The notes beneath the pieces were generated by a model, which saw nothing but the letters and a program-made list of their open reading frames with translations, was not told the origin of the DNA and did not search any database. Below, piece by piece: positions 1-64,000 of a DNA stretch of 64,000 nt; the first letter of the stretch is position 1, and the number at the start of each line of letters is the position of its first letter. The position numbers and the translations under genes were made by a program. The stretch spans positions 124,001 through 188,000 of the forward strand of contig JALFVN010000028.1 of NCBI GenBank assembly GCA_022787565.1. Direction: 5' to 3'. Origin of the DNA: Clostridiales bacterium (lineage in GTDB: Bacteria; Bacillota; Clostridia; Oscillospirales; Oscillospiraceae).

Positions 1-162
1 GGCCGGATCGCGGAGATCGACACGGTTTACCGCTATGACCCCTCCCTTTGGGAGATTGTGGAGGCGGAGGCAAGTCGTTTTTATGGCGGTCAGCTCACCG
101 CTCAGCAGACCGGCGAGGCAATACAGAGCAGAGTGAAAATATACCTGGCAGAACAAGGATAG
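1..162 (+). CDS. C-terminal end of a probable extracellular solute-binding protein (partial)
   Basis: Frame 1 is open from the window edge to TAG at 160-162, giving 53 residues with no start in view. The tail, with SLWEIVEAEASRFYGG followed by LTAQQTGEAIQSRV and a final IYLAEQG, resembles the C-terminal helix of ABC-transporter sugar-binding proteins, where a last helix carrying a T-x-x-x-A-x-x-I-Q-x-R-V pattern is common. If so, it is a lipid-anchored binding protein of an importer. Only the tail is visible and no transporter partner is in the window, so the substrate cannot be stated. Confidence 0.5.
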   Translation, partial: GRIAEIDTVYRYDPSLWEIVEAEASRFYGGQLTAQQTGEAIQSRVKIYLAEQG

Positions 163-230
163 ACATCTTCCCGGCAGATGAAAGGAAAAATCACATAATT
201 TGTGAATAAAATTTGCTTTTTATTTTAACA

Positions 231-273
231 TTAGCACTCTCCTCTTGACAGTGCTAATTCAAAAGACTATAAC
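231..273 (+). promoter_or_regulatory. CIRCE operator overlapping a sigma-A-type promoter of the Hsp20 gene
   Basis: TTAGCACTC (231-239), nine spacer bases and CAGTGCTAA (249-257) match the CIRCE consensus TTAGCACTC-N9-GAGTGCTAA with one mismatch. A promoter overlaps it: TTGACA at 245-250, a 17-bp spacer and TATAAC at 268-273. The right CIRCE arm covers the end of the -35 box, so bound HrcA repressor should block polymerase. This predicts heat-inducible transcription of the Hsp20 gene starting at 352. Confidence 0.9.
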
Positions 274-351
274 GTGATCGTACCGAGCGGGAGGACCAAA
301 AAGGTTCCCTCACAAAGGGCATTAGGATAAGAATGAATGGAGGAATGACTT

Positions 352-798
352 ATGATGCCCAGTATTTTTGGTGAAAACCTGTTCGACGATTTCTTTGATG
401 ATGACTTTGCCATGTTCCACGAACACGGCGGGCGTGATCCGCTCTACGGCAAGCACGCCAAGAACCTGATGAAGACCGACGTACGCGAGACCGAGGACAG
501 CTACGAGCTGGATATTGACCTGCCCGGCTTTAAGAAGGACGAGATCGACCTTGGCCTGAACGACGGCTACCTGACCATCAGCGCCGCCAAGGGCCTTGAC
601 AAGGACACAGAGGACAAGAAGGGCAAATACATCCGTCAGGAGCGCTATGCCGGCACATGCAGCCGCAGCTTCTTTGTTGGTGAGGCAGTGGCGCCGGAGG
701 AAGTTTCCGCGAAGTTTGAGGATGGCATCCTCAGGATCACGCTGCCCAAGAAGACGGAAAAGAAACTGCCTGAAAAAAAGACCATCGCCATTAAGTAA
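352..798 (+). CDS. Hsp20/alpha-crystallin family small heat-shock protein
   Basis: A 148-residue ATP-independent holdase chaperone of the cytoplasm. The alpha-crystallin domain runs from about residue 37 (LMKTDVRETEDSYELDIDLPG) to about 134 and contains the family signature near its end (AKFEDGILRITLPK). The C-terminus TIAIK supplies the I-x-I type motif used in oligomer assembly. The length is typical. Two ATG codons are tandem at 352 and 355, preceded by a GGAGG-type site. Upstream lies a CIRCE element with a consensus-like promoter, so HrcA-controlled heat-shock expression is expected, as for hsp18-type genes of clostridia. Confidence 0.93.
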   Translation: MMPSIFGENLFDDFFDDDFAMFHEHGGRDPLYGKHAKNLMKTDVRETEDSYELDIDLPGFKKDEIDLGLNDGYLTISAAKGLDKDTEDKKGKYIRQERYAGTCSRSFFVGEAVAPEEVSAKFEDGILRITLPKKTEKKLPEKKTIAIK

Positions 799-836
799 GT
801 AAGAATAAGAACGGTAACAGAACGGAGGCCGTCACA

Positions 837-1370
837 ATGAATAAAACTTTTTCCCGTGTCCTGTGGGTGATAGCAGGCATACTGCTTGTAATCGCCGGTA
901 TTATCTGCCTGAGAAATCCCGATGTGGCTCTCGGCAGTCTGTCTTTGATGCTCGGCATCACGATGCTGTTTTCCGGGATTGTGGACATTGTGATTTTTGC
1001 CGGTGCACACAACTATGTTGCCGGTTCCGGCTGGTTTCTGCTTGACGGCATTGTGACGGTACTGCTGTCCCTGTTCGTTCTATGCAATGATCTGTTCACT
1101 GCTATCGCCCTGCCCTTTATTTTCGGCATGTGGCTGCTGTTTTCCGGCATTGCCAAGTTTGTCAACTCCTTTGACCTGCAGCGTCTGGGCGTGCGGGGCT
1201 GGGGCTGGTTCACCGCTTTGGGCGTGCTGCTGGCAGTGGCAGGTTTTGTCTCTTTCCTCTCGCCTATGGCAAGCATTTTCGCCATGGCGGTAATCGTCGG
1301 CATGCTGCTGATCATCCAGGGCATAGCATTTATCGTGCGCGGCTGCTTCTCCAGTCGGCTCTGGCTGTAA
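837..1370 (+). CDS. HdeD/DUF308 family membrane protein
   Basis: A 177-residue, very hydrophobic protein with about six membrane segments arranged as repeated two-helix units, for example LWVIAGILLVIAGIICL, followed by a short NP loop and another pair. This repeat architecture is typical of DUF308/HdeD proteins, named after the E. coli acid-resistance membrane protein. A GGAGG site lies nine bases before the ATG. It sits 38 bp after the Hsp20 gene with no terminator between, so it is probably co-transcribed under CIRCE control, which suggests a stress role. The biochemical function of the family is not established. Confidence 0.8.
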   Translation: MNKTFSRVLWVIAGILLVIAGIICLRNPDVALGSLSLMLGITMLFSGIVDIVIFAGAHNYVAGSGWFLLDGIVTVLLSLFVLCNDLFTAIALPFIFGMWLLFSGIAKFVNSFDLQRLGVRGWGWFTALGVLLAVAGFVSFLSPMASIFAMAVIVGMLLIIQGIAFIVRGCFSSRLWL

Positions 1371-1396
1371 ACAAAAATAGAGCGGGTATAATATGA

Positions 1397-1440
1397 CCGC
1401 CGGGGCAAAATGCCTCGGCGGTTTTCTGCTTTTCTTTTAT
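1397..1440 (+). terminator. Rho-independent terminator after the Hsp20-HdeD operon
   Basis: CCGCCGGGGCA (1397-1407), a three-base loop and TGCCTCGGCGG (1411-1421) form an 11-bp stem with one G-U pair. It is followed by a T-rich run (TTTTCTGCTTTTCTTTT). The distal part overlaps the 3' end of the convergent dut gene. Confidence 0.88.
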
Positions 1441-1865
1441 TTTTTTCCTGTGGAGCCAAAGCCGCCGCGGCTTTTGTCTTTCAGGTGCTCCACCGTTTCG
1501 AATTCGATGGGCGGCTGCTTTTCCATGATACGAAACTGGCAGATACGGTCATTCTTCCGGATCACAGTGTCTCTCAGGGCATAGGCGGGCATTTTCCACT
1601 CGTCCTCCTCGCCGCAGAAGGAATTGTCGATCACGCCCACGCTGTTGGTGGCAATGATGCCAAAATTTTTGAAGGTGCTGCTGCGGGGGGCCACATGGGC
1701 CTCATAGCCTTCGGGCAAGATCATGCCCACGCCCAGACGGAGAAAGCGAAACTCCCCCGCCTTCATCTCCACATCCTCGGCGGCGCGCAGGTCGATCCAG
1801 TCCCCCTGGGCAATCTTTTCGATTTTGATTAAATCGTCAACGAAATACTTGACTTGAATTTTCAT
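1437..1865 (-). CDS. dut: Deoxyuridine 5'-triphosphate nucleotidohydrolase (dUTPase)
   Basis: 142 residues. It hydrolyses dUTP to dUMP and pyrophosphate, keeping uracil out of DNA and feeding dTMP synthesis. All five trimeric-dUTPase motifs are visible in order: AAEDVEM (motif 1), [11 protein letters not shown] (motif 2), [17 protein letters not shown] (motif 3, with the catalytic Asp and the Tyr position), NDRICQFRI (motif 4) and GGFGSTGK (motif 5, the P-loop-like tail). The insertion in motif 3 (GEEDEW) resembles the phage/Firmicute subgroup. The ribosome binding site is weak. It is convergent with the Hsp20 operon and divergent from the hydrolase gene. Confidence 0.93.
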
Positions 1866-1886
1866 CTTGTTATCTCACTCTGTTTA

Positions 1887-1915
1887 TTGACTAATCTTAT
1901 GATTATGGATAAAAT
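1887..1915 (+). promoter_or_regulatory. Sigma-A-type promoter for the alpha/beta hydrolase
   Basis: TTGACT (1887-1892), a 17-bp spacer and TAAAAT (1910-1915), 41 bp ahead of the start codon at 1957, in the divergent dut/hydrolase intergenic region. Confidence 0.7.
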
Positions 1916-1956
1916 AGAACCATGAGAAATGGTATCATATGAAGGAGGATATTTCA

Positions 1957-2886
1957 ATGCCAAGTTTCCGTGATTTCACTTTTGCATCCAGCACCGGCAA
2001 AAACCATATCCATGCCCGCCAGTGTATGCCCGACGGAGCGCCCAGGGCCATACTGCAAATCGCCCACGGTATTGCGGAGCACATTGAGCGCTACGACGAT
2101 TTTGCCTTTTTCCTTGCCCAAAACGGTATCCTTGTGGTGGGCAACGACCATCTGGGGCACGGAAAATCCATTTCCTCCCCGGATGATCTGGGTTTCTTTG
2201 CCGAGACCAACGGCTGGGACCATGTAGTACAGGACATGGACAAGCTCCACGAACTGATGAAAGAAGATTATCCCGACCTGCCCTATATTTTCTTTGGGCA
2301 CAGCATGGGCAGTTTTCTGACCCGTACCTATATCATCAAACACCCGGAAAAGCCCGACCTGGTGATCCTCAGCGGCACCGGTCATCAGTCCAAAGCTCTG
2401 GTCTATTCCGGCTACGCCATGGCCGAGGCCATTGTCCGGGCCAAAGGCCCCAGGGCGGACGGCAGATTTTTGAACGATCTGGCCTTTGGCAGCTACAACA
2501 GCAAGGTGCCTTTCCCCATGACCGATTTTGACTGGCTCAGTCAGGACTATGAGATGGTGAGAAAGTATATCAACGACCCGCTCTGCGGTTTTGTGGCAAA
2601 GGCCAGCCTGTACCGGGACATGATGGGCGGCATCAGATTCGTCACCGACCAGAAGAACATCGACGCCATGAACAAGGACACACCGGTGTACTTCATGTCC
2701 GGCGACAAGGACCCGGTGGGCGACTACGGCAAGGGCGTGGAACGGGCCTATAAGGCCTTCTGCAAGGCAGGGCTCCGGGACGTATTTCTGCGCCTCTACC
2801 CTGACGGGCGGCACGAAATGCTCAACGAGCTGAACCGGCAGCAGGTCTGTCAGGATGTGCTGGACTGGATCGATCACCGGCTTTAA
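1957..2886 (+). CDS. Alpha/beta hydrolase of the serine aminopeptidase S33 / monoacylglycerol-lipase-like family
   Basis: 309 residues. The nucleophile elbow GHSMGS and the N-terminal oxyanion-side motif (QIAHGIAEH) are clear. An acid region (SGDKDPVGDYG) and a late His (YPDGRHEML) complete a Ser-Asp-His triad. The order matches the lysophospholipase/monoacylglycerol lipase group of serine esterases, but the substrate is unknown. The ATG at 1957 is preferred to the in-frame ATG at 1939 because AAGGAGG (1942-1948) lies eight bases before 1957 and inside the longer version. It has its own promoter and a strong terminator, so it appears monocistronic. Confidence 0.87.
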   Translation: MPSFRDFTFASSTGKNHIHARQCMPDGAPRAILQIAHGIAEHIERYDDFAFFLAQNGILVVGNDHLGHGKSISSPDDLGFFAETNGWDHVVQDMDKLHELMKEDYPDLPYIFFGHSMGSFLTRTYIIKHPEKPDLVILSGTGHQSKALVYSGYAMAEAIVRAKGPRADGRFLNDLAFGSYNSKVPFPMTDFDWLSQDYEMVRKYINDPLCGFVAKASLYRDMMGGIRFVTDQKNIDAMNKDTPVYFMSGDKDPVGDYGKGVERAYKAFCKAGLRDVFLRLYPDGRHEMLNELNRQQVCQDVLDWIDHRL

Positions 2887-2933
2887 TCAAAATAATCCGC
2901 CCCGCCGGAAGGGCGTGGGCCAAGAGACAGTTG

Positions 2934-2980
2934 ACAGCCACAGCAGTTTGGTTTGAACCGCTGTGGCTGTTCTTGTGTTC
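2934..2980 (+). terminator. Terminator after the alpha/beta hydrolase
   Basis: A perfect 11-bp stem, ACAGCCACAGC (2934-2944) with GCTGTGGCTGT (2960-2970), and a 15-base loop. It is followed by TCTTGTGTTC, a moderately T-rich tail. Confidence 0.75.
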
Positions 2981-3048
2981 CTCTCGGTTATATGATAACA
3001 TAGAGTCAGATAAATTTCCAAATTGATGATTCAGGGGTGAGAGCAGAC

Positions 3049-3954
3049 ATGCAGATCAGTCAGTTTTTTTTGAACAGAGATATAAAAGGCGCCATTGAAT
3101 ACATGCGCGATCACGAGGAATTCAAAGACATTCTTCCTGCTTATATCGCGATTTTTGAAGCTTGCGAATACCGCACCTTTGACCTGCCGGACATACTCAA
3201 CAATATTCTGCGTTTGTATCAGATTTATTTCCGTGATACCTTTTATTGCGGTTTACCGGAGACAGAGGCCGCAGACAAGCTGCTGACACAGCTGAAAGAG
3301 CTTTTGGGTCTGCCGGATGCCGATGAAACTTTTCTTGCCGGACAGCTCCAGACTCTGTTTGAAAAGAACGGTTTCCACGCGCTTTTCGGAAAAACACAGG
3401 GCTATTACGGCCCCTATATCTGGCGGGATACCGTTCCGACGGTCTACCGCGTCGAGCTGCCGGACGCAACGGCGGAATATACCGTCAACATCCTCAAGGG
3501 CTTTGTATTCCGCAGCTGGATGGATTATCTGACCTTCGGCAGATTCGGCACCGGCGGATGGGCTTCGCCCGACGGCACCATCAACTGTATCGAGCAGGCC
3601 TATGATTTTGAAAGCGAACGCTTTCTCGTCTCTCTTCTGAAGCATGAAGCACAGCATACCATAGATATGAAGCGATTTCCGGGAATCGTCTCCGCAGAAC
3701 TGGAATACCGGGCAAAACTTGTGGAGCTCCATTACTCCGGGAATTTGGAATTGCTGCAGAAGTTTCTCTCTGAAGCAGATGAAAGCAAAATAAACGATGG
3801 TCACGCGATCGCTTCCGCAAAACTCAGGCGCGCGTTTGCAGATACGGATCAATCCGATCTCTCTTGTATCCAGGCCCGGGCACTGGAACTGCTTCATGCA
3901 GATACAAGAGAAATGGAAGAAAAATATGGAAAGCAGGCCGCGTCCAAAACCTGA
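3049..3954 (+). CDS. Unrecognised protein with a gluzincin-like HExxH zinc-protease motif
   Basis: 301 residues, soluble, with no signal peptide or membrane segment. I do not recognise a named family. The centre carries HEAQH (about residues 199-203) within LLKHEAQHTIDMKRF, and an acidic AELEYRAKLVEL segment starts about 14 residues later. The spacing HExxH-(about 14)-E fits a gluzincin-type zinc site. The N-terminal half is helical and rich in Asp, Glu and Leu. ATG 3049 is preferred over GTG 3037 because AGGGGTGA lies a normal distance before 3049. The final codons fall in a 12-bp inverted repeat. Metalloprotease activity is an inference from the motif alone. Confidence 0.6.
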   Translation: MQISQFFLNRDIKGAIEYMRDHEEFKDILPAYIAIFEACEYRTFDLPDILNNILRLYQIYFRDTFYCGLPETEAADKLLTQLKELLGLPDADETFLAGQLQTLFEKNGFHALFGKTQGYYGPYIWRDTVPTVYRVELPDATAEYTVNILKGFVFRSWMDYLTFGRFGTGGWASPDGTINCIEQAYDFESERFLVSLLKHEAQHTIDMKRFPGIVSAELEYRAKLVELHYSGNLELLQKFLSEADESKINDGHAIASAKLRRAFADTDQSDLSCIQARALELLHADTREMEEKYGKQAASKT

Positions 3955-3971
3955 TTGAAGGTTTTGGACGC
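3940..3971 (+). terminator. Perfect hairpin across the stop codon, likely part of a terminator
   Basis: GCGTCCAAAACC (3940-3951) and GGTTTTGGACGC (3960-3971) form a perfect 12-bp stem whose loop contains the TGA stop of the HExxH gene. A T6 run appears about 20 bases later (GGGGCCTTTTTT). It lies between two convergent genes and may act on both strands. Confidence 0.55.
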
Positions 3972-3993
3972 TTGTCACAGACAGGGGCCTTTT

Positions 3994-5004
3994 TTAGTCC
4001 GTTCTCAGGGCGACACCAAACACCATGCCGTCGATTTCCACGGTACTGAGCGCTTCCACGTCTACAATGCGGTCAAAGCTGACAGTCAGCGTGCTGTCGC
4101 TTTGCAGGGCGTACATACGGTTATACAAAAGCGCATCCTCGTCGTACACGGTGTAGCTGCTGCCATCCAGATAATGCAGAGTGAGCTGTTGTGGTGCGTT
4201 TGCAATATATTCTTCCCCGAAATAGTCCAGATCAATGACCACTCCTATGGGCGAGACCGTCACTATGCCGTCCTTGTCCGCAGCCCAGGCCATTCCTCCG
4301 CCGTCAAACAGATCAACGACCAGGCTTCCCTGCTGCTTCTTTTCGTCCCAGAGGGTGATCTCCACCTGGTTCTCCTCCTCAGTCAGCACATAAAAGGCAC
4401 TGAGATGGACTACTGAAGCCGTACTGCGCTCTCTGTCGATATACGAACGTCCGGCCTCGACCACACCACAGGCGATCTCACTCTCCTCGGCCCAGCTGAA
4501 CTCCCCGTTTTCCTGGAGATAGTATCCGCCCACGCCGTTGGGGTTTTCTATTCGGTAATAGAGAATTCCGCTTCGGGTGACAGAGTCGAACAGGTAGCCC
4601 TCCACGGTAATGGTATAGTCCTGCCAGCCCATGCTCTCTCCGCAGGCGCCCACATAGGGCGTCACATATTTATCCGCCAGCTCCGGGTCAAAGGCCGCTC
4701 TGTCCCAGCCGGGGTAGACGATCATCTGACCGTTTTGGTCAAATTCCACCCTGCCCTGTTGGGCAGGCGTCTCTGTTTCGCTGTAAACAGCAGCCAGCAT
4801 GTTCTCCGGGTCATCCTTTTTCATAAACGCGCTCTGTGCCACAGCAGTCACGCCCAGGGCCAGGGCGATCACTGCCGCGATCAGCACCACCCGGTATGGG
4901 TGTAAACGTTTTCGTTGGTTTTTCACCTTCAGCACCTCCGATAAGGTATCCTCAGAGGCGTGCAGCGCCGAATAGGTCTCTTTGATCATTTTCTCGTCAA
5001 ACAT
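3994..5004 (-). CDS. DUF4179-type membrane protein, likely anti-sigma partner of the ECF sigma factor
   Basis: 336 residues with one membrane helix at about 38-58 (VVLIAAVIALALGVTAVA), a short cytoplasmic N-terminus and a large extracytoplasmic beta-rich C-terminus. This matches DUF4179 proteins, which are encoded beside ECF sigma factors in Firmicutes and are presumed anti-sigma or sensor proteins. The ATG at 5004 lies eight bases after GCGGAGG and overlaps the sigma gene stop by eight bases, so translation is probably coupled. An upstream in-frame ATG at 5022 would place that site inside the gene. The signal sensed is unknown. Confidence 0.75.
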   Translation of the reverse strand: MFDEKMIKETYSALHASEDTLSEVLKVKNQRKRLHPYRVVLIAAVIALALGVTAVAQSAFMKKDDPENMLAAVYSETETPAQQGRVEFDQNGQMIVYPGWDRAAFDPELADKYVTPYVGACGESMGWQDYTITVEGYLFDSVTRSGILYYRIENPNGVGGYYLQENGEFSWAEESEIACGVVEAGRSYIDRERSTASVVHLSAFYVLTEEENQVEITLWDEKKQQGSLVVDLFDGGGMAWAADKDGIVTVSPIGVVIDLDYFGEEYIANAPQQLTLHYLDGSSYTVYDEDALLYNRMYALQSDSTLTVSFDRIVDVEALSTVEIDGMVFGVALRTD

Positions 5005-5479
5005 ATGCTTCCGCCTCCGCAAGTTTTTTTCTCAGCAACTCCCGCCCTCTGCTCAGATGCGTCAGCACCGTGGACTGAGGGATTTTTAAAATACGGGAGA
5101 TTTCTTCGCTGGAGTACTCCTCATAGTAGTGGAGATAAAGCGCCATACGGTACTTTTGCGGCAGTTCCATCAGTGCGTAAAACACTTCCCCGTGCTCAGG
5201 TGTGGAAAAGGCCAGGGTTGAAGCATAGTCCTCAATAGGCTCTGTACTGCGCCAGGGCGAACGCAGCGTTTTCTTACACTCGTTGATTGTGACGCGGATG
5301 AGCCAGTATTTGATATGTTCGTCGCTTTCAAATTCCTTTTTCGCATCCAGCAGCTTCAAAAGCACGTTCTGGGTAACGTCGTCCGCCTCGCTCCGGTCTT
5401 TCAGGTAGTTGAACGCGATGCGGAAGATCATGTCCATGTGCTTTTTTGCCAGGGCGCAGAACTGTTCCTCAGTCAGCAT
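4997..5479 (-). CDS. RNA polymerase sigma-70 family factor, ECF subfamily
   Basis: 160 residues with two domains. Sigma region 2 is at about 5-75 (MIFRIAFNYLKDRSEADD, followed by VTQNVLLKLL). Region 4, a helix-turn-helix, is at about 105-152 (LPQKYRMALYLHYYEEYSSE, then ISRILKIPQSTVLTHLSRGR). ATG 5479 is chosen because AAGGAGA lies eight bases before it. The longer reading frames upstream run through the promoter and a terminator hairpin. The overlapping DUF4179 gene downstream is its probable anti-sigma factor. The target regulon cannot be read from this window. Confidence 0.88.
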   Translation of the reverse strand: MLTEEQFCALAKKHMDMIFRIAFNYLKDRSEADDVTQNVLLKLLDAKKEFESDEHIKYWLIRVTINECKKTLRSPWRSTEPIEDYASTLAFSTPEHGEVFYALMELPQKYRMALYLHYYEEYSSEEISRILKIPQSTVLTHLSRGRELLRKKLAEAEAYV

Positions 5480-5555
5480 GGCCGTCTCTCCTTCGTTCAT
5501 TGAAAAGCTTTTCACTGATAATACCTTTCGCCGGACAGAATTATTGCATCGACAT

Positions 5556-5587
5556 AAAAAAAATCGCCGCACAAATTTGTGCGGCGA
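5556..5587 (-). terminator. Terminator of the cmk-ispH/S1 transcription unit
   Basis: A perfect 24-base palindrome (5564-5587, half site TCGCCGCACAAA) is followed on the minus strand by eight T residues (5563-5556). It sits 13 bases after the stop of the IspH-S1 gene. Confidence 0.92.
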
Positions 5588-5600
5588 ATGGTTTATTACT

Positions 5601-7652
5601 TTACTCGTCCTCAGGGGCAAAGCCGGTGGCCTCGCCGGTGGCGGAGACTTCATAGACCAGAGCATCTGCCTCAGGGCCAACTTCCTCTTCCTCAACAGGC
5701 TCTTCCTTTACGGGAGCGGGAGCGGGCTCGGACAGGGCACGGATGGACAGGGAGACCTTGTGCTTCTCCTCGTCGATGGCAGTGATCTTCACGTCGACAA
5801 CGTCGCCCACGGTGAGCACATCATCGGGCTTGGCAATGCGGCGGTTGGCGATCTGGGAGATATGGATCAGGCCGTCAACACCGGGCAGGATCTCAGCGAA
5901 GGCGCCAAAGGTCATGAGCTTGACCACCTTGACAGTGGCAACACTGCCGACCTGATACTTTTCGGTGAACTGAGTCCAGGGGTTGCCGTTGGGATCCTTG
6001 TAGCCCAGAGAGATCTTGCGCTTCTCACGGTCGAAGTTGATGACGTATACGTCGATCTCGTCGCCAACGGAGACGACTTCGGAGGGCTGGTGGATGCGGC
6101 CCCAGCTCAGCTCGGACACATGTACCATGCCGTCGATGCCGCCGATGTCCACAAATGCGCCGTAGCTGGTCAGGGACTTGACCACGCCGTGGTACTTCTT
6201 GCCGACCTCGATCTCGTTCCAGATGGCCTCGGTGCGCTCGCGGCGCTCGGCCTGGGCAACACGGCGGATGGAGCCGACAACACGCTTGCGGGCCTTGTTG
6301 ACCTCAGTGATCTTCAGGCGGACGGTCTTCTTCAGAAGCTGGCTCAGCTCAGCGTCTCTGGGCAGATCGGTCTGAGAAGCGGGCACAAACACGCGCACGC
6401 CCTTGACGTTGACAACGACGCCGCCCTTATTTTCTTCGGTGACAACACCTTCCAGAACGGTGCCGTCCTCGGCTGCGGCTTCCACGTCGTTCCAGCTCTT
6501 TGCCGCGTCGAGGCGCTTCTTGGAGAGCATGGCGGTGCCTTCAATGTCGTTGACTCTCACAACGACAGCTTCAATGGTGTCGCCCACCTTAACGGCGTCC
6601 TCGACCTTGATGCCGTCGTCGGTAAACTCGGTGGTGGGAATGAAGCCGGAATACTTGGTGCCAAGATCAACGCTGATCTCGGTACCGGTAATAGCAACTA
6701 CAATTCCGGTTACCTTATCTCCATTATATATTGTTTTTAGAGTCTCCTCCAGCATTTCATCGAAGGACTGTTCCTTCTCCACTGCGGATTCTTCTACTTT
6801 GATTTCGTCGCTCATTTTGTTTCTTACCTCCTTAATTATCCACGCAGGCGTTGATGCTCCCGCGGTAAGCCCGACTGTACCGGCAGATCTCAACTGATCC
6901 AGATCCAGCTCGTCCGCGTTCTGGATAAACTGGACCGAAGGACAGTTTTCCCCGCAGATCTGAGCAAGGTGGATGCTGTTGGCACTGTGTTTGCCGCCGA
7001 TGACAACCATGGCGTCGCAGCGGGAGGCTATCGCAGCAGCCTCTTCCTGACGCGTGGACGTAGCAGAGCATATTGTATCAGATATTTTTGCATTTGTACA
7101 TCTTTTTTTTATGATATTGCAACATTCGGTAAAATTACTGCCGGTCTGCGTGGTTTGAACCACCACACTTAGGGGTTTATCCCAAAAATCCGGGCGTTCA
7201 TCCAGCCACGCCCCCAGTTCGGCAGCATTTTCAAAAACCTGATACCGGCTGCACCAGCCGCAGATGGCCTCCACCTCCGGATGGCGGCGCATGCCGATGA
7301 TCATAACAAAGCGCCCCTCTTCATCCGCCTGGCTGACAATGCTGTGGATATGCTTCACCTTTGGACAGGTGGCGTCGGTAACGATGGCTCCCCGTTCTTC
7401 CAGACGACGGACCAGCTCGCGGGACACGCCATGGGCGCGGATGAGCACATTGTCCCCTGCTCCGGCCTCTTCCGGTGAGTGGATGACCCGCAGCCCCTTC
7501 TCCTCCAGCTCTTTGACAACGTCCTCGTTATGTATAAGCTGGCCCAGGCTGCAGCCGCATCCCTTTTCCGCCAGAAGCTTTTCCGCCATGTCCACCGAGC
7601 GGCTTACCCCAAAGCAGAAGCCGGCGCTTTTGGCCAGAATAAGCTCCCTCAT
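5601..7652 (-). CDS. ispH: IspH (HMBPP reductase) fused to ribosomal protein S1-like domains
   Basis: 683 residues. Residues 1-279 are IspH, which reduces HMBPP to IPP/DMAPP in the MEP isoprenoid pathway using a 4Fe-4S cluster. Its cysteines are visible in AGFCFGV and DATCPKVKHIHS and a third follows near SDTICSATSTRQ. Residues from about 300 onward hold four S1 RNA-binding repeats, for example GDKVTGIVVAITGTEISVDL and GKKYHGVVKSLTSYGAFVDI, and an acidic Pro/Glu-rich tail. This bifunctional arrangement is known in Clostridia. The ATG at residue 280 has its own strong ribosome binding site, so free S1 may also be made. The gene starts one base inside the cmk stop (TGATG). Confidence 0.95.
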   Translation of the reverse strand: MRELILAKSAGFCFGVSRSVDMAEKLLAEKGCGCSLGQLIHNEDVVKELEEKGLRVIHSPEEAGAGDNVLIRAHGVSRELVRRLEERGAIVTDATCPKVKHIHSIVSQADEEGRFVMIIGMRRHPEVEAICGWCSRYQVFENAAELGAWLDERPDFWDKPLSVVVQTTQTGSNFTECCNIIKKRCTNAKISDTICSATSTRQEEAAAIASRCDAMVVIGGKHSANSIHLAQICGENCPSVQFIQNADELDLDQLRSAGTVGLTAGASTPAWIIKEVRNKMSDEIKVEESAVEKEQSFDEMLEETLKTIYNGDKVTGIVVAITGTEISVDLGTKYSGFIPTTEFTDDGIKVEDAVKVGDTIEAVVVRVNDIEGTAMLSKKRLDAAKSWNDVEAAAEDGTVLEGVVTEENKGGVVVNVKGVRVFVPASQTDLPRDAELSQLLKKTVRLKITEVNKARKRVVGSIRRVAQAERRERTEAIWNEIEVGKKYHGVVKSLTSYGAFVDIGGIDGMVHVSELSWGRIHQPSEVVSVGDEIDVYVINFDREKRKISLGYKDPNGNPWTQFTEKYQVGSVATVKVVKLMTFGAFAEILPGVDGLIHISQIANRRIAKPDDVLTVGDVVDVKITAIDEEKHKVSLSIRALSEPAPAPVKEEPVEEEEVGPEADALVYEVSATGEATGFAPEDE
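6813..6833 (-). promoter_or_regulatory. Internal Shine-Dalgarno and ATG within the ispH-S1 gene
   Basis: On the minus strand AAGGAGGT (6833-6826) is followed after 10 bases by an in-frame ATG (6815-6813), which is residue 280 of the fusion and opens MSDEIKVEES at the junction before the first S1 repeat. It could direct separate synthesis of a 404-residue S1 protein. Confidence 0.65.
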
Positions 7653-8347
7653 CAGCCGTTAACGGGCTGAACGCCCAGCTTCTCTTTGATGGTGCGGCAG
7701 AGAAGGCGGTAGCTCTCTTCAAGGTTCAGATTGGTGGTATCCAGAACAACGGCGTCCTCCGCAGCTCTCATGGGGGCTGCGGCGCGGGAGCTGTCCTGCT
7801 GGTCCCGGTACTCGATATCCCGGAAAACCTCCTCAAAATTGGCCTTGACCCCCTTGGACTGAAGCTCCAGAAGACGGCGCTGGGCTCTGGCGGCAGAGCT
7901 TGCGGTCATGAAGATCTTCAGATCCGCGTTGGGAAGGACCACCGTGCCGATATCCCGACCGTCCATGATCACGCTGTTGTTTTTTGCCATACGGCGCTGC
8001 ATATCCAGAAGGAAGCTGCGCACCACAGGCAGCGTGGACACATCGGAAGCACAGATGGAAATCTCGGGCATACGGATGCGGGAGGAGACGTCCTCCTCAT
8101 TCAGGTACATGCGCTGCTCCCCTGCGGCGTTGAATCCCATCTGGATGCTGAGTCCGGGCAGGATCTCCCCCACTGCCCCGGCGTCCTTGCAGTTGATACC
8201 GGCCCGGTAACAGGCCAGACCGACAGTGCGGTAGATTGCGCCTGTGTCAACATAGATGAAACCGAAAGCGGCGGCGGCTCTTCTGGCCAGACTGCTCTTT
8301 CCTGCTCCGGAGGGTCCGTCAATGGCGATTGAATAATGTCTTTTCAT
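7652..8347 (-). CDS. cmk: Cytidylate kinase
   Basis: 231 residues. It phosphorylates CMP and dCMP to the diphosphates using ATP. The P-loop is at the N-terminus (IDGPSGAGKSSLARRAA). The NMP-binding region follows (YVDTGAIYRTVG), with MDGRDIGTVV in the middle and a lid containing RR and RD residues (DIEYRDQQDSSR). ATG 8347 is used because an AAAGGA site lies 11 bases before it. The in-frame ATG 12 bases earlier has no room for a site. It overlaps neighbours at both ends, in the frequent Firmicute context cmk next to the S1 gene. Confidence 0.95.
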   Translation of the reverse strand: MKRHYSIAIDGPSGAGKSSLARRAAAAFGFIYVDTGAIYRTVGLACYRAGINCKDAGAVGEILPGLSIQMGFNAAGEQRMYLNEEDVSSRIRMPEISICASDVSTLPVVRSFLLDMQRRMAKNNSVIMDGRDIGTVVLPNADLKIFMTASSAARAQRRLLELQSKGVKANFEEVFRDIEYRDQQDSSRAAAPMRAAEDAVVLDTTNLNLEESYRLLCRTIKEKLGVQPVNG

Positions 8348-8348
8348 C

Positions 8349-9593
8349 TCAAAACGCATCCTTTAACACAGAATTTCCGGCCACATAGCCGGTTGACCAG
8401 GCGATCTGCAGATTGAAACCGCCTGTATAACCGTCGAGGTCAAGCACCTCTCCGGCAAAGTACAGTTCAGATATGAGCTTAGACTCCATAGTGCGGGGAT
8501 TGATCTCTTTCGTGTTTACCCCTCCGGCGGTGACAATCGCCTCATCTATGGGCCGTGTACCCGAAACAGAGACCGGGAAAGCCTTGAACAGATGCAGCAG
8601 CCCCATCCGCTGCTCCCGGGTGATGGAGTTTACCTTGGTATCCTCCGGTATCCCGGAAAGCCGGACCAGCACCGGGATCATGGCGCTTCCGGCCAGATCC
8701 GAGAGCGCGTTTTTAAACTCCCGGTTGGCATACTTTTCAAAGTCGCGGAGGATCCTGGCGTCCAGCTTTTTTTCGTCCAGAGCGGGCTTCAGATCGATCT
8801 CCAGCCGGTAGCTTTTGCTGCCCATATTGCGCATATGGGCGCTGGCGGAAAGGACCAGGGGCCCGGAAACGCCGAAATGAGTGAACAGCATCTCACCCAG
8901 TTCCTTATAGATGAGTTTATCCTCCTCAAAGGCGGAGAGTGTCACGTTCCGCAGGGAAAAGCCCTGCATTTCTGCGCAGTAGGGATCTTGACTTTCCAGC
9001 GGCACAAGGGAAGCTCTGGTGGGCGTCACACTGTGGCCCAGTTCCCGGGCCATTTTCAGTCCGTCGCCGGTGGAGCCGGTCAGGGGGTAGGACAGTCCGC
9101 CGGTACAGACTGCCGCCGCGCGGCAGCGGATCGTTCCCAGTTCCGTCTCCACGCCGGAGACCGCGCCGTTTTCGGTAAGAATCCGCCTGGCTTTTGTCCG
9201 CCGGACAATGACCCCTGCGCGGGCGCACCAGCGGGCCAGCGTCCCCGCAACGTCGTTTGCGTTGTCGGAAACGGGAAAAACCCGGTTTCCCCGCTCGGTT
9301 TTCAAAGGCAGACCCTTCTCCGCGAAAAAAGCCATGGTGTCCGTGGGCGACAGGCGGTTCAGTGCGCTGAACAAAAACCTGCCGTCACCGGGAATATTCT
9401 GCATGAATGTTTTTATGTCACAGTTGTTGGTCAAGTTACACCGGCCCTTGCCGGTTATCCGGAGCTTTCTGCCCAGCTGGCGGTTAGGGTCCAGCAGAAT
9501 CACGCCTATCCCTCTCTCAGCCGCAGCGGCCGCACACATCATACCCGCCGCGCCGCCGCCGATCACGACCAGTTCCGTACTATCCTCGATCAT
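8349..9593 (-). CDS. HI0933/YhiN-family FAD-dependent flavoprotein
   Basis: 414 residues. It has an N-terminal Rossmann FAD motif (VVIGGGAAGMMCAAAAAERG), the family signature GRKLRITGKGRCNLTN, and the C-terminal FAD-contact segment (FAGEVLDLDGYTGGFN, then LQIAWSTG). Members are annotated as NAD(P)/FAD-dependent oxidoreductases or aminoacetone-oxidase-like proteins, but the true substrate is unclear. ATG 9593 follows AGGAG by nine bases, and the gene overlaps the RpiR stop by 14 bases. It commonly lies beside cmk in Clostridia, which is seen here. Confidence 0.88.
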   Translation of the reverse strand: MIEDSTELVVIGGGAAGMMCAAAAAERGIGVILLDPNRQLGRKLRITGKGRCNLTNNCDIKTFMQNIPGDGRFLFSALNRLSPTDTMAFFAEKGLPLKTERGNRVFPVSDNANDVAGTLARWCARAGVIVRRTKARRILTENGAVSGVETELGTIRCRAAAVCTGGLSYPLTGSTGDGLKMARELGHSVTPTRASLVPLESQDPYCAEMQGFSLRNVTLSAFEEDKLIYKELGEMLFTHFGVSGPLVLSASAHMRNMGSKSYRLEIDLKPALDEKKLDARILRDFEKYANREFKNALSDLAGSAMIPVLVRLSGIPEDTKVNSITREQRMGLLHLFKAFPVSVSGTRPIDEAIVTAGGVNTKEINPRTMESKLISELYFAGEVLDLDGYTGGFNLQIAWSTGYVAGNSVLKDAF

Positions 9594-10407
9594 TGTTTTC
9601 ATACTCCTGCCGGATCTTTTCTGATTTTTTTCCGCCTGCCCTCAGTTCCTCCGGGAAGGCACGAAGAATGGCTCCGCACACTGCAAAGGCGACCAGGGCA
9701 GAGGTATAGTCCTCCCCGTCCCCTTTGCCGCAGGGGATAAAATTGTCTGCAAAGGACAGCTCCCTGCGCATGCTTTCCCCGGCAAGGGCGATCACTGCCG
9801 CGCCGCTGTCATGGGCAAAGCGGGCCGGGCCATGGTTTGCTCCGCCTTTGAAGCAGATATACAGCAGCGCATCTCCCGCGCCAATACGGAAAATCTGACC
9901 ATAGGGTTCCTCTCCGACAAGCTGCACCCCGTCCCGGATCAGCCGGAGGCCCTGCCAGAGCTGTTTTGCCGCAGCTTCTCCCATGCCCTCACCCAACAGG
10001 AACAGACGTTTCGCCCGTTGGAGCTGTTTTACTGCTCTGTCAAAAAGTTGAGGATTATCGCCCTCCGCCAGTGCGGCAAGGGCTTTGCTGTATTCTACCG
10101 CCGTGCCGCAAAGCAGGCGGCTGTAGTCTGTCTCCGGTTGGCCCGGGACATTCTGCCCCTCCGCGCCGATCCTGCTGCGCAGAAGCTGCTGGACCGCCCT
10201 TCTCATATCCGGGTAGCCGCTGAAGCCCAGCTCAAGGGCAAAGCGCACCACAGTGGATTCGCTTACGCCCGCGGCTCTGGCCAGCAGCTCCGCGGTCATA
10301 AACGCAGCCATATCCGGGTGTTCGCAAATATAATCTGCCACCGCCCGCTGGCGTTTGGAAAAATGAACGGATCGTACGGAAAGAAGGGCTAAAATGTCTT
10401 TCTCCAT
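9580..10407 (-). CDS. MurR/RpiR family transcriptional regulator
   Basis: 275 residues. An N-terminal HTH_6 domain lies at about 1-75 (FSKRQRAVADYICEHPD, then TAELLARAAGVSESTVVRFA). A SIS sugar-phosphate-binding domain follows at about 120-250 (KRLFLLGEGMGEAAAKQL). Such proteins repress or activate sugar or amino-sugar genes in response to phosphosugars. Here no sugar gene is adjacent, so its target is unknown. ATG 10407 is chosen because the preceding 40 residues look non-native and AAGGAAAGGA stands before it. It overlaps the flavoprotein gene. Confidence 0.87.
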   Translation of the reverse strand: MEKDILALLSVRSVHFSKRQRAVADYICEHPDMAAFMTAELLARAAGVSESTVVRFALELGFSGYPDMRRAVQQLLRSRIGAEGQNVPGQPETDYSRLLCGTAVEYSKALAALAEGDNPQLFDRAVKQLQRAKRLFLLGEGMGEAAAKQLWQGLRLIRDGVQLVGEEPYGQIFRIGAGDALLYICFKGGANHGPARFAHDSGAAVIALAGESMRRELSFADNFIPCGKGDGEDYTSALVAFAVCGAILRAFPEELRAGGKKSEKIRQEYENNDRG

Positions 10408-10472
10408 TGGTTCGTCCTTTCCTTTCGGTCGTTTAAGCAAACGATGATCTATCCGAAAAACAGCGTCAGCGT

Positions 10473-11180
10473 TTACTTGAGGAGCATATTCAATTCTTCT
10501 TCGGTAAGCCGGCGCCATTTTCCGCAAGGCAGATCGCCCAGCTTAACGCCGCCCTCGCTTACGCGCATCAATCTTGTCACTTTCAGGCCCGCGGTCTCGC
10601 ACATTTTACGCACCTGACGGTTCCGCCCCTCGTGAATGGTCACGGAAAGGAGGGCTTCCTCTCCGCTGAGTTTCAGAATATCCACCCGGGCGGGACTGGT
10701 AATATAGCCGTCAATCTCCATGGGACAGCGCAGCAGTTCAACGGCCCAACCGATATCCTCTCCTCTGACCCAGGTGTGGTAACACTTATCGATCTCATGG
10801 GAGGGGTGCATCAGGCGATTGGCAAAGTCCCCGTCATTGGTCATAAGCAGCAGGCCCTCGGAATACATGTCCAGCCGGCCCACAGGGTAGAGCCTTGTCC
10901 CCAGTTCCTTCACCAGCTGGGACACGTTTTTCCGTCCCTTTTCGTCGTTAAGTGTGCTGACATAGCCCCGGGGCTTATTGAGCATTATGTATATTTTCTC
11001 ACCGGCGGACGAAAGCTCCCTTCCGTCCACCAGAATTCTGTCTGTTTCAATCTCCGCCTTGTCGCCCAGGGCGGCGGTTACGCCGTTTACGCTCACCCTT
11101 CCGGCAGCGATCAGCTCCTCCGCAGACCTTCTTGACATGAGGCCGGAGGCGGATATGATTTTCTGAAGTCTCTCCTTCAT
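10473..11180 (-). CDS. rluB: RsuA/RluB-family 23S/16S rRNA pseudouridine synthase
   Basis: 235 residues. An S4 RNA-binding domain occupies 1-60 (RLQKIISASGLMSRRSAEEL). The pseudouridine synthase core contains the catalytic Asp in VGRLDMYSEGLLLMTNDGD and the second family motif HEGRNRQVRKMC. This places it in the RsuA/RluB/RluE/RluF group, and RluB is the common Firmicute form that modifies 23S rRNA. The ATG at 11180 shares a base with the dacF stop (TGATG) and lies eight bases after GGAG. The in-frame TTG at 11183 is less likely. Confidence 0.9.
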   Translation of the reverse strand: MKERLQKIISASGLMSRRSAEELIAAGRVSVNGVTAALGDKAEIETDRILVDGRELSSAGEKIYIMLNKPRGYVSTLNDEKGRKNVSQLVKELGTRLYPVGRLDMYSEGLLLMTNDGDFANRLMHPSHEIDKCYHTWVRGEDIGWAVELLRCPMEIDGYITSPARVDILKLSGEEALLSVTIHEGRNRQVRKMCETAGLKVTRLMRVSEGGVKLGDLPCGKWRRLTEEELNMLLK

Positions 11181-12277
11181 CAAGCTATCTCCAGTGTTTT
11201 TTTCGCGGACAGGGACGGCCGGTCCACCGGGACCTGGCTTTCATAGACCAGCCTGATCTCCCTGAGAAGCTCGCCGTCTCTCAGCACCAGGATCCGTCCG
11301 GCGGTCTCCCCCTGCCGGACCGGGGCGTAGGTGAAGCGGGCCATTTCCGCAAGCAGCGTCAGCTCCGTATCCACGGGAAGAAAGATTGAGAACTCTTCCT
11401 CAGGGACAGCCCTGACCTTGTCTGCCGTGCCGGAGACCACGGGGATTTCAAAGCCGATCTCCCCGTCCACCACTTTTCGCAGGCAATAGTGGGAAAATGC
11501 CCAGTTATAGAGCTTTTTATGGTCATTCCAATCATCCGGGGCGGAGAGGGTCACGCAGATATATCTTGTCCCCTCCCGCTCTGCGCAGCTGACAAGGCAC
11601 CTTCCGGCAGCTTCGGTATAGCCGGTTTTGCCGCCGATGCAGCCCGGGCAGCCTGACAGCAGTTTATTGTGATTATAAAGAACCCGTTCCCCCACAGTGC
11701 TGCTTTTCATAGCATTTATCCGGGCAAAATCCTCGTTTTCCATGCAGGCGCACATCAGCTTTGCCATGTCCCGGGCGGTGGAATAGTGTCCTTCCCCGTC
11801 CAGACCGTGAGGATTGGCAAAGGAACTGTTCTCCATCCCCAGCGCAAAGGCCTTCGCGTTCATCAAAGCCACAAAGCTGTCCGTATCCCCCGCGGTGTGG
11901 CAGGCCAGGGCAATGGCGGCGTCGTTTCCCGACACCAACAGCAGCCCCTGCAAAAGTTCCTCCACCGTGCATCGCTCCCCCGGGGCCAGGTACATGGACG
12001 AGCCCTCGATGCCGCAGTATTCCGGCAGGATCTCCACCTGCTCGTCCAGCGCGCAGTTTTCCAGGACCACCAGGGCGGTCATGATCTTGGTGGTGCTGGC
12101 AATAAGCATTTTCTCGTCAGGATTCTGTTCAAACACCACTTCGCCGCCGCTGTGCATCACAATCGCGCTGTGGGCGCTGAGGGAGGGGCTGTCATCAGCC
12201 CAGGCCCTCAACTCTGTATTATAGACATTATATACCGCAGCTGCAAGAATTGCAGCATAAATTAATTTTTTCAACAA
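11180..12277 (-). CDS. dacF: Serine-type D-alanyl-D-alanine carboxypeptidase (peptidase S11)
   Basis: 365 residues. It trims the terminal D-Ala from peptidoglycan stem peptides outside the membrane. An N-terminal hydrophobic signal (LIYAAILAAAVYNVY) precedes the penicillin-binding motifs STTK (Ser-x-x-Lys), SGN and KTG (GGKTGYTEAAG). A C-terminal beta domain (PBP5_C type) follows. No ATG exists near the start. The start is one of two tandem TTG codons (12277 or 12274) after GGGGTGGTG, so initiation is non-canonical. The assignment to DacF rather than DacA or DacB is by context with gerW/scpA/scpB, a Bacillus-like sporulation neighbourhood. Confidence 0.9.
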   Translation of the reverse strand: MLKKLIYAAILAAAVYNVYNTELRAWADDSPSLSAHSAIVMHSGGEVVFEQNPDEKMLIASTTKIMTALVVLENCALDEQVEILPEYCGIEGSSMYLAPGERCTVEELLQGLLLVSGNDAAIALACHTAGDTDSFVALMNAKAFALGMENSSFANPHGLDGEGHYSTARDMAKLMCACMENEDFARINAMKSSTVGERVLYNHNKLLSGCPGCIGGKTGYTEAAGRCLVSCAEREGTRYICVTLSAPDDWNDHKKLYNWAFSHYCLRKVVDGEIGFEIPVVSGTADKVRAVPEEEFSIFLPVDTELTLLAEMARFTYAPVRQGETAGRILVLRDGELLREIRLVYESQVPVDRPSLSAKKTLEIA

Positions 12278-12332
12278 TAAGCACCACCCCGAATTTTTTG
12301 GGCAGTGCTTATTATTGACCGATTAACTTATT

Positions 12333-12731
12333 TTATTTCCCGCTGCCGTTACTTTTCTGTTTTTCAATAAAGCTGTCCACACGGTCCATGACCTGAGGCA
12401 CCAGGTCGATGATCCGGTCAACGGTGTTGCTTGCAGGAGGCGTGACATTGATCATTCTGACCACGCCGTCCTTGATCACAAGAAAGCCGATAGGGTCGAT
12501 CTTCACGCCGGTTGCGTTGCCGCCGCCGTAGGGTCTGTCTTCTCCGGCCTTTTTGGCGTTGAACTCAACTCCGCCGCCGCCAAAGCCCACACTGATTTTA
12601 GAGATGGGAACCAAAGTTATTCCGTCAGGAGTGTAGATAGGATCGCCGACAACAGTATCTACCTTGAGAATGTTTTTCACATTCTCCATTGTGGTCTGCA
12701 TCAGTTCGCCGATAGGATTATTGTTCTCCAT
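12333..12731 (-). CDS. ytfJ: GerW/YtfJ family sporulation protein
   Basis: 132 residues, soluble. Conserved features are the early IGELMQTTMENVKNIL helix and the glycine-rich GFGGGGVEF and GGGNATGVKI segments, then a hydrophobic FLVIKDGVVRMINV strand. This matches YtfJ/GerW, a spore protein needed for germination in Bacillus, and the length is typical. The gene overlaps the end of the DUF2953 gene by 14 bases, the same pairing as ytfI-ytfJ in Bacillus. Its presence supports a spore-forming host. Confidence 0.92.
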   Translation of the reverse strand: MENNNPIGELMQTTMENVKNILKVDTVVGDPIYTPDGITLVPISKISVGFGGGGVEFNAKKAGEDRPYGGGNATGVKIDPIGFLVIKDGVVRMINVTPPASNTVDRIIDLVPQVMDRVDSFIEKQKSNGSGK

Positions 12732-13497
12732 TTGAGTCCGTCCTTTCCTCTGCCTGTATATTATTTGTTTTTACTTCCTTGTTCTCTTCCCCGGTTTCCG
12801 CTCCGTCGGGGATACCGGCCTTTTTGTTTGCCCGTTTTTCTTTGAATTTGCGGATTTTGTGCTTGATCAGAATACCCAGTGCGCCGAAGAGGATGGTGAA
12901 AACCACGCCGAAGATCTGCCCGATGCGGATCGTCAGGGCCACACCCACATCCACTCTGGTCTTTTCGGTGGTAAAGTCCACATCCGTCCACACATCCACG
13001 TCCTTTGTGTCGAAGGTGCGGCGGCAGATGGGAGCCAGCGTGGTCAGCGCTCCGTTCACATAGCCAAAGGTCATGGCGGTATTGTAGGGGTCCTTTCCTG
13101 CGGCGGTGTAGTGCAGCAGAAAACGGTCAACCGAGAGCTTCCGACCGAAGCGGCCCAGCCCCCGGAACACAGACTTAACAAGACCAATGATCTCCTCCAG
13201 ACTGAAATCCAGATTCAGCTTTTTTTTGGGCTTTTCCTCGCCTGTTCCGGCCTGCTCCTCCGGCTGTTTTTTCTTCTTTTTGGATTTTTTTGGCTTTTTG
13301 GGTTTCTTCTCTTTCTTGGGCTTTGTCTCGTCGGCGGGAGGCTTCGGGATCAGCTGCAGCAGCATCCCGCAAACCTTTGCCGACAGGCGCAGCTCGCCGC
13401 CCTCATACGCCACATCCGCCCCCACCGGGACAAGCATTATGGCGATAACAAGGACAACGATGACGCCCAGAATGATAAGTCCGACCAACTGCATCAC
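12718..13497 (-). CDS. DUF2953 membrane-anchored protein (YtfI-like)
   Basis: 259 residues. An N-terminal membrane helix (LVGLIILGVIVVLVIAIMLV) precedes a beta strand, and then a very lysine-rich low-complexity linker of about 50 residues made of repeated K-K-P and K-K-K units. The DUF2953 core follows, with LLHYTAAGKDPYNTAMTFGY and a weakly hydrophobic helix near 205-225. It is paired with ytfJ as in Bacillus, so a sporulation link is likely, but the role is unknown. It overlaps scpB by four bases and ytfJ by 14. Confidence 0.8.
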   Translation of the reverse strand: MMQLVGLIILGVIVVLVIAIMLVPVGADVAYEGGELRLSAKVCGMLLQLIPKPPADETKPKKEKKPKKPKKSKKKKKQPEEQAGTGEEKPKKKLNLDFSLEEIIGLVKSVFRGLGRFGRKLSVDRFLLHYTAAGKDPYNTAMTFGYVNGALTTLAPICRRTFDTKDVDVWTDVDFTTEKTRVDVGVALTIRIGQIFGVVFTILFGALGILIKHKIRKFKEKRANKKAGIPDGAETGEENKEVKTNNIQAEERTDSNGEQ

Positions 13498-14108
13498 TCC
13501 CCGTTTTCTTCGGTTACTTCACTTATTCTCATCTGTCCGCTGACTGCGGCATTTTGTATCTCGTCAATGGCGTTTTGCAGCTTCTCCACGCCCTCGCCGT
13601 TGGTCATATCGGGCAGCGGCGGAAGCTGGGACAGTTCGCTTATGCCCATGGTGCGCAAAAACACGTCCGTAGTGCGGAAAACAGAGGGCCGGCCGGGAAC
13701 GTCCAGCTTTCCGCAGACCTCGATCAGGCCGCGTTCGGCCAGCATCCCCACGGTATAGGAGCTGTCCACACCCCGCACCTGGTCGATATAGGCCCGGGTA
13801 ACGGGCTGAAAATAAGCCACGATGGCCAGCGTCTCCAGCGCGGCCTGGGAAAGCATGGGCGGCTTTCTCTGCTCCAGTGCTTTGGTGATCAGGGGGGCAA
13901 ATTCCGGAGCGGAACACATCTGCAGCCTGTCCTCCAGCCGGAGGATACGCATCCCCCGCTGCTCACGGCTGTATTTTTCCTGCAATTCATTTGCCCGCAG
14001 GTTTATTTCCTTTTCATCTACCCCAAGCACAAGGGAAAGTCTTGCCACGGGAATGCTCTCGCCCGCTGCAAAAAGTATAGCCTCAATGGCGGAAGAAATA
14101 TCAATCAT
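13494..14108 (-). CDS. scpB: Segregation and condensation protein ScpB
   Basis: 204 residues with the tandem winged-helix architecture of kleisin-associated ScpB. The N-terminal SAIEAILFAAGESIPVARL, the central LSQAALETLAIVAYFQPVTR and the IDQVRGVDSSYTV segment are characteristic. It binds ScpA to form the Smc-ScpAB condensin that organises and segregates the nucleoid. ATG 14108 is used because the earlier TTG codons lie within scpA. Only a weak ribosome binding site is seen, so coupling to scpA, whose stop is four bases upstream, is likely. Confidence 0.94.
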   Translation of the reverse strand: MIDISSAIEAILFAAGESIPVARLSLVLGVDEKEINLRANELQEKYSREQRGMRILRLEDRLQMCSAPEFAPLITKALEQRKPPMLSQAALETLAIVAYFQPVTRAYIDQVRGVDSSYTVGMLAERGLIEVCGKLDVPGRPSVFRTTDVFLRTMGISELSQLPPLPDMTNGEGVEKLQNAIDEIQNAAVSGQMRISEVTEENGE

Positions 14109-14112
14109 TTGT

Positions 14113-14898
14113 CTACTCAACAATCTTTTCTATGATTTCATCCACATCGCCGCCGGCAAATTCAAGGGCATAGTCCTGATCCTTTTGGCTGATGCAGATG
14201 CTTCCCATGCTGCAAAGCTCCAGCACGGATACGAAAGTCGCCACCACCTCCGAGCGGGAGCGGCATTGGGAATAAAGGCTGTTCAGGGTGAAGCTGCCCT
14301 CCCGGAGACGGTCCAGGATCTGACGGCTCTTATCCCTGACGCTGTATACAATGCGTTTGGGCAGGGCAGAGGAAAAGCTCTCCGTCTCAGGCGTTTTTCC
14401 GCCCCGCATATAGACCGCCGCAAGAGCTTTCAGCAAATCCACCGGCTCGTGCCGGTATTCATACTCCTTTGCCGTTCTGGGGAGAGGCTCAGGGAGCTTG
14501 GAGAAATACAGCAGGCCCAGCTCCGACGCCTGTTTCAGCTCAGGCGTCACCTGACGCACAGCGTTATAGACGTCCTTGCATTTGAGCTGTTCCAGCGAAG
14601 CCATCAGCACTTCCAGCTCGGACACTTCCTCCTCGTCGGAGGTCAGAAGAGTCCTGGTCTTGATATAGAGCAGGTGGGAGGCCATCTGGACAAATTCGCT
14701 GGCGATCTCCAGATCCATACTCTGCATCTGGGCCAGGTATTCCAGATATTGGTCCAGGATTTCAGAGATTTTGATATCTCGGATCTCGATTTTATTTTTG
14801 GAAAGCAGCATCAGGATCAGGCTCAGGGGGCCTTCAAAATCCTGAAGCTCATTTTTTTCCTTTACAACACCTTCAAGAAAAAAGCTTGGATTTTCCAT
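14113..14898 (-). CDS. scpA: Segregation and condensation protein ScpA (kleisin)
   Basis: 261 residues. The N-terminal signature is visible as DFEGPLSLILMLLSKNKIEI, followed by ISEILDQYLEYLAQM and ASEFVQMASHLLYIKTRTLL. The C-terminal winged helix (TLNSLYSQCRSRSEVVATFV) binds the Smc head. ScpA is the kleisin that closes the Smc ring. It is followed by scpB at four bases and preceded at seven bases by the site-2 protease gene, so all are probably one transcript. Confidence 0.94.
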   Translation of the reverse strand: MENPSFFLEGVVKEKNELQDFEGPLSLILMLLSKNKIEIRDIKISEILDQYLEYLAQMQSMDLEIASEFVQMASHLLYIKTRTLLTSDEEEVSELEVLMASLEQLKCKDVYNAVRQVTPELKQASELGLLYFSKLPEPLPRTAKEYEYRHEPVDLLKALAAVYMRGGKTPETESFSSALPKRIVYSVRDKSRQILDRLREGSFTLNSLYSQCRSRSEVVATFVSVLELCSMGSICISQKDQDYALEFAGGDVDEIIEKIVE

Positions 14899-14905
14899 GG
14901 ATCAC

Positions 14906-15616
14906 TCACTTAAAAAAGAGGATATAGGACAGATCGGCGCCCCACTGGGCCAGCGGGATCAGCTGATCGTAAATAAAGTCCATTGCGGCGGAAAGGGGCT
15001 TGCCGATAATGCCGGTGGACACCAGCAGGATCATTAAAACCATGCCGTAGCGCTCGTAGTGCATGAGCTTATAGTAATTGCTGTCGCTGAGCAGGGACAG
15101 CAGCACCTTGGAGCCGTCCAGCGGCGGGATAGGGATCAGGTTAAACAGGCCCAGGCCCAGACTGATATAGGCCGTGAGCTGGAGCATCTGCAAAAGATAA
15201 TACCCGGCTTTGGTATAGTGGAAGGTCACAAAGCTGTAGACAAAGCCGAAAAGGAACATGAACACCAGCGTGATCAGGAAATTGGACACCGGCCCGGCCA
15301 GCGCAGTCAGGGCCATGCCCTTTTTCGGATTTCTGAAATTATACATATTCACCGGCACAGGCTTTGCCCAGCCGACGTGAAACACCATCAGCATCAGAAG
15401 GCCCATCACGTCCAGATGCTTGAGGGGATTGAGGGTGAGCCTGCCCCGCGCTTTGGCAGTGTTGTCGCCCAGACGATAGGCTGCATAGCCATGGCTCAGC
15501 TCATGGAGGGTGATGCACAGCAGTGAAGGGATAAGGCCCAGCAGGATGCTGAGAATATAGGTAAAATCAAAGCCGTTCCATATAGACTGTAAAGCGCTTA
15601 TCTGCTCCACCCCCAT
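14906..15616 (-). CDS. Site-2 protease family (M50) integral membrane metalloprotease
   Basis: 236 residues and about five or six membrane helices. The zinc site is HELSH in the second helix (LCITLHELSHGYAAYRLGD). The second conserved site is IPIPPLDGSKV, the LDG motif that supplies the third zinc ligand. The short form without a PDZ domain is the YwhC-like subgroup, common upstream of scpA/scpB in Firmicutes. The substrate is unknown. It is distinct from the SpoIVFB-like protease at 28982. Confidence 0.9.
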   Translation of the reverse strand: MGVEQISALQSIWNGFDFTYILSILLGLIPSLLCITLHELSHGYAAYRLGDNTAKARGRLTLNPLKHLDVMGLLMLMVFHVGWAKPVPVNMYNFRNPKKGMALTALAGPVSNFLITLVFMFLFGFVYSFVTFHYTKAGYYLLQMLQLTAYISLGLGLFNLIPIPPLDGSKVLLSLLSDSNYYKLMHYERYGMVLMILLVSTGIIGKPLSAAMDFIYDQLIPLAQWGADLSYILFFK

Positions 15617-15643
15617 TGTTTTGTCTATTTTAACAAATATTCA

Positions 15644-15688
15644 GAAAAAAAACAATAGCAGCGCGTATAAATTTCGCGCCGCTATTGT
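15644..15688 (-). terminator. Terminator after engB
   Basis: The inverted repeat ACAATAGC (15652-15659) and GCTATTGT (15681-15688), extended inward by GCGCG pairing, forms a long stem. On the minus strand it is followed by a T-rich run (15651-15645), six bases after the engB stop. Confidence 0.85.
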
Positions 15689-15693
15689 CATTT

Positions 15694-16287
15694 TTACGAC
15701 AGTTCCTTCATAATCTCTGCCATCAGCGCGTCCCGGCCCTGGCCTTTTTCCGCGGAAAAAGGAATGAGCAGGACATTTTCGGGAAGATCCAGCGTCTGGC
15801 GGATCAGGGCCATATTGGGCTCGATCTCGCTTTTTTTCAGCTTGTCCAGCTTGTTTGCCACCACAACCAGACGGCAGCCGGAATTTTTGAACCACTCCGC
15901 CATGGTCACATCGTCGGCGGTAGGCTTGTGCCTTGCGTCAACGATCATGACACCCAGATCAACAAGCCCCTCGGCGGCGAAAAACTGCTCCATCAGCTTT
16001 CCCCAGCGGTCCCGCTCAGTCTGGGAGACCTTGGCATAGCCGTAGCCCGGCAGGTCCACAAAATAGACCTTGCCGTCGATGAGAAAATAGTTCACATGGA
16101 TGGTCTTGCCGGGAGAAGCGCCTACCCGGGCGAAGTTCTTCCGGTTCAGCATGCGGTTGATGACAGAGGATTTGCCCACATTGGATTTCCCCGCAAAGAC
16201 CACGCTGGGCGTGGAGGAGCGGATAAACTGATTGGGGCTTGCCGCGGATTTGATAAATTCCGCCTTATTAACGTTCAGTGCAGCCAT
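15694..16287 (-). CDS. engB: Ribosome biogenesis GTPase EngB/YsxC
   Basis: 197 residues. G1 is FAGKSNVGKSSVINRM, G3 is DLPGYGYAKV, G4 is VANKLDKL and G5 lies near IPFSAEKGQG. This is the small TrmE-Era-EngA-EngB-Septin-type GTPase needed for 50S subunit assembly. It starts seven bases after the lon stop and is followed by a strong terminator, so it closes the lon transcript. The lon-engB order is conserved in Firmicutes. Confidence 0.95.
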   Translation of the reverse strand: MAALNVNKAEFIKSAASPNQFIRSSTPSVVFAGKSNVGKSSVINRMLNRKNFARVGASPGKTIHVNYFLIDGKVYFVDLPGYGYAKVSQTERDRWGKLMEQFFAAEGLVDLGVMIVDARHKPTADDVTMAEWFKNSGCRLVVVANKLDKLKKSEIEPNMALIRQTLDLPENVLLIPFSAEKGQGRDALMAEIMKELS

Positions 16288-16294
16288 TTTTCAC

Positions 16295-18688
16295 CTACTG
16301 TCTCACGGCGCAGACTTCCTTTTTGCTTACGGGGGGAGGCGCAGCAACGCCGGTGCTTTCGTTTTCCCGGGCAAGAGCCACATCCAGCACCTTATCCACA
16401 TGGTCCGTGGGCACAAAATGCAGCCCGCAGCGGACAGTCTGGTCGATCTCTTCCAAATCAGAGGCGTTATCCGCCGGGATGATCACCGTGCGGATGCCGC
16501 TGCGGTAGGCCGCCATGGTCTTTTCCCGCAGTCCGCCGATGGGCAGGACCCGGCCCCGCAGAGTGATCTCTCCGGTCATAGCCACATCGTGCCGTACCGG
16601 CGTGCCGGTCAGGGCGGAGATCAGGGCGATGCACACGGTGATACCGGCGGAGGGGCCGTCCTTGGGCACCGCGCCCTCAGGGAAGTGGATATGTATATCC
16701 TTGTTCTTATAGAAATCCGGGTCAATGCCCAGCTTTTCCGCACGGCTGCGGATATAGGTGACGGCGGCATGGGCCGATTCCTTCATCACATCGCCCAGGT
16801 TGCCGGTAAGCTCCAGCTTGCCGCTGCCTTCCACCACGGAGACCTCTACGTCCAGCACCTCGCCGCCCACAGAGGTATAGGCAAGACCGCGGACCAGACC
16901 CACTTCATCCTGGCTCCGCTGCTCGTCTTTCTTGAACTTCACCGGGCCAAGAACGCTCTCCAGCTTATCGGGTTTCAGGTTCAGGCTTTTGCACTCTTCC
17001 CCGGCGATCATGGCGGCCGCCCTGCGGCAGACCCGGGCGATCTCCCGCTCAAGAAGCCGCACGCCGGACTCTCTGGTATAGCCGGAGATGATGCCGCGCA
17101 GGGCGTCGTCGCTGATCTTCAACTGGTTTGCCCGGAGGCCGTGCTTTTTCCGCTGCTTGGGCAGCAGATGCCGCTTTGCGATCTGGAGCTTTTCTTCGTC
17201 GGTGTAGCTGGACAGCTCAATGACCTCCATGCGGTCCAGAAGCGCTCTGGGAATGGTATCGGTGGTATTTGCCGTGGTGATAAAGAACACATGGGACAGG
17301 TCAAAGGGCAGTTCAAGGAAATTGTCCCGGAAGCTGCCGTTCTGCTCCCCATCCAGGGTCTCCAGCAAAGCGGCGGAAGGGTCGCCCCGGTAGTCGGAGC
17401 CCAGCTTGTCGATCTCGTCCAGAACCATTAAGGGGTTGCAGCTTTTGGCCTGGATGATGCCGCTGATGATGCGGCCGGGCATGGCGCCGATATAGGTTTT
17501 TCTGTGACCCCGAATCTCCGCCTCATCATGTACGCCGCCCAGGGAGATGCGCACCAGCTTGCGGTTGGTGGCTCTGGCGATGCTCATGGCGATGCTGGTC
17601 TTGCCGGTGCCCGGGGGGCCCACAAGGCAGATCAGGCCGCCCTTGATCTCCGGCGAGAGCTTTTTCACTGCCAGATACTCGATGATGCGCTCCTTCACCT
17701 TTTCCAGCCCGAAGTGGTCGTCGTCCAAAATCTTTCTGGCCTTTTTCAGATCCACCGTCTCCTGGGTCATCTGATTCCAGGGAATATCCAGGCACACATC
17801 CAGATAGCCCCGGATCACGGCGGCCTCGGAGGAGCCGAAGGGCTGCTTGGAAAGCCTTGAGACCTCCTTGAGCAGCTTTGCGCGGATCTCCTCGCTGACG
17901 GGGAGAGCGCTGATCTTCTCCCGGTATTCCTCCACGTCGTCCAGCGAGTCCTCGCCCAGCTCCGCCTGGATGATCTTCATCTCTTCCCGCAGATAGTATT
18001 CCCGCTGGCTGCGGTTGACCTGCTCCTGGGTGGCCTCATTCAGTTCCTTTTCGATGGCCAGAATATCCAGCTCGTTGTTGAGAAGCTTATTGAGCAGCAT
18101 GAGCCTTCGGCTGAGATACTGCTCCTCCAGCAGCTTTTGCTTATCCTCCAGACTGAAATGCACATTCTGGGCGATATAGCTGACCACAAAGGAAATGTCA
18201 GGATTGGACAGGATGTTGAGCAGCTGCTCGTTCATCATGTCCGGGTTCATCTGAAGATATTCGTTGAAAAGAGACAGGCAGCTTCTGACCAGCGCCTCCT
18301 TGCGGACGGCGCTGAGCTTCTCCGGCTTGTCGTCCAGGCGGGTCACCCGGGCAGTGTAGTATTTTCCCTCCGTATCCATGCTGAGGGCGCGGGCTTTGAA
18401 CAGTCCCTCCACCATCACCCGGCAGCCGTTGTGAGACTGGCGGAGCTGCTGGCGGACCCGGCACACGGTGCCCACATGGTAAATATCCTTTTCCTCGGGC
18501 ACATCGGTAGCAATATCCTTCTGCGCGGCAAGGAAAATGAGATGGTCTGCCCTGACCGACGCGTCCAGCGCCGCCACAGAGGCGCTGCGCTCCACGTCAA
18601 AGGTCAGAAGCATCCCGGGGAACACGCTCAGCCCCCGCAGCGGGAGCAAGGGCATGATCCTGCTTTCGTTTTCAATAATGTCTGACAT
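16295..18688 (-). CDS. lon: ATP-dependent protease La (Lon)
   Basis: 797 residues in the LonA layout. An N-terminal substrate-binding domain (about 10-200) leads into a coiled-coil linker. The AAA+ module has Walker [14 protein letters not shown] and Walker [12 protein letters not shown]. The C-terminal protease domain carries the catalytic Ser in [11 protein letters not shown] and Lys in [12 protein letters not shown]. It degrades misfolded and regulatory proteins in the cytoplasm. The length is close to E. coli Lon. It lies 38 bases after clpX, in the tig-clpP-clpX-lon-engB protein quality-control block. Confidence 0.97.
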
Positions 18689-18726
18689 ATTTTTTCCTCC
18701 TTTCGGAGTGTTCGCGTTTTTTTCTT

Positions 18727-19977
18727 TTAATCGTTGATATGCTTAACAACAGGGCTTACGCCGTTGTTGATGCTGTCAGCCGTGATGATGACTTTATTGG
18801 CGGTAGTGTCTGAGGGGACCTTATACATGATATCGGTCATCACGCCCTCCATCACACTGCGCAGGCCTCTTGCGCCGATCTTCATCTCGATGGCCTTGTC
18901 AGCGATGGCCTCCAGGGCCTCCTGCTCATATTCCAGCTCCACCCCGTCATAGGACAGCAGGGCCTTGTACTGCTTTGTCATGGCGTTTTTCGGCTCGGTC
19001 AGGATGCGGACCAGATCATCCCGTTTCAGGGATTCCAGAGAGGCCACTACCGGCAGACGGCCAATCAGCTCGGGAATGATGCCGAATTTCAGCAGATCAT
19101 GCTGCTGAACCTGGGCAAGGATCTCTCCCACATCCCGCTCCGCACTGCTGGTAATGTCCGCGCCGAAGCCCATGGTCTTTTTATTGGTGCGCTTTTCGAT
19201 GATCTTATCCAGCCCGTCAAAAGCGCCGCCGCAGATGAACAGGATGTTGGTGGTGTCCACATGGATAAACTCCTGGTGGGGGTGCTTGCGCCCGCCCTGG
19301 GGCGGAACATTGGCCACGGTGCCCTCCAGCAGCTTGAGAAGAGCCTGCTGCACACCCTCGCCGGACACGTCACGGGTGATGGAGGTGTTTTCGCTTTTGC
19401 GGGCAATCTTGTCGATCTCGTCGATATAGATGATGCCCCGCTGGGCACGCTCCACATCAAAATCCGCGGCCTGCAGGAGCTTGAGGATCACGTTTTCCAC
19501 GTCCTCTCCCACATAGCCCGCCTCGGTCAGGGTTGTGGCATCAGCAATGGCAAAGGGGACCTCCAGCATTTTCGCCATGGTCTGGGCAAAAAGGGTCTTG
19601 CCGCTGCCGGTGGGGCCGATCAGGAGGATATTGCTCTTCTGCAGCTCCACATCGTCCTTGCCCGCGTTGAGGATCCGCTTATAATGGTTATACACTGCCA
19701 CGGAGAGCACGATCTTGGCCCTCTCCTGGCCGATCACATAGTCGTCCAGCCTGGCTTTGATCTGCATGGGCTTGGGAAGCTTATCAAACACCAGCGGAAG
19801 ACCGTCATAGCCCTCCACCGGAGCGGAAACGGGGCCGTCGTCGATAATACTGGCGCACATGCGCACGCACTCGTCGCAGATATAGCTGCCGTTGCCGGCG
19901 ATCAGCCGGTCCACCAGGGACTGCGGCTTGCCGCAAAATGAGCATCTTATGCTTCTTCTGTCTTCATTCTTTGCCAT
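18727..19977 (-). CDS. clpX: ClpX, ATPase subunit of the ClpXP protease
   Basis: 416 residues. An N-terminal C4 zinc-binding domain (CSFCGKPQ and ICDEC pairs, residues 12-40) recognises substrates and adaptors. The AAA+ core has Walker [13 protein letters not shown] and Walker [22 protein letters not shown] and a [10 protein letters not shown] sensor-2 segment also match. It unfolds proteins and feeds them to ClpP. ATG 19977 follows GGAG at a proper distance. An in-frame upstream ATG (19989) lacks a site. A 441-bp gap with a structured repeat separates it from clpP, unusual for this pair. Confidence 0.97.
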
Positions 19978-20031
19978 CTTGCACTCCATTCAGCGTTAAA
20001 GCTGTAAATCAAAAAATAATACTTAAAACTA

Positions 20032-20397
20032 CAGGGGAACGAATCGTTCCCCTGAGACTGTCAAAAAACTATGCTTCAATTGTCGACAACAGAGCCGCAG
20101 GGGTGCGCGAGGGGGCAAGGCCCCTTGCTCGACTTGCCGCGAAAGCCATTTCCGGGCCTGTTTCACGACGGCCCGCAAATGGCGCGGCTGCGGAAACTGC
20201 GCTTCGCCTTCTTCTGCCGCTGGCAGCGGCGAAGCGCAATTCTCGCGTTGCAATAACCCGCCGCAAAAAAGCTTGATTCTTCAAGCTTTTTGGGCGAAGC
20301 TGCGTTTTGAAGCATTCAAAACGCTCAGCGGAAGAAGCGGTCAAAAAAGTCCAGCAGGGACTTTTTTGGCAAACTGAGGGAACGAATCGTTCCCCTG
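20032..20397. repeat. Hairpin-rich repeat element with imperfect terminal inverted repeats between clpX and clpP
   Basis: This fills most of the 441-bp gap 19978-20418, where no gene is supported. Both ends carry the same palindrome, core GGGAACGAATCGTTCCC (20035-20051 and 20378-20394). The ends align as inverted repeats over about 35 bases, extending into a CTGTCAAAAAA-like and a TTGCCAAAAAA-like arm. Inside are several strong hairpins: GCCATTTCCGGGC with GCCCGCAAATGGC, GCGCTTCGCC with GGCGAAGCGC, AAAAAAGCTTGA with TTCAAGCTTTTT, and AAAAAAGTCC with GGGACTTTTTT. No transposase is present and no clear target duplication was found. It could be a non-autonomous mobile element or a structured RNA. 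Confidence 0.65.
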
Positions 20398-20418
20398 AAG
20401 CAATGCATCTTCCTTCAG

Positions 20419-21000
20419 TCAGCGCTTGTAGATGACCTTGTCGATCAGGCCGTAAGCCTTTGCTTCCTCGGCGGTCATGAAGTGGTCGCGCTCGCAGTCG
20501 CGCTCAATAGTCTCCACGTCCTTGCCGGTGTTTTCGGCCAGAATGGCGTTGAGCTTTTTCTTGATCTTCAGGATCTGCTCGGCCTGGATCTGGATGTCGG
20601 TGCACTGGCCCTGGCTGCCGCCGGAGGGCTGGTGGATCATGATCTCGGCGTTGGGCAGGGCGATGCGTTTGCCCTTTGCGCCGGAGGACAGCAGAAACGC
20701 GCCCATGGAGGCCGCCATGCCGATGCAGATGGTGGACACGTCAGGCTTGATGTACTGCATGGTGTCGTAGATCGCAAGGCCGGAGGTCACGCTGCCGCCG
20801 GGGCTGTTGATATAGAACTGTATGTCTTTGTCGGGATCCTGGGCTTCCAGATAGAGAAGCTGGGCCACAACAAGGCTTGCGGTGGTGTCGTTCACTTCCT
20901 CGCTGAGCATAACGATGCGGTCGTTGAGCAGGCGGGAAAAGATGTCGTAAGAGCGCTCGCCGCGGCTGGTCTGTTCTACAACGTAAGGTACTAAACTCAT
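20419..21000 (-). CDS. clpP: ClpP, proteolytic subunit of ClpXP/ClpCP
   Basis: 193 residues. It forms the barrel-shaped serine peptidase that degrades proteins unfolded by Clp ATPases. The triad is visible: Ser in [19 protein letters not shown], His in [12 protein letters not shown], and Asp in the [18 protein letters not shown] tail. The N-terminal [20 protein letters not shown] is the mature-type start and the length is standard. An AGGAGA-type site lies upstream. It follows tig by 62 bases. Confidence 0.97.
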
Positions 21001-21061
21001 TGTATTAAACTCTCCTTTAATTTATCAGCATCCAAGAGAGCATATCCGTATCCCGGATAAA

Positions 21062-22372
21062 TTATTCTGCCTTTTCTTCCTCGGGGGCAGCCTCGGTGAT
21101 AACAGCGCTGTCGATAATGAGGTTGGTGGCTTTTTCTTTCTTTCGCTCGCCTGCCAGGAACTCAAGACCGAAGTAGTTCTTCACTTCCTCGGGCTGGGCC
21201 TGGATGCTCTCTGCGACCTTGTTCAGATACTCTTCAACTTCCTCGTCAGAGACTTCGATGTTCTCTGCCTTGATGACCGCCTCGATGAGCAGGTCGTTCT
21301 TCACCTGCACCTGAGCGCCGGGACGGATGCTCACGTTGACGGTGTTCTCGTCCAGACCCATCATCTGCATCAGCTGTGCATAGTCCATATCGCGGCTGTT
21401 CAGGCCGAAGTTTGCCGCGTAGTTGCGAAGGATTTCCTCCACCTTCTCCTGGACCATGACATCGGGGATCTCCACGGTCATGTTCTCGGCAGCCTTGTGC
21501 ATGATCTCGGAACGGACCTTCTCCTCGGCCTCGTCCTGACGGCGCTTCTCCAGATTGGTGCGGATGTCGGCCTTGTACTCGTCCAGGGTGTCAAACTCGG
21601 ACACGTCCTTGGCAAACTCGTCGTCCAGCTCGGGCAGCTCGGAAACGGTGAGAGAATTGAGCTTGACCTTGAATACAACAGCCTTGCCGGCCAGCTCTTC
21701 CACATACTCCTCGGGGAAGGTGATGTCCAGGTCTTTCTCCTCGCCGATCTGCATGCCGACGATCTGCTCCTCAAAGCCGGGAACGAAGGAATTGGAGCCC
21801 AGCTCCAGGTCGTAGCCCTCGGCCTTGCCGCCGTCGAAACGCTCGCCGTTGAGGAAGCCGTCAAAGTCGATGTTGGCGGTGTCGCCCATCTGGGCCTCGC
21901 GCTCCACGCTGACCTTGCGGGCGTTGCGCTTGCGTGCGCTCTCCACCTCGGCGTTCACGTCCTCGTCGCTGACAACAACGCTCTCGCGGCTGGCTTCGAT
22001 GCCCTTATACTGGCCCAGCGTAACCTCGGGGTACAGGGTGACAGTGAAGCTGAACACTGCGGTGCGCTCGTCGGTCACGTTCACATCACTGATAGAGGGA
22101 GCGCCCACGAATCTCAGCTCGGATTCCTTGACGCCCTGCTCAAAGGCCTTGGGGGCCAGCTCGTCCAGCGCGTCCTGATAGAAAACGTCCTTGCCGTACA
22201 TGCCTTCCACTACCGCGCGGGGGGCCTTGCCCTTGCGGAAGCCGGGGATATATATACTTGCCTTGTTCTGCAGGTATGCGCTGTTGACGGCAGCTTCAAA
22301 TTCAGCTGCGTCGGACTCTACCTGAAAAACGGCGGTGTTATTTTCTTGCTTTTCTACATTCTTGACGATCAT
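21062..22372 (-). CDS. tig: Trigger factor, ribosome-associated chaperone
   Basis: 436 residues. The N-terminal ribosome-binding domain contains the signature YIPGFRKGKAPRAVV. The FKBP-type peptidyl-prolyl isomerase domain lies at about 150-245 (GDTANIDFDGFLNGERFDGG, with VPGFEEQIVGM). A long helical C-terminal domain then forms the cradle. It binds nascent chains at the exit tunnel. It heads the tig-clpP-clpX block behind a good promoter (22412-22440) and has a GGAGGAG-type site. Confidence 0.97.
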   Translation of the reverse strand: MIVKNVEKQENNTAVFQVESDAAEFEAAVNSAYLQNKASIYIPGFRKGKAPRAVVEGMYGKDVFYQDALDELAPKAFEQGVKESELRFVGAPSISDVNVTDERTAVFSFTVTLYPEVTLGQYKGIEASRESVVVSDEDVNAEVESARKRNARKVSVEREAQMGDTANIDFDGFLNGERFDGGKAEGYDLELGSNSFVPGFEEQIVGMQIGEEKDLDITFPEEYVEELAGKAVVFKVKLNSLTVSELPELDDEFAKDVSEFDTLDEYKADIRTNLEKRRQDEAEEKVRSEIMHKAAENMTVEIPDVMVQEKVEEILRNYAANFGLNSRDMDYAQLMQMMGLDENTVNVSIRPGAQVQVKNDLLIEAVIKAENIEVSDEEVEEYLNKVAESIQAQPEEVKNYFGLEFLAGERKKEKATNLIIDSAVITEAAPEEEKAE

Positions 22373-22411
22373 TATTTGATCTCCTCCTCTTTATCTGGGT
22401 CGCACTTTGCT

Positions 22412-22440
22412 ATGATAACAGATTCCAACTGTAAAATCAA
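22412..22440 (-). promoter_or_regulatory. Promoter of the tig operon
   Basis: On the minus strand: TTGATT (22440-22435), a 17-bp spacer and TATCAT (22417-22412), about 40 bases ahead of the tig start. Confidence 0.7.
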
Positions 22441-22465
22441 TGACAAATTCATTAACAAGCGTAAA

Positions 22466-23152
22466 TTAAAGCAGCTTTACAGGCGAAAAATCCACGAAAT
22501 CGGCGGAAACCAGCCTGTACTCCGTTCCGCCGCTCCAGCCGTTGAGGGCATAGGCGCAGCCCTTGCCGTGGATATGGCCGTAACAGCAGAGCCGGACGCC
22601 GTGTTTTTTTAAAAGCTCAAGGATCTCCGGGCACTGATATTTCTGATAAATGGGCGGATAATGGAGAAAGACCAGCTTTTCCCGGTCTCCCGCGGCGTTC
22701 AGGGATGTCTCCAGCCGGGAGATCTCCCGGAGCATGATCTTTTTGTCGTGTCCGTCGCCTTTTTCCTCCTCATAAAACCAGCCCCTTGTGCCGCAGAGAG
22801 CGTAGTTTTCATAAGAAAAGCAGTTGTTGAACAGGATATCGATGCTGTCAATGCCGTTTTCCGCGAAAAAGCGCTTGGCCTTGGTGGCGGTGCTCCACCA
22901 GTAGTCGTGGTTGCCCTTCAGGATGATCTTTTTTCCCGGAAGAGAGTGGATAAACAGAAAATCCTCCCGGGTCTGCTCCAGGCCCATGCCCCAGCTCAGA
23001 TCACCGCAGATGACGCAGACGTCGTCCTCATTCAGTTTTGAAAAGCCCTGCCGCAGCTTTTCCGCGTGGTTTTCCCATTTGTCTCCGAAGATATCCATGG
23101 GCTTTTCCGCGCCGAAAGACAGGTGCAGGTCTCCGATGGCGTAAAGTGACAT
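22466..23152 (-). CDS. Metallophosphoesterase family protein
   Basis: 228 residues. The calcineurin-like metal-binding motifs appear in order: AIGDLHLS (D-x-H), VICGDLSWG (G-D), LKGNHDYWW (GNHD), and later FLHYPP and CYGHIHGKG (GHxH). The protein is a soluble dimetal phosphohydrolase. A close family in Firmicutes is annotated only as metallophosphoesterase, so the substrate (nucleotide, protein or other phosphoester) is unknown. It stands alone between the tig promoter and the DUF1540 gene. Confidence 0.87.
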   Translation of the reverse strand: MSLYAIGDLHLSFGAEKPMDIFGDKWENHAEKLRQGFSKLNEDDVCVICGDLSWGMGLEQTREDFLFIHSLPGKKIILKGNHDYWWSTATKAKRFFAENGIDSIDILFNNCFSYENYALCGTRGWFYEEEKGDGHDKKIMLREISRLETSLNAAGDREKLVFLHYPPIYQKYQCPEILELLKKHGVRLCCYGHIHGKGCAYALNGWSGGTEYRLVSADFVDFSPVKLL

Positions 23153-23241
23153 AGTGAATACCGTTCCCAGGAATAAATACTGCCAATAATCAAATACTAA
23201 AAACGCCTTAACTAAGGTAAATTCAATGCGGAGGTATCAGC

Positions 23242-23418
23242 ATGAACGAGAAAAACCGCGGCGACATCATCCCCGGCGTGGGCTGTGACGTCACCAACTG
23301 CAAGTACAACACCATCGACTGCAAATGCAGCGCCAGCCGCATCAGCGTGCAGAACGAGAAGGCCAGCACCAAGGGCGAGACCTACTGCTCCACCTTCTGC
23401 CCCAGAGGCACCTGCTGA
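23242..23418 (+). CDS. DUF1540 small cysteine-rich protein
   Basis: 58 residues, ATG 23242 to TGA 23416-23418, with GGAGG seven bases upstream. The pattern VGCDVTNCKYN, CKCSASRISV and then TYCSTFCPRGTC gives seven cysteines spaced as in DUF1540 domains, small probable metal- or cluster-binding proteins common in Clostridia. Many members are expressed during sporulation, but this copy shows no sigma-factor signature that I can assign. It is flanked by oppositely oriented genes, so it is monocistronic. Confidence 0.85.
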   Translation: MNEKNRGDIIPGVGCDVTNCKYNTIDCKCSASRISVQNEKASTKGETYCSTFCPRGTC

Positions 23419-23447
23419 ACTCATCCGGGCTCTGCCCGGATACATAA

Positions 23448-23810
23448 TTATTGAAACGCGTCCTCGATGTGCCGGATGCTGACTTCCCTGCTCTCCGGCC
23501 CGTTGGGGGCGTAGATTTCTATTACATCGAAGCGGGGCTGCAGTTCCGTCTCGTTCTCCGCAAGCCAGACGGCGGCGGTGGTTCTGATCCGCTCCTGCTT
23601 TGCGGGAGTAACAAACTCCCTTGCCTCAGCGAAAGCGGCGCTTTTTCGCAGCTTCACCTCAACAAAAACGATGAATTTCCGGTTTTTTGCGATAATGTCG
23701 ATCTCGCCCATGCGGCAGGCATAGTTCATGCCGATGATCTTATAGCCCCTGCGGCGCAGGAAGGCGGCAGCCCGCTCCTCGCCCCAGCGCCCGGTCAAAC
23801 GCCTGTCCAT
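23448..23810 (-). CDS. yraN: YraN family (UPF0102) endonuclease-like protein
   Basis: 120 residues. The fold is that of a small restriction-endonuclease-like nuclease. Its active-site pattern is visible: GEERAAAFLRRRGYKII, then MGEIDIIAKNRKFIVFVEVK (E-x-D and E-V-K). The cellular role is unknown, although the gene is very often next to rnhB, as here, where the stop of rnhB overlaps its start by one base. Confidence 0.92.
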   Translation of the reverse strand: MDRRLTGRWGEERAAAFLRRRGYKIIGMNYACRMGEIDIIAKNRKFIVFVEVKLRKSAAFAEAREFVTPAKQERIRTTAAVWLAENETELQPRFDVIEIYAPNGPESREVSIRHIEDAFQ

Positions 23811-24409
23811 CAGTGCATTTTCCTCAAAAAGCTGGGCCGGTGTATAACTGAGGGGCCATGTTCCCGGATGGCCTCATAGTGGGCCTTTGTGCCGTAGCCC
23901 TTGTGCTTTTCAAAGCCGTATTCCGGGTACCGCTCCGCCATTTGCAGCATGTACCGGTCCCTTGTTACCTTGGCCAGCACCGAAGCGGCGGCAATATCGG
24001 CGCATTTTCCGTCCCCGCCCACGATGCAGCGGCTGGGGATCTCAATGCCGGTGCAGCGGTTCCCGTCGATCAGGGCCAGCTCCGGCCTGGGATCAAGCTT
24101 TGCGATAGCCCGGTTCATGGCCAGGAAGGTAGCGCCTAAAATATTGTGCTCCTCGATCTCCTCCACCGTGGCAAAGGCGATGCCATAGCTTACCGCCCGT
24201 TTCAGGATCTCATCGTAAAGGGCTTCCCGCTTTTTCTCCGAAAGCTTTTTGGAGTCGTTCAATCCTTCGATCACGCAGTTTTGGGGCAGCATAACGGCGG
24301 CGGCGCATACCGGCCCTGCCAGGGGGCCGCGCCCTGCCTCGTCCACACCGCACAGGAGCTTTACTCCTCCGGCGTATATCTCGTTTTCCAGCGTCCAGAG
24401 TTCAGTCAT
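23810..24409 (-). CDS. rnhB: Ribonuclease HII
   Basis: 199 residues. It cleaves the RNA strand of RNA-DNA hybrids and single ribonucleotides in DNA. The catalytic motifs are CGVDEAGRGPLAGPV (D-E), ELALIDGNRC (D), and the helix with AAASVLAKVTRDRYM. The ATG at 24409 (MTELWTLENE) is preferred. An earlier in-frame ATG adds 46 residues of low-quality sequence lying inside ylqF. It overlaps ylqF by eight bases, the standard ylqF-rnhB arrangement. Confidence 0.95.
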   Translation of the reverse strand: MTELWTLENEIYAGGVKLLCGVDEAGRGPLAGPVCAAAVMLPQNCVIEGLNDSKKLSEKKREALYDEILKRAVSYGIAFATVEEIEEHNILGATFLAMNRAIAKLDPRPELALIDGNRCTGIEIPSRCIVGGDGKCADIAAASVLAKVTRDRYMLQMAERYPEYGFEKHKGYGTKAHYEAIREHGPSVIHRPSFLRKMH

Positions 24410-25277
24410 CCGGCATCTCCAATGACAGGCGGCCCAATTTCCCCTCGTGGTATTCGCCAAGCAGGGTATTGGCCATGCGCTCGATATCGTACTCGCCCCG
24501 GGATACAAGGAAGCCCCGCTTCTTCGCCGCCTGTTCCAGCAGTTCAAAGCCGTTCATATCGGGATCCGGGTCAAATTTATATCTGTCCTTTATTGCCTGG
24601 GGGTACATCTGCCGCAGGCGGAGCATAAAGTTTGCCGCAAGGGTCTCCTTGTCCAGCACGTCGGCCTTGATGGCGTTGGTGATGGCCAGCATCTCCCCTA
24701 CCTCCTGGCTGTCGAACTTGGGCCAGAGGATTCCCGGCGTGTCCAGCAGGTCAAGACCGGCGTCAATATTGATCCACTGCTTTCCCCGGGTGACGCCGGG
24801 CTTATCCCCGGCGATGGCGGCCTTGCGCCCGGCTACTTTATTGATAAAGGTAGACTTGCCCACATTGGGTATGCCCAGAATCATCACCCGCAGGGGCCGC
24901 CCCACCTGGCCCTTGGCCTCATATTCCCTGATCTTATCCGCCAGCAGGCGGCGCACGGCGGGGGCAAAGCCGCTGACGCCCTTGCCGGTTCTGGCGTCGG
25001 TCTCCAGAATGGCAAGGCCCCGGGCTTCAAAGTATTGCTTCCAGCGGGCGGTCACATTGGGGTCGGCCAGGTCAATGCGGTTGAGGATCACCAGTCGGGG
25101 CTTATCCCCGGCAAGCCTGTCAATATCGGGGTTGCGGCTGGAGCGGGGTATGCGGGCGTCCAGAATCTCGCAGACCGCGTCCACCAGCTTCAGATTCTCC
25201 TCGATCATCCGCTGGGCCTTGGTCATGTGGCCGGGAAACCACTGGATATTCATTTTTTCAAAGCCGTTATTCTCCAT
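24402..25277 (-). CDS. ylqF: Ribosome biogenesis GTPase YlqF/RbgA
   Basis: 291 residues. The circularly permuted GTPase order is evident: G4 (VILNRIDLADPN) comes before G1 (GIPNVGKSTFINKVAGRKAA) and G3 (DTPGILWP). The N-terminal signature IQWFPGHMTKAQRMI is diagnostic. It acts in late 50S assembly. The start is uncertain: ATG 25277 is coupled to the lepB stop (TGATG) and has GGATGG upstream, and ATG 25253 would give the classical MNIQWFPGHM beginning but has no good site. Confidence 0.93.
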   Translation of the reverse strand: MENNGFEKMNIQWFPGHMTKAQRMIEENLKLVDAVCEILDARIPRSSRNPDIDRLAGDKPRLVILNRIDLADPNVTARWKQYFEARGLAILETDARTGKGVSGFAPAVRRLLADKIREYEAKGQVGRPLRVMILGIPNVGKSTFINKVAGRKAAIAGDKPGVTRGKQWINIDAGLDLLDTPGILWPKFDSQEVGEMLAITNAIKADVLDKETLAANFMLRLRQMYPQAIKDRYKFDPDPDMNGFELLEQAAKKRGFLVSRGEYDIERMANTLLGEYHEGKLGRLSLEMPDD

Positions 25278-25852
25278 CAGCTGATCCATCCTAACTCGCT
25301 GGTGGGGTAGATCACGCAGTAGGCCCGGCCAATGATCAGCCGGACGTCCACCATGCCGATGCGCTCATCCCGGCTGTCGGTGGAGGCGTTGCGGTTATCT
25401 CCCATGACGAAAACGCAGTTTTCCGGCACAGTCTGGGGGCCGATAAAATCCAGCTTGTTCCGGGTCAGCTCGCTGATATAGCTCTCTTCAATGGCCTCGC
25501 CGTCCACATAGACGATGCCCTTTTCAAAGTCGATGTTCACCACCTGGCCTTCGGTGGCGATGACACGCTTGACCAGGGCCTTGTCCGGGTCGTACTCGTC
25601 CTTTTTGAAGATGACCACATCGCCCACCTTGGGCTTATAGAACAAATCAGACACCAGCATCTTGTCCCCGTCCCTGAGTGTGGGGTTCATGGAAGAACCG
25701 CTGACATCGATCACCCGGATAAAGAACACGAAAACCACAACACAGATGATCAGCGCGGTGATGATACACTGTATCCAGTCATAGGTCTCCCGCCGGGACT
25801 GCAGCTCGCGGGGGACCTTTTCTTTATTTTTGGAATTTCTCTTTTTGCTCAT
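25277..25852 (-). CDS. lepB: Signal peptidase I
   Basis: 191 residues. A single N-terminal membrane helix (IITALIICVVVFVFFIRVI) places the catalytic domain outside. The Ser nucleophile is in DVSGSSMNPTLRDGD and the general-base Lys in ALVKRVIA. The conserved box MGDNRNASTDSRD is also present. It removes signal peptides from secreted proteins. ATG 25852 follows CAGGAGA by seven bases. The 20-residue upstream extension is not needed. It lies after rplS and before ylqF in a typical Firmicute order. Confidence 0.95.
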   Translation of the reverse strand: MSKKRNSKNKEKVPRELQSRRETYDWIQCIITALIICVVVFVFFIRVIDVSGSSMNPTLRDGDKMLVSDLFYKPKVGDVVIFKKDEYDPDKALVKRVIATEGQVVNIDFEKGIVYVDGEAIEESYISELTRNKLDFIGPQTVPENCVFVMGDNRNASTDSRDERIGMVDVRLIIGRAYCVIYPTSELGWIS

Positions 25853-25933
25853 AATTGTCTCCTGCCAAAAAGATTTCACGGTATTATACACCATATTGTC
25901 CCCTTTGTGCAAGCTTTGCCGCCCGGGGGCAAC

Positions 25934-25964
25934 AAAAAAAGAGACCCTGACGGCCTCTTTTTTT
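25934..25964 (-). terminator. Terminator after rplS
   Basis: AAAAAAAGAGACC and GGCCTCTTTTTTT pair around a short loop. It is T-rich on both strands, 12 bases downstream of the rplS stop and upstream of lepB. Confidence 0.8.
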
Positions 25965-25975
25965 GACGATTGCGC

Positions 25976-26317
25976 TTACAGGCGCTCCTTGACCTTTGCC
26001 TTCTTGCCCACACGGTCGCGCAGGTAGTACAGCTTTGCTCTGCGGACCTTGCCCTTGCGGACGGTGGTAACAGAGACGATGGAGGGAGAATGTACGGGAA
26101 ATACCTTCTCGCAGCCGACGCCGTAGGAGATGCGGCGAACGGTGATGGTCTCGTTGATGCCGCCATGCTTCTTGGCAATGATGGTGCCTTCGAAAGCCTG
26201 GGTGCGCTCACGGTTGCCTTCCTTGACGCGGACCAGGACACGCACGGTGTCGCCCACGTTCATTTCGGGAAGCTCTTCCTTCATGTACTTCTCGCTGAGA
26301 ATTTTGACCAGATCCAT
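25976..26317 (-). CDS. rplS: 50S ribosomal protein L19
   Basis: 113 residues, the standard length. Recognisable segments are [40 protein letters not shown], and [14 protein letters not shown] with the [20 protein letters not shown] tail. L19 sits at the 30S-50S interface. AAAGGAT lies before the ATG. It has its own promoter and a structured leader of about 100 bases (26318-26420). Confidence 0.97.
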
Positions 26318-26420
26318 AATCTAATCCTTTCTTCGTATAGACGTTCAATACCGGAGGACGAAAGCGCGTCTCGGCAGCGGACCGCCTTATTCGGCGCGGA
26401 CACAATATCCGCACAAGCTG
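26318..26420 (-). promoter_or_regulatory. Structured 5' leader of rplS
   Basis: Between the promoter and the rplS start lie about 100 transcribed bases. They hold GCGGA/TCCGC (loop TATTGTG), GCCG/CGGC-type pairing around AATAA, and a third stem near GACGCGCTTTCGTC. Leaders of L19 genes are known autoregulatory RNAs in some Firmicutes. Whether this is homologous could not be judged by eye. Confidence 0.4.
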
Positions 26421-26424
26421 AGAT

Positions 26425-26453
26425 ATAATACCACAACTTTCAGTACAATGCAA
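26425..26453 (-). promoter_or_regulatory. Promoter of rplS
   Basis: On the minus strand: TTGCAT (26453-26448), a 17-bp spacer and TATTAT (26430-26425). Confidence 0.75.
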
Positions 26454-26460
26454 GCCTTTT

Positions 26461-27120
26461 TTACCGAAAAACTTCCCCGTTTTTATCCAGGGTCTCCAGT
26501 CTTGTAAACCGGGCAAAATCCGGGGCCAGTTCAGGCTTTTTCTGCCGCAGGGCGTCTGCCAGCAGTTCGGGATTCAGCGTAGGCTCCTGGGCGGAGATCA
26601 CCGCCGAGACCTTTACCCCGCCCTCGCAGGCGGCAAAGGCGATACGGCTGATGGCCGGGCGGATATCCGTCTCCCCCATGCCCCGCTTGGTCTTTTTGGA
26701 AATAACGATCTCCTCCGCGGCGAAAAAGCCGGCAAGTTCGTCCGCCATCTTCTCCGCGTCCCGCTCATCGTATTCAAAAAGGCCCTCGATCTCCAGCCAC
26801 TTGATCTCCGCAGGCTTTCTTTTGGGCTCATAGGCTTCCAGCACCGTTATCCCCTCGGGCATCACAGCGGAGAGCTTTTCGGGAAGGGCGGAAAGATCAT
26901 TCTCCCCGTTCAGTTTGAAATCCATGATCTCGCAGAGGCTGGCCGCGCCAACGGACAGAGGCTGGGCGATGGAGATCTGGGGATGGGGATTGAAGCCCTC
27001 GGAATATTTCAGCGCATAGCCCGCCCGGGAAAAGGCCCGCTGCATGGTGTGCATCAGGTCCAGGTGGGAGATATACACGGCTCTGCCGGTTTTGGTGAAA
27101 CGCAGTCTCAGCTTATCCAT
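26461..27120 (-). CDS. TIGR03936 / DUF2344 radical-SAM-associated protein
   Basis: 219 residues, without a Cys cluster. The N-terminal signature LRLRFTKTGRAVYISHLDLM and YSEGFNPHPQISIAQPLSVG define the DUF2344 family, which is found fused to or next to TIGR03960 radical SAM proteins, as here with an eight-base overlap. The function is unknown. The domain resembles RNA-modifying partner domains, and the pair often accompanies ribosomal or RNase G genes, here rplS, so an RNA substrate is a reasonable guess. Confidence 0.88.
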   Translation of the reverse strand: MDKLRLRFTKTGRAVYISHLDLMHTMQRAFSRAGYALKYSEGFNPHPQISIAQPLSVGAASLCEIMDFKLNGENDLSALPEKLSAVMPEGITVLEAYEPKRKPAEIKWLEIEGLFEYDERDAEKMADELAGFFAAEEIVISKKTKRGMGETDIRPAISRIAFAACEGGVKVSAVISAQEPTLNPELLADALRQKKPELAPDFARFTRLETLDKNGEVFR

Positions 27121-28948
27121 CGCAGCGTACCTCCTTCAAAAGCCTTGCCGCGCCGCAGGCGGAGCATTGCTTCCGGCAGTCCGGCGACAGGGTGGATTCA
27201 TAGCAGCGCTGCCGCTCCCGCAGCAGGTGGGCCTTGCGCACCCCCACGTCGATCACGTCCCAGGGCAGCAGCTCGTCGGTGGAAAAAGGCCGGTTGGCAT
27301 AGAAAGCCGGGTCCACACCGCAGTTTTCAAAGGCCGACATCCAGCGGTCAAAGGAGAAGTAGTCCGTCCAGGCGTCCAGTCTTCCGCCGCTGCGCCAGAC
27401 CTGCTCGATCACATCGGCCACCCGGCGGTCGCCTCTGGACAGGGCGGCCTCGATCAGGCTGGTCTCCGCGTCGTGCCAGTTGTAGGTAACGTTTCTTGCC
27501 GTCAGGCTGGCGCGGAGCAGGTTCACCCGGCGGAGATATTCCTCAATGCTGATCTGCCCTTCCCACTGGAAGGGGCTGTGGGGCTTGGGGATAAAGCAGG
27601 AGGTGGAGATGGTGATCTTCACGCCCCGGTTTTTGTTCTTGGCGTACTGCCGCCAGCAGTACAGCACCTGATTGGCCATCTCGGCAATGCCGATGATGTC
27701 CTCGTCCGTCTCCGTAGGCAGGCCAAGCATGTAATAGAGCTTTACGCTGTTCCAGCCGCCCTCAAAGGCGATACGGCAGGTATTCAGCAGGTCCTCCTCG
27801 GTGACGTTTTTGTTGATGGCGTCCCGCAGGCGCTGGCTTCCGCCCTCCACGGCGAAGGTCAGGCCGCTTTTTCTCACCTTTTGCAGCTTTTCCATGATCT
27901 CCATGGAGAAGTTGTCCGCCCGCAGGGAGGGCAGGGACAGGCCGATGCTTCTGCCCTCGCAGTAGTCCAGAAGGCCGTCGCAGAGCTCCGGCAGATGGCG
28001 GTAGTCGCTGGTGCTGAGAGAGAGGAGCGTCACGTCCTCGTGCCCGGTGTTTTTCAGGGTCTCGATCCCCTGACGGATCAGGGTCTCCGGCTTTTTGGCG
28101 CGGATGGGACGATACACATGGCCCGCCTGGCAGAAGCGGCAGCCCCGGACGCAGCCCCGGAACAGCTCCAGATTCACCCGGTCGTGGACCACCTCGGTGG
28201 AGGGGACGATGGGCTTTGTGGGAAAAGGCGCGGCGTCAAAGTTTTCCACAATGCGCTTTGTCACCCTCTCCGGCGCGCCATCCTTGGGCGTGACGGAGGC
28301 CAGGGTGCCGTCCTCATGATAGACAACATCGTAGAGAGAGGGCACATAAACGCCGCCGATCCGGGCCGCTTTTGTGAGGAAGTCGTGCTTTGACCAGCCC
28401 TCCAGCTTGGCCTGGTGCAGCAGAGCAAGCAGCTCGTTGTTCATCTCCTCCCCCTCGCCGATGACGAACAGATCCATAAAGGCCGCCATGGGCTCCGGGT
28501 TTACGCAGGCGGTGCCGCCGGCAAACACCAGGGGCAGAAGATCGGGCCGGTCGGCGCTTCGCAGGGGGATGCCGGACATGTCCAGCATGTCCAGTACGGT
28601 GGTATAGGCCATCTCATAGCCGATGGAGAAGGCCACGGCGTCAAACTCGCCCACGCTGTCGCCGCTCTCCAGGGCATAGAGCGGAAGATTTGCCTTCTTC
28701 ATCTCCTCGTACATATCCCCCCAGGGGGCAAACACCCGCTCGCACCACACATAGTCCAGGCTGTTCATGGTGTGATACAGGATGCTCATGCCCAGGTTGG
28801 ACATGCCGATCTCGTAGGTATCGGGGAAGCAGAAGGCCAGACGGAGGTCCACCTTCGTCTTCTCCTTGATGATCTGGTTATATTCGCCGCCGGTATACCG
28901 GGCGGGCTTTTGCACTCTGGGCAGGATGCGTTCAAGTCTTTTATCCAT
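27113..28948 (-). CDS. TIGR03960 family B12-binding-domain radical SAM protein
   Basis: 611 residues. The N-terminal part (about 30-190) resembles a cobalamin-binding domain (CFPDTYEIGMSNLGM). The radical SAM cysteines are C-x3-C-x2-C in FRGCVRGCRFCQAGHVYRPI, which binds a 4Fe-4S cluster and SAM. A C-terminal cysteine cluster (SPDCRKQCSACGAARL) may bind another cluster or zinc. The reaction is unknown; related B12 radical SAM enzymes methylate or methylthiolate. It is translationally coupled to its DUF2344 partner. Confidence 0.9.
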   Translation of the reverse strand: MDKRLERILPRVQKPARYTGGEYNQIIKEKTKVDLRLAFCFPDTYEIGMSNLGMSILYHTMNSLDYVWCERVFAPWGDMYEEMKKANLPLYALESGDSVGEFDAVAFSIGYEMAYTTVLDMLDMSGIPLRSADRPDLLPLVFAGGTACVNPEPMAAFMDLFVIGEGEEMNNELLALLHQAKLEGWSKHDFLTKAARIGGVYVPSLYDVVYHEDGTLASVTPKDGAPERVTKRIVENFDAAPFPTKPIVPSTEVVHDRVNLELFRGCVRGCRFCQAGHVYRPIRAKKPETLIRQGIETLKNTGHEDVTLLSLSTSDYRHLPELCDGLLDYCEGRSIGLSLPSLRADNFSMEIMEKLQKVRKSGLTFAVEGGSQRLRDAINKNVTEEDLLNTCRIAFEGGWNSVKLYYMLGLPTETDEDIIGIAEMANQVLYCWRQYAKNKNRGVKITISTSCFIPKPHSPFQWEGQISIEEYLRRVNLLRASLTARNVTYNWHDAETSLIEAALSRGDRRVADVIEQVWRSGGRLDAWTDYFSFDRWMSAFENCGVDPAFYANRPFSTDELLPWDVIDVGVRKAHLLRERQRCYESTLSPDCRKQCSACGAARLLKEVRCDG

Positions 28949-28981
28949 AGTAAGCTCCGAAATTTTTTTATTCGGGATATT

Positions 28982-29587
28982 TTACAATATTTCTTTCCGT
29001 TTTACAATACCTTCTCCCTCCGGCTGGGCAAGAAGAAGCCAGACCGCTGCCGCGGCCAGCCCCGCGCCCATGCCCTGCCACATCAGCAGCAGGCCCAGAG
29101 CCAGTGCCGCCGTGCCGATGGCAAGGCCCAGTTCCCGGCAGAGCCGCTCTCCCCTTCCGCAGCTCATCAGGCTGCAGGCCAGGCGGGAGAAGATGCGCCC
29201 GCCATCCAGAGGCAGCACCGGCAGCAGATTGAACAGAGACAGAAGCAGACTGATCCCGGCGGACAGAGCCGCCGTTTCACTGCCGGAGAGTTTTGCCCAC
29301 CGGGAGGCGGCAAAGGCGTAGGCAAGCCCGGCCAGGGGCCCTGCCGCCGCGGCGAAAACATGCCCCGCCGTGCCGCAAAAGCCGCTGTATTCGATGCACA
29401 GGCCCTTCATCTCCGCCCGAAAGCTCCGGATCCGCAGCCCGGCAAGGCGCAGGGCCAGCACATGTCCCAGCTCGTGGGCCGCCACGGGCAGGGCGATGGC
29501 CCAGAGGGTGGCTGTATCCAGGAAGAAAAACAGCAGCGCGGCGGCAAGCACGGCCCCGGCGCTGATATGAAAGCGGCTTCTGCTCAT
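28982..29587 (-). CDS. spoIVFB: SpoIVFB-like site-2 protease (M50)
   Basis: 201 residues with about six membrane helices. The zinc motif HELGH is in LPVAAHELGHVLALRLAGL and the second site is LLPVLPLDGGRIF. In Bacillus SpoIVFB cleaves pro-sigma-K in the mother cell. ATG 29587 overlaps the upstream stop as ATGA, so it is coupled to the M23 gene, exactly the spoIVFA-spoIVFB layout. A CBS domain present in some homologues is absent. The pairing makes a sporulation role likely, but the substrate is inferred. Confidence 0.8.
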   Translation of the reverse strand: MSRSRFHISAGAVLAAALLFFFLDTATLWAIALPVAAHELGHVLALRLAGLRIRSFRAEMKGLCIEYSGFCGTAGHVFAAAAGPLAGLAYAFAASRWAKLSGSETAALSAGISLLLSLFNLLPVLPLDGGRIFSRLACSLMSCGRGERLCRELGLAIGTAALALGLLLMWQGMGAGLAAAAVWLLLAQPEGEGIVKRKEIL

Positions 29588-30360
29588 AGGTAATACTCCG
29601 GGTTGAGATAAATATCGCTGCAAAGCAGCTCAAAATGCAGATGGGGCCCGGTGGCGTTTCCCGTCTGCCCCACCGTGCCGATGGTCTCTCCCCGGCGCAC
29701 CAGCTCCCCCTCCGAAACGCAGAAGCTGCTGAGATGGGCATACAGGGTAGCAAAGCCGCCCTCATGGGTCAGAATCAGGTAATTTCCGTAACCCTCGCCG
29801 GTCCCGGCGGCGTAAACATAGCCGTCGGCAAAGGCGGTCACTTCCGTCCCGCTGTCCGCCGCAAAGTCCGTGCCGTAGTGAAAGCGCAGCTCTCCGTCGA
29901 TGGGGTGAACACGATAGCCAAAGCCGGAGGACTCCATCCCGGCCACGGGGCAGCTGTAGGCGAAGGGAAGGTCCGGCATGTCCGTCCGCACATTGGCGGG
30001 GATGGCCGCCTCCGCAAACTGCGCCTGTTCCCGGAGAAAGGCCTCCTCCTCGGCGCTCATTTCCGGCTCTGCCGCCGTGGGGACCGGCGTTTCTTCCGTT
30101 TCCTGCTCCGCCGCTGCCGGTTCCCGGCCTTTTTCCTCTTCTCCCCTGTCCGTGCCCAGCGCCGCCACCAGCTTGTCGCCCCAGCCGCTTTCCGCAAGTC
30201 TCAGACCAAGGGTCTCGACCATTTCGGTATAGTCGCTGTTCTGGACGAACACGCGCCGTACCTGGGCTTTGACCGTTGAAGTGAAGTCCGGGAAAAGCAG
30301 CTTTACCGCCGTGAGAAGGAGAAACACAGCGCAGGCCCCGTAAATTTTCAGTCTTTCCAC
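29584..30360 (-). CDS. spoIVFA: M23 (LytM) family membrane protein, SpoIVFA-like
   Basis: 258 residues from a GTG start at 30360, which has GGGGGGTG just upstream. The longer ORF before it runs into the tRNA promoter region. One membrane helix (KIYGACAVFLLLTAVKLLF), an acidic Glu-rich linker (about 75-115) and a C-terminal LytM domain (about 140-258) follow. The zinc ligands look complete: FHYGTDFAADSG (H and D) and TGPHLHFEL (H-x-H). Bacillus SpoIVFA also ends in a LytM domain and holds SpoIVFB inactive. Whether this copy is catalytic or regulatory is open. Confidence 0.75.
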   Translation of the reverse strand: MERLKIYGACAVFLLLTAVKLLFPDFTSTVKAQVRRVFVQNSDYTEMVETLGLRLAESGWGDKLVAALGTDRGEEEKGREPAAAEQETEETPVPTAAEPEMSAEEEAFLREQAQFAEAAIPANVRTDMPDLPFAYSCPVAGMESSGFGYRVHPIDGELRFHYGTDFAADSGTEVTAFADGYVYAAGTGEGYGNYLILTHEGGFATLYAHLSSFCVSEGELVRRGETIGTVGQTGNATGPHLHFELLCSDIYLNPEYYL

Positions 30361-30423
30361 TGTATCACCCCCCTGCATTCCAGTATATTTCTTCCGGGAC
30401 AGGCATATGCAGGCAGATTCCTC

Positions 30424-30452
30424 TTGACAAGGAGCCGTTTGGTCATTATAAT
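30424..30452 (+). promoter_or_regulatory. Consensus promoter of tRNA-Pro
   Basis: A perfect sigma-A promoter: TTGACA (30424-30429), 17 bp, TATAAT (30447-30452), ending 13 bases before the tRNA. Confidence 0.93.
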
Positions 30453-30465
30453 GTAAAGGCTGTAT

Positions 30466-30541
30466 CGGGGTGTAGCGCAGCTGGTAGCGCGCATGGTTCG
30501 GGACCATGAGGCCGCGAGTTCAAGTCTCGCCACTCCGACCA
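30466..30541 (+). tRNA. tRNA-Pro (anticodon CGG)
   Basis: 76 bases folding as a cloverleaf. The acceptor stem is CGGGGTG with CACTCCG (one G-U pair), the D-arm contains AGCGCAGCTGGTAGCGC, the anticodon arm is CATGG-TTCGGGA-CCATG, and the T-arm is GCGAG-TTCAAGT-CTCGC. The anticodon CGG reads CCG proline codons. The discriminator base is A and CCA is encoded (30539-30541). It has a consensus promoter and an immediate terminator. Confidence 0.96.
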
Positions 30542-30542
30542 T

Positions 30543-30600
30543 AACTGGACACCGATTTTGATACATTGGTTATCATTGTGGGTGTCCAGTTTTTTCTTTT
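30543..30600 (+). terminator. Terminator after tRNA-Pro; first copy of a 47-bp repeat
   Basis: ACTGGACACC (30544-30553) pairs with GGTGTCCAGT (30581-30590), followed by a strong T-run. The 47 bases 30544-30590 resemble 32694-32740 in sequence, length and orientation (see the repeat entry there). Confidence 0.85.
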
Positions 30601-30743
30601 TTGTAGAATTATGAAAATGTAAAATGGCTCGACTAATCGGGGTTTGTTTACTTCACAAATCAACACAATCCGCCCACAGTGTTGTTCAGTTTGCTGTTTT
30701 TCTTCGATATAATAAGACCATCAACTGAAGGAGGCAACAAGCC

Positions 30744-31097
30744 ATGAACACAGATAAAATCTACGCAGAACAACTTGCAAACGAATACGCGCCCAAGGAC
30801 ACCTCAAAGGTAATTGCCCTGCGGAAACTGGACGCAAGAGCCAAGCTCCCTGCGACTGTTTTCACTTACAGCTTCGGCATTATTTCCGCCCTCGTTCTGG
30901 GCACCGGAATGTGCCTCGCCATGGGGCAGATCGGAAGCGGTACCACCGGCAGCTTCGTGCTGGGCATTGTGATCGGCATGATCGGCATGATCGGCATGGG
31001 TGTGAACTACCCAGTCTACAGGCGCATTCTTGAGAACGGCAAGAAGAAGTACGCCTTTGAGATTATGGAGCTAGCCAAAGAGATCAGCGAGAATTAA
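30744..31097 (+). CDS. Small two-helix membrane protein, function unknown
   Basis: 117 residues. A soluble N-terminal stretch of about 33 residues (YAEQLANEYAPKDTSKVIAL) precedes two membrane helices (about 38-60 and 68-88; the second contains the glycine-rich GIVIGMIGMIGMGV) and a basic C-terminus. I recognise similar clostridial proteins, often loosely labelled in databases, but no established function. AAGGAGG lies nine bases before the ATG and TATAAT is at 30708-30713. It is the first gene of a tight three-gene unit ending in a TetR regulator. Confidence 0.75.
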   Translation: MNTDKIYAEQLANEYAPKDTSKVIALRKLDARAKLPATVFTYSFGIISALVLGTGMCLAMGQIGSGTTGSFVLGIVIGMIGMIGMGVNYPVYRRILENGKKKYAFEIMELAKEISEN

Positions 31098-31100
31098 GTT

Positions 31101-31985
31101 GTGAAGAGGGCATGGACTCTTCTGGAAAGGCTCCTGCATCCGCCGAAATGGGTGCTGCTTACTTTGCCACCCATCGTGTTTGCAGCACTGATCTATGTAC
31201 TTCGCAAAGGAAAAAACAGTATGCCGGCATACATGATCTACTGTATGTCGGCGTATTGCCTGACAATTTGGGTGCTGCCGCTGCCACGAATGTTCCGAAA
31301 AGCCAAAGCAAACATCATGCACTGGCTGACCGGCATGGCGTTTGGAAGAAATTATATAGGCGACCTTGTCTTTCGTGGGAGCGTCGGCCTTTACTCAGGC
31401 ATGGCAACCAACTTTTTCTATGTAGTGTTCCGCATATTTGTCGGCATCCGCTACGCTTCGGTATGGTTTCTCACAATTGCGATTTACTATTTGCTGCTTG
31501 CCATCATGCGACTGTCGCTGATTCTAAGCTACCGAAACCGAAATATGAAATCAGAACTGCGCTGCTACCGCCGAACGGCATGGCTGCTGTTTCTTCTGAA
31601 TATCCCCATGGGTGGTATGATCGTACTCATGGTACTGACGGATTCCGGGTATTCCTATCCGGGGTATGTGATCTATCTGTCAGCCCTGTATACCTTTTAC
31701 ACGATTATTCTGGCTATCGTAAATCTTGTGAAATTCCGGAAGCTCGGCAGTCCGATTTTGTCGGCGGCAAAGGTTCTTAATTTTGTTGCCGCGCTGATGT
31801 CGATGCTCGGTTTGCAAACGGCGATGATCTCACAGTTCTCAACCGAGGGGGAGAACTTTCGCAGATTGATGAACGCCATTACCGGAGGCGGCGTGTGGTT
31901 TTCCGTGATACTGATCGCCGTGTATATGCTGCTGCACAGCAGAAAAATGAAAGAGGTGAAGTCCTGTGAACCGCTCGGAAAGTAA
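31101..31985 (+). CDS. Polytopic membrane protein, function unknown
   Basis: 294 residues with about seven or eight membrane helices, for example WVLLTLPPIVFAALIYVL, VWFLTIAIYYLLLAIM and GVWFSVILIAVYMLLHS. Charged loops are few and no transporter motif was recognised. The GTG start at 31101 lies three bases after the previous stop with only a weak site, so it is probably translated by coupling. Its final 20 bases overlap the TetR gene. A TetR-controlled membrane cassette could be an efflux or stress system, but that is inference from context only. Confidence 0.7.
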   Translation: MKRAWTLLERLLHPPKWVLLTLPPIVFAALIYVLRKGKNSMPAYMIYCMSAYCLTIWVLPLPRMFRKAKANIMHWLTGMAFGRNYIGDLVFRGSVGLYSGMATNFFYVVFRIFVGIRYASVWFLTIAIYYLLLAIMRLSLILSYRNRNMKSELRCYRRTAWLLFLLNIPMGGMIVLMVLTDSGYSYPGYVIYLSALYTFYTIILAIVNLVKFRKLGSPILSAAKVLNFVAALMSMLGLQTAMISQFSTEGENFRRLMNAITGGGVWFSVILIAVYMLLHSRKMKEVKSCEPLGK

Positions 31986-32553
31986 ATATTTTGCCACCGC
32001 TGCCCGTATGGACGAGGCATTTTTGGAGCTTCTGGAAAAGAAGGACTTTGCCTATATTACGGTGAAGGAGATCTGCGAAAAGGCAGGCGTCAACCGTTCT
32101 ACCTTCTATCTTCACTATGAAACAGTGAATGATCTTCTGACGGAGAGTGCCCGGTATGTCATCGACAAACTCATTGCGAACATGCCGCAGGATACCGCAG
32201 ATTTCTTTGAAAAGCTGCAAACCCGTCCTCTGGAGGAATTGCACCTGATTACGCCGGAATACTTGAGGCCGTACTTGAATTTCATCAAAGAACACCGCCG
32301 TATCTTTCGCACTGCGGTTAATCATTCATCCGTCCTAGGGATGGATGACGCTTACCTTGCACTGAATCGCCATGTATTCAAGCCGATTCTGGATCGTTTT
32401 TACATTCCGCCGTCCAAGCAGCAATACATCATGCTATTCTATATCAACGGTCTCATGGGAATCATCAATGAATGGCTGAAGGAGGACTGCAAGGATTCCG
32501 TCGAACACATCATTTCTGTGATGCAGATTTGCATTCCTCATCACCAGCCATGA
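31966..32553 (+). CDS. TetR/AcrR family transcriptional regulator
   Basis: 195 residues. The N-terminal helix-turn-helix is clear: ITVKEICEKAGVNRSTFYLH, preceded by FLELLEKKDFAY. The C-terminal ligand-binding domain (about 60-190) is of the TetR_C type seen with small clostridial regulators (IFRTAVNHSSVLG, MLFYINGLMGIINEWL). The GTG start at 31966 follows AGAGGTGA and overlaps the membrane gene. It probably represses its own operon beginning at 30744. The inducer is unknown. Confidence 0.85.
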   Translation: MNRSESKYFATAARMDEAFLELLEKKDFAYITVKEICEKAGVNRSTFYLHYETVNDLLTESARYVIDKLIANMPQDTADFFEKLQTRPLEELHLITPEYLRPYLNFIKEHRRIFRTAVNHSSVLGMDDAYLALNRHVFKPILDRFYIPPSKQQYIMLFYINGLMGIINEWLKEDCKDSVEHIISVMQICIPHHQP

Positions 32554-32693
32554 GAAGCACAGCAATAAATTGAAGTTTATTCATGATTTTCATTAAGATA
32601 TAAGGGTGTGCACCTTTTATCAATTCCTCGAACCTTTTAACGAAAGGTCGGCAGGGTGTGCATTTGGTATGAAAATTAGTCTTTACTTACATC

Positions 32694-32750
32694 ACTGGAC
32701 ACCTATTTTGATACCATTGGTATCGAAGCAGGTGTCCTGTTTCTTTTTAT
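32694..32750 (+). repeat. Second copy of the 47-bp terminator-like repeat, ending the membrane/TetR cassette
   Basis: ACTGGACACC (32694-32703) pairs with GGTGTCCTGT (32731-32740), followed by TTCTTTTTATT. It shares the opening ACTGGACACC, then ATTTTGATAC, an ATTGGT core and GGTGTCC with 30544-30590, and has the same 47-base length. Inside it GATACCATTGGTATC is a perfect palindrome. The two copies bracket exactly the three-gene cassette. Confidence 0.7.
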
Positions 32751-32791
32751 TAAGCTTTGATTTGTAGCGGTTTTTCCATACTATTTAACGA

Positions 32792-32844
32792 AACCAGGCT
32801 CAGTGGGGATGGCTGATCACTACCACAGAGCCTGGTTCTGTTTT
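32792..32844. terminator. Strong hairpin, probable bidirectional terminator
   Basis: AACCAGGCTC (32792-32801) and GAGCCTGGTT (32828-32837), then CTGTTTTGTC. It stands in the 583-bp stretch 32554-33136, which otherwise holds two GGTGTGCA-type short repeats (near 32607 and 32655) and one doubtful small ORF. Confidence 0.6.
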
Positions 32845-32862
32845 GTCGGGCACATCTTTTAA

Positions 32863-33051
32863 TTATTCCTGGTATCCTGTGTCCATTTTGATATTGGGTT
32901 GTCCATCTTTGAAATAATTACAAAACGTCCACAGCGCAGTTAAAATACGCCGTACCTTCTTGTAAGGGGAGAATTTCGGCAGAACGTAAGGATCAATTTC
33001 CAGAATCGTGGCAATGTTGAATAAAACGTCTATGTAAACGGCTCTTGCCAT
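32863..33051 (-). pseudogene. Possible remnant of an XRE-type helix-turn-helix protein
   Basis: A 62-residue reading frame from ATG 33051, preceded by AAGGAAAA. The segment VLFNIATILEIDPYVL resembles the last helix of XRE-family regulators, where LFNIA-x-x-LE-x-DP-x-x-L is common, but the preceding recognition helices are missing. The rest has no recognisable content. It overlaps no other gene and lies between a terminator and the promoter of the LuxR-type gene. It could equally be a small unrelated gene or chance. Confidence 0.3.
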
Positions 33052-33063
33052 AATGACTTTTCC

Positions 33064-33092
33064 TTGTAAACACAAATCAGTTGTGCTATGAT
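33064..33092 (+). promoter_or_regulatory. Promoter of the membrane LuxR-type regulator
   Basis: TTGTAA (33064-33069), a 17-bp spacer and TATGAT (33087-33092), 44 bases ahead of the GTG start. Confidence 0.65.
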
Positions 33093-33136
33093 GAAAACCA
33101 ATTGAGCGTTTACAGATCGGGAAGGGGGGGATCAGA

Positions 33137-34174
33137 GTGGACATAAAAACCGGAAATATGGCGCTTATGTATGGAGCGGTTGCAGTAATGTCTGTGCTGC
33201 TGCTCGTCTGTTACCTCCTGTGGGAGAAGAAAAAAGAGAGACGGTTTATTCTTCTGTTTGCCTGTGTGGCAACGGCAAATGCGGGTTATTTCATGCAGGC
33301 AATCTCCCATACGCTGTCCGGTGCCATGATGGCAAACAGGATATCCTATCTTGGCGCAGCCTATTCCATGTTGGTAATGCTGCTGATCATCATGGATGTC
33401 TGCCAGATTCCCAGACGGAAGTGGTTGGGCAGGCTCCTGTTCGGAATCAGTACAGCGGCATTCCTGCTGGCAGCAAGCGGCGATTTATTTGGCCTTTACT
33501 ACGAGGCGGTGGCCATTGAAACAGTCAACAGAATGACCAGATTGGTAAAAGATTACGGCCCGTTGCATATTCTGTACCCTGTGTATCTGCTGTCTTATTT
33601 TGTAATAATGGTCGCTGTCATTCTCCAGTCAGCGAAAAGGGGAAAGCTTGCCTCACCCAAATATGCGACATTTCTGGTGGCAGTTGCCCTCTGCAATTTG
33701 ATGGTGTGGACAGTGGAACAGTTTATCGATGTGGACTTTGAGTTCCTGTCTGTATCCTATATTGTTACGGAAGTGATGCTGCTTCTGATCTACAGTTTGC
33801 TCCGGGACTACGGTATTGTCCAGCCCGGCGGTACATTGATCAGCGTGCAGATGCTGACCCAGCTGAATACCCAGAGAATCACTCCCGGCACTCTTCCACC
33901 CGGCATAGAAGATCTGTTCCAGACCTTTGCAGAAAAAGTTAAAACGCTCTCTTCTGCGGAGCGGCGGATTTTGAATTATCACATCGAAGGCTACGAAACA
34001 GCAGACATTCCTGATCTGGCCTTTATCAGCATTCATACCGTGAAAAAGCACAACCGCAGCATCTACCAGAAGCTGGAGGTTGCCTCCCGTGATGAGCTGA
34101 TGCTCTACATCGAACTGTTCCGGTGCTGCGGCAGACTGGATGAGCTGACCGCGCAGGAAACAGTAACTGAATAA
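33137..34174 (+). CDS. Membrane-tethered LuxR-type regulator with a 7TM sensor domain
   Basis: 345 residues. Seven membrane helices fill about residues 8-225 (MALMYGAVAVMSVLLLVCYL through IVTEVMLLLIYSLL), resembling the 7TM region found at the N-terminus of some histidine kinases. The C-terminal 65 residues form a LuxR/FixJ DNA-binding domain (TLSSAERRILNYHIEGYETA, then ISIHTVKKHNRSIYQKL). No kinase or receiver domain is present, so signal and transcription output sit in one protein. The GTG start follows AAGGGGGGG. The nearest downstream genes (34344-36899) are candidate targets, but that is inference. Confidence 0.82.
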   Translation: MDIKTGNMALMYGAVAVMSVLLLVCYLLWEKKKERRFILLFACVATANAGYFMQAISHTLSGAMMANRISYLGAAYSMLVMLLIIMDVCQIPRRKWLGRLLFGISTAAFLLAASGDLFGLYYEAVAIETVNRMTRLVKDYGPLHILYPVYLLSYFVIMVAVILQSAKRGKLASPKYATFLVAVALCNLMVWTVEQFIDVDFEFLSVSYIVTEVMLLLIYSLLRDYGIVQPGGTLISVQMLTQLNTQRITPGTLPPGIEDLFQTFAEKVKTLSSAERRILNYHIEGYETADIPDLAFISIHTVKKHNRSIYQKLEVASRDELMLYIELFRCCGRLDELTAQETVTE

Positions 34175-34187
34175 TGTTCTTGTCAGG

Positions 34188-34274
34188 GTGCACAAAGGAA
34201 AACCGATCCGTTTGTGCACACTGAAGGTATTCTGAGGATACTTTTTGGTTTTTGGCCGAAAGAGTATCCTCAGA
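34188..34274 (+). terminator. Two consecutive stem-loops after the LuxR-type gene
   Basis: GTGCACAAA (34188-34196) with TTTGTGCAC (34211-34219), then TCTGAGGATACT (34231-34242) with AGTATCCTCAGA (34263-34274), a perfect 12-bp stem. No long T-run follows either stem, so termination is likely but not certain. Confidence 0.55.
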
Positions 34275-34288
34275 GCCATTTTACGTGG

Positions 34289-34310
34289 TTCATTTTATAT
34301 ATAAAATGAA
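34289..34310. promoter_or_regulatory. Perfect 22-bp AT-rich palindrome, candidate operator
   Basis: TTCATTTTATA followed directly by its exact complement TATAAAATGAA, 33 bases before the TTG start at 34344. A symmetric site of this size fits binding by a dimeric regulator, possibly the LuxR-type protein encoded just upstream. Confidence 0.45.
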
Positions 34311-34343
34311 TTCATCCAAAGTGCGAAAGGCGGTGAGCTGCAA

Positions 34344-34718
34344 TTGAAAAAACTGGTCGAACTTTTTCTTGAGAATCTGTCAACGAGGGATGTTTTCCTC
34401 TTCAGGATCGCCTGCGGAGCTTGCGGTACAGAATTTGCCAACAAACCACAGCGCTTCTCCAAAGCAGGACTCGAACCCCAAACAGAAGGAAAGAAAGTTA
34501 TCTTCGATGCGGTCTATGAACAGGAATTCCGGGCAGCCCGGCAGTCAGCCATTCGGGATGCGGCGGAGAATCTGAATTATTGCCCCATCTGCAAACGGCT
34601 GGTCTGCAACCGGTGCTTTCTGATCTGTGACGATCTGGACATGTGTAAACAATGCGCAGACCATCTGGAAGAAACAGGTATACCCGTCCTGACTGATGTG
34701 CTGGAAGCTGTAATCTGA
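34344..34718 (+). CDS. Small cysteine-rich zinc-binding-like protein, function unknown
   Basis: 124 residues starting at TTG 34344 after AAAGGCGGTGAG. No ATG is usable, since the first internal Met lies near the C-terminus. The cysteines form pairs: CGACG near residue 25, then CPICKRLVCNRCFLIC and CKQCADHL between about 80 and 108. This looks like one zinc ribbon plus a cross-braced RING/FYVE-like zinc cluster. I do not recognise a named family. It starts a three-gene run with a DUF4428-type protein (23 bases on) and a lipoprotein. Confidence 0.65.
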   Translation: MKKLVELFLENLSTRDVFLFRIACGACGTEFANKPQRFSKAGLEPQTEGKKVIFDAVYEQEFRAARQSAIRDAAENLNYCPICKRLVCNRCFLICDDLDMCKQCADHLEETGIPVLTDVLEAVI

Positions 34719-34740
34719 AATGAGAAAAGGAGAAAAAAAT

Positions 34741-35598
34741 ATGGGTCTTTTTGACAGATTTAAGAAGCAGGATTGTGAAATCTGCGGCAAAGAAGTGGGT
34801 ATGTTTGGCTATAAAAAGCTGGAAGACGGCGAGATCTGCAAGGATTGCGTAAAGCTCCTTTCTCCCTGGTTTGAAGATCGCAGACATACTACCGTGGCAC
34901 AGATCAAGGAGCAGATTGCATACCGGCAGCAGAATGCAAAGGAACTGGAGAACTTCACGATTTCCAGACAAATCGGTAAGAACGAGTACATCATGTACAT
35001 TGAGGAAATCGATGGTATTCCTACCCGCTTCTTTGTGACCAATCAGTCCGACTACAAGGCAGTGAACCCCGATATTATTTTCTTCAAAGACGTTGTTTCC
35101 TGCATTACCGATGTGGATGAGCGGCACGAGGAAATAAAGCAGCGCAACAGCGAGGGCCAGATGGTCAGCTACCGCCCGCCCAGATACAAGCACCATCATA
35201 ATTTCTATATCAGGATGGAGTTTCGCAACAACCCTTATTTCCATGAAATCAAGTTCCGGATTAACAGCAGCGACATCGTTCTGGAGACCGAGGGAGATGT
35301 GGGCGGCGGCATCGGCGGTGCGGTTCTGGCTGGTGTTTTGCAGGGCGCCGGGATCAACACCCGGGGCGCGCAGGCCGAAACTCCGGGAAACTTCTCTGAG
35401 AGACGCCGCTATGCGGAATGCGCCGCCATCTGTCAAAAGATCGAGCAGGCCGTGGAAGACGGCAAGCGCGGCGCGCAGCCTGCCACGGTCATTATCGCCG
35501 CACCTGTACAGGAAGCACCCAAGCCCAAATTCTGCCCCAACTGCGGCGCGCCTTATGAGGGCGGCAAGTTCTGCCAGAACTGTGGAAGTAAGTTATAA
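34741..35598 (+). CDS. DUF4428-type protein with N- and C-terminal zinc ribbons
   Basis: 285 residues. The N-terminal zinc-binding segment (CEICGKEVGMFGYKKLEDGE, then ICKDC) matches DUF4428. The middle (about 75-185) is a beta-rich domain resembling the PH-like regions often found in such proteins. A glycine-rich hydrophobic patch (GGGIGGAVLAGVLQGAG) follows. The C-terminus is a classic zinc ribbon (FCPNCGAPYEGGKFCQNCG). ATG 34741 is supported by AAAAGGAGA. The role is unknown; the company of another zinc protein and a lipoprotein suggests a shared accessory function. Confidence 0.72.
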   Translation: MGLFDRFKKQDCEICGKEVGMFGYKKLEDGEICKDCVKLLSPWFEDRRHTTVAQIKEQIAYRQQNAKELENFTISRQIGKNEYIMYIEEIDGIPTRFFVTNQSDYKAVNPDIIFFKDVVSCITDVDERHEEIKQRNSEGQMVSYRPPRYKHHHNFYIRMEFRNNPYFHEIKFRINSSDIVLETEGDVGGGIGGAVLAGVLQGAGINTRGAQAETPGNFSERRRYAECAAICQKIEQAVEDGKRGAQPATVIIAAPVQEAPKPKFCPNCGAPYEGGKFCQNCGSKL

Positions 35599-35630
35599 AA
35601 CCATTACATAAATCGAAAGGAAAAACGGAT

Positions 35631-36899
35631 ATGAAAAAGATAATTGCGATTCTGCTGACGTTTGTCCTGCTGCTGTCTTTGGCAGCCTGCGGCGGTGGCG
35701 AGCCGGACCCCAATGCGGGCAAGTATCAGGGCATTTCCGCCAAAGCGTTAGGCATGACCATGGACATGTCTGAGGTCTATCCCGGTGAGACCTGGGTGGA
35801 GCTGAAGTCCGGCGGCAAGGGCACCGTCATGCTGGACGGCGATGATTTCCCCATGAAGTGGACGCTGGATGGTGAAGCCATCACCATCACCATTGATGGT
35901 GTTGACAGTGTGGGAAGGCTTGCCGACGGCGTTATCACCGTGGACCTGATGGACATGGGTGTGGAGATGACCTTCCTGAAGGAAGGCGCTGAGATGCCTG
36001 CCCCCGAAGTTACTTATAACGATGCGGGCTACTGGGAAATCGTCCGGATGGAGAGCGAAGATCCCGCGTCCGCCATTTCCGAGGAGGATATGGCGTTCGT
36101 CAAGTCTGTCGGTGTTCTGATGTACATGGAGCTGAATGCTGACGGTACCGGCGCTCTGTTCATGGAGGAGGAAATGCCTCTGACCTGGGCTGACGGCGCC
36201 ATTTCCTTCCCCGAGGAAAACATGACCGTTTCCTACACCCTGGAGAACGGGGAAATGAAGCTGGACATGATCGAGACGGTTATCGTCCTGCGCAAGGGCG
36301 AGAAGCCGGAGCCTGTGACGTCTGAGATGGAGCAGGCCGGATTTACCTATTTCATGGAAGAGGGCAAGCCTTACGCCTTTGTCAACCGGTGTGCCGACAA
36401 CAAGGATCTTGATACTGTCGGTGAAGCGACAGTCGTCAGCTATGAAATCTTCGAGTCCGCCGATGGCTATGAACCTTTGGAGGGTTACGAGTGGCGTGCG
36501 GTTACGATAGAAATTCGGTTTTTTGATGATAACGCCTGGGAATACGGAATCGAGGGTGTCACTCGTAGCTATGAAGACTATTACCACGTAAAACTCCTTG
36601 ACGATACCGCTGAGCTGATAGAAGAAACAGATACTTACGATCAGTACCGGTATACCATCATCCATAACGGCCAGGAGATGGATGCCTATTATTTCATTAA
36701 TTATGGTACTTGGAGTGATTGGTTTTCTGACGGGAACGGAAACCACGAGTGTACACTCACCTTAGTAGATGAGTTCCTGGTGCCGATCGGCTACGACGGC
36801 TGTGTGGTGAGCATTAGGAATAGTCGTGTGGAGTGGCCTGACGGTGCTTACATTACCGACCTGGACCCCGATGACTTCCTTCTGTTCCGATTGAACTGA
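35631..36899 (+). CDS. Secreted lipoprotein, function unknown
   Basis: 422 residues. A lipoprotein signal peptide ends in LSLAAC at about residue 20, followed by GGGEPDPNAG, so the protein should be anchored outside the membrane. Two similar beta-rich segments (about 55-115 and 145-215) share a GTGxLxxxxxxMxLxWxxDG pattern, typical of small clostridial lipoprotein repeats. The C-terminal part (about 230-422), rich in Tyr, Asp and Glu, is different and unrecognised. AAAGGA lies before the ATG. It is third in the 34344-36899 unit. Confidence 0.75.
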   Translation: MKKIIAILLTFVLLLSLAACGGGEPDPNAGKYQGISAKALGMTMDMSEVYPGETWVELKSGGKGTVMLDGDDFPMKWTLDGEAITITIDGVDSVGRLADGVITVDLMDMGVEMTFLKEGAEMPAPEVTYNDAGYWEIVRMESEDPASAISEEDMAFVKSVGVLMYMELNADGTGALFMEEEMPLTWADGAISFPEENMTVSYTLENGEMKLDMIETVIVLRKGEKPEPVTSEMEQAGFTYFMEEGKPYAFVNRCADNKDLDTVGEATVVSYEIFESADGYEPLEGYEWRAVTIEIRFFDDNAWEYGIEGVTRSYEDYYHVKLLDDTAELIEETDTYDQYRYTIIHNGQEMDAYYFINYGTWSDWFSDGNGNHECTLTLVDEFLVPIGYDGCVVSIRNSRVEWPDGAYITDLDPDDFLLFRLN

Positions 36900-36969
36900 T
36901 TTTTCCGTTAAGGATCCCTATATGGCAGCTTCTCCTCTTTCGTTCTGCATTATATTGATTCTTCTATTC

Positions 36970-37131
36970 GGTTACAAGTGGAGATGCCGGGTTACAGCCG
37001 TAGGCCTTCGGTTACAAACTATTGGGGGCAGTTACATTAACCCGGCCGTCGCCTAAATCGGGATTTGTGAAATACCGCTTCACGGTGTGAAATATGGCTT
37101 CGCCATGTGAAATGCCTGCGGGCGTGAGAGG
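36970..37131. repeat. Intergenic arrays with exact 20-bp periodicity
   Basis: The gap 36900-37302 has no supported gene. It carries two arrays. GGTTACA recurs at 36970, 36990 and 37010, and AGTTACA at 37030, exactly 20 bp apart. Then TGTGAAAT recurs at 37066, 37086 and 37106, again 20 bp apart, with a degenerate GTGAGAG near 37124. In the second array each unit contains a small hairpin with a TTC-type loop (ATGGC-TTC-GCCAT; CCG-CTTCA-CGG). GCCCGAAGGGC and a CGG-rich stem before TTTTTT (near 37220) follow. It resembles dispersed structured repeats of gut Clostridia. No spacer-like unique sequences, so it is not CRISPR. Confidence 0.7.
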
Positions 37132-37241
37132 GTTTATTTCATTTCATAATGCCCGAAGGGCAAGGAAAGCTCAGGCCACACCGCAGAACGAAGCGGTCAC
37201 GGCGGAAAACCGTCTCTTTTTTACGGCTGCCGCCAAATCTC

Positions 37242-37269
37242 TTGCTTATTTTTTCGTATATGGTAAAAT
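37242..37269 (+). promoter_or_regulatory. Possible promoter of the acyltransferase gene
   Basis: TTGCTT (37242-37247), a 16-bp spacer and TAAAAT (37264-37269), 33 bases before the start codon. Confidence 0.45.
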
Positions 37270-37302
37270 ACTACAGATAAAAATTGTACTGGAGAACAGC
37301 GT

Positions 37303-38580
37303 ATGAAAATCAAGGTCGTCGACAAATCCTATGACCAGGTGCTGGCTCTGCCGCGGGAAGAACACAGAAAGCCTCTCAAGCCCTCCATCCTTTTCCGCAC
37401 GCTGCTGAAGCTCCTCTCCGCCGCGGATCTGAAGGCCACCAATTTTCAGTGCCGCAGCATCGGCATGGAGCGTCTGGGGGCCGATGAGCCCTGTCTGTTC
37501 CTGATGAATCATTCCAGCTTCATCGACCTGAAAATCGCCTCAACAATTCTCTATCCCCGTCCGTTCAACATTGTCTGTACCTCCGACGGCTTTGTGGGCA
37601 AGGCATGGCTGATGCGGCATCTGGGCTGTATTCCCACGCAGAAGTTTGTGTCCGACCTCAGTCTGGTGCGGGATATGCTCTACACCGTCAGGGAATTGCG
37701 CAGCTCTGTTCTGATGTACCCCGAGGCCAGCTACTCCTTTGACGGTACGGCCACGCCCCTGCCGGAGAGCATAGGAAAATGCGTAAAAATGCTGGGCGTG
37801 CCGGTGGTGATGATCCGCACCTATGGCGCTTTCGCCCGGGATCCGCTGTATAACGGGCTGCAGCTGCGCAAGGTGGAAGTTTCCGCGGAAATGGAATATC
37901 TCCTGTCTCCCCAGGAGATTGCCGAGGCCAGCCCGGCAGAGATCAACGCGCTGCTGGCAGAGCGCTTCTCCTTTGACAACTTCCGTGACCAGCAGAAGCG
38001 GCAGATCCGCATTACCGAGCCTTTCCGGGCCGACGGCTTGAACCGCGTTCTCTACAAATGCCCTCACTGCGGCAAGGAAGGTGCCATGACCGGTCAGGGG
38101 ATCAGCCTTCGCTGCGGCGGCTGCGGAAAAACGTATCTGCTGACCGAAACCGGTTTTCTTCAAGCCCAGGAAGGAGAAACAGAATATCCCCATATTCCGG
38201 ATTGGTACCGCTGGGAGAGAAGCTGTGTGCGGAAGGCGCTGCTGGACGGCAGCTACCGGCTGGATATTCCTGTAAGCATCTGTATGCTGGTAGACAGCAA
38301 ATCTATCTATCGGGTGGGCGAAGGGCGTCTGATCCACAGCCGGGAAGGTTTCCATCTCAGCGGCTGTGATGGAAAGCTTGATTACAGACAGAAGCCCGTT
38401 TCCTCCTACAGTCTTTACTCCGATTATTTCTGGTACGAGCTTGGCGACATGATCTGCATCGGCAACAGCAAGGTGCTTTACTACTGCTTCCCCGCCGTGC
38501 AGCAGGATATGGTGGCAAAGACCCGTCTTGCTGCCGAAGAGCTCTACAAGCTGACAAAGGCAGGCCAGCTTTCCGATTAA
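37303..38580 (+). CDS. 1-acylglycerol-3-phosphate acyltransferase-like domain fused to a zinc-ribbon module
   Basis: 425 residues. The PlsC/LPLAT domain covers about 35-200. The catalytic H-x4-D box is NHSSFID, and the second block is LMYPEASYSFDGTATPLP in the place of the usual EGTRS. It should transfer acyl chains to a lysophospholipid or similar acceptor at the membrane. Residues about 250-280 form a zinc ribbon (CPHCGKEG, then CGGCGKTY), and an unrecognised C-terminal domain of about 140 residues follows. No membrane helix is obvious. GGAGAA precedes the ATG. The acceptor and the purpose of the added domain are unknown. Confidence 0.78.
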   Translation: MKIKVVDKSYDQVLALPREEHRKPLKPSILFRTLLKLLSAADLKATNFQCRSIGMERLGADEPCLFLMNHSSFIDLKIASTILYPRPFNIVCTSDGFVGKAWLMRHLGCIPTQKFVSDLSLVRDMLYTVRELRSSVLMYPEASYSFDGTATPLPESIGKCVKMLGVPVVMIRTYGAFARDPLYNGLQLRKVEVSAEMEYLLSPQEIAEASPAEINALLAERFSFDNFRDQQKRQIRITEPFRADGLNRVLYKCPHCGKEGAMTGQGISLRCGGCGKTYLLTETGFLQAQEGETEYPHIPDWYRWERSCVRKALLDGSYRLDIPVSICMLVDSKSIYRVGEGRLIHSREGFHLSGCDGKLDYRQKPVSSYSLYSDYFWYELGDMICIGNSKVLYYCFPAVQQDMVAKTRLAAEELYKLTKAGQLSD

Positions 38581-38601
38581 GCGAAACGGCTTTTCTCACC
38601 C

Positions 38602-39111
38602 TTATGCGCTTTTCCTGGCCTCCGCGGTCAGCGTTGCGATACCGATCAGGTTGGTGATGATCGTGATGATGTCAAAGGCAAAAGAAACATAATTGGACAG
38701 AGAAAAGTCAAAGACCAGCCAGAATATCTGGGCGACGATCAAAACCACCTTCAAGCGCCGCTCCCCTTTGATGTCCAGAAGCCAGGTGTAAATGCAGGTG
38801 GAAAGCATGGGCAGGATACCAAGCCAGCCTGCGGTATTGGCATACAGACTCAGGGCGACCAGAATAACCGTAAACAAAATCTTCAGCGGCACGGTCAGCT
38901 CCCGCTTTGCGCAGACCAGATTTCGGGCAATGCTGACGGCGGCGGAGATGGTGCCGGTGATGCCGCCCAGAACCAGATTCGCCAATCCCATGATCCCGAA
39001 CTGAACACACTGTACCGTCAGAATTTGTTTCCGCTTTTTCAGCAGGCCAATACAGGCCATCAGGATCGCCCCGATCAGGGACAGGGCGTTGCCGATAATA
39101 ATTCTGTCCAT
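38602..39111 (-). CDS. YgjV-family inner membrane protein
   Basis: 169 residues with five or six membrane helices. The N-terminal IGNALSLIGAILMACIGLLK and the VQFGIMGLANLVLGG, ISAAVSIARNLVCAKRELTV blocks match the YgjV family, whose function is unknown. The ATG at 39111 follows GGAGG by five bases, whereas the ATG at 39123 would bury that site. The leader upstream is remarkable: a consensus promoter, a branched RNA fold and an intrinsic terminator that ends just before the ribosome binding site, implying ligand- or factor-controlled expression. Confidence 0.82.
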   Translation of the reverse strand: MDRIIIGNALSLIGAILMACIGLLKKRKQILTVQCVQFGIMGLANLVLGGITGTISAAVSIARNLVCAKRELTVPLKILFTVILVALSLYANTAGWLGILPMLSTCIYTWLLDIKGERRLKVVLIVAQIFWLVFDFSLSNYVSFAFDIITIITNLIGIATLTAEARKSA

Positions 39112-39123
39112 TTTTTCCTCCAT

Positions 39124-39164
39124 AAAAAAACTGCCTGAGCCAAGCGGCGTCAGGCAGTTTTTTT
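39124..39164 (-). terminator. Intrinsic terminator in the ygjV-like leader (expression-platform candidate)
   Basis: AAAAAAACTGCCTGA and TCAGGCAGTTTTTTT form a long stem around an 11-base loop, with U-runs on either strand. On the minus strand it ends directly before the GGAGG site of the ygjV-like gene. Confidence 0.85.
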
Positions 39165-39167
39165 GAA

Positions 39168-39238
39168 ACAGCGGCCCACGGACACCGAAGGGTTCAGTGT
39201 CACTGTTAACGATTTACGGTCGTTTCTGGGGCGCCTGT
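39168..39238 (-). ncRNA. Riboswitch-like three-way-junction leader upstream of the ygjV-like gene
   Basis: On the minus strand TGGGGCGCCTGT-side and ACAGCGGCCCA-side strands (39238-39227 with 39178-39168) can close a P1 stem. Inside are a small hairpin AACGA/TCGTT (39224-39208) and a nine-bp hairpin GACACTGAA/TTCGGTGTC with loop CCC (39201-39181). A strong terminator follows within four bases of P1. A promoter lies about 30 bases upstream. Promoter, branched fold, terminator, then RBS is standard riboswitch architecture. I could not match the fold to any riboswitch class I know; the fold is by eye only. Confidence 0.5.
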
Positions 39239-39265
39239 CCAATCACAGACATAAATGACTCTGGT

Positions 39266-39294
39266 ATAGTAGCATAATGCCCGTCCATTGTCAA
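39266..39294 (-). promoter_or_regulatory. Promoter of the ygjV-like gene
   Basis: On the minus strand: TTGACA (39294-39289), a 17-bp spacer and TACTAT (39271-39266). It fixes the transcript start near 39259, so the leader is about 145 bases. Confidence 0.85.
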
Positions 39295-39327
39295 TTCAGC
39301 TACGGGCAGAAGGTAAAACAGCCTCCT

Positions 39328-39540
39328 TCAGAAAAAGTCACGGAGGGCATCTTTGGCGGCTTGCCGGACGTCTTTGTCCTCCGTCTGGGCAGCGGCTTTT
39401 TTGAAATAGTCCCTGGCTTTGGCCTTGTCCACCGGGGTGCCCTCGCCCTTCTCGTACATCAGGCCGGTGCTGAACTGGGAATCTGTGTCCCCCTTTATTG
39501 CAGGGAGGATTCTATCATCTCCCCTTAAAGGGAGAGTCAA
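39328..39540 (-). pseudogene. Fragment of a Sel1-repeat (tetratricopeptide-like) protein
   Basis: A 70-codon open frame without a convincing start. The segment FSTGLMYEKGEGTPVDKA followed by RDYFKKAAAQ is one clear Sel1-like repeat (G-x-x-Y-x-x-G-x-G-x-x-x-D-x-x-K-A). Functional Sel1 proteins have several repeats, so this is probably a decayed remnant. The 5' end is a short inverted repeat (CTCCC/GGGGAG type). The gap 39541-39787 is AT-rich and shows nothing else. Confidence 0.5.
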
Positions 39541-39787
39541 GCCTTTTTTTATTTTTTCTCTCTGTTATAACGTTATTTTTCCATGGCAAACAAAACAGAA
39601 AACGGACACATAATCAATATACTGTAACTCCTCGTCTTTTCCCCATGCCGGAGTAAATTGCTCAAGCCAAGGACGACAATGGGTTCAAAATCAGCTGATA
39701 AGGGTTTAATCTCTTCATAATTTTTTATCATTCTTCTCCGTTTTACAAAAAGAGGACAAAGTTTGCTTTTTATGGGGAAATACAGTA

Positions 39788-40483
39788 TTACAGCTCTTCC
39801 ACGTTTCTTACGTCCTCAATGGCGCTGATGTTCTTGACCAGGCCCTGGTCAAGCTGCCTCCTGCTGGCCTGAAGGGTCAGTACGGCGCAGTAATAATGCT
39901 CGTCCCCATCGCCGGTCACACGGGAAATCTCCAGCCCGCTGGTTTTGATGTGCCCTTCTTTCAGCACACGGATCACGTTCTCGATACAATTCGCATGGGC
40001 ATATTCGATGTACAGGTTCACATCGTGTACCTGGCGGGCAAAGCGGTACTCCAGCTTAATGAGCAGCAGCTCCGCAATGATCACGGCCACCGTGGCTGCT
40101 ATGGCACATTCAGCATAGCCCGCGCCGCAGACCAGCCCGATGACTGCCGAGGTCCAGAGACCGGCAGCAGTGGTCAGGCCCTTGACCTGCTTGCGCTTGG
40201 TGACAATGATGGTACCCGCGCCGATGAAGCCGATACCGGCAATGACCTGGGCGCCGAGACGGCCCACATCGGTATAAAAGTGCATTTCCAGGCAGAGATA
40301 CTGGCTGGTCAGGGTGGTCATGGCCGCGCCCAGACAGATGAGAATATGGGTACGGAAGCCGGCGGGACGGCGCTTGTATTCCCGCTCAATGCCAATAATG
40401 CCGCCGCAGATCACGGCCAGCACAAGGCGTACGGCCACTGCCAGAAAACTCATATCCCGGACAAAATCAAAGCATGATAACAT
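39788..40483 (-). CDS. MgtC/SapB family membrane protein (second of a tandem pair)
   Basis: 231 residues. The hydrophobic MgtC domain covers about 12-150, with the family signatures GGIIGIEREYKRRPAGFRTH, RLGAQVIAGIGFIGAGTIIV and VKGLTTAAGLWTSAVIGLVC. A C-terminal cytoplasmic ACT-like domain (about 160-231) follows. MgtC proteins affect magnesium limitation and ATP synthase in pathogens, but the role in Clostridia is unclear. GGAGG precedes the ATG and the gap to the upstream paralogue is 14 bases, so the two are one operon. Confidence 0.88.
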   Translation of the reverse strand: MLSCFDFVRDMSFLAVAVRLVLAVICGGIIGIEREYKRRPAGFRTHILICLGAAMTTLTSQYLCLEMHFYTDVGRLGAQVIAGIGFIGAGTIIVTKRKQVKGLTTAAGLWTSAVIGLVCGAGYAECAIAATVAVIIAELLLIKLEYRFARQVHDVNLYIEYAHANCIENVIRVLKEGHIKTSGLEISRVTGDGDEHYYCAVLTLQASRRQLDQGLVKNISAIEDVRNVEEL

Positions 40484-40497
40484 TGCCGCGCCTCCTT

Positions 40498-41217
40498 TCA
40501 GACCTCTTCAATGCCGATGATCCCGTCAAGCATGGAGAGCTTGGCCAGAATTTCGGTGTGCTGCTGTTTCTGGGGCAGACGCACATTGAACAGCGCGTTG
40601 ATCTGGCTCATATGGGCATTCTGTTCCTTGTCGATCTCCACATCATAGATCATGATGTTTTCGGCCTTCATCCGGGCCACAATATTGCCCAGATTTTCAA
40701 TGCTGTCCATCTCAATGTAAATATTCAGGTTTCTGGCCTTGGCCATAACCCAGTTTTCGATGTAGGGCAGCACCCGCATACACAGTTCGATAAGCAGGAA
40801 ACCCACCAGCATACACTCGTAAAAACCCGCGCCGATGGCAAGTCCCATACATGCCGAGGCCCAGAGACCCGCAGCAGTGGTCAGTCCCTTGACCTCCTGC
40901 CGTCCGGTGACGATGATGGTGCCCGCGCCCAGAAAGCCCACGCCGTTGATGACCTGCGCGCCAAAGCGGGACACGTCGGTCTTGCTGCCGTCGGCAATGG
41001 CCAGCCACTGGGTCTTCAGCATCAGATCCAGGTACTGGCTCAAAATCATGGTCAGAGCCGCGCCGAGAGCCACCAGCATATAGGTACGGAAACCGGCAGG
41101 TCTCCGTTTTCTCTCCCGCTCAAAACCCACAAGGCCGCCCATCAGCATGGCCAGAATGATCCTCAGTGCCATGGATACCATATTCAGCTGTCTCAGATAG
41201 GCAAAACAGGCTTCCAT
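40498..41217 (-). CDS. MgtC/SapB family membrane protein (first of a tandem pair)
   Basis: 239 residues. The same blocks are present: GGLVGFERERKRRPAGFRTY, RFGAQVINGVGFLGAGTIIV and VKGLTTAAGLWASACMGLAI. An ACT-like C-terminus ends in a GIIGIEEV strand. It is clearly paralogous to the next gene but has a longer loop after helix 3 (SQYLDLMLKTQWLAIADGSK). The start is ambiguous between ATG 41226 and 41217; GGGATGG spaces better with 41217. A perfect hairpin lies in its leader. Confidence 0.86.
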   Translation of the reverse strand: MEACFAYLRQLNMVSMALRIILAMLMGGLVGFERERKRRPAGFRTYMLVALGAALTMILSQYLDLMLKTQWLAIADGSKTDVSRFGAQVINGVGFLGAGTIIVTGRQEVKGLTTAAGLWASACMGLAIGAGFYECMLVGFLLIELCMRVLPYIENWVMAKARNLNIYIEMDSIENLGNIVARMKAENIMIYDVEIDKEQNAHMSQINALFNVRLPQKQQHTEILAKLSMLDGIIGIEEV

Positions 41218-41241
41218 ATCCACCATCCCAAAATAAGAATT

Positions 41242-41269
41242 CGGGGTGCCCACAGTATGCGGCACCCCG
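41242..41269 (-). promoter_or_regulatory. Hairpin in the mgtC-pair leader
   Basis: CGGGGTGCC (41242-41250) and GGCACCCCG (41261-41269) form a perfect nine-bp stem between a TATAAT-like box (41288-41283, minus strand) and the start codon. It is too small for an M-box. It may protect the 5' end or act on translation. Confidence 0.4.
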
Positions 41270-41338
41270 TGTCGTTTAGTCGATTATAGCATCAGACTTT
41301 AAAAAAACATAGCGGTAAACTTTACAAAGATTTTACAT

Positions 41339-42064
41339 TCAAACTGTCGGTTTTAACGAATCGAATTGTTTTTCCAGCAAAGCGGGCAGCTGCTCCAGGG
41401 CCGTGATGCGGTAGTCCGGCCGGATATCCTCTCTGGGCGTCTTGCCACGGGGATCATACCAGCAGGTCTTTATCCCGGCGTTGATGCCGCCCTGGATATC
41501 GGAGGTCAGGCTGTCGCCCACGATGATGGCCCGCTCCCGGTCAAAGCCGGAGATCCGGGCAAAGCAGGCGTCGAAAAATTCCTTTCGGGGCTTGTCATAG
41601 CCGACTCTTTGGGAAATAAATATCTCCTCAAAATATCCGGCGATCCCCGCGCTGGCTATACGGCTGTCCTGCACGCTGAGATTCCCATTTGAAACGATAA
41701 AGAGCCGGTATTTGCCGTAAAGCTCCTTCAAAAGCGCCTCTGCCCCGGGCATGAACCAGTGTCCCCGGCCCAGCAGCCCCTCGTAGATTTTCTGGGCTTC
41801 CACGCCGGAGCGCTCCACCCCCAGCTCACCGAACAGCATTTCAAAGCGGCTGGTCAGCACCTCTTCCCGGGTGATCAGTCCCCGCTCCAGCAGTTCCCAA
41901 CGGTCGGCGTTGATCTGGCTGTACCGGCGGATAATGCTCTCCTCCGGCTCTATTCCCAGCTGCGCAAGGGTCTTTGAGACCGCATTGGCCTCCGCCTGAT
42001 GGAAGTCCAGTATGGTATCGTCCAGGTCCAGCAGCACAAAGACCGGCTGATTGATCTCTCCCAT
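41339..42064 (-). CDS. yjjG: YjjG-family HAD phosphatase (noncanonical pyrimidine nucleotidase-like)
   Basis: 241 residues. The HAD motifs are I: LLDLDDTILDF, II: FIVSNGN, III: a Lys in YDKPRKEFFD, and IV: IIVGDSLTSDIQGG. The helical cap lies between about 20 and 95. YjjG relatives dephosphorylate dUMP, dTMP and modified pyrimidine nucleotides, a house-cleaning role. It is six bases after murF and likely co-transcribed with it. Confidence 0.85.
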   Translation of the reverse strand: MGEINQPVFVLLDLDDTILDFHQAEANAVSKTLAQLGIEPEESIIRRYSQINADRWELLERGLITREEVLTSRFEMLFGELGVERSGVEAQKIYEGLLGRGHWFMPGAEALLKELYGKYRLFIVSNGNLSVQDSRIASAGIAGYFEEIFISQRVGYDKPRKEFFDACFARISGFDRERAIIVGDSLTSDIQGGINAGIKTCWYDPRGKTPREDIRPDYRITALEQLPALLEKQFDSLKPTV

Positions 42065-42070
42065 CTGTTT

Positions 42071-43423
42071 TTATCCTTTCAGCAGTTTCAGTTCCTCGGA
42101 GACACGGTCAAAGCGGCTGCCCAGAGAGGCCTTTACCAGCACGCAGTCCCCTTTTCGGATAAGCCGGGGCAGCGCGGCGATCAACTCCTCCCGGGTGTTG
42201 AAATGCATTCCTCTCTCTCCTGCCCCCCGGCAAGTCTCAGCGGACAGAGGCCCGCTGGTCAGCACCAGCTCCGCGCCCTTCTCGGCAGCGTAGCGGCCCA
42301 CGTCAAAGTGCATCTCTCCGCTATTTTCTCCAAGTTCCAGCATATCCCCCAGGATGCACACATGCCGCCCGGGCATTTTCGTCAGGGAGTCTATGCCGCA
42401 TTTCACGGAGTCGGGGTTTGCGTTATAGCTGTCGTCGATCAGGGTGATAAAGCCCGTGTCGGTGACGGCGGCCCGGCGGCCCACGGTTTCAAAGGAGGCA
42501 ATGCCCGCTTTGATCTCCTCGTCGCTGAGGCCCATCAGCAGACCCACTGCAGCCCCCTCCAGAGCGGCGTAGATCATGTGGCGGCCATAGGCTTTGATCA
42601 CCGCTGGGATGCGCCTTTCGCCGTATACGATGTCGCACAGGGTGTCTCCCCCGGCGGACAGGGCAATGTTTTCCGCTCTCACGTCGCAATCCTGCCCCAG
42701 TCCGAAGCTGATCTTTTTCTGGCGGCACTGGAGGCCCCGCAGCTTCTCGTCGTCGCCGTTGATGATCACCGGCGCGTCGTCGGCCATAAAGTCCAGCATC
42801 TCGGTCTTGGCCCGGAGCACGCCGTCCAGATCGTGGAGAAATTCCAGATGGGCGTGGCCGATCAGGGTAAACACCGCTATGTCGGGCCGGGCGATTCCGG
42901 CCAGAACACTCATCTCCCCAAAGCCGGAAATGCCCATCTCCACCACCGCCGCCTGATGCTCGGGGCGGATGCGGGATACGGTCATGGGCACGCCGATCTG
43001 ATTATTTAAGTTCTTATCCGTTTTCAGTATATTCATCCGCTGGGACAGCACGGCGGAGATCATCTCCTTGGCCGAGGTCTTGCCCACGCTGCCGGTAATG
43101 CCGATCAGCGGCAGACGCAGATCACGCCGGTATTCGGCGCAGATCTGTTCCAGAGCCGTCTGTACATCCGGCACCAGAATGACCGGCCGCGTCTCCCCCT
43201 CGGGTACGCGCTGGGCCAGACAACAGACCGCCCCCTTGTCGAAAGCGGCGGAGATATAGTCGTGTCCGTCCACCCGCTCACCCTTATAGGCCACAAAAAA
43301 GTCCCCGGCTTCCACAGCGCGGCTGTCGATCACCACGCTGCCAAGCTCCGCGTTGAAGTCTCCCTCGCCGCAGATCCGACCGCCGCAGACCGCTGCCGCC
43401 CTTGAAATCGTCATTCCTCTCAT
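42071..43423 (-). CDS. murF: UDP-N-acetylmuramoyl-tripeptide--D-alanyl-D-alanine ligase
   Basis: 450 residues. It adds D-Ala-D-Ala to the UDP-MurNAc-tripeptide, the last cytoplasmic peptide step of peptidoglycan synthesis. The N-terminal substrate domain contains SVVIDSRAVEAGDFFVAYKG. The central ATPase has LIGITGSVGKTSAKEMI and VVEMGISGFGEMS. The C-terminal part has IDDSYNANPDSVK, the MurF hallmark. ATG 43423 follows GGAGG by eight bases. It stands apart from other mur genes in this window. Confidence 0.95.
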   Translation of the reverse strand: MRGMTISRAAAVCGGRICGEGDFNAELGSVVIDSRAVEAGDFFVAYKGERVDGHDYISAAFDKGAVCCLAQRVPEGETRPVILVPDVQTALEQICAEYRRDLRLPLIGITGSVGKTSAKEMISAVLSQRMNILKTDKNLNNQIGVPMTVSRIRPEHQAAVVEMGISGFGEMSVLAGIARPDIAVFTLIGHAHLEFLHDLDGVLRAKTEMLDFMADDAPVIINGDDEKLRGLQCRQKKISFGLGQDCDVRAENIALSAGGDTLCDIVYGERRIPAVIKAYGRHMIYAALEGAAVGLLMGLSDEEIKAGIASFETVGRRAAVTDTGFITLIDDSYNANPDSVKCGIDSLTKMPGRHVCILGDMLELGENSGEMHFDVGRYAAEKGAELVLTSGPLSAETCRGAGERGMHFNTREELIAALPRLIRKGDCVLVKASLGSRFDRVSEELKLLKG

Positions 43424-43507
43424 GGTTCATTCCTCCCGTGGAAGAAGTATAGCATAAATCAAAACTTAGCGCCACAAAAATATATGTCTCTGCCCGGATA
43501 ATTTTGT

Positions 43508-43536
43508 TTGCATTGACCCCGGAATTATGCCATACT
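43508..43536 (+). promoter_or_regulatory. Promoter of the TetR gene at 43560
   Basis: TTGCAT (43508-43513), 17 bp, CATACT (43531-43536). An ATG at 43527 lies within this promoter, which supports the later TTG start at 43560. Confidence 0.6.
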
Positions 43537-43559
43537 GTAGGTATGGGAGGGATGCAGAA

Positions 43560-44198
43560 TTGAGTCAGAGTGAGGAAAGAGAAAAAAACATCAGCCGGGT
43601 GATTGAGACAGCACTGGAGCTGTTCTTGTCCGACGGCATCGCGGAAACCAGCGTCAACCGCCTCGCCAAAGTCTGCGGCCTGGCCCCCATGTCTATCTAC
43701 CGCTATTTCGGCAGTAAAGACGCCCTGGTGGCCCAGGTGTGGAGCTATGCCCTGAAACGCTTTTATGAGCAATACATGGAGCAGTACAATGCCCTGTCCC
43801 TCGCCCGCTGCAGCGGCTATGAAAAGTTCGTGGCCAGTATGCAGGTCTATTTCAACACCTACTCCGAATTTCCCCGGTGGTACAGCTACACCCGGGAAAT
43901 GTTCTCCTACCGCTTTACGGAACAAATCGAGGGCGGCGAGATGTACAACGTTTTCTGGAAGTACTATGACAAGGAGATCCCTATCCCTGCCCTGAAAGCC
44001 CTGAAGGAGGGTATTGCCGACGGCTCCATCCGGAAAGACGTGAATATTTACGCCGTGTACCAGGTCCTGCTCAACGCCTACACCGGCACTGCCATCTATG
44101 AAAACCTGTCCTTCGGCGTGGCGCCGGTGGATATCGTGCGCTTTACCGGAGACCTGATAGCAAATTACATAAAAAATCCAGGTCCCGCTTGTCAATAA
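43560..44198 (+). CDS. TetR/AcrR family transcriptional regulator
   Basis: 212 residues from a TTG start, chosen because GGGAGGGA lies about eight bases before it and the ATG at 43527 sits in the promoter. The helix-turn-helix is TSVNRLAKVCGLAPMSIYRY with FGSKDALVAQVW behind it. The C-terminal domain is all-helical and Tyr/Phe-rich. It is divergent from murF and lies upstream of the Crp/oleate hydratase operon, with its own terminator. It might sense fatty acids, but there is no direct evidence. Confidence 0.85.
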   Translation: MSQSEEREKNISRVIETALELFLSDGIAETSVNRLAKVCGLAPMSIYRYFGSKDALVAQVWSYALKRFYEQYMEQYNALSLARCSGYEKFVASMQVYFNTYSEFPRWYSYTREMFSYRFTEQIEGGEMYNVFWKYYDKEIPIPALKALKEGIADGSIRKDVNIYAVYQVLLNAYTGTAIYENLSFGVAPVDIVRFTGDLIANYIKNPGPACQ

Positions 44199-44260
44199 CG
44201 ACGGTTTTGCTTTTTCGTCAGAACTCTTTTCCCTTTGTGTGACTTTTGATACGGACTTCA

Positions 44261-44311
44261 GGCACAGTTTTGATAAAATTTTACCAGACATTGAACTGTG
44301 CCTTTTTTTAT
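44261..44311 (+). terminator. Terminator after the TetR gene
   Basis: GGCACAGTT (44261-44269) pairs with AACTGTGCC across a loop of about 25-30 bases, followed directly by TTTTTTT. Confidence 0.75.
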
Positions 44312-44370
44312 GGACATAGATGTTAGTACATATAACATCATCGCAGACAGGATTGTCAGGAGGCGATTCA

Positions 44371-45081
44371 ATGAATTTGACAGAAACATACCGCAGCCGT
44401 CTGGCTGAGCTGTTCCCCTTCTGGTGCGCACTTAACGCGGAGCAGCAGGAGCGGCTGAAAAACGCGCTGCAGGTGAAATGCGTGGGCAAAAATGAGCTTG
44501 TGAGCATCGAAAGTCCGCGCAAGGACGGACTGATACTGGTGCTGGAAGGGCGGCTTCGGGTCTATATCTCGGCGGAAAACGGCCGGGAGATCAGTATTCT
44601 TTTCCTCACCAGAGGGGACCCCTTCAGCATCATTACCGTGGACAATGCCGGCCCCTTTGACATCGTGCCCCAGCTCCAGGCCACGGATCGGGCCGTTCTG
44701 GCCTACATTCCCAAGGCGGATTTTGTGTCTGTGGCCTACTGTGTGCCCCAGGCTTCGGAGTATCTTCTGAACGTGGCGGCCAGAAACGCCCAGGGCATAC
44801 TCAACTGCATTGAAAAGCACCTGTTCAGCTCCCTGCGCCACGGTGTGGCCCGCATCATCCTGGAGCAGGCCGAACGGGAAAAGAGCGACAGCATCCATAT
44901 CACCCACGAGCAGATCGCAAACCACCTGGGCACTACCAGAGAGGTAGTCAGCCGGGAGGTGGAGCAGCTGCGCTGCGCGGGCATCATCTCCACTGCCCGG
45001 GGCCGGATCGGCATCCTGGATCGGGGCAGGCTCAGTATTCTGGGGATCATGCGGATCTCATCCGCAAAAACAATAAACTGA
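44371..45081 (+). CDS. Crp/Fnr family transcriptional regulator
   Basis: 236 residues. The cyclic-nucleotide-binding-like beta domain lies at about 20-125 (ILVLEGRLRVYISAENGREI, then LFLTRGDPFSI). The dimer helix is followed by a Crp-type HTH (ITHEQIANHLGTTREVVSRE). The FNR [4Fe-4S] cysteine cluster is not evident. ATG 44371 follows AGGAGG by seven bases. It is 17 bases before the oleate hydratase gene without a terminator, so it probably regulates its own operon. The effector is unknown. Confidence 0.87.
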   Translation: MNLTETYRSRLAELFPFWCALNAEQQERLKNALQVKCVGKNELVSIESPRKDGLILVLEGRLRVYISAENGREISILFLTRGDPFSIITVDNAGPFDIVPQLQATDRAVLAYIPKADFVSVAYCVPQASEYLLNVAARNAQGILNCIEKHLFSSLRHGVARIILEQAEREKSDSIHITHEQIANHLGTTREVVSREVEQLRCAGIISTARGRIGILDRGRLSILGIMRISSAKTIN

Positions 45082-45098
45082 TCAGGGGAGGAAAAAAC

Positions 45099-46889
45099 AT
45101 GTATTACAGCAACGGCAACTACGAAGCATTTGCCCATCCCGAGAAACCCGAAGGTATTGAGAAAAAGCACGCCGTGGTGATCGGCGCAGGACTGGCAGGG
45201 CTGGCGGCGGCCTGCTTCCTGGTGCGCGACGCCCAGATGCCTGGTGAAAACATCACCATCATGGAGGATATGCCGGTGGCCGGCGGCGCCTGCGACGGCA
45301 TCCTGAACGTGGACAAGGGCTTTATCATCCGGGGCGGCCGGGAGATGGAGAACCACTTCGAATGTCTCTGGGATCTGTTCCGCAGCATCCCCTCCATCGA
45401 AAACCCCGAGGTCTCCGTTCTGGATGAGTACTACTGGCTCAACAAGCACGACCCCAACTATTCTCTCTGCCGCGTCACCGAGAAGCGGGGCCAGAACGCC
45501 CACACCGACGGGCTCTTCAGCCTGTCGGATAAGGCCTGCATGGAGATCATGAAGCTATTCTTTATGAAGGACGAGGATCTGTACGGCAAGGCCATCAAGG
45601 ACATCTGGACCGACGAGGTATTCAACTCCAACTTCTGGTGGTACTGGCGGACCATGTTTGCCTTCAAGGACGAGCACAGCGCCCTGGAGGTCAAAAAGTA
45701 TATCCACCGCTTCATCCACCACATCGGCGGCCTGCCCGAGCTGAAGGCCCTGAAGTTTACCAAGTACAATCAGTATGAGTCCATGATCCTGCCCATGATC
45801 AAGTATCTCCGGGACCACGGGGTCAACTTCATGTTCAACACCTGCGGCACCAACGTGATTTTCGACATCAACCACGCCCGGAAGGTGGCTACACGCATCG
45901 AGTACACCGAAAAGGGCGAGCCCAAAGCCATGGATATTGACGAGAACACCCTGGTGTTCTTCACCAACGGCTCCAACTGTTCCAACGCCACCATCGGCGA
46001 CCACCACACCGCCCCGGGCTTTGACACCTCCGTGGGCGACAGCTGGAAGATGTGGCAGAACATCGCCCGGCAGGACCCCAGCTTTGGCCATCCTGATGAA
46101 TTTTTGAAGGATCCCGAGCTGACCCAGTGGGAGTCCGCCACCCTGACCACCCTGGATGAGGAGATCATCCCCTACATGCAGGCCATATGCAAGCGTGACC
46201 CCAGAAGCGGCATGGTCGTCACCGGCGGTATCGTCACCTGCCGGGACTCCGGCTGGGTGATGAGCTGGACCGTCAACCGTCAGCCTCACTTCAAGGTGCA
46301 GCCCAAGAATCAGGTAGTGGTCTGGATCTATGGCCTGTACACCAGCCGCATCGGCGACTATGTGAAAAAGCCCATGCGGGACTGCACCGGCGAGGAGATC
46401 GCCAGGGAGTGGCTGTACCATATCGGCGTGCCTCTGGATAAGATTGACCGGCTGGCCGCCAACAGCTGCAATTGCGTCCCGGTCATGATGCCCCGGGTCA
46501 CCACTTACTTTATCTGCCGCAACAAGGGCGACCGGCCCGACGTGGTGCCCGCGGGCGTAGTGAACTTCGCCTTCATGGGCAACCATGCCGAGACCTTCCG
46601 CGACACCGTCTTTACTACCGAATATTCCGTCCGCACCGCCATGGAGGCCGTGTACACCCTCTGCAGCGTGGACCGGGGCGTGCCCGAGGTGTTCAATTCC
46701 GTGTACGATGTGCGCGTGCTGCTGGAGAGCACCAAGAAGCTGATGGACGGCAGAAAGCTCACCGACATGAAGCTGCCGCTGCCAAAATTCATCACCAAGC
46801 CAGTGATCCGCGCCATTTTGAAGAAGGTGGAAAACACGGAGATCGGCACCCTCCTCCGCCGCTACGACATGGTGGACTTCGACCTGTAA
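45099..46889 (+). CDS. ohyA: Oleate hydratase (FAD-dependent fatty-acid double-bond hydratase)
   Basis: 596 residues. It adds water to the cis-9 double bond of oleate or linoleate to give 10-hydroxy fatty acids. The FAD-binding Rossmann motif is VVIGAGLAGLAAACFLVRD, with the conserved MEDMPVAGGACDG and GGREMENHFECLWDLF blocks that hold the flavin and the catalytic Glu region. The whole length fits the MCRA/OhyA family. It follows a Crp/Fnr gene in one operon with GGGGAGG as its site. In gut bacteria the enzyme detoxifies dietary unsaturated fatty acids. Confidence 0.95.
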   Translation: MYYSNGNYEAFAHPEKPEGIEKKHAVVIGAGLAGLAAACFLVRDAQMPGENITIMEDMPVAGGACDGILNVDKGFIIRGGREMENHFECLWDLFRSIPSIENPEVSVLDEYYWLNKHDPNYSLCRVTEKRGQNAHTDGLFSLSDKACMEIMKLFFMKDEDLYGKAIKDIWTDEVFNSNFWWYWRTMFAFKDEHSALEVKKYIHRFIHHIGGLPELKALKFTKYNQYESMILPMIKYLRDHGVNFMFNTCGTNVIFDINHARKVATRIEYTEKGEPKAMDIDENTLVFFTNGSNCSNATIGDHHTAPGFDTSVGDSWKMWQNIARQDPSFGHPDEFLKDPELTQWESATLTTLDEEIIPYMQAICKRDPRSGMVVTGGIVTCRDSGWVMSWTVNRQPHFKVQPKNQVVVWIYGLYTSRIGDYVKKPMRDCTGEEIAREWLYHIGVPLDKIDRLAANSCNCVPVMMPRVTTYFICRNKGDRPDVVPAGVVNFAFMGNHAETFRDTVFTTEYSVRTAMEAVYTLCSVDRGVPEVFNSVYDVRVLLESTKKLMDGRKLTDMKLPLPKFITKPVIRAILKKVENTEIGTLLRRYDMVDFDL

Positions 46890-46922
46890 ACATTTCCCTG
46901 TTCCCTATATCCCCCATAAAGG

Positions 46923-46950
46923 TCCCGCGCAGCAAGCTGCGCGGGATTTT
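46923..46950 (+). terminator. Terminator after oleate hydratase
   Basis: TCCCGCGCAGC (46923-46933), a two-base loop and GCTGCGCGGGA (46936-46946), then TTTT. Confidence 0.8.
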
Positions 46951-47040
46951 CATATCGTCATGGGCGAAAAAAGTAGTGCATATGGGAAAGGAATATGTTA
47001 TAATACTTTTTACGAGTTTTAGAAAAAGGAATTGTATGCT

Positions 47041-48024
47041 ATGAATTACGTTGTGGTGGATCTGGAGTGGAATCAGGCTATGAGCTCCAAGTCCTCCGTT
47101 TTCAACAAGCTCCCCATCCATCTTCGGGGAGAGATCATCGAGATCGGCGCCGTCAGGCTGACGGAGGACATGCAGCCGGGAGAGGAATTCACCGTGGACG
47201 TGAAGCCCGTCTATTTCCGCCGTATGCACTACAAGGTGAAAAAGATCACCGGCTTTGACAAGGAGCGTCTGGCCCAGGGCATCGCCTTTGCCGACGCGCT
47301 GGAGCAGTTTCGCGCCTGGTGCGGCGACGATGTGACCTTCATCACCTGGGGCTGCGACGACCAGGGGATCATGGAGCAGAACATCATCATCCACGACCTG
47401 GACTGGGACTGGATCGCCGGCTGGATCAACCTGCAGCTGATCTACAATCTCCAGACCGGCGGGGATAAGAACCAGAAATCTCTGGCCAGCGCCATGGAGC
47501 ATTTTGAAATTGAGCAGACCCGTGTGGCCCACGACGCGCTGGGCGACGCTTACAACACCGCCCTTGTCTGCTCCAGGCTGGACATGGCAGAGGGTCTGCG
47601 CCTCTATCCCGAGGCGGGAAAGATTCTGGCCTCCCGTATGCCCAATTACAAGCCCCCCAGAGAGTACACCGGACCGGAGGCGCTGCTGCACGAGAGCTTC
47701 GAGGGCTTTGTGAGCAAGGCCGCCGCCTTTGCCGACGAGAGGATCACCGACCTTGTCTGCCCGGTCTGCGGCGAAAAGCTCAGCGGCCTGAAATGGGTCA
47801 ACCAGGGCGACCAGCGCTATATGAACATTTTCAGCTGCCAGGAGCACGGCAATTATCTGGTAAGAGCCCGTTTCCACAAAAATGCCGATGACAACTCCTG
47901 GACCGCAAACAAGCTGGTCTATCAGGCGGACGAGGGCATGTGCGACTTTTACAAAACCAAATCCACCCAGGCCAGACGCCGGGGCCGGGGCCACACCGCC
48001 CGGAAAAACCGCCCGGCCAAGTAG
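47041..48024 (+). CDS. DEDDh-family 3'-5' exonuclease with a C-terminal zinc-binding-like region
   Basis: 327 residues. The exonuclease fold covers about 1-200. Exo I is VVVDLEWN (D and E), a middle Asp is in FITWGCDDQG, and Exo III is VAHDALGDAYNTALV (H and D). This is the RNase T/KapD-like group. A C-terminal module contains CPVCGEKLSGLKWVNQG and a later C-x2-H (SCQEHGN), suggesting zinc, followed by a basic Arg/Lys-rich tail that may bind nucleic acid. ATG 47041 is used; TTG 47032 is an alternative. Substrate (RNA or DNA) not known. Confidence 0.83.
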   Translation: MNYVVVDLEWNQAMSSKSSVFNKLPIHLRGEIIEIGAVRLTEDMQPGEEFTVDVKPVYFRRMHYKVKKITGFDKERLAQGIAFADALEQFRAWCGDDVTFITWGCDDQGIMEQNIIIHDLDWDWIAGWINLQLIYNLQTGGDKNQKSLASAMEHFEIEQTRVAHDALGDAYNTALVCSRLDMAEGLRLYPEAGKILASRMPNYKPPREYTGPEALLHESFEGFVSKAAAFADERITDLVCPVCGEKLSGLKWVNQGDQRYMNIFSCQEHGNYLVRARFHKNADDNSWTANKLVYQADEGMCDFYKTKSTQARRRGRGHTARKNRPAK

Positions 48025-48099
48025 AATTAATCAATATTAAGAGATTTCCCGGGGAAACTGTGATAGAATAAGAACGACAAAGATTTGGAGGATAAAAAC

Positions 48100-48669
48100 A
48101 TGAAAAAGATCTTGTCTTTGCTCTTTTGCCTTGCCCTTGGTTTCTCTCTCTGCGCCTGCGGCGAACAGACGCCGCCCCCCACCACCCCTGTGCCGGATCA
48201 GGTGGAGGCCCCGGTTCTCCCCGTGCCGGAGGACAGCCCGGAGCCGGTCCCCGTGGAAAGCGCAGAACCCGAAGCGAGCGAGGAACCCAGCGCACCTACC
48301 GTCACTGTTACCCTCTATAAGGGTGATGATAACGCGGAGTTTGTGATCCCCGTGGAGTGCGAGATCGCCGGGCAGAGCCCTCAGGCCATTGCGGATAAGC
48401 TTGTCGAACTGGGTGTATTCAGCGCCCCGGTCACGGCCAACAGCTTCACCGTGGATAACAGCAATGTAATCCATCTGGACATGGGCCAGGATTTTGCCGC
48501 GCAGATTTTCTCCAGCGGCACCGCCGGTGAGCACATCATGGTGGGCAGCCTGGTCAACAGCTTCATCAGTGTGTATGAGGCGGACGCCGTGCTGATCACC
48601 GTCGACGGCAATCCCTTCGAAAGCGGCCACGCGGTCTATGACTATGCGCTGAGCTTCTTTGAAAACTGA
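48100..48669 (+). CDS. Lipoprotein with a GerMN-like domain
   Basis: 189 residues. A lipoprotein signal peptide ends at SLCAC (lipidated Cys at about 21). A Pro/Glu-rich linker (about 25-70) precedes a GerMN-like domain (about 72-185). Its features are VTLYKGDDNAEFVIPVECEI, VIHLDMGQDFAAQIFSSGT, SLVNSFISVYEADAVLITVD and GNPFESGH. GerM is a spore protein of Bacillus, and the domain also occurs in other secreted lipoproteins, so the role is uncertain. GGAGGA lies before the ATG. Confidence 0.68.
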   Translation: MKKILSLLFCLALGFSLCACGEQTPPPTTPVPDQVEAPVLPVPEDSPEPVPVESAEPEASEEPSAPTVTVTLYKGDDNAEFVIPVECEIAGQSPQAIADKLVELGVFSAPVTANSFTVDNSNVIHLDMGQDFAAQIFSSGTAGEHIMVGSLVNSFISVYEADAVLITVDGNPFESGHAVYDYALSFFEN

Positions 48670-48680
48670 AGATCACAGAA

Positions 48681-48708
48681 AAAACAGCTCCTACCCGGAG
48701 CTGTTTTT
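48681..48708 (+). terminator. Terminator after the GerMN-like lipoprotein gene
   Basis: AAAACAGCTCC (48681-48691), a five-base loop and GGAGCTGTTTTT (48697-48708). Confidence 0.88.
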
Positions 48709-48716
48709 ATATTTCC

Positions 48717-48808
48717 TGTCATTCTGAGCCGCACAGCGGTGAAGAATCCCATGCTTAGGACATGGAAGCCCCCGAACACGGGATCCTTCGCTTACGCTCA
48801 GGATGACA
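48717..48808. repeat. Palindromic interspersed repeat (MITE-like), about 92 bp
   Basis: The ends are near-perfect inverted repeats, TGTCATTCTGAGC and GCTCAGGATGACA (12 of 13 bases complementary). A second internal pair is GAAGAATCCC and GGGATCCTTC. The sequence type (TGTCATTCTGAGC through GGATCCTTCGC) is one I recognise as a dispersed repeat in many Clostridia and other bacteria. It lies between convergent genes and contains no reading frame. Confidence 0.75.
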
Positions 48809-48846
48809 TGGCGGTTTGAAATGACAATGATTGGAGAATGTTGAAG

Positions 48847-49560
48847 TTAATTCATCCGGAACACACCGCCGGAAACCTCATCACACTGGACGGAGTTTGC
48901 CCGCACGTCGCCGCCGACGCTGTCGCAGGTCACGTTGGCCCCGGCGCTGACGCTGCCGCCCACATCGTCGCAGGTGACGCTGCCGCCGGCGGACACATTG
49001 CCGCCTACGGTATCACAGGTGACGCTTCCGCCTGCCGTAATACTGCCTCCCACCATATCACAGTTCACGCTGCCGCCGGCATACACGCCCTTGCCAACCT
49101 CACCGCAGTCCACGCTGCCGCCGGCCTTGACGTCGCCCTGCACATCCCCCTGGCAGGTGACGGAAAAATCGCTGCAAATATTGATGGCCGGGCCTTCGTA
49201 GCAAAACTCGATGCGCTTTTTCTGGTGGCCGTCCACGTTTCCGCTGCCGATATAGTTGTGCCCGCGAAACAGCACGGCGTACAGGGCGTCGTCGTCAGGC
49301 CAGGGGTAGTCCGGGGCGCTCTTTTTCGGCTCCTCCTGTACCACCGTCAGGGCCACCGTCTCCCTGCCGAAGAGGGAATCAATGCTGACGCTGAAAAGAT
49401 CCGCCAGCAGCGGCAGGGTGGAGATGTCCGGGCAGGACACGCCGTTTTCCCACTTGCTCACCGCCTGATAGGATATACCCAGAGCGTTTGCCAGCTGTTC
49501 CTGGGTCAGGCCCGCCTCTTTTCGCAGGCGCATGATATTTGTTCCCAGTGTTTCGTTCAT
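48847..49560 (-). CDS. XRE-type helix-turn-helix protein with six 15-residue C-terminal repeats
   Basis: 237 residues. Residues 1-60 are a Cro/CI-like domain (TNIMRLRKEAGLTQEQLANA, then LGISYQAVSKWENG). A linker of about 60 residues follows. The last 90 residues are six near-identical 15-residue repeats of the form GGSVxCDxVGGxVxA, predicting a stacked beta-helix like bactofilins or polymer-forming proteins, with a cysteine in nearly every turn. ATG 49560 follows AAAGGAGG. The combination of DNA binding with a cysteine ladder could give metal or redox sensing or filament formation; both are inference. Confidence 0.82.
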   Translation of the reverse strand: MNETLGTNIMRLRKEAGLTQEQLANALGISYQAVSKWENGVSCPDISTLPLLADLFSVSIDSLFGRETVALTVVQEEPKKSAPDYPWPDDDALYAVLFRGHNYIGSGNVDGHQKKRIEFCYEGPAINICSDFSVTCQGDVQGDVKAGGSVDCGEVGKGVYAGGSVNCDMVGGSITAGGSVTCDTVGGNVSAGGSVTCDDVGGSVSAGANVTCDSVGGDVRANSVQCDEVSGGVFRMN

Positions 49561-49640
49561 TGGAGCTCCTCCTTTTCGTTTCTGTGCCAGATTGTACATA
49601 TATTCCCGGAAAAAGCCAATAACTTATTCGTTGAAACCAC

Positions 49641-49678
49641 AAAAAGTTAACTCAACCAAAGGTTGAGTTAACTTTTTT
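49641..49678. terminator. Perfect bidirectional terminator between the HTH gene and ribF
   Basis: AAAAAGTTAACTCAACC (49641-49657), loop AAA, and GGTTGAGTTAACTTTTTT (49661-49678). It overlaps the ribF stop codon by two bases and ends the rimP-ribF operon on the minus strand. Confidence 0.92.
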
Positions 49679-50582
49679 ATCTATTTTCATCTTGAAAATA
49701 GCGTCTGGCGGCCTCCGCGTCCCGCTTGATTTGGGCGGAGAGGGCCTCGAAGGAATCAAACTTCTGCTCGCCCCGGATGAAATCATAAAATTCCACTCTG
49801 GCCTGGCGGCCATAGAGGTTGCCCTCATAGTCCAGCAGGTGGCTCTCCACGCTGACACGGTTTTCCTCGCTGACCGTGGGGCGGACGCCTACATTGGTGA
49901 CGGCCACATAGCTCCTGCCGTTTTCCAGAACGACTTTGGTGGCGTAAACCCCGTGGCGGGGCACCAGCACCCCCTCGGGAAAGTACATGTTGATGGTGGG
50001 CGTGCCCATTTTGGTGCCCAGATGGTAGCCGGAATGGACCGTGTCGGACAGCATGTGGGGGTGGCCCAGATAGCGGTTGGCCTCCTTCACATTTCCGGCG
50101 CTGATCAGCTCCCGGATATAGGTGGAGCTGACCACTCTGCCGTCCAGAGTGACGGCAGGAATCACGTCGCAGCCAATGCCCCGCTCCGCGCAGTATTCCG
50201 TAAGGCGCTGGGGATTGCCCTGGCCCTTATAGCCGAAGCTGAAGTCATGGCCCACCACGATCCAGGCCACGTTCAGCTCCGCAATGATGGAATCCACAAA
50301 CTCCTGCCAGGGCATACACATCACATGGCGGTTGAAATGGATAAAGACCACGTTGTCTATGCCGAAACAGCGGCGGATAATATCCTCCCGGCCGATGGCG
50401 CTGTTGATCAGGGGCACTTCCTTGCCGAACACCAGGTTATCCGGGTGCACGTCGAAGCTGAGCACGGAGGGCATGGCCCCGATCTCCCGGGCCCTTTCCT
50501 TTGTCTTGTTCAAAAGGGCGGCGTGACCCACATGCACGCCGTCAAAAAAGCCAAGGGCTATGGCTCTTTTTGTCTCTGCCAT
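49677..50582 (-). CDS. ribF: Bifunctional riboflavin kinase/FAD synthetase
   Basis: 301 residues. The N-terminal nucleotidyltransferase domain has LGFFDGVHVGHAALL and VVGHDFSFGYKGQG. VVSSTYIRELI ends it. The C-terminal flavokinase domain has LGTKMGTPTINM, the family G-x-P-T-x-N motif. It converts riboflavin to FMN and FAD. It is last in the translation operon, six bases after truB, as in many Firmicutes. Confidence 0.96.
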   Translation of the reverse strand: MAETKRAIALGFFDGVHVGHAALLNKTKERAREIGAMPSVLSFDVHPDNLVFGKEVPLINSAIGREDIIRRCFGIDNVVFIHFNRHVMCMPWQEFVDSIIAELNVAWIVVGHDFSFGYKGQGNPQRLTEYCAERGIGCDVIPAVTLDGRVVSSTYIRELISAGNVKEANRYLGHPHMLSDTVHSGYHLGTKMGTPTINMYFPEGVLVPRHGVYATKVVLENGRSYVAVTNVGVRPTVSEENRVSVESHLLDYEGNLYGRQARVEFYDFIRGEQKFDSFEALSAQIKRDAEAARRYFQDENR

Positions 50583-50588
50583 GGTTTC

Positions 50589-51458
50589 TTATACCTCAAA
50601 AAAGCTTTTTATGGTTTTCAGCTCTCCGCCGGAGACCTGGCCAATAAGCAGAAATTCTCCGCTTTCGGAATAGACCCGGTAATTTCCCTCCCGGGCGGTA
50701 CATCTGATCCGGTTCCCGCAGCGAAGCCTCTGCTCCGCCTTTGGGGAGGCCGTCAGCGCAGGATATTCCCGGAAAAGGCTGTCCGTGGGGAGAAGCAGGC
50801 TCTCCGCCCGGCCCTCGTCTGCCGCCTGTTGGATCCGGGCAATGGTATGGGCATTTTCCACCCGGAAGTCCCCTGCCTGCACCCGGCGCAGGGAGCTCAT
50901 GCAGCCGCCGCAGTCCAGCCTTTCGCCAATGTCGTGGCACAGGGTACGGATATAGGTGCCCTTGGAGCAGCGGATATCCAGCTGCCAGTCCCCTTCTTCC
51001 TGCCCCAAAAGTTCAAGGGTGGATATGGTGACCGTCCTGGGCTTTCGCTCCACTTCCCCGCCCCGGCGGGCAATGTCATAGAGCTTCTGCCCGTTCAGCT
51101 TGATGGCGGAATACATGGGCGGGATCTGGCTGATCTCCCCTTTGAATTCCTCCAGGACAGACAGCAGCTCTTCCCGGCTGACAGAGGCTTCCGCGCTTTT
51201 CAGCACCCGGCCCGTGATGTCCTGGGTATCGGTGCTGATCCCCAGACGCAGACCGGCCAGATAGCGCTTGGCATGGCTCTCCGCAAATTCCACGGCACGG
51301 GTCGCCCGGCCCACGAACACCACCAGAAGGCCGGTGGCCATGGGGTCCAGGGTGCCGGAGTGGCCGATGCGCCGCTCATGCAAAACGCCCTTGAGCTTTG
51401 CCACCACGTCGTTGCTGGTCCAGTCCTGTTCTTTGTCCACAAGAAGGATGCCGTTCAT
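50589..51458 (-). CDS. truB: tRNA pseudouridine-55 synthase
   Basis: 289 residues. It makes pseudouridine 55 in the T-loop of tRNAs. The catalytic Asp lies in RRIGHSGTLDPMATGLL, with ILLVDKEQDWTSNDVVAKL at the N-terminus and YSAIKLNGQKLYDIARRG in the middle. A C-terminal PUA-like part follows. The ATG at 51458 overlaps the nrnA stop as ATGA. A longer in-frame extension upstream is shadow sequence of nrnA. Confidence 0.95.
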   Translation of the reverse strand: MNGILLVDKEQDWTSNDVVAKLKGVLHERRIGHSGTLDPMATGLLVVFVGRATRAVEFAESHAKRYLAGLRLGISTDTQDITGRVLKSAEASVSREELLSVLEEFKGEISQIPPMYSAIKLNGQKLYDIARRGGEVERKPRTVTISTLELLGQEEGDWQLDIRCSKGTYIRTLCHDIGERLDCGGCMSSLRRVQAGDFRVENAHTIARIQQAADEGRAESLLLPTDSLFREYPALTASPKAEQRLRCGNRIRCTAREGNYRVYSESGEFLLIGQVSGGELKTIKSFFEV

Positions 51459-52390
51459 TTCCAGACCTCGTCCACCACGGCCAGAAGCATCCTTTTGGCC
51501 TTTTCCGGCGAGCCGGAGATGGTGCAGCCGGCTGCCATGGCGTGTCCGCCGCCGCCAAAAACAGCGCAGATATCGCTGCTGCTGACCTCGGGCGTGGAGC
51601 GGACGGAGATCTTGCTGCTGCCGTCCTCCTGTTCGCGGATGGTGATGCTCACCACGCTGCCCTCGGCCTTTCCGGCAAGCCCGGCCAGATCGTCGCAATC
51701 GTCCTCGGTGGCGCCGGCACGGTCCATCATCTCCCGGGTTACGGTGGCCACAGTGACCTTGCCGTCCCGGTGAAAGCTCATGCCCGAATAGATCATCCCC
51801 TCCAGCTTCATGCGGGCGGGAGAGATCTTGCGGAAAAATTTCGTATTGATCTCCCCGTTGTTGGCCCCACGCTTTAAAAGCTCCGCCGCCGCCTCGAGGG
51901 TGCGGGCGTTGGTATTGGAATATTGGAAACAGCCCGTGTCGGTGGAGACGGCGATATACAGCAATGTAGCCTCGTTTTTCGCAACGCTGCCGCAGAGGGC
52001 CTTGATCAGCTCCAGAACGATCTCCCCGCAGGAGGAACGTTCGGCCCGGATCAGCTCCTTGGGCGCGTAATGGGAGTTGGTGGGATGGTGGTCGATGCAG
52101 AGATTCACCGTTCCCTCAAAGCCCCGGGCAAACATCTTCTCCGTGGCCACATCCACGGACACGATATAGGCGGGGACAAAGCCGCCGGGGGCGAAATACT
52201 CCTCCACATAGGGCCGGAGCTTCTCGATGACAGCGTCGTTGGGAAAGAGCCACGCAGTCTTCCCCTTCCGCCGCAGGGCGCTGCACAATGCGGCGGCACT
52301 GCCCATGGTGTCCCCGTCCGGGTTTTTATGGGTGACAAGAAGGATATTATCCCGCTCCGAAAGGAGCCTGGCACATTCCTTAAGGTTCAT
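51455..52390 (-). CDS. nrnA: DHH-family bifunctional oligoribonuclease/pAp phosphatase
   Basis: 311 residues. It degrades nano-RNA and 3'-phosphoadenosine 5'-phosphate. The DHH motifs are present: VTHKNPDGDTMGSAAAL (D-x-D), IDHHPTN, and the DHHA1 end with GGGGHAMAAGCTI. ATG 52390 follows GGGGAAGAG and lies inside the end of rbfA by 11 bases, implying coupling. The rbfA-nrnA-truB order is typical. Confidence 0.94.
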   Translation of the reverse strand: MNLKECARLLSERDNILLVTHKNPDGDTMGSAAALCSALRRKGKTAWLFPNDAVIEKLRPYVEEYFAPGGFVPAYIVSVDVATEKMFARGFEGTVNLCIDHHPTNSHYAPKELIRAERSSCGEIVLELIKALCGSVAKNEATLLYIAVSTDTGCFQYSNTNARTLEAAAELLKRGANNGEINTKFFRKISPARMKLEGMIYSGMSFHRDGKVTVATVTREMMDRAGATEDDCDDLAGLAGKAEGSVVSITIREQEDGSSKISVRSTPEVSSSDICAVFGGGGHAMAAGCTISGSPEKAKRMLLAVVDEVWK

Positions 52391-52751
52391 CGTTCTCTTC
52401 CCCGTCCTGTCTGATGTCAAGCGAACTGATGACCTGGCTGATGTGGGCGCCGTACTCGATGCTGTGGTCGATCTCGAACACCAGCTCAGGGGTGTAGCGC
52501 AGGGAGAGCTTATTGCCCAGCTCCCGCCGGAGCCAGCCGGAGGCCGACTTCAGTCCCTTTTTGAATTCCTTCTCATCCTTCAGTCCCATAACGGAGAGCC
52601 AGATTTTGGAATAGCGCAGATCCCCCGTAGTCTCCACCCGGGTGACGCTGATCATACCCTGCTGCACTCTGGGGTCCTTGATCTCCCGCAGGAGGGAGGA
52701 TAGAACAAACTGAATATCATCGTTGGTCCTTGCAAGTTTATTGGATGCCAT
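52380..52751 (-). CDS. rbfA: 30S ribosome-binding factor A
   Basis: 123 residues, a KH-type protein acting in 16S rRNA 5' maturation and cold adaptation. Hallmarks are IQFVLSSLLREIKDPRV near the start, GMISVTRVETTGDLRYSKIW and the ELGNKLSLRYTPELVFEID segment. AGGAGA lies seven bases before the ATG. A strong hairpin without a T-run separates it from infB. Confidence 0.95.
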   Translation of the reverse strand: MASNKLARTNDDIQFVLSSLLREIKDPRVQQGMISVTRVETTGDLRYSKIWLSVMGLKDEKEFKKGLKSASGWLRRELGNKLSLRYTPELVFEIDHSIEYGAHISQVISSLDIRQDGEENDEP

Positions 52752-52769
52752 ATTGATTCTCCTGTTATA

Positions 52770-52798
52770 AACGGGCGCTTTGGTTGAAAGCGCCCGTT
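52770..52798 (-). other. Stable intercistronic hairpin between infB and rbfA
   Basis: AACGGGCGCTTT (52770-52781) and AAAGCGCCCGTT (52787-52798) form a perfect 12-bp stem with a five-base loop in the 55-bp gap. No U-run follows on the minus strand (TATAACAGG), so it is more likely an mRNA-stability or processing element than a terminator. Confidence 0.55.
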
Positions 52799-52806
52799 GG
52801 ATTGGT

Positions 52807-55227
52807 TTATCTGTTGATCTGCTCCATAACGAAGCACTCTATAATGTCGCCGGGCTTGATGTCGTTGAATTTCTCCACCTGCATACCGCACTCGTAGCCG
52901 CTGGCCACTTCCTTCACATCGTCCTTGAAGCGGCGGAGGGAGGCCAGGCTGCCCTCGTGGATAACGATATTGTCCCGCAGCACCCGGACGTCGCAGCCGC
53001 GCTGGATCTTGCCGTCGGTGCAGTAGCAGCCGCAGACGGTGCCCACCTTGGAGACCTTGTAGGTCTCGCGCACTTCGGCGTGGCCGATAATGACCTCCTT
53101 GAACTGCGGAGCCAGCATACCCTTCATGGCGGCCTCGATCTCGTTGATGCAGTCGTAAATGACCCGGTACATGCGCATATCCACCTTGGACCTTGCGGCG
53201 CTGTCCCTGGCGGCGTTGTCCGGGCGGACGTTGAAGCCCACGATAATGGCGCCGGAGGTGGCGGCCAGCATCACGTCAGACTCGTTGATAGCGCCCACAG
53301 CGCTGTGGATGACCTTGACCCGGACCTCCTCGTTGGAGATCTTCTCCAGAGAGGTCTTGACCGCCTCGGCAGAGCCCTGCACGTCGGCTTTTACGATAAT
53401 GTTCAGGGTCTTCATCTCGCCGGCCTGGATCTGGCTGAAAAGATCCTCCAGGCTGACCTTCTTGGTGCCGCCCATGGCGTTGCTGGCCATCTGGACCCGG
53501 CGCTCCTCAGCCAGCTCTCTGGCCATGCGCTCGTCGGCCACGGCGTTGAAGGTGTCGCCGGCGCTGGGTACCTCGGACATACCGGAGATCTCCACAGGGG
53601 TGGAGGGACCGGCCTCGGTGACCCGCTGGCCCTTGTCGTTGATCATAGTGCGCACACGGCCCACAGCGGTACCGGCGATGATGATATCGCCCAGCTTCAG
53701 GGTGCCGTTTTGCACCAGAACGGTCATGATGGGGCCGCGGCCCTTATCCAGCCTTGCCTCAATGACAGCACCTCTGGCCGCCCGGTTGGGATTGGCCTTC
53801 AGCTCCTGCACCTCGGCCAGAATGACCAGGTTTTCCAGCAGATTGTCGATTCCCATACCGGTCTTTGCGGAGATCGGGCAGATGATGGTATCGCCGCCCC
53901 ACTCCTCGGAGACCAGGTCGTACTCGGTGAGCTGCTGCTTGATGCGCTCGGGATTTGCGCCCACGGTGTCCATCTTGTTGATGGCGACCACCACGGGGAT
54001 ATTTGCCGCCTTGGCATGGTTGATGCTCTCCACGGTCTGGGGCATGATGCCGTCGTCCGCGGCCACAACCAGAATGGCGATATCCGTTACCATGGCGCCT
54101 CTGGCGCGCATGGAGGTAAAGGCCTCGTGGCCCGGGGTGTCCAGGAAGGTGATGGGGCTGCCGTTGATCTCCACGGTGTAAGCGCCGATATGCTGGGTGA
54201 TGCCGCCGGCCTCGCCGGAGACCACATTGGCATGGCGGATATAGTCAAGCAGAGAAGTCTTGCCGTGGTCGACATGGCCCATGACCACCACAACGGGGGC
54301 CCTGGGCACCAGATCCTCGGGTCTGTCCTCGTGGTCGTCGATGAGCTTCTCCTCAACGGTGACGATGACTTCCTTCTCCACCTTGCAGCCCAGCTCCATG
54401 GCCACAAGGGCGGCGGTGTCGTAGTCGACAACCTCGGACACGGAGGCAAAAACGCCCAGCTTGAACAGCTGCTTGATGACCTCGGAGGCAGTCTTTTTCA
54501 TGCGGGAGGCCAGCTCGCCCACGCTGATCTCGTCGGGGATCTGGACCTTGAGCTGCTGCTTTTTGGCGATCTCCAGCTGGAGCTTCTGCATTTTGTCCCG
54601 CTCTTCCTGGCGGCGCTTGGCGGAGGCTGCCTGGGAGTTCTGGCGCTGCTTGTTCTTGTTGCCGATCTTCTCCTTGGTGCCGCCCCGGCCCATATTGCGG
54701 CCGCCGGTCTTGTCGCCGGCCATGTCCTCGAATTTCTCGTTATACTTTTCGATGTTCACCGCCACGCCGCCGCGGGTGTCCACCACCCGCTTTTCCGCCA
54801 CCTGGCGGGGCGTGTGGGGCTTATCCTTTTTCTCCTGTCTGGGCTGCTCCTGGGCCGCTGCGGGGCGGGCAGGCTGCTGGCCCTGCTGGCGGTTATCCTG
54901 CTTTGCAGGGGCCTTATCCTGTCTCCCCTGCTGGGCGGGAGCGTTGTTTCTCTGGTTCTGAGGCTGGTTCTGGGGCTGGTTCTGATTCTGGGGCTGGGGT
55001 TTACGGGCAGGCTCGGTCTTGGGCTTCACGTTGAAGACCTCCTCAAGGCTTGCCACCTGGTTGTGCTGGGTCATGTACTCGAAGATCACGTCCAGCTCGT
55101 TGTTCTCCAGCACCTGCATATGGTTCTTAGGAGGCGCAATATAGTCGGTCAGGATCTGGCCGATGACCTTGGAGGTCACGTTGAAATCCTTTGCCACCTC
55201 GTGCACTCTGTACTTAATCATACTCAT
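52807..55227 (-). CDS. infB: Translation initiation factor IF-2
   Basis: 806 residues. A short N-terminal IF2_N motif ([20 protein letters not shown]) leads to a long low-complexity Gln/Pro/Asn/Arg-rich linker (about 70-190). A second IF2_N ([20 protein letters not shown]) precedes the GTPase with G1 [13 protein letters not shown]3 DTPGHEAF and G4 NKMD. The C-terminal domains II-IV bind fMet-tRNA. It delivers initiator tRNA to the 30S subunit. The start overlaps the ylxQ stop (ATGA) after GGAGG. Confidence 0.97.
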
Positions 55228-55658
55228 ATATTAGTCCTCCTTTTTCCTGTCCTCTTGTTTCTCTCGTGGGCCTTTGCTTCCTTTTTCCGGCGCTCCGCTT
55301 TGGAAAAACGCTGTTCCACACGGGCCGCAGCTTCCTCATACTCCCCCGGCGACAGCTCCGCAAGGAGCTTCATCAGGGCATTGGCAAAGCCGATGTCCGT
55401 CACCGCCGCCATGGAGCAGCCGCTTACCCCCACATGGGAAGAGATCTCCTCCTTGGTGAAGGGCAGTGTCAGGCCAACGGTGTTTCGCCCGTAGAGAAAG
55501 CCCTCCGCCCTGCTGCGGGCATTGTCGGATGCGTCGCTGGCCAGAAGCAGGAGCTTTGCCTTGCCGCCCCTGACTGCAGCTCCTGTGTTGGTCTCTCCGA
55601 CCTGAAGGGCGTTGGCCCTTCTCATCATGCCAAGGAGATTCAGCGTTTTTTCCCTCAT
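55224..55658 (-). CDS. ylxQ: L7Ae/L30e-family RNA-binding protein (YlxQ-like)
   Basis: 144 residues. The L7Ae fold covers about 1-100 ([49 protein letters not shown]). A basic, Lys/Arg-rich tail of about 30 residues follows. Such YlxQ proteins sit between ylxR and infB and probably bind kink-turn or other structured RNA. It overlaps both neighbours by four bases. Confidence 0.9.
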
Positions 55659-55921
55659 TGGCCGCCCTCCATCTGTTCATTCAGTTTATCATAGATCTCG
55701 GGAGGGATCTGGGCAGAAAAGGCCCGTTCCAGCGCCTTGGACTTGATGGCTTTTTTCAGGCACTGGGGGTCGTGGCAGATGTACGCGCCGCGGCCGGAGG
55801 CCTTGCCCTTGAAGTCCAGGCTGATCTCGCCCTCGGGAGAGCGGACCACCCGGATCAGCTCCTTTTTGGGCTTTGCTTCACGGCAGCCGAGACACTGCCG
55901 CATGGGGATCTTCTTTTGCAT
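55655..55921 (-). CDS. rnpM: YlxR family RNA-binding protein (RNase P modulator RnpM)
   Basis: 88 residues. The family signature is clear: RQCLGCREAKPKKELIRVVR, followed by ASGRGAYICHDPQCLKKAIK, ending ALERAF. YlxR homologues bind RNase P RNA and modulate its activity in Bacillus. It lies between nusA and ylxQ, the invariant position. The four-base overlap with ylxQ suggests coupling. Confidence 0.93.
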   Translation of the reverse strand: MQKKIPMRQCLGCREAKPKKELIRVVRSPEGEISLDFKGKASGRGAYICHDPQCLKKAIKSKALERAFSAQIPPEIYDKLNEQMEGGQ

Positions 55922-55948
55922 TCTGCTGCCGCCTTTCCTTTTGATTGA

Positions 55949-57001
55949 TTATGCCTCAGACTCGGGCTTGATGTCGATCTTATAGCCGGTGAGCTTGGCT
56001 GCCAGTCTGGCGTTCTGGCCCTCCTTGCCGATGGCAAGAGAGAGCTGGCCGTCGGGCACGATGACCCGGCAGCTCTTTCCGTCCTCCAGCATGGTGACGC
56101 TGACCACTTCGGAGGGGGAAAGGGATGCTGCGATGTATTCCTCGGGGGATTCGCTGTATTTGACGATGTCGATCTTCTCGCCGCCCAGCTCATTGACGAT
56201 GCTGGCTACGCGCCCGCCCTTGGGGCCGACGCAGGCGCCGATGGGGTCCACGTCCGGGTCGCTGGACCAGACGGCCATTTTGGTGCGGCTTCCAGCCTCG
56301 CGGGCGATGGACTTGATCTCCACGGTTCCGTCAAAAATTTCGGGCACTTCCAGCTCGAACAGGCGCTTGACCAGGCCGGGATGGGTGCGGCTGATGAGTA
56401 CCTGGGGCCCGCGGGTGGAATTTCTGACCTCCACCACATAGACCTTGATCCTGTCGCCTTCCTTGAGGGCCTCGGTCTTGATGCGCTCGTTGGGGGCAAG
56501 CATTGCCTCGGTAAACTCGCTGTTGGAGGCGATGCGGATGGACACGCTGCCGTTTCTCGGCTCGATATGGGAGACCACGCCGGTGAGGATCTCATGCTCC
56601 TTGGAGGTAAATTCCTCATAGATTATGCCCCGCTCGGCCTCGCGGATACCCTGGATAATGACCTGCTTCGCCGCCTGCGCCGCGATACGGCCAAATTTCT
56701 TGGTCTCCACAGGAACGCCGATCACGTCGCCCAGCTTTGCCCGGCGGCTGATCTTCTTGGCGGCTTCCAGGTTGATCTCCGTGTTGGGATCCTCCACCTG
56801 CTCCACCACAGTCTTTTTCACGCTCATCTCGATGCGCTTTTTATCCTCGTCCAGCAGGATCTCCACGTTGTCGCCGCAGTCCGGGTTATCCCGCCGGAAG
56901 GCGGCCAGCATGGCCTGATTGATTTTGTCGTACATGTAGCTTCTGGGAATACCTTTTTCCTTTTCGATATCCTCTACGGCTTCAAAAAATTCTGCGTTCA
57001 T
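55949..57001 (-). CDS. nusA: Transcription termination/antitermination factor NusA
   Basis: 350 residues. The N-terminal RNA polymerase-binding domain (1-about 125) has FFEAVEDIEKEKGIPRSYMY. An S1 domain (EILTGVVSHIEPRNGSVSIR) and two KH domains follow (REAGSRTKMAVWSSDPDVDP, IGACVGPKGGRVASI). The C-terminal acidic repeats of proteobacterial NusA are absent, normal for Firmicutes. NusA stimulates pausing and intrinsic termination, which makes the hairpin in its own operon leader interesting. Confidence 0.97.
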   Translation of the reverse strand: MNAEFFEAVEDIEKEKGIPRSYMYDKINQAMLAAFRRDNPDCGDNVEILLDEDKKRIEMSVKKTVVEQVEDPNTEINLEAAKKISRRAKLGDVIGVPVETKKFGRIAAQAAKQVIIQGIREAERGIIYEEFTSKEHEILTGVVSHIEPRNGSVSIRIASNSEFTEAMLAPNERIKTEALKEGDRIKVYVVEVRNSTRGPQVLISRTHPGLVKRLFELEVPEIFDGTVEIKSIAREAGSRTKMAVWSSDPDVDPIGACVGPKGGRVASIVNELGGEKIDIVKYSESPEEYIAASLSPSEVVSVTMLEDGKSCRVIVPDGQLSLAIGKEGQNARLAAKLTGYKIDIKPESEA

Positions 57002-57015
57002 TTCATTAACCCCTT

Positions 57016-57471
57016 TTATATCGTTACATGCAGTTTGACCTGTGCTGTCTGTGCCTTGTCAAAAATCATGGTCTCTTTGCCCACGGTGACGCTCACTTTT
57101 CCCTGCTCGTAGCCGGCAAGCGTCCCCACAAAGGTCTTGCTTCCATTTACGGGCTGGTACAGCTTCACTTCCACCTGGCTTCCCATGAACTGTTCAAAGT
57201 CGGACGGACGCTTCAGCTCCCGCTCCGCCCCGGCGGAACCAACCTCGAACACATAGCTGTCCGGAATGGGGTCCGCTTCATCCAGGATGGGATCCATCCG
57301 GCGGCTGATGCGCTCACAGTCGTCAATGGAGACGCCGCCTTCTTTATCGATAAATACGCGGAGATACCAGGAACCGGCCTCGCGCACATACTCCACGTCC
57401 CAGAGGGAACAGCCTTCCTCCTCCACAATGGGCCTGGCCAGAGCCGTTACCTTGTCCGTGATCTTACTCAT
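57016..57471 (-). CDS. rimP: Ribosome maturation factor RimP
   Basis: 151 residues. The N-terminal alpha-beta domain has ARPIVEEEGCSLWDVEYVRE, YLRVFIDKEGGVSIDDCERI and YVFEVGSAGAERELKRPSDF. The SH3-like C-terminal half follows. RimP is needed for 30S assembly. It opens the operon, downstream of a promoter and a terminator-type hairpin. Its ribosome binding site is weak (GTGAGTGAAG). Confidence 0.95.
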   Translation of the reverse strand: MSKITDKVTALARPIVEEEGCSLWDVEYVREAGSWYLRVFIDKEGGVSIDDCERISRRMDPILDEADPIPDSYVFEVGSAGAERELKRPSDFEQFMGSQVEVKLYQPVNGSKTFVGTLAGYEQGKVSVTVGKETMIFDKAQTAQVKLHVTI

Positions 57472-57510
57472 GCTTCACTCACTTCCCGATCGTTATGGGT
57501 TTATGTTCGT

Positions 57511-57536
57511 AAAAAAGAGTGGGCGTTTGCCCACTC
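57511..57536 (-). terminator. Intrinsic-terminator hairpin in the rimP-nusA operon leader
   Basis: GAGTGGGC (57517-57524) and GCCCACTC (57529-57536) with loop GTTT. On the minus strand the stem is followed by TTTTTT (57516-57511). It lies about 20 bases downstream of the predicted transcription start and 40 bases before rimP, so it should attenuate the operon. Confidence 0.8.
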
Positions 57537-57564
57537 CATTGAGAAAAATAAACCTTACATTGAG

Positions 57565-57593
57565 ATAATACCACTATACCGCGTATATTGCAA
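57565..57593 (-). promoter_or_regulatory. Promoter of the rimP-ribF operon
   Basis: On the minus strand: TTGCAA (57593-57588), a 17-bp spacer and TATTAT (57570-57565). Confidence 0.75.
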
Positions 57594-57639
57594 GCTTTTT
57601 TTATCAAAATACAGAGGAACAATCGTTTACGCCCGCCGA

Positions 57640-58479
57640 TCAATAGGTGAAGTTGGAATGATAATGGGCATAAAATTCCTCATAACAGAGGTCGTGCTCC
57701 ATGATGAAGGTAGCCGCCTCCTTGCCAACATAGCGGTAGTGCCAGGGCTCGTCCCAGCCGGTGAGCAGCAGCTTCTTTGTGGGGTAGCGCTTGATGAAGC
57801 CGTACTCCGCGCAGTGCTCGTCCAGCCAGGCGTAAAACTCCTGATTCATGTTCTCGTAGACCCAGCTGCTGTATTTTTTGTCCATCAGGTCCACAGCCAG
57901 ACCCAGCTGATGCTCGCTGCTGCCGGGGAAGGCGGTGATGGTCCGGGCCTCTTCCACGGCGTCCTGGTATTTGGGCTCCATATAGTCATAAACCCCCATA
58001 CCGGCGGCGACCTGGCTTGCCTTGCTGTTGAACAGGTAGTTCTGCAGATCGTAGGTGCGGTAGGCGCCGGCCACATAGATGGTGAAGCCCGCTTCCTCCG
58101 CCGCGTCCATCAGCGCTTCCAGATATGGCAGCGCTACTGCGGAAAGGCTGTATTGAGAGCCGGGGATCTGTTCCAGATTCTCGGGGATAAAGGCCGAGGA
58201 CAGAAGGAAGTTGGTCTCGTCCCGGACCATTCTGTATTGGTTGGAGGGATCCTCGAAGTTGATCTCCGGCCAGTCAAGCAGATCCTCCGCCGTGGGCTCA
58301 GCCTCAGCGTTGGGGTCTTCAAAAATCACGCTGTCGCTGCTGACATAGGCCCCGCTGGCCCCGCCCATGATCACGCTGGCGGTATTGTCCAGCCGGGCGT
58401 CGATGATGGTATAAAGAACAAGGCAAAGAGCTGCCATTTCAAACAGCCAGAGCAATTTATTCCGTTTCAACTCCCGCAC
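57640..58479 (-). CDS. VanY/M15B-family D-alanyl-D-alanine carboxypeptidase-like protein
   Basis: About 280 residues. A membrane anchor (LLWLFEMAALCLVLYTIIDA) precedes a spacer and the M15 peptidase domain (about 125-280). Its zinc-site motifs are SSEHQLGLAVDL (H-x6-D) and DEPWHYRYVG (the W-H-x-R-Y signature). It should cleave D-Ala from peptidoglycan precursors or stem peptides outside the cell. The start is uncertain: GTG 58479 or TTG 58470, both near AAAGGCAGG. An ATG at 58587 adds 36 unlikely residues. Confidence 0.83.
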   Translation of the reverse strand: MRELKRNKLLWLFEMAALCLVLYTIIDARLDNTASVIMGGASGAYVSSDSVIFEDPNAEAEPTAEDLLDWPEINFEDPSNQYRMVRDETNFLLSSAFIPENLEQIPGSQYSLSAVALPYLEALMDAAEEAGFTIYVAGAYRTYDLQNYLFNSKASQVAAGMGVYDYMEPKYQDAVEEARTITAFPGSSEHQLGLAVDLMDKKYSSWVYENMNQEFYAWLDEHCAEYGFIKRYPTKKLLLTGWDEPWHYRYVGKEAATFIMEHDLCYEEFYAHYHSNFTY

Positions 58480-58610
58480 CTGCCTTTCGCTCGTAAAATT
58501 ACTGAATGGTATTATAGCACCATTACAGCATGAATTCAAGCACAAGTGCCCTTCCCCGGCCCCACATAGGGCCCCATATAGGCCCATTTTCCGCCAAAGT
58601 TGCAGATTGT

Positions 58611-59045
58611 TTACATTTTCCCCCGGTTTTCCAGGTACTCGATGGCCATTTTATAGCCCGAGAAGCCGAATCCGGCGTAGGTCTTTTCGCAGGCCATGCC
58701 GGCGTAGGAGATGTGGCGGAAGCACTCCCGCTCGTTCACATCGGAAAGATGGACCTCCACCGCCGGGATTGACACTGCCTTCAGCGCGTCCAGAATGGCC
58801 ACGCTGGTGTGAGTATAGGCGGCGGGGTTGATAACGATGCCGTCCGTATTGCCGTAGGCCGCCTGAATTTTATCCACAATGTCCCCCTCGTGATTGGACT
58901 GGAACACTTCACAGACGATCCCCTTATCGGCGCAGATTTGGTTTACATAATTCACAAGGTCCTGATAGGTCTGTCTGCCGTAGATGTCCGGCTCACGGAT
59001 GCCCAGCATGTTCAGGTTTGGCCCGTTGATAATCAGAAGTTTCAT
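58611..59045 (-). CDS. aroQ: Type II 3-dehydroquinate dehydratase
   Basis: 144 residues. It dehydrates 3-dehydroquinate to 3-dehydroshikimate, the third step of the shikimate pathway. Motifs are LLIINGPNLNMLGIREPDIY, with the catalytic Tyr in DIYG, QSNHEGDIVDKIQAA, INPAAYTHTSVAI and VEVHLSDVNERE with the conserved His. The length is standard. It is last of the aromatic operon, one base after the aroE/aroK stop. Confidence 0.96.
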   Translation of the reverse strand: MKLLIINGPNLNMLGIREPDIYGRQTYQDLVNYVNQICADKGIVCEVFQSNHEGDIVDKIQAAYGNTDGIVINPAAYTHTSVAILDALKAVSIPAVEVHLSDVNERECFRHISYAGMACEKTYAGFGFSGYKMAIEYLENRGKM

Positions 59046-59046
59046 T

Positions 59047-60276
59047 TCACATAGCCTCCAGAATCTGCTTTACGGTGTTCTCCACGCTGCCGTTATTGTC
59101 CGCGATGCAGTCCGCTGCGGCGCGGTACATGGGCTCGCGCACTTTGAACATCTCCGTCAGGGAATTGGTCTGGGACAGGGGCCGCCCGTCCCTGGGCAGC
59201 AGGGACAGGTCTCTCAGCAGCCAGACGATCAGGGAGTTCTGGCGCATGGGGTCAAAATTTTCCTGCCGGGTGACCACGCCGCCGCCGGTGGCAATGACAA
59301 GGCCGCTCTCCTGGGAGACCTGACACAGGGCCTGATGCTCGATACGGCGGAAGCCCTCCTCCCCGTCTCTGGCGAAGATTTCCGGGATAGAACAGCCGGC
59401 CAACTCCACAATACGCTCATCCACATCCACCAGCTTCCTGTTTAAGCTTGCCGCCAGGGCCGCGCCCACAGTGGATTTGCCGCTGCCGGGCATACCGATA
59501 AGCATGATGTTCCGGGTATTTCGCTCCAGCTCGGCCTTGATGGAATAAACGGCCTCATCGCCGATGGGGCGGCCGTCAAAATATTCCGCGGCGGCCTTTG
59601 CCTGGGCCACCAGCATACCCAGGCCGTTGGCGCAGGGGATGCCCCGCTTTTCCGCCTCCAGCAGCAGCTGGGTCTTTGCCGGGTTATACACCACGTCAAA
59701 CACGCCCTCCAGGGCGGGGAAAAGCGCCAGATCAACGGGGCTGACCCCGGCCTTGGGGTACATGCCCACAGGCGTGGCGTTGACCAGTATTTTTGCATCA
59801 GCGTGGCGGTCAAGATTATCATAGTTGTCCTCGCCGCCGCGGGAGATGACCACCACGGGAGATGCGCCCAGATCCCGCAGAGCAGCCTGCACAGTGACGG
59901 AGGCGCCGCCGGTACCCAGCACCAGAGCCTTTTTGCCCTTCACATCGGCCCCGGCGTTTTTCAGCAGCCACAGAAAGCCGTCATAGTCGGTATTGTGGCC
60001 CAAAAGCGTACCGTCCGGCCGCTTCACAATGGTGTTGACGCTTCCGATGCTCCGGGCGGCCTCCGTCAGCTCGTCACAGTAAGGGATGACCGTCTTTTTA
60101 TAAGGAATGGTCACATTCAGCCCGTCGTATTCCTTCTTTTCCAGAAAAGGCCCCACCTGCTCCGGGCTCAGCTCATAGAGCCTGTATTCATAATCGGCCA
60201 GCTTACCGTGGATGGCAGGAGAAAAGCTGTGGCCCAGCTTTTCTCCGATCAGCCCGCAGCGTTTTTGCTTATCCAT
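59047..60276 (-). CDS. aroE: Shikimate dehydrogenase-shikimate kinase fusion
   Basis: 409 residues in two enzymes. Residues 1-about 250 are AroE, NADPH-dependent (LGHSFSPAIHGKL, NVTIPYKKTVIPYCDEL, GTGGASVTVQAAL, NATPVGMYP). Residues about 253-409 are AroK with P-loop LIGMPGSGKSTVGAAL, DVDERIVELAG, GEEGFRRIEHQAL, and ATGGGVVTR. Thus two consecutive steps, dehydroshikimate to shikimate to shikimate 3-phosphate, are joined. No ribosome binding site is seen at the junction, so this is a true fusion. It starts one base after the pheA stop. Confidence 0.95.
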   Translation of the reverse strand: MDKQKRCGLIGEKLGHSFSPAIHGKLADYEYRLYELSPEQVGPFLEKKEYDGLNVTIPYKKTVIPYCDELTEAARSIGSVNTIVKRPDGTLLGHNTDYDGFLWLLKNAGADVKGKKALVLGTGGASVTVQAALRDLGASPVVVISRGGEDNYDNLDRHADAKILVNATPVGMYPKAGVSPVDLALFPALEGVFDVVYNPAKTQLLLEAEKRGIPCANGLGMLVAQAKAAAEYFDGRPIGDEAVYSIKAELERNTRNIMLIGMPGSGKSTVGAALAASLNRKLVDVDERIVELAGCSIPEIFARDGEEGFRRIEHQALCQVSQESGLVIATGGGVVTRQENFDPMRQNSLIVWLLRDLSLLPRDGRPLSQTNSLTEMFKVREPMYRAAADCIADNNGSVENTVKQILEAM

Positions 60277-60277
60277 A

Positions 60278-61429
60278 TCAGCAGATCACCTCGTTGTATG
60301 TGCCCAGATAGCGGAATTCCTCGCTCTCTGACTCCAGATCAAGAAACAGCTTTTCCATCTCCGGTGCATAAACGGAGGACTCGATATCAAAATAGAACAT
60401 AAACTCAAACTCCCGGTCCGGCAGGGGGCGGCTCTCCAGCTTGCGCAGGTTAATGCCCAGAGCATAGAACTTGGACAGCACGTTATACAACGAGCCGGGC
60501 TTGTGGGAGATGATCATCATAAAGGAGGTGCGGTCGGCCCCCGGGTAGATCTCCGGCTTTTTGGAGATGCAGATGAAGCGGGTGTAGTTATTGTCCTGGT
60601 CCTGCACATTGGCCTTCAGCGTCTGGAGTCCGTAATGCTCCGCACAGAAGCGGGAGGACAGAGCGGCCACGCCCGGGTCCTCGGACTGGGCCACCATTTT
60701 GGCCGCCACAGCGGTGTTCTCCACCACCGTGACCTTCACGCCCTTCATGGAGCCAAGAAAACCGGCACACTGGTTGATGGCCTGCTCGTGGGAGAAAATC
60801 TCCTTCACGTCGGAAAGCTTCGTGCCGTACTTTGCCAGCAGATTGTGGCTGACCTTCAGCCGGGCAGAGCGGACAATAGAGAAGTTATGCCGCAGCATCA
60901 GGTCATAAATGGTGTTGACGGAGCCGGCGGTGCTGTTTTCAATGGGCAGGATGCCATACTGGCACATACCGCTCTCCACCGCCTTGAACACGTTGTCAAA
61001 GCTCTTGAAATACATAATGCTGGGGGATTTGAAAATGCTGTCGCAGGCAATCTGGGAATAGGCCCCCTCAATGCCCTGGCAGGCCACCATGGCCCGCTGA
61101 GGGAAGAGCTTGGGCGTATTTTCCAGGGCTTCCTTCACGCCCTCGTAGACCTGGGACTTCTTGCCGGAACGGATATTCTGGTAGGACCGGCTGGCGGCCA
61201 TGATGGTGCGGAAAAGGGACTCGGTGTAGTCGGCAAACTCCTCCCCCGCCTCTTCGGCCACCCGGGCCAGCAGCGCCCGCTCCCGGCCCGGGGCCAGGGT
61301 GGGCATGTCGTGCTCTTTCTTATACGCGGCGATCTTATCCGACACCTGCATACGCTCCTTAAAGAGCGCGATCATTTTATCGTCGATCCGGTCGATCTCG
61401 CCTCTCAGCCGGTCAAGTTCGTTGTTCAT
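60278..61429 (-). CDS. pheA: Bifunctional chorismate mutase/prephenate dehydratase (P-protein)
   Basis: 383 residues. An AroQ-type chorismate mutase domain occupies about 1-90 (LDRLRGEIDRIDDKMIALFK). The prephenate dehydratase domain lies at about 110-285 (ACQGIEGAYSQIACDSIF, YGILPIENSTAGSVNTIYDL). A C-terminal ACT domain (about 300-375) carries ESRPLPDREFEFMFYFDIE, the usual phenylalanine feedback site. It takes chorismate to phenylpyruvate. Its place inside the shikimate operon links the common pathway to phenylalanine. Confidence 0.95.
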   Translation of the reverse strand: MNNELDRLRGEIDRIDDKMIALFKERMQVSDKIAAYKKEHDMPTLAPGRERALLARVAEEAGEEFADYTESLFRTIMAASRSYQNIRSGKKSQVYEGVKEALENTPKLFPQRAMVACQGIEGAYSQIACDSIFKSPSIMYFKSFDNVFKAVESGMCQYGILPIENSTAGSVNTIYDLMLRHNFSIVRSARLKVSHNLLAKYGTKLSDVKEIFSHEQAINQCAGFLGSMKGVKVTVVENTAVAAKMVAQSEDPGVAALSSRFCAEHYGLQTLKANVQDQDNNYTRFICISKKPEIYPGADRTSFMMIISHKPGSLYNVLSKFYALGINLRKLESRPLPDREFEFMFYFDIESSVYAPEMEKLFLDLESESEEFRYLGTYNEVIC

Positions 61430-61448
61430 GTTGATTATCTCCCCTCGA

Positions 61449-62528
61449 TCAGTTATCCAATATGGCGTCCAGCAGGGCGATGGCCGTTACCGCCTCTACC
61501 ACGGGCACGGCCCGGGGGACGATGCAGGGATCATGCCTGCCCACAACGCGAAGTTCCGTCTCCTCCATGGTGGAAAGCCGCACGCTCTGCTGGGGCCTGG
61601 CAATGGAGGGTGTGGGTTTGAAAGCGGCAGTGAATACAATGGGCATTCCGGTGCTGATACCGCCCAGTATTCCGCCCGCGTTATTGCTCAGGGTCTGTAT
61701 TTTCCCGTCTTTCACGGTGTAGGGGTCGTTGTTTTCCGCGCCTGTCAGCCTTGCGGCTTCAAAGCCCGCGCCAAATTCAATGCCCTTTACCGCCGGGATG
61801 CCGAAGATGGCGGAGGCGATCTTCCCGTCCAGGCCGCCGAAGAGCGCTCCGCCCAGGCCCACAGGGACGCCGGTGACGATACACTCCACCGTGCCGCCTA
61901 TGGAATCGCCCTCCGCCGAGGCGGCGAGGATCCGCTTTCGCATCTCCTCCCCTTTCTCCGCAGAGAGTGTGGGAAACTCCGCCCCTCTCACCCGGTCAAG
62001 GGCCTCCTGTGAGACCCCCATGGGGTCAAAAGCCTGGTCCTGTACATCGCCCACGGAGCGGATATGTGCCCCGATCTGTATGCCCTTTCGGGCAAGGATC
62101 TGAAGACAGATGCCCCCGGCGATACACAGCGGGGCCGTCAGTCTGCCGGAAAAATGGCCGCCGCCCCGCACGTCCTGAAAGCCGCCGAATTTCACCTGGG
62201 CCGGGTAGTCCGCGTGGGCGGGCCGGGGCGTCTCCTTCAAAAATTCATAATCCTTGGAGCGGGTATTGGTGTTTTCGATAATGGCCGCCAGAGGCGCGCC
62301 GCAGGTGATATCGTCAACCAGCCCGCAGAGGATCTTCACCTCGTCGGCCTCCCGCCGGGGCGTGGAAACCGGGCTTTTACCGGGAGCCCGGCGCTGCATG
62401 AAGCGGCCCAGCTCCTCCCGGTCCACCCGCTCTCCGGCGGGCAGGCCGTCCACGCATACGCCGATGGCCTCCGCGTGGGACTGGCCAAAAACCGAAACTT
62501 TGATTTTATTCCCCCAGGTCGAGGACAT
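61449..62528 (-). CDS. aroC: Chorismate synthase
   Basis: 359 residues. It converts EPSP to chorismate using reduced FMN. The family boxes are GQSHAEAIGVCVDGLPAGE, RRAPGKSPVSTPRREADEV, ARPGHAD-like RPAHADYPAQVKFG, and the C-terminal RHDPCIVPRAVPVVEA. ATG 62528 (MSSTWGNKIKV) gives the usual N-terminus and lies inside the end of aroA by 23 bases. An in-frame ATG 60 bases earlier is rejected. Confidence 0.96.
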   Translation of the reverse strand: MSSTWGNKIKVSVFGQSHAEAIGVCVDGLPAGERVDREELGRFMQRRAPGKSPVSTPRREADEVKILCGLVDDITCGAPLAAIIENTNTRSKDYEFLKETPRPAHADYPAQVKFGGFQDVRGGGHFSGRLTAPLCIAGGICLQILARKGIQIGAHIRSVGDVQDQAFDPMGVSQEALDRVRGAEFPTLSAEKGEEMRKRILAASAEGDSIGGTVECIVTGVPVGLGGALFGGLDGKIASAIFGIPAVKGIEFGAGFEAARLTGAENNDPYTVKDGKIQTLSNNAGGILGGISTGMPIVFTAAFKPTPSIARPQQSVRLSTMEETELRVVGRHDPCIVPRAVPVVEAVTAIALLDAILDN

Positions 62529-63744
62529 CCAGGTCACCTCCAAGTTCTCTGTATACCTGCCAGAAATCCGGGTAGGATTTCCGCACACACTCCGCGCCTT
62601 TCAGCAGCGTTTCCCCGCCTGGCGCGCAGGTAGCGGCTACGGCGCACATCATGGCGATCCGGTGGTCGTTGCAGCAGTCGATCACCGCGCCGCCCTTCAG
62701 CCTGTTAACGCCGCGGATCAGCAGGGCGTCGGGCAGTTCCTCCACTCTGGCTCCCATGGCGTTCAACGCGGCAGTGACGGCGGAGAGCCGGTCACTCTCC
62801 TTGATCCGGAGCCGGGCAGCACCGCATATGCGGCAGTCCCCTTTCCGCAATGCGGCCATGGCCGCCAGCGGCGGCACCAGATCCGGGCACTGGGATACGT
62901 CGATCTCCATGTTTCCCTCCTGGCTCAGCAGGGCCGCGAACTCCGCGATCCGTCTGTCGCCCTGGAGAGAGTGTTCATTCATGCCCTGGATCTCCACATC
63001 GCTGCCCAGATTCCTTGCAGCATACCAGAAGCCCGCCTGGGACCAATCTGCCTCCACGGATACCTCCATGGGCCGGTAGCTCTGCCCACAGACGGTGTAG
63101 CCGCCTTCGGACAGTTCTTCAACGCCGAGACCGGCTGCCGCCATAGCCTGTACGGTCATGCGGATATAGTCTTCCGATTCCAGGGCCGTGGTGGGGAGGA
63201 TCTTCGACTCTCCCTCCAGCAGAGGCAAAGCGAAGAGAAGCCCGGTGAAAAACTGGCTGGACACATTGCCGGGAAGCCGGTACTCCCCTGCTCTCAGCCG
63301 CCCTTCCACCTTGAGCGTATCGTCCTTTTGTTGGTATTTTATGCCCATCCGGTCAAACAGATCAAAATAGGGCTGTTGGGGCCGCTGCATCAGCCTGCCC
63401 CGGCCGGTAAACTCCGCGCCTCCCGCCACCGCCAGAGCGATAGGGATGAAAAAGCGCAGGGTGGAGCCGGATTCGCCGCAGTCCAGATGCGGCAGCGCCC
63501 CTGTATATTCCTTTCCGCCGATGCCCTCCACGGCGATGACGCCGCTCTCCCGCTCCGTCCAGCTTGCGCCCAGGGCGCTGATGCAGCTGAGCGTGGCGCG
63601 GATATCCTGTGAAAAGGCAATATTTTTAATGATGCTCCTGCCCTGGGCCAGGGCGGCGCAGATGATGAGTCTGTGTGCCTGACTTTTGCTGGGCGGCGGC
63701 GTCACCGCTCCGTGCAGGGACACAGGTCTGATCCTTACATCCAT
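62506..63744 (-). CDS. aroA: 3-phosphoshikimate 1-carboxyvinyltransferase (EPSP synthase)
   Basis: 412 residues. It joins PEP to shikimate 3-phosphate. Motifs include PPPSKSQAHRLIICAALA with the conserved Lys, DCGESGSTLRFFIPIALA, EADWSQAGFW, IKESDRLSAV and NDHRIAMMCAV. The start ATG 63744 is four bases after the aroB stop. Inspection of the region between Gly and Pro of the N-terminal motif cannot decide glyphosate class reliably. Confidence 0.96.
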   Translation of the reverse strand: MDVRIRPVSLHGAVTPPPSKSQAHRLIICAALAQGRSIIKNIAFSQDIRATLSCISALGASWTERESGVIAVEGIGGKEYTGALPHLDCGESGSTLRFFIPIALAVAGGAEFTGRGRLMQRPQQPYFDLFDRMGIKYQQKDDTLKVEGRLRAGEYRLPGNVSSQFFTGLLFALPLLEGESKILPTTALESEDYIRMTVQAMAAAGLGVEELSEGGYTVCGQSYRPMEVSVEADWSQAGFWYAARNLGSDVEIQGMNEHSLQGDRRIAEFAALLSQEGNMEIDVSQCPDLVPPLAAMAALRKGDCRICGAARLRIKESDRLSAVTAALNAMGARVEELPDALLIRGVNRLKGGAVIDCCNDHRIAMMCAVAATCAPGGETLLKGAECVRKSYPDFWQVYRELGGDLDVLDLGE

Positions 63745-63748
63745 GGCT

Positions 63749-64000
63749 TTATCTCTTTCCCAGGGCGATCAACTCGCCCAGTTGCTCAAATGGGGTTTTT
63801 TGCAGCGTACATACGCCGAAAGACTCCGGCAGCACCAGCGTGATGGTCCCGCCGCTGCGCTTTTTGTCTGAAACGGCCGCCTCAAGAAGGGCCTCCGCCG
63901 GGTATTCGCAGTCTTGGGGCAAGCCGAATTTTTTCAGCAGCAGCTCTGCCTTTTCCAGGCACTCTTCGTCGCATATGCCCTTTTTCCGGCAGGCCCGGAT
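63749..64000 (-). CDS. aroB: 3-dehydroquinate synthase, C-terminal part (partial)
   Basis: The minus strand is open from the window edge to TAA (63751-63749), 83 residues. The segment VSDKKRSGGTITLVLPESFG is the conserved C-terminal signature of AroB, which converts DAHP to 3-dehydroquinate with NAD and a metal. The N-terminus lies outside the window. It is the most upstream aromatic gene visible and is four bases from aroA. Confidence 0.93.
   Translation of the reverse strand: MRACRKKGICDEECLEKAELLLKKFGLPQDCEYPAEALLEAAVSDKKRSGGTITLVLPESFGVCTLQKTPFEQLGELIALGKR

Follow-up and report, generated by a model that had tools for sequence, protein, structure and literature searches.

An apparent rare relative of guanine-sensing riboswitches upstream of YgjV-family membrane protein genes

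Introduction

The validated variants of the purine riboswitch scaffold illustrate how new purines come to be recognized when a small RNA pocket is re-tuned. The 8-oxoguanine riboswitch is tied to 8-oxoguanine deaminase in Paenibacillaceae. The accessible part of PMC8872408 attributes the preference of 2'-deoxyguanosine (2'-dG) riboswitches for nucleoside over nucleobase to C51, states that U51C alone moves a guanine riboswitch to 2'-deoxyguanosine, and has the C74 equivalent pair with the guanine edge. Within its accessible text, PMC9295807 describes xanthine-II, guanine-II and 2'-dG-III riboswitches and mentions an 8-oxoguanine class; the word YgjV does not occur in the paper. Here we describe a YgjV-linked variant that alters near-invariant letters of the scaffold in another way and is apparently a rare, undescribed relative of guanine-sensing riboswitches, as judged by sequence comparison. 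Our literature search, with most subscription papers outside its reach, found no YgjV-linked purine riboswitch variant and no paper treating ygjV together with a riboswitch, and the literature searched named no substrate for the YgjV family. Given that the uncharacterized YgjV family follows the aptamer in 8/8 cases, the identity of the ligand would hint at the function of the family.

Leader architecture

The locus lies on the minus strand of the window, by which we mean the whole 64,000-nucleotide stretch of Clostridiales DNA that was analyzed. The leader between promoter and gene is about 150 nucleotides long, and its parts are the following, all on the minus strand.

39294-39266 (-), promoter of sigma-70 type, TTGACA-17-TACTAT, 10/12 consensus, with TG before the -10 element
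39259-39199 (-), predicted aptamer, a three-stem junction of purine-riboswitch type
39259-39254 (-), P1 5' strand GTCATT, pairing with 39204-39199 AGTGAC
39253-39251 (-), J1/2 TAT, identical in 8/8 aptamers and fixed by the search pattern in six
39250-39233 (-), P2 GTCTGT/ACAGGC with the 6-nt L2 GATTGG
39232-39226 (-), J2/3 GCCCCAG; GNNCCAC in the other seven copies
39225-39207 (-), P3 with L3 CCGTAAA
39206-39205 (-), J3/1 AC, with 39205 as the equivalent of C74 in guanine riboswitches
39204-39199 (-), P1 3' strand AGTGAC
39201-39181 (-), alternative hairpin GACACTGAA/TTCGGTGTC, a rival of P1
39187-39181 (-), candidate antiterminator CGGTGTC, with its complement GACGCCG at 39151-39145 in the terminator
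39164-39124 (-), intrinsic terminator with arms 39164-39150 and 39138-39124
39121-39117 (-), ribosome binding site GGAGG, followed by the ATG start at 39111
39111-38602 (-), gene for an Imp-YgjV family membrane protein (PF10688, E 9.6e-25)

Transcription would start at about 39260, and the RNA would then open with P1. The promoter, the terminator, the ribosome binding site and the YgjV-family gene had all been picked out in an earlier sequence-only reading of this DNA, and all are present; the gene product scores 87.7 bits against PF10688 (cut-off 23.5). That reading had also proposed an Rfam search over the leader, in which no family reached its gathering score; the matches listed at E up to 10 were all far under their cut-offs, and none was a riboswitch.

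The three-stem junction appears at 70-80 nt when the growing transcript is folded by energy. The GG of L2 faces the CC of L3, as in the guanine-riboswitch plan; these letters are invariant in 8/8 aptamers, with GG pattern-fixed in six, so that the pairing has no support from covariation. The C74 equivalent is C in 8/8 aptamers, a letter that the search pattern did not fix. P3 has just 3-4 good pairs in some members. The leader as a whole (39255-39111) has a better folding energy than 200/200 dinucleotide shuffles (z -4.8). The terminator is the main source of this score: 39255-39165 alone gives z -1.35, with 21/200 shuffles equal. It is the comparison across genomes, with seven further copies, covarying stems and the same downstream gene, that sets the leader beyond chance. 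The earlier proposal of a candidate transcription-attenuating riboswitch upstream of YgjV was right.

Related aptamers and their distribution

An RNA model built from the window sequence and its three-stem structure (R1), in which the protein was not used, matched only the genome of origin among 102 genomes of the genus. When 394 genomes drawn from the order were searched, R1 retrieved three other genomes (G361, G446 and G365) at E up to 0.5. The G361 element (39.6 bits) has a promoter-like stretch on one side and, on the other, a terminator followed by a YgjV gene (L059/L115); this gene has a frame break near its start and reaches the contig end of a draft genome, and its downstream piece scores 70 bits against PF10688. 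The G446 element (L060 1579-1501 (-), 33.4 bits by R1) is an RF00167 purine riboswitch (43.2 bits). The first 67 residues of the ORF that follows it resemble the second half of Imp-YgjV, at 18.2 bits against a cut-off of 23.5. This ORF (L060 1471-857 (-)) joins a weak half-length YgjV-like segment to a part that is acetyltransferase-like by eye, and the P1 strand of its RF00167 riboswitch overlaps a terminator-like stem. The G365 match (L061, 23.5 bits) lies inside an ORF of the opposite strand and was taken as chance.

A DNA pattern, TATGNNNNNRATNGGNNNNNCGNNCCANAAA, was built from the window and G361, again without use of the protein, and it matched 48 stretches in the genome contigs of 84,980 species. 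A second model, built from the window and G361 sequences (R2), confirmed 7/48 of these at 61-92 bits, including L115 (= G361), which matches by construction. One of the other 41 stretches scored 17.6 bits, and the rest were unlisted at E up to 0.5. A YgjV gene lies directly downstream of 7/7 confirmed copies, hence of 8/8 aptamers with the window included. A YgjV profile search over all of these loci (up to 8 kb each) detected the gene in the 7 and in 0/41 of the others. A separate search for related loci, which started from the protein, gave 41 pattern stretches of its own, with 0/41 confirmed. The eight aptamers come from seven genomes, with two in G1217, and the named carriers are Mogibacterium, Lachnospiraceae and other Clostridiales. 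The pattern fixes TATG, RATNGG, CG at the P2/J2/3 border, the length of J2/3, CCA and AAA in six members. Constancy of these letters and of the J2/3 length in those six is therefore no evidence, as the search imposed it. The pattern put no constraint on P1, P3, L3, J3/1, the gene or the terminator, nor on most of P2.

A third model, built from all eight aptamers (R3), found no further member of the YgjV-linked class in 391 genomes drawn from the taxonomic class, in 177 genomes of the family of G1216 or in 235 genomes of the family of G1219. The element thus looks rare and patchy. In the taxonomic class, the two R3 matches besides the genome of origin were both RF00167 riboswitches (87-90 bits). 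In the family of G1219, R3 gave 16 further loci without YgjV downstream, 14/16 of which are RF00167; L169 and L170, both from this search, were set aside as chance. A BLASTN search with the leader in 60 relatives returned only its own place, and phage records gave nothing. A first viral pattern with fixed GCCCCAGA found 10 stretches, none matched by R1 at the pattern, which look like chance; a second viral scan gave one stretch, at just 18.3 bits by R2. When the 300 nt upstream of 24 YgjV homologues besides the window's own were read by eye, from a set in which 20/99 related genomes matched (own genome included), no similar leader was seen.

Conservation and covariation

In a MAFFT alignment of the eight aptamers, 141/142 cells of the three stems are paired (99.3%), and controls in which the alignment was slid pair only 18-42%. 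Six pairs are changed on both sides, a number reached by 12/500 shuffles, and the covariation score is 0.359 against a shuffle mean of 0.219 (0/500 shuffles reach the observed value); the count of further pair types falls below that of the shuffles (498/500 as high). These figures come from eight rows, three of them near-copies. RNAalifold, run without a given structure, returned the same three stems. A MAFFT alignment of the whole leaders is 92.5% paired, with P3 misplaced in half of the rows. The aptamer cores are 67-83% identical to that of the window, and the six complete proteins are 38-52% identical.

The sequence-only reading had drawn a different aptamer, at 39238-39168, closed by the P1 ACAGGCGCCC/GGGCCGCTGT (39238-39229 with 39177-39168). 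That P1 sits in low-energy folds of the window leader; the drawn fold belongs to the minimum-energy fold of the leader without its terminator, and similar pairs recur in longer folds. The relatives speak against it: 63.6% of 55 cells are paired in an alignment that is poor and gappy across this region, and 98/500 shuffles do as well. We therefore regard it as hardly credible that the earlier fold is the aptamer. Homologous leaders do share a conserved and covarying P1, but it is another one, formed by 39259-39254 with 39204-39199, and the stems as first drawn are not conserved.

Comparison with purine riboswitches

The YgjV class shares with guanine-I (RF00167) riboswitches the three-stem junction, recovered here by folding, by alignment and by RNAalifold, together with a J1/2 that starts with UA, an L2 that ends in GG, an L3 that starts with CC and a C right before the P1 3' strand (C74, 8/8). 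It differs in J2/3, which reads GNNCCAC (GCCCCAG in the window) instead of GUYUCUAC and lacks the U51 core. The P1 top pair is U-A in 7/8 and C-G in 1/8, with the canonical A21-U75 absent, and the 6-nt L2, the lack of an RF00167 match and YgjV as the regulated gene set the class further apart. Neither the window leader nor any of its YgjV-type relatives (0/7) reached the RF00167 gathering score. The same genome also carries a canonical RF00167 riboswitch (L031, 71.3 bits), where R1 had no match at the riboswitch and a best score of 8.1 bits elsewhere in the locus. By these model searches, the YgjV class forms its own branch of the purine scaffold, because the models retrieve RF00167 members, yet the YgjV-type copies miss RF00167 and R1 misses L031. 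The sequence-only reading had been unable to match the leader to a known class. This held insofar as no Rfam family covers the leader or its seven relatives, and the Rfam purine model misses members of this lineage; the leader is nevertheless built like the guanine/purine scaffold, apart from its changed pocket. Taken together, the leader is very probably a riboswitch on this scaffold with a redesigned pocket, a rare variant found so far only before YgjV.

Several described variants come closer in single features. Like 2'-dG-I and 2'-dG-II (nucleotide roles from PMC8872408), the YgjV class has C at 74 and probably, if J2/3 is aligned with a gap, a C at position 51. By the same partial source, the YgjV class lacks the G-C junction-proximal P1 pair and the two-base J3/1 insertion of 2'-dG-II, and its L3 of 6-7 nt is longer than that of 2'-dG-I. 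Xanthine-II, guanine-II and 2'-dG-III are likewise rare Firmicutes variants of the scaffold, and the available text of PMC9295807 predicts each of them to be an ON switch. As far as that text extends, xanthine-II combines U51G with insertions in J2/3 and J3/1, which do not occur in the YgjV class; guanine-II has a one-base insertion in J2/3, where the YgjV class is one base shorter than canonical; and 2'-dG-III precedes purine nucleoside hydrolase genes, whereas the YgjV class stands before YgjV in 8/8 cases (PMC9295807).

Purine riboswitches with a 6-nt L2 (L073, L074, L075 and L162-L167) are among the nearest to the YgjV class by model score. They share the short L2, the P2 frame and the order of parts, but have the canonical J2/3 GUYUCUAC and precede genes that read as guanine-deaminase-like. 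Three of these loci came from R2 over 400 genomes of the family, which at E up to 0.5 listed 13 genomes: the genome of origin, G361, the three with purine-type elements (L073, L074 and L075) and eight with weak loci, at or under 21 bits, that were treated as chance and dropped. RF00167 accepts L073, whose L2 also allows a 7-nt reading, and the two L075 copies, but not L074.

Some of these loci are of interest in their own right. L075 carries tandem RF00167 aptamers (1734-1657 and 1560-1501 (-)) before a guanine-deaminase-like gene, each with a 6-nt L2 and with UGC/CGC before the P1 3' strand. The L074 aptamer (1573-1501 (-)), which is purine-type and has a canonical J2/3, precedes a guanine-deaminase-like gene and stays under the Rfam gathering score. 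More broadly, short-L2 RF00167 riboswitches precede guanine-deaminase-like, FAD-oxidoreductase-like, MATE-like and other genes, as named by sequence reading. The RF00167 riboswitches at L158, L159 and L171 lie before FAD/NAD(P)-dependent oxidoreductase-like genes that are similar to one another by eye. To our knowledge, such genes are not a usual purine-riboswitch target.

Switching mechanism

Ligand bound in the junction would stabilize P1. With P1 formed, its 3' strand would be unavailable to the terminator in L086 and L098, and to a hairpin that would otherwise hide the antiterminator in the window and others. The terminator would thereby be avoided and transcription would read into ygjV, making the element probably an ON switch. 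The plainest cases are L086 and L098, where one and the same segment serves as P1 3' strand and as terminator 5' arm. This reuse of one strand makes P1 and the terminator mutually exclusive, so that ligand should favor expression; when P1 is forced, neither predicted fold retains the terminator, and that of L086 loses P2.

In five leaders (L120, L113, L094, L115 and the window), the spacer is able to pair both with the aptamer's 3' portion and with a terminator arm. Shuffled spacers equaled both pairings in 5, 3, 0, 11 and 14 of 2000 cases, respectively, and the overlap between the two best spacer segments is 1, 0, 1, 5 and -7 bases in the same order. Fully overlapping alternatives exist as GAAACTG with CAGTTTT in L120, L113 and L094, and as GACACTGAA with TTCGGTGTC in the window, where this hairpin dismantles P1 in energy folding of the longer transcript. 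For L128, a competing pairing was unsupported, with 202/2000 shuffles as good. The full-length energy fold contains P1 in 1/8 leaders (L115), and in the window the terminator persists when P1 is forced. Antitermination in the window, by the proposed pairing of 39187-39181 with 39151-39145, would thus rest on complementarity.

Binding pocket and ligand

In the YgjV class, J2/3 becomes G-N-N-C-C-A-C, one base shorter, with A52 kept and a final G in the window copy. U51 is probably replaced by C in the pocket: C occupies position 51 in 5/7 model alignments of one set and in the 10/10 shown of another, an assignment that requires a one-base gap, the gapless reading giving A at 51. For L134 and L135, it is U51 itself that the alignment gap removes. 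Our tentative preference is for a guanine nucleoside (guanosine or 2'-deoxyguanosine, for example) as the ligand, since C51 and C74 seem to occur together in the pocket; if the gapless A at 51 were correct, the C51 argument for a nucleoside would fall. Otherwise, the ligand may be another guanine-like purine. In its broadest form, which we put forward with limited confidence, the proposal is that the element is a further natural ligand class on the scaffold, beyond the eight in the available text of PMC9881172, sensing a new purine derivative and switching on YgjV as a dedicated transporter. If true, this would provide a first substrate for the YgjV family.

The element might instead have kept guanine as its ligand and be simply a divergent guanine riboswitch, its pocket changes being tolerated drift. 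This would account for the kept equivalents of C74, U22 and A23, and in guanine-II altered joining regions do not prevent tight binding of guanine (PMC9295807, accessible text). However, the short J2/3 with CCA is common to all eight aptamers (pattern-imposed in six), and the P1 top pair is pyrimidine-purine in all eight, not A-U, a feature that the pattern did not impose. In addition, YgjV is not a known guanine gene, and the canonical RF00167 riboswitch (71.3 bits) is kept in the same genome; we consider guanine itself an unlikely ligand. Alternatively, the element might sense a non-purine or an unusual purine derivative, for example an oxidized purine, a pterin-like compound or a nucleotide signal, which YgjV would export. 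The scaffold already serves eight natural classes according to the part of PMC9881172 available, and the J2/3 of the YgjV class is unlike that of any scaffold class with which we compared it by description. Such a ligand is rather less likely than not, as no specific compound is indicated and C74 suggests a guanine-like Watson-Crick edge.

The ligand for this leader is a prediction, which leaves room for a conserved leader structure that senses no metabolite and acts as a protein-binding site or a plain attenuator. With riboswitches as the nearest relatives of the same fold, and with C74 and the loops kept, this is highly improbable.

YgjV proteins and neighboring genes

All of the aligned YgjV proteins (7/7) match PF10688, and the seven riboswitch-bearing ones, with the broken L115 gene excluded, cluster with moderate support (74/88, 76% of bootstraps). 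Placed behind an ON switch, a membrane protein would be expected to deal with surplus ligand, by export or exchange, and YgjV would most likely carry either the ligand or one of its products through the membrane. Comparison of YgjV (25 sequences) with PnuC (14) gave an hhalign probability of 1.7%, leaving homology unsupported, and a search of solved structures by sequence gave nothing credible. The two halves of YgjV, aligned to each other, gave P about 0.002 and a probability of 12.6-13.9%, a hint only of an internal duplication. In the accessible portions of the respective papers, E. coli YgjV has an N-out/C-in topology (PMC4604451), a c-di-GMP screen has ygjV in one of its tables (PMC13031359), and the gene is among PlaR targets (PMC6958661); the latter two were not used for our conclusions.

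Two further features lie near the locus. A Gut-1 RNA (RF01706, 64.2 bits) occupies window positions 37029-37118 (+), upstream of an acyltransferase ORF at 37303-38580. Upstream of the leader are two adjoining MgtC-like genes (39788-40483 and 40498-41265 (-)), the first identified by a Pfam match and the second by eye.
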